A stretch of DNA of 13,235 nucleotides from an uncultured Collinsella sp. (GTDB lineage Bacteria > Actinomycetota > Coriobacteriia > Coriobacteriales > Coriobacteriaceae), in contig CATYIV010000043.1 of the NCBI GenBank assembly GCA_958407465.1, positions 1 through 13,235 on the forward strand, given 5' to 3'. The translations under genes and the position numbers were made by a program. Of the stretch, positions 1 to 13,235 are shown in pieces. How positions within the stretch are numbered: the stretch's first letter is position 1; the number at the start of each line of letters is the position of its first letter. The notes below the pieces were generated by a model. It was not told the DNA's origin. It made no database searches and saw nothing but the letters and a program-made list of their open reading frames with translations.

Positions 1-2795
1 CCTGCCGAGACGCCGGTCACAGTCGAAAGAATCAGGCTCATGTACTCGGCCTTCTTCTCCTCGGCCATCTCGTCCTGGTTCATACGCACCTCGCGAAGGG
101 CGCGGACCTGGGCGATGGACAGGGCGTCGACGTAGGGGTTGCGCACGCGGACGGCGCAACCGAGCACGCGGCGACGCTGCAGCGGCCACTCATCACCGAC
201 GATGGCAAGGACCCACTTACGCGTGAGCTGCATCTCGGTGAAGACCTTCTCGGACAGATCCTGGCGATCGCCCAGGTGCAGATACATCTTGGCGATGCGC
301 TGGTCGGTCTTGGCGATCGACATCTCGATGTTGTCGATAAAGGTGCGGAAGAACGGCCACTCCTGGTAGGCAGCCTTGAGCTGGTCAAGATCGCCAAGCT
401 GCTCGCAGGCGGTGCCCAGACCGTACCAAGCGGCCAGGTTAATGCGCGCCTGGCTCCAGCTGAAGATCCACGGGATGGTACGCAGGTCGTCGAGCGACTT
501 GGCACCCAAGCCGCGCTTGGCGGGACGCGAGCCGATCGGCAGCAGACCGACCTCGGTCAGCGGCGTCACGGTCGAGAACCATGGCGTAAAGTCCTCGGTG
601 TTCAGCAGGTCCAGATAGCGCTCGTGGCTTGCGGTGTTGAGCTTCTCGGCCATATCCCAGAACTTCTGCGTGGTCTCGGTGTTGGTCTTCTCGACACTCG
701 GGGCCGACTGCAAAAGCGTTGCGGCAGCAACGGACTCAACATGGCGCTGAGCCAGCGTGCGGTTACCGTAACGGGCAAAGATAACCTCGCCCTGCTCGGT
801 AAGCTTAAAGAAGCAGTTGACCGAACCCTTGGGCTGCGCCAGCACGGCCTTGTTGGCCGGGCCGCCGCCACGGCCCACGGCACCGCCGCGACCGTGCATG
901 AGCACCAGGTCGATATCGTTCTTCTCTGCCCACTTGGCGATGCGCTCCTGCGCGGAGTGCAGCGCGAGCATGGCCGTGGTAGGACCGGCATCCTTGGAAG
1001 AGTCGGAATAGCCCAGCATGACCTCCATGCGGCGGTTGGTCTGGGCAAGGCGCTTTTGCACCACGGGCAGCGTAAGCATCTGATCGAGCACGTCGACGCA
1101 GCCCTCGAGGTCCTCGAGCTGCTCGAACAACGGGATCACGTCGAGCTCGGGGACATCCTCCTCGTGTGCAAAGGACAGGTGCGCCAGCTCAAAGACGTCG
1201 GCCACATGCTGAGCGCTCTTGGTAAACGAGATGATGTAGCGGTGCGCCATCTTCTTGCCGTAGCGCTTTTGGATGGAGCCGATAGCGCGGAAGGTATCGA
1301 TGACCTCGCGCGTCATGGGCTGCAGGTCGCCATGGATACCGTTCTCGTGGATATCCTTAAGGGCGCGGGCATGCACCACGGAGTGCTGACGGAACTCCAT
1401 CTCGACCATATGGAAGCCGAAGGACTCGACCTGCCAGATGATGGTCTGGACCGGGCCGTAGGCAGCACGGACGGCACCGCAGGCGGCCAGCGAGCGCTGG
1501 ACGACGCGCAGGTCCTCCAGGAACTCATCGGCGCTGTGGTACATGGTGTCGGTGATACGACGGACGGTGGCGTTCAGGCGGTCGGCCATGACGAGCATGA
1601 CGGCGCGATGCGGCTCGTGCTCGGAGATCAGCTCGGCGCGGGCCGTGTAACGAGGGCTCATCTCGACCTGATGGTTCCACAGGTTAATGAGCTCGGCCGA
1701 CGGCTTGCTGTAGGTAGCCTCGAGCGTGAGGTTGCGGCCGATGTGGCGGCACTTGTCCTCGAGCTTGAGCACCATGTGCGTAAAGTACTTGGCGGCGACC
1801 TCACGGCTCACCTTGGCGGTGACGTTGGGGTTACCGTCGCGGTCGGAACCGATCCAGCTGCCGGGATGGAAGAACGCCGGGCACAGCGGCGGCACAGTAC
1901 CGGCCTTGTCGCCCAGCACCCAATCGTCAAAACGACGATAGATAACGGGGATAACGTCGAACAGCGTGTTATCGAAGATGTCGATGATGGTATCGGCTTC
2001 CTCGACCGGCGTGGGCTTCTTGAGCGCGATGGGACTCGTACGCACCAGGGCGTCGATCTCCTGCAGCATATGGCGCTCGTTCTCCACCAGGTCGGAGCCG
2101 CCCAGACGCGGACGCTCCTCCAGCAGGTTGGAGATACGGCGGATCTTGCCCTCGACGGCCTTACGACGGGCCTCGGTGGGATGTGCGGTAAAGACAGGGT
2201 GGAACTCGAGCTTGTCGAGCAGCTCGTTGGCACCCTCGACACCCAGCTCATTCACCAGCTGGTGATAGGCAACGGTAAGCTCGTTGGCAGGATCGACCTC
2301 GGTATCGGTCGACGCACCGGCCTCGCGCTCGCGCAGCTGCGCCACACGGTAGTTCTCCTCCGACAGGTTTGCCAGATGGAAAAAGCTCGTAAAGGCGCGA
2401 ACGATGACCTGCTGCTTATCGAGCGGCAGGCTGTCGATCAAATCGACGACCTCACGAAATGCCACGGCAGTGGGCTCGTCGGCGGTGGGCACGCCCTGCT
2501 CGTCGACGGCTTCGTCGGCAGCGCAGGTACCGGGGTTGCCGGCATTGACCACAATCTCGGCTGTCAAAATCTTGTCGAACAGGTCCGCGATCTCGGGATC
2601 ATACTCGCTAAGCACACGGCGCTCCAGGCGCAAGAACAGCGCCAGATTGTCGCGCAGCTCCTCGGGGATCTCGATCTCGGCGAGACGCTCCCTGGACTCG
2701 GCATTCGAGCCGATTCGGTTAACGAGGCGGTTGACCACGGCAGCGACGCGCGCCGCGGCTTCGGGTACAGACTGGTTGCTTAGGTTCTCAGCCAC
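1..2795 (-). CDS. ppc: Phosphoenolpyruvate carboxylase (3' end cut by window edge)
   Basis: Cytosolic enzyme that carboxylates phosphoenolpyruvate with bicarbonate to oxaloacetate, an anaplerotic step; in anaerobic gut bacteria it can feed succinate formation. The family signatures appear in order: VFTAHPTEARRK with catalytic His205, GSDRDGNPN, MLGYSDSSKDAG with Lys601, MHGRGGAVGRGGGP with His634 and Arg636, FTPWFSTVTPLTEVG, and RTIPWIFSWSQAR. The frame leaves the window while reading TVTGVSAG, which is where the family normally ends a few residues later in RNTG, so only about six codons are missing. I chose the GTG at 2795, which has GGGAGG four bases upstream. The in-frame ATG at 2807 has its GGAGG only one base away, which is too close. 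With about 937 residues it is somewhat longer than the E. coli enzyme. It appears monocistronic, with its own promoter at 2840-2845. Confidence 0.98.
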   Translation of the reverse strand, partial: MAENLSNQSVPEAAARVAAVVNRLVNRIGSNAESRERLAEIEIPEELRDNLALFLRLERRVLSEYDPEIADLFDKILTAEIVVNAGNPGTCAADEAVDEQGVPTADEPTAVAFREVVDLIDSLPLDKQQVIVRAFTSFFHLANLSEENYRVAQLREREAGASTDTEVDPANELTVAYHQLVNELGVEGANELLDKLEFHPVFTAHPTEARRKAVEGKIRRISNLLEERPRLGGSDLVENERHMLQEIDALVRTSPIALKKPTPVEEADTIIDIFDNTLFDVIPVIYRRFDDWVLGDKAGTVPPLCPAFFHPGSWIGSDRDGNPNVTAKVSREVAAKYFTHMVLKLEDKCRHIGRNLTLEATYSKPSAELINLWNHQVEMSPRYTARAELISEHEPHRAVMLVMADRLNATVRRITDTMYHSADEFLEDLRVVQRSLAACGAVRAAYGPVQTIIWQVESFGFHMVEMEFRQHSVVHARALKDIHENGIHGDLQPMTREVIDTFRAIGSIQKRYGKKMAHRYIISFTKSAQHVADVFELAHLSFAHEEDVPELDVIPLFEQLEDLEGCVDVLDQMLTLPVVQKRLAQTNRRMEVMLGYSDSSKDAGPTTAMLALHSAQERIAKWAEKNDIDLVLMHGRGGAVGRGGGPANKAVLAQPKGSVNCFFKLTEQGEVIFARYGNRTLAQRHVESVAAATLLQSAPSVEKTNTETTQKFWDMAEKLNTASHERYLDLLNTEDFTPWFSTVTPLTEVGLLPIGSRPAKRGLGAKSLDDLRTIPWIFSWSQARINLAAWYGLGTACEQLGDLDQLKAAYQEWPFFRTFIDNIEMSIAKTDQRIAKMYLHLGDRQDLSEKVFTEMQLTRKWVLAIVGDEWPLQRRRVLGCAVRVRNPYVDALSIAQVRALREVRMNQDEMAEEKKAEYMSLILSTVTGVSA

Positions 2796-2839
2796 GTTTC
2801 CTCCCATTCCTCCTTCTATGCACGTAACATGCGGTATTC

Positions 2840-2845
2840 ATTATA
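2840..2845 (-). promoter_or_regulatory. -10 box of the ppc promoter
   Basis: A perfect TATAAT reads on the minus strand, which predicts a start of transcription near 2833 and a leader of about 38 bases before the GTG start. No good -35 hexamer lies 16-18 bases upstream; the best is GTCGAA or TGTCGA. The promoter may therefore depend on an activator, possibly at the twin motifs centred at 2860 and 2895. Confidence 0.6.
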
Positions 2846-2854
2846 GGCGCTTGA

Positions 2855-2900
2855 GAAATACTTTCGACACTGATTGCGCTTTACCACACAAAAGTATTTT
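2855..2900 (-). promoter_or_regulatory. Twin near-palindromes upstream of ppc, possible operators
   Basis: Two related dyads sit 35 bases apart centre to centre. One is GAAATACTTTC at 2855-2865, with arms GAAA/TTTC around TAC. The other is AAAAGTATTTT at 2890-2900, with arms AAAA/TTTT around GTA. Relative to the predicted start of transcription they fall near -27 and -62, so the first would lie between the -35 and -10 positions. The repetition and placement suggest a regulator of ppc. No regulator is identified, and both are short AT-rich sites that could arise by chance. Confidence 0.35.
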
Positions 2901-2959
2901 CTGCATTGCAAAGGTTTTTGCCCTAAATGGTCGTATTTCTCGGTGGGCGGCATACGTAA

Positions 2960-2995
2960 ACGGGGGCATTCCGCATAAAAGCGAAACACCCCCGT
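2960..2995 (-). terminator. Hairpin terminator downstream of hisS
   Basis: Read on the minus strand, this is a 15-bp stem with a 6-base loop (TTTTAT). It starts with ACGGGGG pairing to CCCCCGT and includes three G-T wobbles that would be A-C mismatches on the other strand. It starts 57 bases past the hisS stop codon. Only TTTACG follows the stem, so the U-tract is weak; it may terminate inefficiently or mainly protect the 3' end. Confidence 0.6.
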
Positions 2996-3052
2996 AACAA
3001 TCGCTCTCCATGAGCAGGGCACGTTAGCAGGCCCGAAGCTCAAAAAGATGCG

Positions 3053-4366
3053 CTACAGGCGCTCGCGAACCGCCTCGACGACGTTGTCCAGATCGGCGAG
3101 CACCTCGTCATGGCTCTGCATGTCGCGCACTTTGACCTTGCCGGCGGCAAGCTCGTCGCCACCCAGGACCAAGATGAGCTTGGCGCCTACCTTATCGGCT
3201 TGCTTAAACTGGGCCTTGAGCGAACGACCCTGATAGTCGGCCTCGGTCACGATACCTGCGGCGCGAAGCTCCTGCGTAATGGCAAAGACGTTCTGACGCA
3301 GCTCCTTGCCGGCGTTGGCGACATAGACGCACGGGGCCTCATCGGCACCCAAATCGCTGCCAAAGGCCTGCAGGGCCAGCAGGGCGCGCTCAAAACCGAC
3401 AGCAAAGCCGACGCCCGCCGTGGGCTTGCCACCCTCGAGCTCGACCAGGCCATCGTAGCGGCCGCCGCCGCCGATGGAGCCGACGCCGGCGCCAGGGGCC
3501 TCGACCTCAAAGACAGTACGGGTGTAGTAGTCCAGGCCGCGCACCAAGGTGGGATCCTCGACATACTCGATACCGGCGGCATCCAGATAGCGCTTGACCT
3601 GCTCGTAGTGCTCGCGGCACTCATCGCACAGGTTGTCACCCATCAGCGGAGCCTCGGCCATGATCTCGCGGCAGTGGTCGTTCTTGCAGTCGAAGGCACG
3701 CAGCGGGTTGAGCTCGGCGCGCTCGCGGCACTCGTCACACATCTCGTCTGCGTGATCGAGGATGAACTGCTTGACCTGCTCGCGGTAAGCCGGACGGCAC
3801 TGGGCGTCACCCATCGAGTTGATGAGCAGACGAAGCTTGGAAAGATCGAAGCCCAGGCGCTTGTAGAACTCCATGAGCATGATGATGCACTCGGCGTCTG
3901 CCGCCGGATCGGGAGCGCCGAGCCACTCGATGCCCACCTGGTGGAACTGGCGCAGGCGGCCCTTCTGGGGACGCTCGCCGCGGAACATGGCCTCGGCGTA
4001 GTAAGCCTTAAACGGCGTGGAGCCCTGGGGCACCAGATTGTTCTCGACGACGGCGCGCACCACGCCGGCCGTGCCCTCGGGGCGAAGTGCCAGGCGCTGC
4101 TTGGGCTTGAGTTTGGTGTCGGTGCCCTCGGTAAAGACGCGCTCCAGGTTGGCACCGCTGAACACGCGGAACATTTCCTTGCGCACGACGTCGGTCGACT
4201 GGCCGATACCGTGGACAAACACGTCAACCTGCTCGATCGCGGGCGTCTCGATGGGTTTAAAACCAAACGGCTCGAACACGCCGGCCGCAATCTGCTGCAT
4301 CTTTTGCCAGGCGCGCATCTCGGCGCCGATAAGGTCGCGGGTTCCCTCCGCCTTCTGTGCCTGCAT
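3053..4366 (-). CDS. hisS: Histidyl-tRNA synthetase
   Basis: Class II aminoacyl-tRNA synthetase that charges tRNA-His in the cytosol. The 437 residues match the usual bacterial length. Visible motifs are GTRD at 8-11, the RPEGTAG segment at 95-101, motif 2 (MFRGERPQKGRLRQFHQVGIE) at about 127-147, the histidine A motif RGLDYYT at 276-282, GGGRYDGL at about 300-307, and motif 3 (GVGFAVGFERALL) at about 318-330. An anticodon-binding domain follows. The insertion domain carries CDEC at 210-213, Cys227, Cys232 and CDEC at 247-250, which looks like a zinc-binding element of the kind found in many Gram-positive HisRS. I chose the ATG at 4366 because AGGTG lies seven bases upstream; a TTG at 4372 in the same frame sits almost on that site. 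A -10 box lies at 4409-4414. Confidence 0.99.
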   Translation of the reverse strand: MQAQKAEGTRDLIGAEMRAWQKMQQIAAGVFEPFGFKPIETPAIEQVDVFVHGIGQSTDVVRKEMFRVFSGANLERVFTEGTDTKLKPKQRLALRPEGTAGVVRAVVENNLVPQGSTPFKAYYAEAMFRGERPQKGRLRQFHQVGIEWLGAPDPAADAECIIMLMEFYKRLGFDLSKLRLLINSMGDAQCRPAYREQVKQFILDHADEMCDECRERAELNPLRAFDCKNDHCREIMAEAPLMGDNLCDECREHYEQVKRYLDAAGIEYVEDPTLVRGLDYYTRTVFEVEAPGAGVGSIGGGGRYDGLVELEGGKPTAGVGFAVGFERALLALQAFGSDLGADEAPCVYVANAGKELRQNVFAITQELRAAGIVTEADYQGRSLKAQFKQADKVGAKLILVLGGDELAAGKVKVRDMQSHDEVLADLDNVVEAVRERL

Positions 4367-4408
4367 GGGCAAACACCTTTCTTTTGTATCGCGTCATAGG
4401 TAGTGGAC

Positions 4409-4414
4409 ATTATA
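4409..4414 (-). promoter_or_regulatory. -10 box of the hisS promoter
   Basis: TATAAT on the minus strand predicts a leader of about 36 bases before the hisS ATG. With normal 17-base spacing, the -35 position would fall at 4432-4437, inside the base of the long hairpin at 4431-4492. No recognisable -35 hexamer is present there. The leader is too short for a T-box riboswitch. Confidence 0.55.
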
Positions 4415-4430
4415 CGGCACAAAGCAGCAA

Positions 4431-4492
4431 CGCGGCGGCGCGCCTGACCGAACGAGGGTATGGGGACTCGTTCGGCCAGACGCGCCGCCGCG
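4431..4492 (-). repeat. 26-bp GC-rich hairpin between the MFS remnant and hisS
   Basis: Arms at 4431-4456 and 4467-4492 enclose a 10-base loop. On the minus strand every position pairs, including two G-T wobbles; on the plus strand those two are C-A mismatches, so the minus-strand RNA is the better-folded molecule. It begins 36 bases after the MFS remnant's stop and has no T-run behind it. It is therefore not a textbook intrinsic terminator, although it probably marks the 3' end of that transcript. Its base overlaps the expected -35 position of hisS. Confidence 0.6.
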
Positions 4493-4528
4493 GACGAAGC
4501 GGACAAGCGGCGATGCGCTTTGGCCTAC

Positions 4529-4978
4529 CTACTCCCCCGCCACGCTCGCGCGCAGCTTGGCGGCGATGGGCTCGGATGCCAGCAGGAACACGAGCATGAC
4601 CACGGAGCACGCCAGGCACACGATCCAGGTGCTCGCAAAGGAGCCCGAGACGGCAAAGAGCACATAGACCTGCCAAAGCTCACCCACAAAGCTCATGCCC
4701 GCGAGCACCGTCGAGGTGGCGATAACGGTAAGCGAGCCCAATACGCGGCCACTCACCTTATCGGCAACATGGCCGATAACGAGCGAACCCACGACACTCA
4801 CCACGGTGGAGATGGCATTGGAGATGTTGTACTGCGCAAGGGAAATGCCCAGGTCGCTGACGATCAGCGGCTGGAACAGGCTCATGCAGTTGACGAAAAT
4901 CGTGTAGCACGTGGCCATGATCACGAAGCCGGAGGTCACAACGAGCCAGCCGGGGAAGAACTTACGCTGCTGGGACAT
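4529..4978 (-). pseudogene. MFS transporter remnant with large internal in-frame deletion
   Basis: This reads as 149 residues, whereas a 12-helix MFS protein has about 400. Residues 1-111 look like the normal N-terminal part of an MFS carrier: FFPGWLVVTSGF leads into TM1 at about 9-29, TM2 spans 50-68, motif A reads GHVADKVSGRVLG at 69-81, and TM3 and the start of TM4 follow. From about residue 112 the sequence jumps to a single helix, TWIVCLACSVVMLVFLL, and a charged tail, SEPIAAKLRASVAGE, typical of the C-terminal end of TM12. TM5 to TM11 appear to have been lost with the frame kept. AAGGAG lies four bases before the ATG, so it could still be translated, but a working carrier is unlikely. 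The M20D gene upstream suggests a former peptide or acyl-amino-acid uptake pair. A natural short protein is less likely. Confidence 0.72.
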
Positions 4979-5005
4979 ACTGCTCCTTATTTAACAAACG
5001 AATAG

Positions 5006-5022
5006 CCGGCGCCGGGCGCCGG
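5006..5022. repeat. GC-rich perfect palindrome upstream of the MFS remnant
   Basis: CCGGCGCC and GGCGCCGG surround a single central G. It sits 28 bases upstream of the MFS ATG and touches the left end of hairpin element C. It could be a DNA-binding site or an extra cruciform next to the element. The function is unknown. Confidence 0.4.
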
Positions 5023-5106
5023 TAGTGCCCAAGATTGCCTTGAAAGACAAGGGCATAGGCCTTACGGCCATGCCCGCAGGCTTGAAAGGCAAGGTTGGGT
5101 GCTACC
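5021..5106 (+). repeat. Hairpin element C (structured repeat family)
   Basis: An 86-base imperfect hairpin between the M20D stop and the MFS remnant; its right arm contains the M20D stop codon. On the plus strand GGTAGTGCCCAA pairs with TTGGGTGCTACC through two wobbles. TTGCCTT pairs with AAGGCAA, then comes a tandem G-A/G-A internal loop (5042-5043 with 5084-5085). The apex is GGGCAT, a bulged A, GGCC, a TTAC tetraloop, GGCC and ATGCCC. The apical design matches element B in the same orientation. It lacks the 37-base 3' module that A and B share. The better-paired strand is antisense to both flanking genes. Confidence 0.65.
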
Positions 5107-6397
5107 GGTGGTCGGCGATATAGCCCAAAGCGACGGCGGTATAGGCCGCGGCGCCGAGAGGAAGCTCGGCATCGTTAAAACGTGCCTTGGGATGGTGCTG
5201 GGCAAAGTGTTCGTCCGTGTCGGTTACGGCCGCGCCCACGGTAAAGTACGCACTCGGAATCTCGCTCGAGATAAGCGCAAAGTCCTCACTCGCCATGGCA
5301 TGGAAAAGCGGCAAGAAAGCCACCTTGGGCAGCACTGCGCCCACGTAGCCAAGCGACGCCTGAGTCATATCGCTGTCGAGTACAAGCGGCGGAACATCCG
5401 AAAGCGTCTCGATGGTCGCCGGCGTACGATATGTTGCGGCAACGCCGTTAACGACCTCCGCGATGCGGGTCTTTAGGTGCTCCATGAGCTCAACATCAAA
5501 GCCGCGCAGCGTTCCCTCAAGCACGCAGGTGTCGGGGATGACGTTGGCCGCCAAGCCGCCGGCAAACTTACCAACGGTAAGTGCGACTTCCTTGGCCGCC
5601 GGCACCTCGCGGGAGATGAGCTCCTGAAGTGCCAGATGCACATGCACGCCGGCCGTGATGGGGTCGATGCAAATCTCGGGGCTCGAGCCATGGCCGCCCT
5701 TGCCTTGAAGCGTGATGCGAAAACCGTACACGCCCGAGAGCGCCGGGCTGCCGTAGAGCGCCAAACCAAGCGGCGACTGGCTATTGACATGCATGGCAAA
5801 GGCGACCTGAGGACGCGGGTTCTGCAGCAGACCGTCGGCGATGGCGGCGCGGGCACCCTCAAAGGTTTCCTCGCCCGGCTGGAACAGCAACTTAACCGTG
5901 GCGTTGGCATCAACAAGCTCTGCCTCGCGCGCTTTGAGCATACGAGCCGCACCAAGCAGCGCCGTCGCGTGCATATCGTGACCGCAAGCGTGCATGCAGC
6001 CGTTGGTGGATGCAAAGGGCTCGCCGGATTCCTCGGCAACGGGCAGGGCGTCCATGTCGCCACGGAGCATGATGACCGTACCGGCCTGCTCATTCGTGCA
6101 GACGCCATTACCCTGGGCCGCGGCGGCACCGGCGCCGACAAGGCCCACAACGCAGGAACCATCGACGAGCGTGGCAAACGGGATGTCCATCTCGGTCAGG
6201 CGCGCTTGGATATACGCAGAGGTCTGTGGGAGGCTATTACCCAGCTCGGGCATCTGGTGTAGATCGTGTCGCCACGCAGCGAGCTCGTCTGCAAAAGCCT
6301 GAGCTTCTGCAACAAGACCGTCACCGATAGCGGTCTGCACCGCTGCGGTGGCCTTGGGCGCTGATTGCGGTTGAAGATCGGACAAAGCTGGTGCCAT
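5102..6397 (-). CDS. M20D-family metal-dependent amidohydrolase
   Basis: This 431-residue cytosolic hydrolase belongs to the M20D peptidase family (hippurate, IAA-amino-acid and N-acyl-amino-acid amidohydrolases), which cleaves amide bonds of N-acyl or aminobenzoyl amino acids using two metal ions. Visible signatures are WRHDLHQMPELG at 42-53, RGDMDALPV at 112-120, MHACGHDMH at 135-143, LFQPGEE at 171-177, AMHV at 201-204, GKGGHGSSPE at 232-241, and the C-terminal MASEDFA and HHPKARFND. By family comparison the metal ligands would be Cys138, His140, Glu177, His203 and His401 or His402, with Glu176 as base. The ATG at 6397 has GGAGG six bases upstream; the frame stays open for 18 more codons but without a ribosome site. 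No signal peptide is seen. The exact substrate cannot be told. It is followed by element C and an MFS remnant. Confidence 0.93.
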   Translation of the reverse strand: MAPALSDLQPQSAPKATAAVQTAIGDGLVAEAQAFADELAAWRHDLHQMPELGNSLPQTSAYIQARLTEMDIPFATLVDGSCVVGLVGAGAAAAQGNGVCTNEQAGTVIMLRGDMDALPVAEESGEPFASTNGCMHACGHDMHATALLGAARMLKAREAELVDANATVKLLFQPGEETFEGARAAIADGLLQNPRPQVAFAMHVNSQSPLGLALYGSPALSGVYGFRITLQGKGGHGSSPEICIDPITAGVHVHLALQELISREVPAAKEVALTVGKFAGGLAANVIPDTCVLEGTLRGFDVELMEHLKTRIAEVVNGVAATYRTPATIETLSDVPPLVLDSDMTQASLGYVGAVLPKVAFLPLFHAMASEDFALISSEIPSAYFTVGAAVTDTDEHFAQHHPKARFNDAELPLGAAAYTAVALGYIADHR

Positions 6398-6427
6398 AGA
6401 TGCCCTCCAGTATCGTTTTTGCAGCAA

Positions 6428-6449
6428 GCACTTTGATAGCATAAAGTGC
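6428..6449. promoter_or_regulatory. Palindromic operator candidate at the M20D promoter
   Basis: GCACTTT and AAAGTGC form perfect 7-base arms around an 8-base centre, 30 bases upstream of the M20D ATG. The best -10 candidate, TATGCT on the minus strand at 6438-6443, lies inside the palindrome, with a weak -35 (CTTAAA) at 6460-6465. A protein bound here would block the promoter. The symmetry suits a dimeric repressor such as a TetR- or GntR-type protein, but no regulator gene is in the window. Confidence 0.5.
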
Positions 6450-6475
6450 AAGGTACTACTTTAAGGGCGAGGCAT

Positions 6476-6501
6476 AAAAAATGCCGCCCCGGGAGGGCGG
6501 C
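6476..6501 (-). terminator. Intrinsic terminator of the DMT permease gene
   Basis: GCCGCCC pairs with GGGCGGC around a 5-base loop, followed on the minus strand by ATTTTTTA. This is a textbook rho-independent terminator, starting 12 bases past the TAA stop of the permease gene. It separates that gene from the M20D gene. Confidence 0.92.
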
Positions 6502-6513
6502 GCAACAAGTTGT

Positions 6514-7497
6514 TTACAATTGCGGGCGCGGCTTTCGACGCAAAAAATCGAAGTGAGTCTCGCTCAAGATAATCGACAGGAAGATGAGCGCGAAGCCGGC
6601 GAGCAGGCGCGAGGTGAGCGCCTCCCCCATCAGCAGCACCGAGAACAGCACACCCGAAGGCGACTCCATCGAAAGGAGCAGCGAGCCCGTCGAGGCCGGG
6701 ACATGCGCCAGGCCGACGTTTTGGATGAGCAGAGCCACGCATGTGCAGCCCACCGAGAGAAACGCCATCGCAGTGATAAAGCTCGGCGTCCACACGGACA
6801 GAGGCGCTTGGGTCTCGAATAGCAGCGACGTTGCCAGGCTCAGCACGCCGTTGCCCACAAACATCCAAAACGTGATGACGTTGATGTCCATTTTGCGACC
6901 GTACTTGGCAGTCACCGCCATCTGGATGGCGAAAAAGACCGCACCCGCCAGCGTAATGACGTCACCGATGTTGAATTCAACGCTATCGAGCGCCACCAAA
7001 CCAATGCCCGCCAAGCACAGCAGTGCCGCGCCCAGGTTATAGCGGGTGAGTTTTTCGCCGCTCAGAAAATAGCTCGCGAACGGCACAAGGATGCAGTACG
7101 TGCCCGTCAAAAAAGCATTCTTGCCCGCCGTAGTATGTGCCAGACCGACCGTCTGCAACGCATAGGCCGCCCACATGAGCACGCCCATACTCAGGCCAAC
7201 GATCAGGTTGCGAGCGTTGAAATGTGCAATGATGCGCTTGTGGAAGACGGCAAACATGACCAACGCTGCGGGCAGAAAGCGTACATAGAGCAGCTCGAAC
7301 ACCGGAATGGTGTCGAGCGCATCCTTCATAGTGGTAAAGGAGTAGCCCCAGATAATCGCCACCGAAAGCAGCAGAACTTTCCAGAACAGCGGCGAGCGAG
7401 CGCCGGCGCCGCGGGAGGTGCCGCCCGCGCCTAGGTCCTCGCGAGCAACAGGGCTATCGGGCAAGTTTTCGATTTCGTTGGCAGCGTATTGGGCCAT
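6514..7497 (-). CDS. DMT superfamily permease (EamA type)
   Basis: This 327-residue inner-membrane protein has the two-repeat, ten-helix layout of EamA (drug/metabolite) transporters. A soluble N-terminal tail of about 37 residues comes before TM1 (LFWKVLLLSVAIIWGYSFT, about 37-55). The first repeat ends around 170 (CLAGIGLVAL) and the second begins with GDVITLAGAVFFAIQMAVTAKYG at about 178-200. Conserved EamA features include the W-G-x-x-F segment at 50-54, the helix with GKNAFLTGTYCILVPF at 125-140 and the E-S-P-x-G-V-L-F segment at 278-285. The tail FLRRKPRPQL is basic, as expected on the cytoplasmic side. The ATG has GAGG seven bases upstream. The gene is flanked by intrinsic terminators on both sides, so it is probably transcribed alone. 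The substrate cannot be told from sequence; amino-acid or metabolite export is usual. Confidence 0.93.
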   Translation of the reverse strand: MAQYAANEIENLPDSPVAREDLGAGGTSRGAGARSPLFWKVLLLSVAIIWGYSFTTMKDALDTIPVFELLYVRFLPAALVMFAVFHKRIIAHFNARNLIVGLSMGVLMWAAYALQTVGLAHTTAGKNAFLTGTYCILVPFASYFLSGEKLTRYNLGAALLCLAGIGLVALDSVEFNIGDVITLAGAVFFAIQMAVTAKYGRKMDINVITFWMFVGNGVLSLATSLLFETQAPLSVWTPSFITAMAFLSVGCTCVALLIQNVGLAHVPASTGSLLLSMESPSGVLFSVLLMGEALTSRLLAGFALIFLSIILSETHFDFLRRKPRPQL

Positions 7498-7564
7498 GGA
7501 ACATCCTCACACTCAAACTGGGCGTGGTGTCCGCACGCGTAAGGCTGCGTGCCGCCTCATGGTC

Positions 7565-7603
7565 AAATAAAAACGGGACGCGCCGGACCCCCGGCACGCC
7601 CCG
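7565..7603 (-). terminator. Intrinsic terminator at the end of the yhgE/Pip operon
   Basis: On the minus strand CGGGGCGTGCCGG pairs with CCGGCGCGTCCCG (13 bp, two G-T wobbles) around GGGT, followed directly by TTTTTATTT. It lies about 230 bases beyond the stop of the second YhgE/Pip gene, so element A would be inside that transcript's 3' untranslated region. It also insulates the DMT permease gene. Confidence 0.88.
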
Positions 7604-7659
7604 CTACTGTAGCAACAACCAAGCAACCCGTGCAATCCAGCCCACTAAAGCGTTTTGTT

Positions 7660-7810
7660 CCGCCGTTCTACCGAACGGCGGACCGGCCGACGCTGCGCGA
7701 GCCGCATTCACACCAATCTGACGTTCAATTTCAAGGGCGCGACCAGAAGGTCAGCGCCCTTTCATTTCACGTCACCTTGGCGCAAATGCGGCTCGCTCGC
7801 TGACATTGCC
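7660..7810 (-). repeat. Hairpin element A (structured repeat family, full-length copy)
   Basis: On the minus strand the order is a 16-base flank GGCAATGTCAGCGAGC (7810-7795), a 100-base imperfect hairpin (7796-7697), and a 37-base module ending in a 9-bp hairpin with loop GGTA (7681-7660). The large hairpin has outer arms GCGAGCCGCATT/AATGCGGCTCGC. Its apical stem is GACC-TTCT-GGTC at 7741-7752, with a bulged base on its 5' side. Two tandem G-A/G-A internal loops are separated by an AAT/ATT step (7762-7768 against 7725-7732). Three wobbles in the stem pair only on the minus strand. The flank and module match element B at 15/16 and 34/37 positions, while the hairpin arms differ completely in sequence. 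Confidence 0.75.
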
Positions 7811-7836
7811 GCAGCATCAGCGTTTACATTGTTGCT

Positions 7837-10026
7837 CTAGATTAATTTAGTACTCTCCAGCTTTTCGATGATCCAGTCGTTAGCTTTGATAACCGGACGG
7901 CGGAAGACGACGCCCAGGGCCAGCGACGGAATCAGGTAGCTCGCCAAGATACCCAGCTCAATCCAGTACTCCATATGGTAGGCACCGGCCATGGCGGCGT
8001 GCATGGCGTTGATGCCGTGAGTAAACGGCAGGAACGGGTAGATCGCCTGGAACACGGGGGCGGTCATCTCGATGGGGAACGTACCGCCCGAACCGCCGAC
8101 CTGCATGACCAGCAGCACGACGGCGAGGGCCTTGCCGATATCTCCAAACGATACCGTAAGCGTGTAGACGATATTGGAGAACACTAGACTCGCGACCCAG
8201 CCCGCCAGCACAAACTGCAGGGGATTGTCGCACTGGATGCCAAAGAACAGAATGTCGCCCGCGCACACGAGCGTTGCCTGCAGCAGAGCCAGACCGCCAA
8301 AGAACAGGTAGCGACCCAGGTAGATCTCGTGCAGGCGCACGGGGATGAGCTCGTTGATAAGCTCATCGTCAACCGAAACCTTCATCATGGCCGCCAGTAC
8401 GATCGAGCCGACCCATAGCGACAGAATCGTGTAGAACGGCGCCATAGCCGAGCCGTAGTTGCGGATCGGATAGACCGGCTTGCGATCGAGCGCAACGGGG
8501 CCGGAAAGCGACACGGCGAGGCCCTCGGGGTCGCTGCCAATCATTGTCTTAATCATGGCCAGGTCACCCGAGATCAGAGCGCTATCAAGCTCGTCCTTAA
8601 AGGCACTGATCTTGTCCGACGCCTCGCCCAGCTGATTGGAAGCCTTGTTGACCAGCTTTGCAGCCTTGGAGAGACCCTTCGCGAGCGAACCAGAGGCGTC
8701 GGTCAGACCGCTCACGGCGCTATCCAAGTCACCCGAGATACCGTTCAGGGAATCCAGAACGCCCGAAATGGTCTTCTTGAGCTCCTTGGCCTTAACCGAG
8801 AACGTAGAATCGTAGTCGGACTTGGCACCCGAGATACCCGCCTTGGCATCGGCGATGGCCTGGTCGACCTCGGCACGCGAATTGTTGACCTCCGCCATGC
8901 TGCCCGAAAGGGACTTTGCGGTCGCCGTCAGGTCCTTCGCATTGTTACGGTACTCCGCGGCAATTCTGCCCAGCGACGTCGCAGCGGACTTGAGGCCGTC
9001 TTTGAGCTTGTCATCACTCACCTGGTCGGCAAGGTTGCGGAGCCGATCGGCCATCGCATCGATATCGTCAGCACGCGTATTGAGCGCCGCTGCGGCTTCG
9101 TTGAGCTGAGACACCGTAAGGTCAACATGCTGATTCGCGGCATCGAATGCCTTCGCAAGCTCGGCGGACACGTTGTCGAACGAGCCCGCGCTTCCGTCAA
9201 TCGCCGCGTCAACGGCATCGCTGGCGGCCTTGAGCGCTTCCTTGGAATCATTGATTCCGTTCTTGGCGTGCTCCATCAGCTGCTTCGTCGACTCATCAAC
9301 GGTGCCCGTCTGCTTGAGCATGCCACCCGCCGATGTCAACGAATCGGACGTAGAGCTCAAAATGCCCGCGAGTGACGTCGCGCTCGCCTGAACGTCCTGC
9401 AGGTCCTCGACCGAATCGCCCAGTGTAGAGGACAGATTGGCGATAAAGTTGCTCACCTGGTCGGTGCTCATATAGTCGAGCAGGCTGGACACGGTCTTAA
9501 GGCCGATAGTCGTAATGGTCTTGGTAAAGGTCTCGTTGACCTGGCTCTGGACGGCGCTCGAGCCCTTCTCGGTCACGATCTGTGCGATGGCGTTGGCCTT
9601 CTGGTTCTCATAGAACTCGATATCGGCGTGCTTCACGTCGGTCGAGAAGAGCGTCATCATGTCTGCGCTAAAACTTTTAGGGATAACAACGGCCGCATAG
9701 TATGCGCCCGACTTAACGCCCTCAATCGCCTTATCGCGGTCGTTGAGGACGACCCAGTCGAAGTTCTCGTTGCCGCGCAGGGTGGCGGTTACGTTTTCGC
9801 CCACGTTGACCTCGACGGGAATCAGATCGCTCTCGTAGCCCTCGTCAGTGTTGACCACTGCAATTTTAAGGTTGCCGGTATTGCCGTAGGGATCCCAGCT
9901 TCCGGCGATGTTAAACCACGCGTACAGGCACGGCACGATGATCAGGCCCATCACAACAACCAAGCCGATCACGGAGCGGGACACGTTTTGGACATCGCGC
10001 TTAAACAGGTGCAGGATGTTTTTCAT
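7837..10026 (-). CDS. YhgE/Pip-family membrane protein (second of pair)
   Basis: This 729-residue membrane protein belongs to the YhgE/Pip family, relatives of ABC-2-type permeases that include phage infection protein and the EsaA component of Firmicutes type VII secretion. TM1 is at about 18-40 and is followed by the family motif SWDPYGNTGNLKIAVVNTDEG at 43-63. A long extracytoplasmic region rich in Ala, Ser, Asp and Leu (about 180-490) looks helical or coiled-coil. A C-terminal ABC-2-like block starts at YPIRNYGSAMAPFYT (519-533), with helices near 531-549, 572-595, 603-624, 630-648 and 688-708. It includes the GGSGGTFPIE motif at 644-653 and FTHGINAMHA at 668-677. The ATG directly follows the upstream stop (TAAATG), with AAAGGAGGTG at 10035-10044, so translation is coupled. 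No ATPase gene is adjacent. The transported substrate is unknown. Confidence 0.92.
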   Translation of the reverse strand: MKNILHLFKRDVQNVSRSVIGLVVVMGLIIVPCLYAWFNIAGSWDPYGNTGNLKIAVVNTDEGYESDLIPVEVNVGENVTATLRGNENFDWVVLNDRDKAIEGVKSGAYYAAVVIPKSFSADMMTLFSTDVKHADIEFYENQKANAIAQIVTEKGSSAVQSQVNETFTKTITTIGLKTVSSLLDYMSTDQVSNFIANLSSTLGDSVEDLQDVQASATSLAGILSSTSDSLTSAGGMLKQTGTVDESTKQLMEHAKNGINDSKEALKAASDAVDAAIDGSAGSFDNVSAELAKAFDAANQHVDLTVSQLNEAAAALNTRADDIDAMADRLRNLADQVSDDKLKDGLKSAATSLGRIAAEYRNNAKDLTATAKSLSGSMAEVNNSRAEVDQAIADAKAGISGAKSDYDSTFSVKAKELKKTISGVLDSLNGISGDLDSAVSGLTDASGSLAKGLSKAAKLVNKASNQLGEASDKISAFKDELDSALISGDLAMIKTMIGSDPEGLAVSLSGPVALDRKPVYPIRNYGSAMAPFYTILSLWVGSIVLAAMMKVSVDDELINELIPVRLHEIYLGRYLFFGGLALLQATLVCAGDILFFGIQCDNPLQFVLAGWVASLVFSNIVYTLTVSFGDIGKALAVVLLVMQVGGSGGTFPIEMTAPVFQAIYPFLPFTHGINAMHAAMAGAYHMEYWIELGILASYLIPSLALGVVFRRPVIKANDWIIEKLESTKLI

Positions 10027-12852
10027 TTATGCCTCACCTCCTTTAGAGTGCTTGCCAAGCGGGGTGGTGTCCCCGTCGTTTCCGCTTACGTTGTCAACGT
10101 CGTCGACATCTTGAGCCTTACGATGCGCACCGATATGCGGCAGACGGCTCGTGGGCTGTTCGCTGTCCTTGGTGCCCCGCTCGCTGGCGTTGAGACCAAA
10201 CATGCGACGGGCAGCAGGGATGGCAGCCGTGTGCTCGCGCATCTCGCGGCGAAGGTCCTCGTCCGAAAGCGCCGAGATACGCATCTGGGTATTGAGGCTC
10301 GCACGGATGTACTCGATGTTGATGAGCCAGCCACAGATGGCGATAACCGAAATGATCCAGATAACGAGCAGGATAATCTTGCCGTTATTGTCGATATCGA
10401 GCACCGTCGAGAGCACAAAGAGCAGGACCTGCACGCCTACCACGGCAGCAAAACCGCCCTTGATGTAGTACGGGTAGCGATGCTCAAACGCCACGGCATG
10501 ATCGAGCAGCTCGCGACGGTACGAATCGGAATCGAGCATGACGCGCATGGCCGTGCGCAGCGAATAGCGCTGGCGCGGCAGGTCGTTGGACTCGCAGATC
10601 ATGAGGCCCGTCGTGGAAAGCTGCTTATCAAAGAGCAGGTTAAGGTTGAGCAGCAGCGGACGCAGCTGCAGGCCGATAAAGAGCGCCACGATCAAGAACA
10701 CGCCCAGAATGCACAGGTTGAACAGGTAGTTGAACGAATACATGCCGCCGACCGTCTCGCGCAGCAGATTGATGCCGTAGGTAAAGGGCAGCAGCGGGTG
10801 CAGCCACTGGAAGAAGCCGGGCATCATCTCGATGGGGTACATGCCCGACGAACCCGGGATCTGCACGATGACGAGAATGACGCCGATAGCCTTGCCGATA
10901 TGCTTAAACGTGGTGGACAGCGCATAGATGATATTGACGTAGGTGAACGAAATGGCGATGCCGCCCAGCACGAACAGCAGCGGGCTGACGCACTGCACGC
11001 CAATCACCAGATCGCCTACCGTAACGATGATGGCCTGCAACGCGCCCAGGATCACCAGGAGCAACCAGCGGCCAAAGTAGCCCTGACGCGCGGTAAAGCT
11101 GCCGATGCCTTCGCGATCGACCTCGAGCTTGTAGATGGCGATAAGCACGTAGCCGCCCACCCAAAGCGCCAGGTTGGTATAGAACGGGGCAATGCCCGAG
11201 CCGAAGCTCTTAACCGGATAGATCGACTTGGACGCGAGCTCAACCGGAGATGCCATGAAATCTGCCACGTCATTGACATCGACGCCCATCAGATCGGCCA
11301 GCTCGCCCATGGACTCGGAGGTCTGCAGCGCCGCGATGTCATTGGCGGCGGTTGCAAGCTTGTCCTGGACCTTGGCAAGCGAGGAATCGGTCTGGGACAG
11401 CGTGGTCTTGGCCTGGCCGAGCGTAGCGCTAAGCTGCGCCAACGTGCCGCGCGCATTTGCAAGTGTAGGTGTCATACCCGAGACGATACCGGTCAGGTCG
11501 CCCGAAACGGCAGCAAAAGAGTCGAGCGCGCTCGAGGCCTTCGGCAGCGCGTTTTGGCCCAAGTCCGTCTGGGCTTGGCCAAGGTTGGTCGCACCGGTAT
11601 GAATTGCGTTATTGATAGCGTCACTGGCACCCGAAACAGCCGCTGCGTCATTCGCCATGGCGCTCGACTGCGCGGACAGACCGTCCTTGATGCTCTGAAG
11701 CTTTTCATTCTGCTCTCGAAGCAAATCGATGGTCGATACAATGCGCGCGTCAATTTCCTCGGAACCTGTCGACGTGTCATTGGCGAGAATCTCCAAGTGC
11801 CCGATAACGGCCTTATTGTGGTCGATCGTCGCTTGAAGAGACTCGAGCGAGTTGTCGATACGGGTGGTCGTAGATGTGACCGCGCCCGTCAGCTTGCCGA
11901 TGGCAGCGTTCGCAGAGGCCGACGTCTTGGTGAGCGCAAGGCTGCCTTCCGAGAGCGCCTTGGAGAGCGAGGTGATGGAGTTGCCCGCCGTGGTGCGAGC
12001 TTCGCTCAGCAGGTCGTTGCCCTGGGAGATCGCCTGCGTCAGCGACGGTGCCTGGCCTTGCAAGCCGGCAAGTGCCGCATCAGCCGAGGCGATAGCGCCG
12101 CTCGTCTTATCGATGGCGGCATTCATATCGCCAATCGAATCGCGCACCTCGCCCAAGGTGTCGGACGCCTCGGACACCGAACTTGCCAGCGAGTCCTGAG
12201 TCTGGGTTGCCTTGTCCTTTAAATCGACACCGGCATCCTTGGCGATACCGGCAACAGTCTTGCCTACCGTAGAGACAAATTCCGAGTTGATCTGCTCCTC
12301 GATGGTGTTTGCACCGGTATCGGTAACCTTGGGCGCAATGGCGCTCTTCTTCTCATTGACGTAGTACGTGAGCTTGGGCTGATGGTAGTTGCCGTCGAGC
12401 ATCGAAACCAGGTTATCCGAGAAGTTCTTGGGAATCACGATAGCGGCATAGTACTCGCCGCTCTCGACGCCCTCCTTGGCATCGGCCGTCGAGTCGACGA
12501 ACGTCCAGCCCAACTGATGATTCTCCTTGAGCTGGTCGACCACTTTGTCGCCAGCGTTGAGCTCACCCACCAAGTCGTTTTGGGTGCCTCGATCGTTGTT
12601 GGCGATAGCAATCTTGATGCCTTGGGTGTTTCCATACGGATCCCAGTTTGCCACGATGTTATACCAGGCATACAGCGAGGGAATAACGCACACGCCTAGG
12701 GTAACCACCAGGGCGACGGGGTTCACAAGCAGTCGCTTAATGTCGCGCTTAAATATCGCAAAGGACACCTTTGCATTGGATAGTTTGCTGCCGAGACTCA
12801 CGCTTGGACCATCCATCCTGTCGTTAAATCGAATCGTACTATCGACAACCAT
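10027..12852 (-). CDS. YhgE/Pip-family membrane protein with extra C-terminal membrane domain (first of pair)
   Basis: Paralogue of the next gene, 941 residues. TM1 is at 45-65, followed by NWDPYGNTQGIKIAIANNDRG (69-89), the same family motif. A long helical extracytoplasmic region runs from about 200 to 515, rich in Ser, Ala, Thr and Gln. The ABC-2-like block starts at IYPVKSFGSGIAPFYT (544-559), with helices near 556-575, 594-615, 622-643, 653-666 and 708-730, and contains PGSSGMYPIE (666-675). Unlike its partner it continues for about 200 residues: a cytoplasmic segment (740-795), two more helices (798-818, 824-844), and an acidic, disordered-looking tail. The final codons contain the ribosome site of the next gene. 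The start is uncertain: the ATG at 12852 has no ribosome site, and ATG 12816 or GTG 12801 are alternatives that keep the whole conserved domain. A promoter and a possible operator lie at 12908-12943. Confidence 0.91.
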   Translation of the reverse strand: MVVDSTIRFNDRMDGPSVSLGSKLSNAKVSFAIFKRDIKRLLVNPVALVVTLGVCVIPSLYAWYNIVANWDPYGNTQGIKIAIANNDRGTQNDLVGELNAGDKVVDQLKENHQLGWTFVDSTADAKEGVESGEYYAAIVIPKNFSDNLVSMLDGNYHQPKLTYYVNEKKSAIAPKVTDTGANTIEEQINSEFVSTVGKTVAGIAKDAGVDLKDKATQTQDSLASSVSEASDTLGEVRDSIGDMNAAIDKTSGAIASADAALAGLQGQAPSLTQAISQGNDLLSEARTTAGNSITSLSKALSEGSLALTKTSASANAAIGKLTGAVTSTTTRIDNSLESLQATIDHNKAVIGHLEILANDTSTGSEEIDARIVSTIDLLREQNEKLQSIKDGLSAQSSAMANDAAAVSGASDAINNAIHTGATNLGQAQTDLGQNALPKASSALDSFAAVSGDLTGIVSGMTPTLANARGTLAQLSATLGQAKTTLSQTDSSLAKVQDKLATAANDIAALQTSESMGELADLMGVDVNDVADFMASPVELASKSIYPVKSFGSGIAPFYTNLALWVGGYVLIAIYKLEVDREGIGSFTARQGYFGRWLLLVILGALQAIIVTVGDLVIGVQCVSPLLFVLGGIAISFTYVNIIYALSTTFKHIGKAIGVILVIVQIPGSSGMYPIEMMPGFFQWLHPLLPFTYGINLLRETVGGMYSFNYLFNLCILGVFLIVALFIGLQLRPLLLNLNLLFDKQLSTTGLMICESNDLPRQRYSLRTAMRVMLDSDSYRRELLDHAVAFEHRYPYYIKGGFAAVVGVQVLLFVLSTVLDIDNNGKIILLVIWIISVIAICGWLINIEYIRASLNTQMRISALSDEDLRREMREHTAAIPAARRMFGLNASERGTKDSEQPTSRLPHIGAHRKAQDVDDVDNVSGNDGDTTPLGKHSKGGEA
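10035..10044 (-). promoter_or_regulatory. Ribosome binding site embedded in the upstream gene's last codons
   Basis: AAAGGAGGTG on the minus strand encodes part of the last residues of the first YhgE/Pip protein. It stands ten bases before the ATG of the second, which abuts the preceding TAA. This is a very strong anti-16S match and supports coupled, roughly equimolar synthesis of the two proteins. Confidence 0.85.
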
Positions 12853-12907
12853 TGTAGTAGGCGCTTTAACGTCTCAAAGCACAATGGTGTTGAGTTTTGC
12901 GGGTAGC

Positions 12908-12913
12908 AATATA
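12908..12913 (-). promoter_or_regulatory. -10 box candidate for the yhgE/Pip operon
   Basis: TATATT on the minus strand predicts a start of transcription near 12901, about 49 bases before the ATG at 12852. The -35 position at 17-base spacing is TGTACG (12931-12936), a 3/6 match that overlaps the dyad at 12932-12943. Confidence 0.45.
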
Positions 12914-12931
12914 CTACGAAGATGAGTTAAC

Positions 12932-12943
12932 GTACAGATGTAC
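12932..12943. promoter_or_regulatory. GTACA-N2-TGTAC dyad over the -35 region
   Basis: The site reads GTACAGATGTAC and contains TACAGATGTA, a fit to TACANNTGTA, the core operator known for BlaI/MecI/CopY-type winged-helix repressors. Its overlap with the expected -35 box of the yhgE operon suits repression. A ten-base dyad can occur by chance, and no such regulator is visible in the window. Confidence 0.4.
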
Positions 12944-13001
12944 AGTATCCTAAATTTCAGCAGGTCACAAAACCACAACCCGCACAAATTAGCAATTCAA
13001 A

Positions 13002-13057
13002 TAGTCATCGGGGACGTTCTTAAACGACTAGTCAAACAAAAACGTCCCCAATGACTA
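13002..13057 (-). repeat. 20-bp inverted repeat with GGGGAC arms (REP-like)
   Basis: Arms at 13002-13021 and 13038-13057 match at 18 of 20 positions; the two exceptions become G-T wobbles on the minus strand, so the minus-strand hairpin is complete. The 16-base loop holds a second perfect palindrome, GACTAGTC (13026-13033). Arms built on GGGGACGTT are reminiscent of the repeats flanking REP-associated Y1 transposases in many bacteria, but no transposase is present here. The orphan copy may be a remnant or a REP-like element. Confidence 0.6.
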
Positions 13058-13085
13058 CTTAGGACCACGGCAACGTCGATGTTTT

Positions 13086-13235
13086 GGCAATGCCAGCGAG
13101 CGGGCGCCAGAGCGAACAAATTGGCATGAAAAGAGGACGGCATAGACCTTCTGGTCATGCCGTCCTCTTTGAATGACAAGTTGTTCGCTCTGGCGCCCGC
13201 GCAGCGTCGACTGGTCCGCCGTTCGTTAGAACGGC
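13086..13235 (+). repeat. Hairpin element B (structured repeat family, runs to window edge)
   Basis: On the plus strand the order is the flank GGCAATGCCAGCGAGC (13086-13101), a 101-base hairpin (13100-13200), and the 37-base module (13199-13235), which ends in GCCGTTC-GTTA-GAACGGC. Outer arms of 20 perfect base pairs (13100-13119, 13181-13200) enclose a second stem. That stem has a tandem G-A/G-A loop (13128-13129 with 13171-13172), two single purine-purine mismatches, an 11-bp run starting AAGAGGACGG, a bulged A at 13144, and the GACC-TTCT-GGTC apex at 13145-13156. It matches element A in layout, length (150 against 149 bases from flank to module) and flanking sequence, in inverted orientation. 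Confidence 0.75.

Follow-up and report, generated by a model that had tools for sequence, protein, structure and literature searches.

The window (the whole analysed stretch of 13,235 nucleotides from an uncultured Collinsella sp.) contains three copies, designated A, B and C, of one family of long hairpin repeats, and the family is real and far beyond chance. As searched, it is limited to one bacterial order, its copies are mobile or recombining, and most of them adjoin stop codons in one orientation, none of which had been foreseen in the first-pass annotation of this DNA. We give roughly even chances to the reading that the family is a REP-like mobile repeat that would act as folded single-stranded DNA for a putative enzyme.

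Three hairpins of one family

The repeat unit spans about 170-240 bases and consists of a 5' module, a long hairpin of about 113 bases, a linker and usually a short hairpin, P3, with a G-N-Y-A or G-N-A loop. In the copies read, (G)TCAGCGAG is conserved ahead of the hairpin. The following features were assigned in the window, the core coordinates being own-genome model matches converted to window positions.

5007-5119, plus strand: core of hairpin C, a divergent subtype without P3 (own genome C1:1122044-1122156, minus; fold)
7659-7682, minus strand: P3 of A, a short hairpin whose loop reads GGTA on the G-A strand (fold)
7683-7688, minus strand: linker of A, the remainder between long hairpin and P3 (sequence)
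7689-7802, minus strand: core of hairpin A (own genome C1:1119361-1119474, plus, 114.1 bits; fold; training row)
7803-7834, minus strand: 5' module of A (sequence; set beside orthologous sites)
13072-13093, plus strand: 5' module of B (sequence, alignment)
13094-13207, plus strand: core of hairpin B (own genome C1:1113956-1114069, minus, 123.2 bits; fold; training row)
13215-13235, plus strand: P3 of B, loop GTTA, running past the window end (sequence; locus L001)

The first-pass annotation had proposed these hairpins with other extents, which are replaced by the cores above, and had placed them on the minus (A) and plus (B, C) strands, on which they do fold as claimed, with z-scores of -11.0, -14.1 and -8.1 for A, B and C (200 dinucleotide shuffles per hairpin, none of which folds as well). 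The apex, the unpaired base 5' of the apical stem and the tandem G-A/G-A loop it described are all present, as is the CCAA-GR/GR-TTGG step common to A and C. It had also read two GA/GA loops in A; the tandem loop stands, and the inner one is not symmetric but GA/GAA. Its loop comparison likewise needs correction, since B carries A-T/A-G at the position of GG/GA in A. The core of A corresponds to positions 1-113 of the covariance model described below, with two G-A loops. The 5' module, the 3' linker and P3, common to A and B, are additional to what had been listed. The 5' module of A lies directly past the end of an open reading frame (7837-10026, minus) that we take to be YhgE/Pip-like, and hairpin C overlaps the stop codon of another (5102-6451, minus), presumably M20-peptidase-like.

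Copy number and distribution

The model, R1, was built on the G-A strand of 19 copies from the window's own genome; C and the loci L012, L019, L023, L025 and L030 were omitted from training as inverted-apex, partial, near-duplicate or divergent, and more copies were found later. R1 recovered C at 57.6 bits (E 3e-11) although C was outside the training set. It locates 33 places in the own genome (from 44 matches, after removal of opposite-strand echoes), one of which, at 877709, is only partial. Within the genus, 15 of 35 genomes have 28-40 matches each, opposite-strand echoes included. Across the order, matches occur in 68 of 297 genomes and 19 of 107 genera, and in a sample of the phylum only nine of 396 genomes matched, all from the window's own family.

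The first-pass annotation could name no family for the hairpins, and Rfam at gathering score indeed has no match in the window; below it, the only weak hit on B is STnc380, whose 21.1 bits fall short of the cut-off at 60. In a literature search, a description of this Coriobacteriales hairpin repeat was not found. In common human gut bacteria, the family represents a strongly constrained structured element, one that no Rfam family matches in the window. A phage origin was rejected, the pattern occurring in no viral contig and no phage record, and so was a plasmid origin, the single match in the plasmid collection being a 900-kb C. aerofaciens record.

Covariation, an invariant loop and the folding strand

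Two sets of copies were compared. The Collinsella-dominated set, which includes the 19 training copies, was reduced from 224 matches to 179 without echoes and to 141 unique copies; some genomes are present twice (L114 and L258, for example, are probably one copy to judge by contig position), so identical sequences were collapsed and near-identical ones kept. The second set covers 16 further genera with 63 distinct copies. The covariation score is 0.455 in one copy set, compared with 0.069-0.101 when partners are slid, and 0.664 against 0.066-0.092 in the 63 copies, where 40 of the 41 base pairs vary at both positions. All 63 copies keep the tandem G-A/A-G loop, and the GA/GA loop lies on the same strand in 140 of the 141. 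Common descent or common constraint, covariation and the choice of the G-A strand are shown. The first-pass annotation had allowed for chance likeness or simple palindromic decay; covariation proved strong and the loop strand-bound. That the hairpins are chance likenesses or decayed unrelated palindromes is refuted, and we give it practically no credence, given the recovery of C by a model not trained on it and the covariation and invariant loop found in the own genus and 16 others. The annotation's suggestion of a structured RNA or an element recognised as single-stranded DNA is supported, as structure, strand choice and loop conservation hold throughout these genera.

Wobble pairs point to the strand that folds. 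Counted on the G-A strand, G-T/T-G pairs number 137 and A-C/C-A pairs 67 among the 141 copies, and 130 and 57 among the 63; the excess of about 2:1 indicates that the G-A strand is the folding strand. At a single ambiguous pair fall 27 of the 67 A-C/C-A cases. The unpaired bases occupy alignment columns 22 and 51, both in the 5' arm.

Position beside genes

The location is mostly directly past stop codons. Among 42 copies whose neighbourhoods were counted on home-made gene calls, the 3'-side gene is directed into the element in 37, so that the G-A strand is antisense to it, and in 33 of those 37 the stop lies within 46 bases of the core or overlaps it. In one annotated example, the element is found 8 bases after the stop codon of an SDR gene. 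In 27 of the 42, the closest gene on the 5' side does not point at the element.

Such an arrangement would be expected of a 3'-UTR or terminator hairpin, in which the T-C strand would act within the mRNA, terminating or stabilising the message of the stop-adjoining gene. At six loci (L090, L130, L153, L164, L169 and L183), the element moreover adjoins what we take, by eye, to be the 3' end of an RNase P RNA gene. This explanation is nevertheless improbable: the wobble asymmetry favours the opposite strand, the mRNA form would carry U-C/U-C loops, T runs of at least four follow the hairpin on the T-C strand in only seven of 141 copies, and close relatives have sites without the hairpin. As a rule, the 141 copies do not show the pattern of an intrinsic terminator, in which a T run comes after a GC hairpin. 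R1 also scores the T-C strand lower (34-58 bits in copies matched on both strands), which says little for a model trained on the other strand.

Gain, loss and exchange at orthologous sites

At orthologous sites, copies are seen to be gained or lost, nested and swapped. The only site read as fully empty lies between two convergent genes whose stops overlap; it is compatible with a TA, TAG or CTAG duplication, and the apparent duplication may reflect selection because both genes there need stops. By eye, no terminal inverted repeats were seen, and a constant target duplication was not defined. At site A, loss or inversion of the hairpin is seen in relatives. At L250, L258 and L160, reading by eye shows a copy sitting inside the apical region of an older hairpin. 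Furthermore, 52 of 148 orthologous pairs have hairpins less than 85% identical, the subtype being replaced despite orthologous flanks on both sides (3' flank 93% identical on average); such swapping could reflect gene conversion instead of transposition. The polymorphic copies provide a natural record of the movement of a hairpin repeat.

In 86 of the 148 pairs the hairpins are at least 95% identical, averaging 98.1%, with 94.0% in the 3' flank, and in 78 of these same-subtype pairs the hairpin is more conserved than the sequence adjoining it on the 5' side and than the 3' flank. This high identity could result from a host function of each copy or from conversion between copies.

RNA or single-stranded DNA

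A function per copy, as the 78 of 86 pairs suggest, is what one would expect of a multi-copy structured RNA. Here the G-A strand would be transcribed from its own promoter, by read-through or as antisense, the copies would spread by recombination, and the product might stop antisense transcription into genes, protect RNA ends or bind a protein. The tandem sheared G-A loop is a classical RNA motif, and the strong covariation and the tolerance of G-U-type pairs on the G-A strand are in keeping with an RNA, as are a closing helix and a small junction hairpin that folding predicts in A and B. If it is one, it would be a large RNA family that Rfam lacks; the missing Rfam match in the window also counts against it. 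On the G-A strand upstream of the element, promoters are not enriched (mean best score 7.25 in 136 regions against 7.39 for shuffles), and in the fixed 17-base stretch past P3 the longest T run is at most three in 137 of 141 copies. The P3 loops avoid GNRA (one, against 105 GNYA, of 128 hairpins found), and an apical TTCG occurs in just eight of 141 copies. Because of these features and the 5'-side gene directions, indirect signs favour single-stranded DNA over RNA as the acting form, and the structured RNA, while possible, is judged rather unlikely. The tolerance of G-U pairs is equally compatible with RNA.

Under the favoured REP-like reading, the G-A strand would fold as single-stranded DNA, and its sheared G-A loops and extrahelical bases would mark it for a putative enzyme that would move or exchange copies and set them beside stop codons, where they would do least harm. 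Its mode of action would then resemble, by analogy, that of REP/RAYT hairpins or integron attC sites. More tentatively, and with the odds against it, the family may be an order-wide Coriobacteriales mobile element consisting of a folded single DNA strand alone, with a long hairpin bearing an obligatory tandem sheared G-A loop and a GNYA/GNA mini-hairpin, which enzymes of a so far unrecognised class would move or exchange at stop codons. The invariant loop predicts a binding partner in sharp and testable terms. If single-stranded DNA acts, this would be a further system beside REP/RAYT, IS200/IS605 and attC.

Candidate enzymes

No mobilising enzyme for the hairpin family was found. The elements are extragenic, palindromic and repeated, as giant REP elements mobilised by RAYTs (REP-associated tyrosine transposases) would be, and in the genus sample, with degenerate genes counted, a RAYT-like protein occurs in 34 of 35 element-bearing and three of eight element-free genomes. 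Outside the genus, however, such proteins are little commoner with the element (19 of 33 genomes) than without it (95 of 221), and among the 68 element-bearing genomes 15 lack RAYT-like proteins at E 1e-10, some of them having 15-21 R1 matches. R1 gave one weak match (27.7 bits) on 20 Y1/RAYT regions; other, short repeats flank two of the three RAYT-like genes of the own genome, and the third has internal stops in six of 21 close matches. RAYT transposases are thus not required for the element, and their being its mobilisers is very improbable. A past loss of a RAYT from the 15 genomes is possible.

A 340-aa Y1-like reading frame at L226, presumably the suf locus of the own genome, was rejected as partner, with internal stops in 6/21 close matches; by eye, neither the second histidine of the HUH motif nor the usual tyrosine motif is present in it. 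A retron or group II origin was also rejected, as RVT_1 has no match in the own genome; 14 of 58 sampled genomes have one.

Comparison with known systems

REP/BIME repeats often lie 3' of genes and attC sites sit past a gene, positions matched by most copies of this family. MITEs and palindrome elements derived from IS200/IS605 are short, non-coding, hairpin-forming, present in many copies and polymorphic in insertion. The Coriobacteriales repeats share all these last properties; however, no terminal inverted repeats were seen, the target is undefined and a parent transposase was not found. With REP/BIME and RAYT systems they share dispersed, extragenic, palindromic, imperfect hairpins. According to Table 1 of PMC2817692, REPs measure 21-37 bases and most start with GTAG or GTGG, whereas the Coriobacteriales hairpin has about 113 bases and such a start is not conserved in the copies read. 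Also unlike REPs, the family has an invariant G-A loop, no RAYT requirement and one architecture over the 17 genera examined.

In the portion of PMC3053210 consulted, attC sites are imperfect palindromes of 57-141 bp whose bottom strand folds and whose extrahelical bases matter. To that extent, the Coriobacteriales hairpin resembles them in size, in its imperfect palindrome, in a folding (G-A) strand antisense to the 3'-side gene and in unpaired bases all on one side, the 5' arm. In contrast to attC, RYYYAAC/GTTRRRY boxes were not recognised by eye in the consensus, and instead of cassette arrays there are single copies beside apparently ordinary chromosomal genes. A survey of candidate structured RNAs from human microbiomes reports 250 palindromic motifs among 3161, some of which may be REP sequences, and its main text has a single mention of Collinsella, concerning a 51-bp motif that lies upstream of a gene for a ribosomal protein (PMC8040213); the likeness of our family to those palindromic candidates is by main-text description only.

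The directions of the elements turn over at 0.79-0.89 Mb of the own genome, and within these 100 kb no dnaA, DnaA boxes or skew turn were found.

Conserved structure of the hairpin family

Each of the three long hairpins claimed by the first-pass annotation folds far better than its dinucleotide shuffles. Their cores are as follows:

7689..7802, minus strand: hairpin A
13094..13207, plus strand: hairpin B
5007..5119, plus strand: hairpin C

In its own genome the window corresponds to the minus strand of G000:C1:1113928–1127162. An Rfam search of the window returned no match. By sequence comparison, A and B share, besides the long hairpin, a 5′ module, the sequences bordering the long hairpin and a short second hairpin (P3). 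The 5′ module reads AACGYCGATGTTTTGGCAAYG... in A and B and CGCCGCAGGTTGAGCATAAG... in other copies, and the long hairpin of A and B is preceded by CAGCGA and followed by GCAGCGTCG.

A BLAST search of the window's own genome with B as query gave 32 matches. Nineteen copies were aligned, a 41-pair structure was assigned, and a covariance model (R1) was then built. In this alignment 96.5% of the cells are paired, two-sided changes occur at 23 pairs, and the covariation score is 0.455, versus 0.069–0.101 when the partners are slid by 1–3 columns. R1 found 44 hits in the genome at E ≤ 0.001; removing 11 opposite-strand matches of the same palindrome (echoes) leaves 33 places, counted by hand, one of them partial. 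C belongs to the family as proposed, scoring 57.6 bits although outside the training set.

The structure was also evaluated in other genera, drawing on loci and further stretches from 30 genomes outside the genus (L347–L350 were left out, so family f6 is missing). The alignment holds 66 matches at 65 loci from 25 genomes and 16 genera, comprising 63 distinct copies. Here 92.2% of the cells are paired, both sides change at 40 of the 41 pairs, and covariation is 0.664 versus 0.066–0.092 for slid partners. Fitting to the model biases this alignment toward the structure, but the slid controls and independent folds argue against model fit as the cause of the pairing.

The claim of a tandem G-A loop on one strand is borne out, as the central G-A/A-G loop occurs in all 63 of these copies and in 140 of 141 unique copies of a Collinsella-dominated set (training rows included). 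The second loop has G-A in 119 and G-G in 115 of the 141 copies, and can be read as a shifted GA/GA in many copies from other genera. The basal GA/GCA loop is almost invariant in both sets; the unpaired bases at alignment columns 22 and 51 differ in identity between copies and are missing from some. Copy L012 has its apical stem-loop in reverse orientation to the remainder of the hairpin, an outcome that template switching within a hairpin would be expected to give.

Distribution among genomes

Among relatives, the element was found in 30 of 58 genomes, i.e., 29/35 within the genus and 1/23 in other genera. A larger order sample had it in 68/297 genomes and 19/107 genera, and a phylum sample in 9/396 genomes, all nine from the window's own family; both counts are lower bounds (12 and 9 candidates, respectively, scored per genome under stricter filters). 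Scanning the genomes of named species by pattern recovered at least 120 stretches, and among the titles listed all are Collinsella except one Coriobacteriaceae MAG (L184). Copy number is uneven within the genus: 15 of the 35 genomes give 28–40 hits, counting echoes, and six give none. The element occurs as a tandem pair in two genomes (L081 1374–1612 and G022:C1:303717–303949).

Folding strand and position relative to genes

Folding of the opposite strand should reverse the ratio of G-T to A-C pairs on the strand carrying the G-A loop. The G-A strand has 137 G-T/T-G versus 67 A-C/C-A pairs in the 141 unique copies (27 of the 67 sit at one pair beside a bulge), and 130 versus 57 in the 63 copies from other genera. 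This excess indicates that the G-A strand is the one folding. Copies hit on both strands by R1 score 78–125 bits on the G-A strand and 34–58 as echoes, R1 itself having been built on the G-A strand.

Gene neighbors were assigned by a home-made codon-usage scorer, which may be wrong in individual cases, for 42 copies (28 from the own genome, C, and 13 from other species of the genus). The 3′-side gene is directed into the element in 37 of them, and in 33 of these its stop lies within 46 bases of the core or overlaps it, at 31–46 bases mostly with P3 and at ≤9 mostly without; in the remaining four the stop is 85–173 bases away. The 5′-side gene has orientation '−' relative to the element in 27 copies and '+' in 15. 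A is one of the five exceptions, coming after an ORF, presumably YhgE-like, that has the direction of A itself. The usual arrangement is seen in an annotated C. aerofaciens record, where 8 bases separate the end of the match from an SDR gene's stop and tgt follows on that strand. At six loci (L090, L130, L153, L164, L169 and L183) the element lies where the RNase P RNA gene appears to have its 3′ end; thus the element need not adjoin the stop codon of a protein gene.

Recombination and probable mobility

Twenty-one close genomes have a whole or partial element at one gene end, and these elements differ in hairpin subtype, in P3 arms and in 5′ flank. The element is absent from the 230 bases shown in the nine more distant species whose loci were retrieved, 12 further genomes having the gene being left aside. 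At the site of A, 21 close loci (L276–L296) were read by eye: eight have A, two have a copy in opposite orientation, nine are scars retaining 5′-module-like sequence, L294 is missing only the long hairpin, and L296 is nested. Copies nested in an older hairpin, with their end inside its apical part, were also observed at L250, L258 and L160; L114 and L258 probably represent one copy.

Three of the candidate empty sites were aligned. In the cleanest, that of L053, the two convergent genes of L130 and L097 have overlapping stops (TTAA or CTAG), and an insert of ~190–240 bases occupies that site in L053, L153 and L169 with both stops retained. L043 and L156 differ by an internal deletion of the hairpin, and at the L198 site the difference spans a longer stretch.

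We compared 148 non-independent copy pairs with orthologous flanks on both sides, dropping those with 3′ flanks ≥98.5% identical. In 86 pairs the hairpin is at least 95% identical (mean 98.1%, the adjacent 5′ sequence averaging 87.8% and the 3′ flank 94.0%), 10 pairs are intermediate, and in 52 the hairpin falls below 85% while the 3′ flank remains at 93%. A copy thus either stays strongly conserved or is exchanged altogether. Both patterns could arise by conversion between copies, and the comparison does not separate transposition from selection on each copy. Hybrid P3s whose two arms are of different types (e.g., L195, L165) show recombination within the element.

RNA or DNA

Sigma-70-like pairs are not enriched upstream on the G-A strand in 136 regions (mean best score 7.25, versus 7.39 for shuffles and 7.49 for the other strand). 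T runs after P3 are short, ≤3 in 137 of 141 copies. GNA and GNNA loops closed by a sheared G-A pair form very stable DNA mini-hairpins. A P3-like hairpin is present in 128 of 157 distinct 3′ flanks, and its loops are of the GNYA or GNA type (GGTA 64, GTTA 25, GTA 15, GGCA 11, GGA 3, GTCA 3, GATA 2, GGAA 1, others 4), hardly ever the RNA-favored GNRA. Of the 63 copies from other genera, 40 gave a hairpin, a few probably not true P3s, with GTCA, GGCA and GTA the commonest loops. Apical loops among the 141 copies include TTCT (67) and TTTT (25), with TTCG in only 8. The promoter, T-run, P3-loop and apical-loop data lean towards DNA as the acting form but do not prove it.

Candidate enzymes and related palindromes

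Y1_Tnp is found in 37 of 58 relatives and a RAYT-like protein in 151 of 297 order genomes. Within the genus, the RAYT-like protein occurs in 34/35 element-bearing versus 3/8 other genomes; outside it, in 19/33 versus 95/221. At E 1e-10 it is absent from 15 of the 68 element-bearing genomes, including G192, G180 and G271, with 21, 17 and 15 element hits, respectively (echoes possible). No strong long hairpin was seen in 20 retrieved Y1/RAYT regions, and an RVT_1 search of the own genome gave no match. One Y1/RAYT-like gene there (L226 1799–2821, minus strand; G000:C1:2143801–2144817) lies in what we take to be the suf locus; by eye, neither the second HUH histidine nor the tyrosine motif is present. 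Its reading frame is intact in most close genomes and interrupted by internal stops in 6 of 21. Two other RAYT genes of the own genome (L227 1715–2767 and L228 1664–2718) are each flanked by inverted copies of their own short repeat.

REP/RAYT repeats and attC sites are closest in kind to the element. It departs from REPs in both box and partner. The likeness to attC is real and lies in bottom-strand folding after a gene; inspection by eye recognized no attC core boxes. The supplementary motifs of PMC8040213, a survey of candidate structured RNAs of human microbiomes, may include this element. A second, shorter dispersed palindrome of the GTAGTCATTGGGGACGTTCTT...AAGAACGTCCCCAATGACTAC type, at 12999–13060 of the window and near the 5′ side of several elements (e.g., L002, L025), resembles a RAYT-type REP. 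At 4431–4492, upstream of an ORF that is presumably hisS-like, lies an inverted repeat whose 26-base arms are 92% complementary and stand 10 bases apart.
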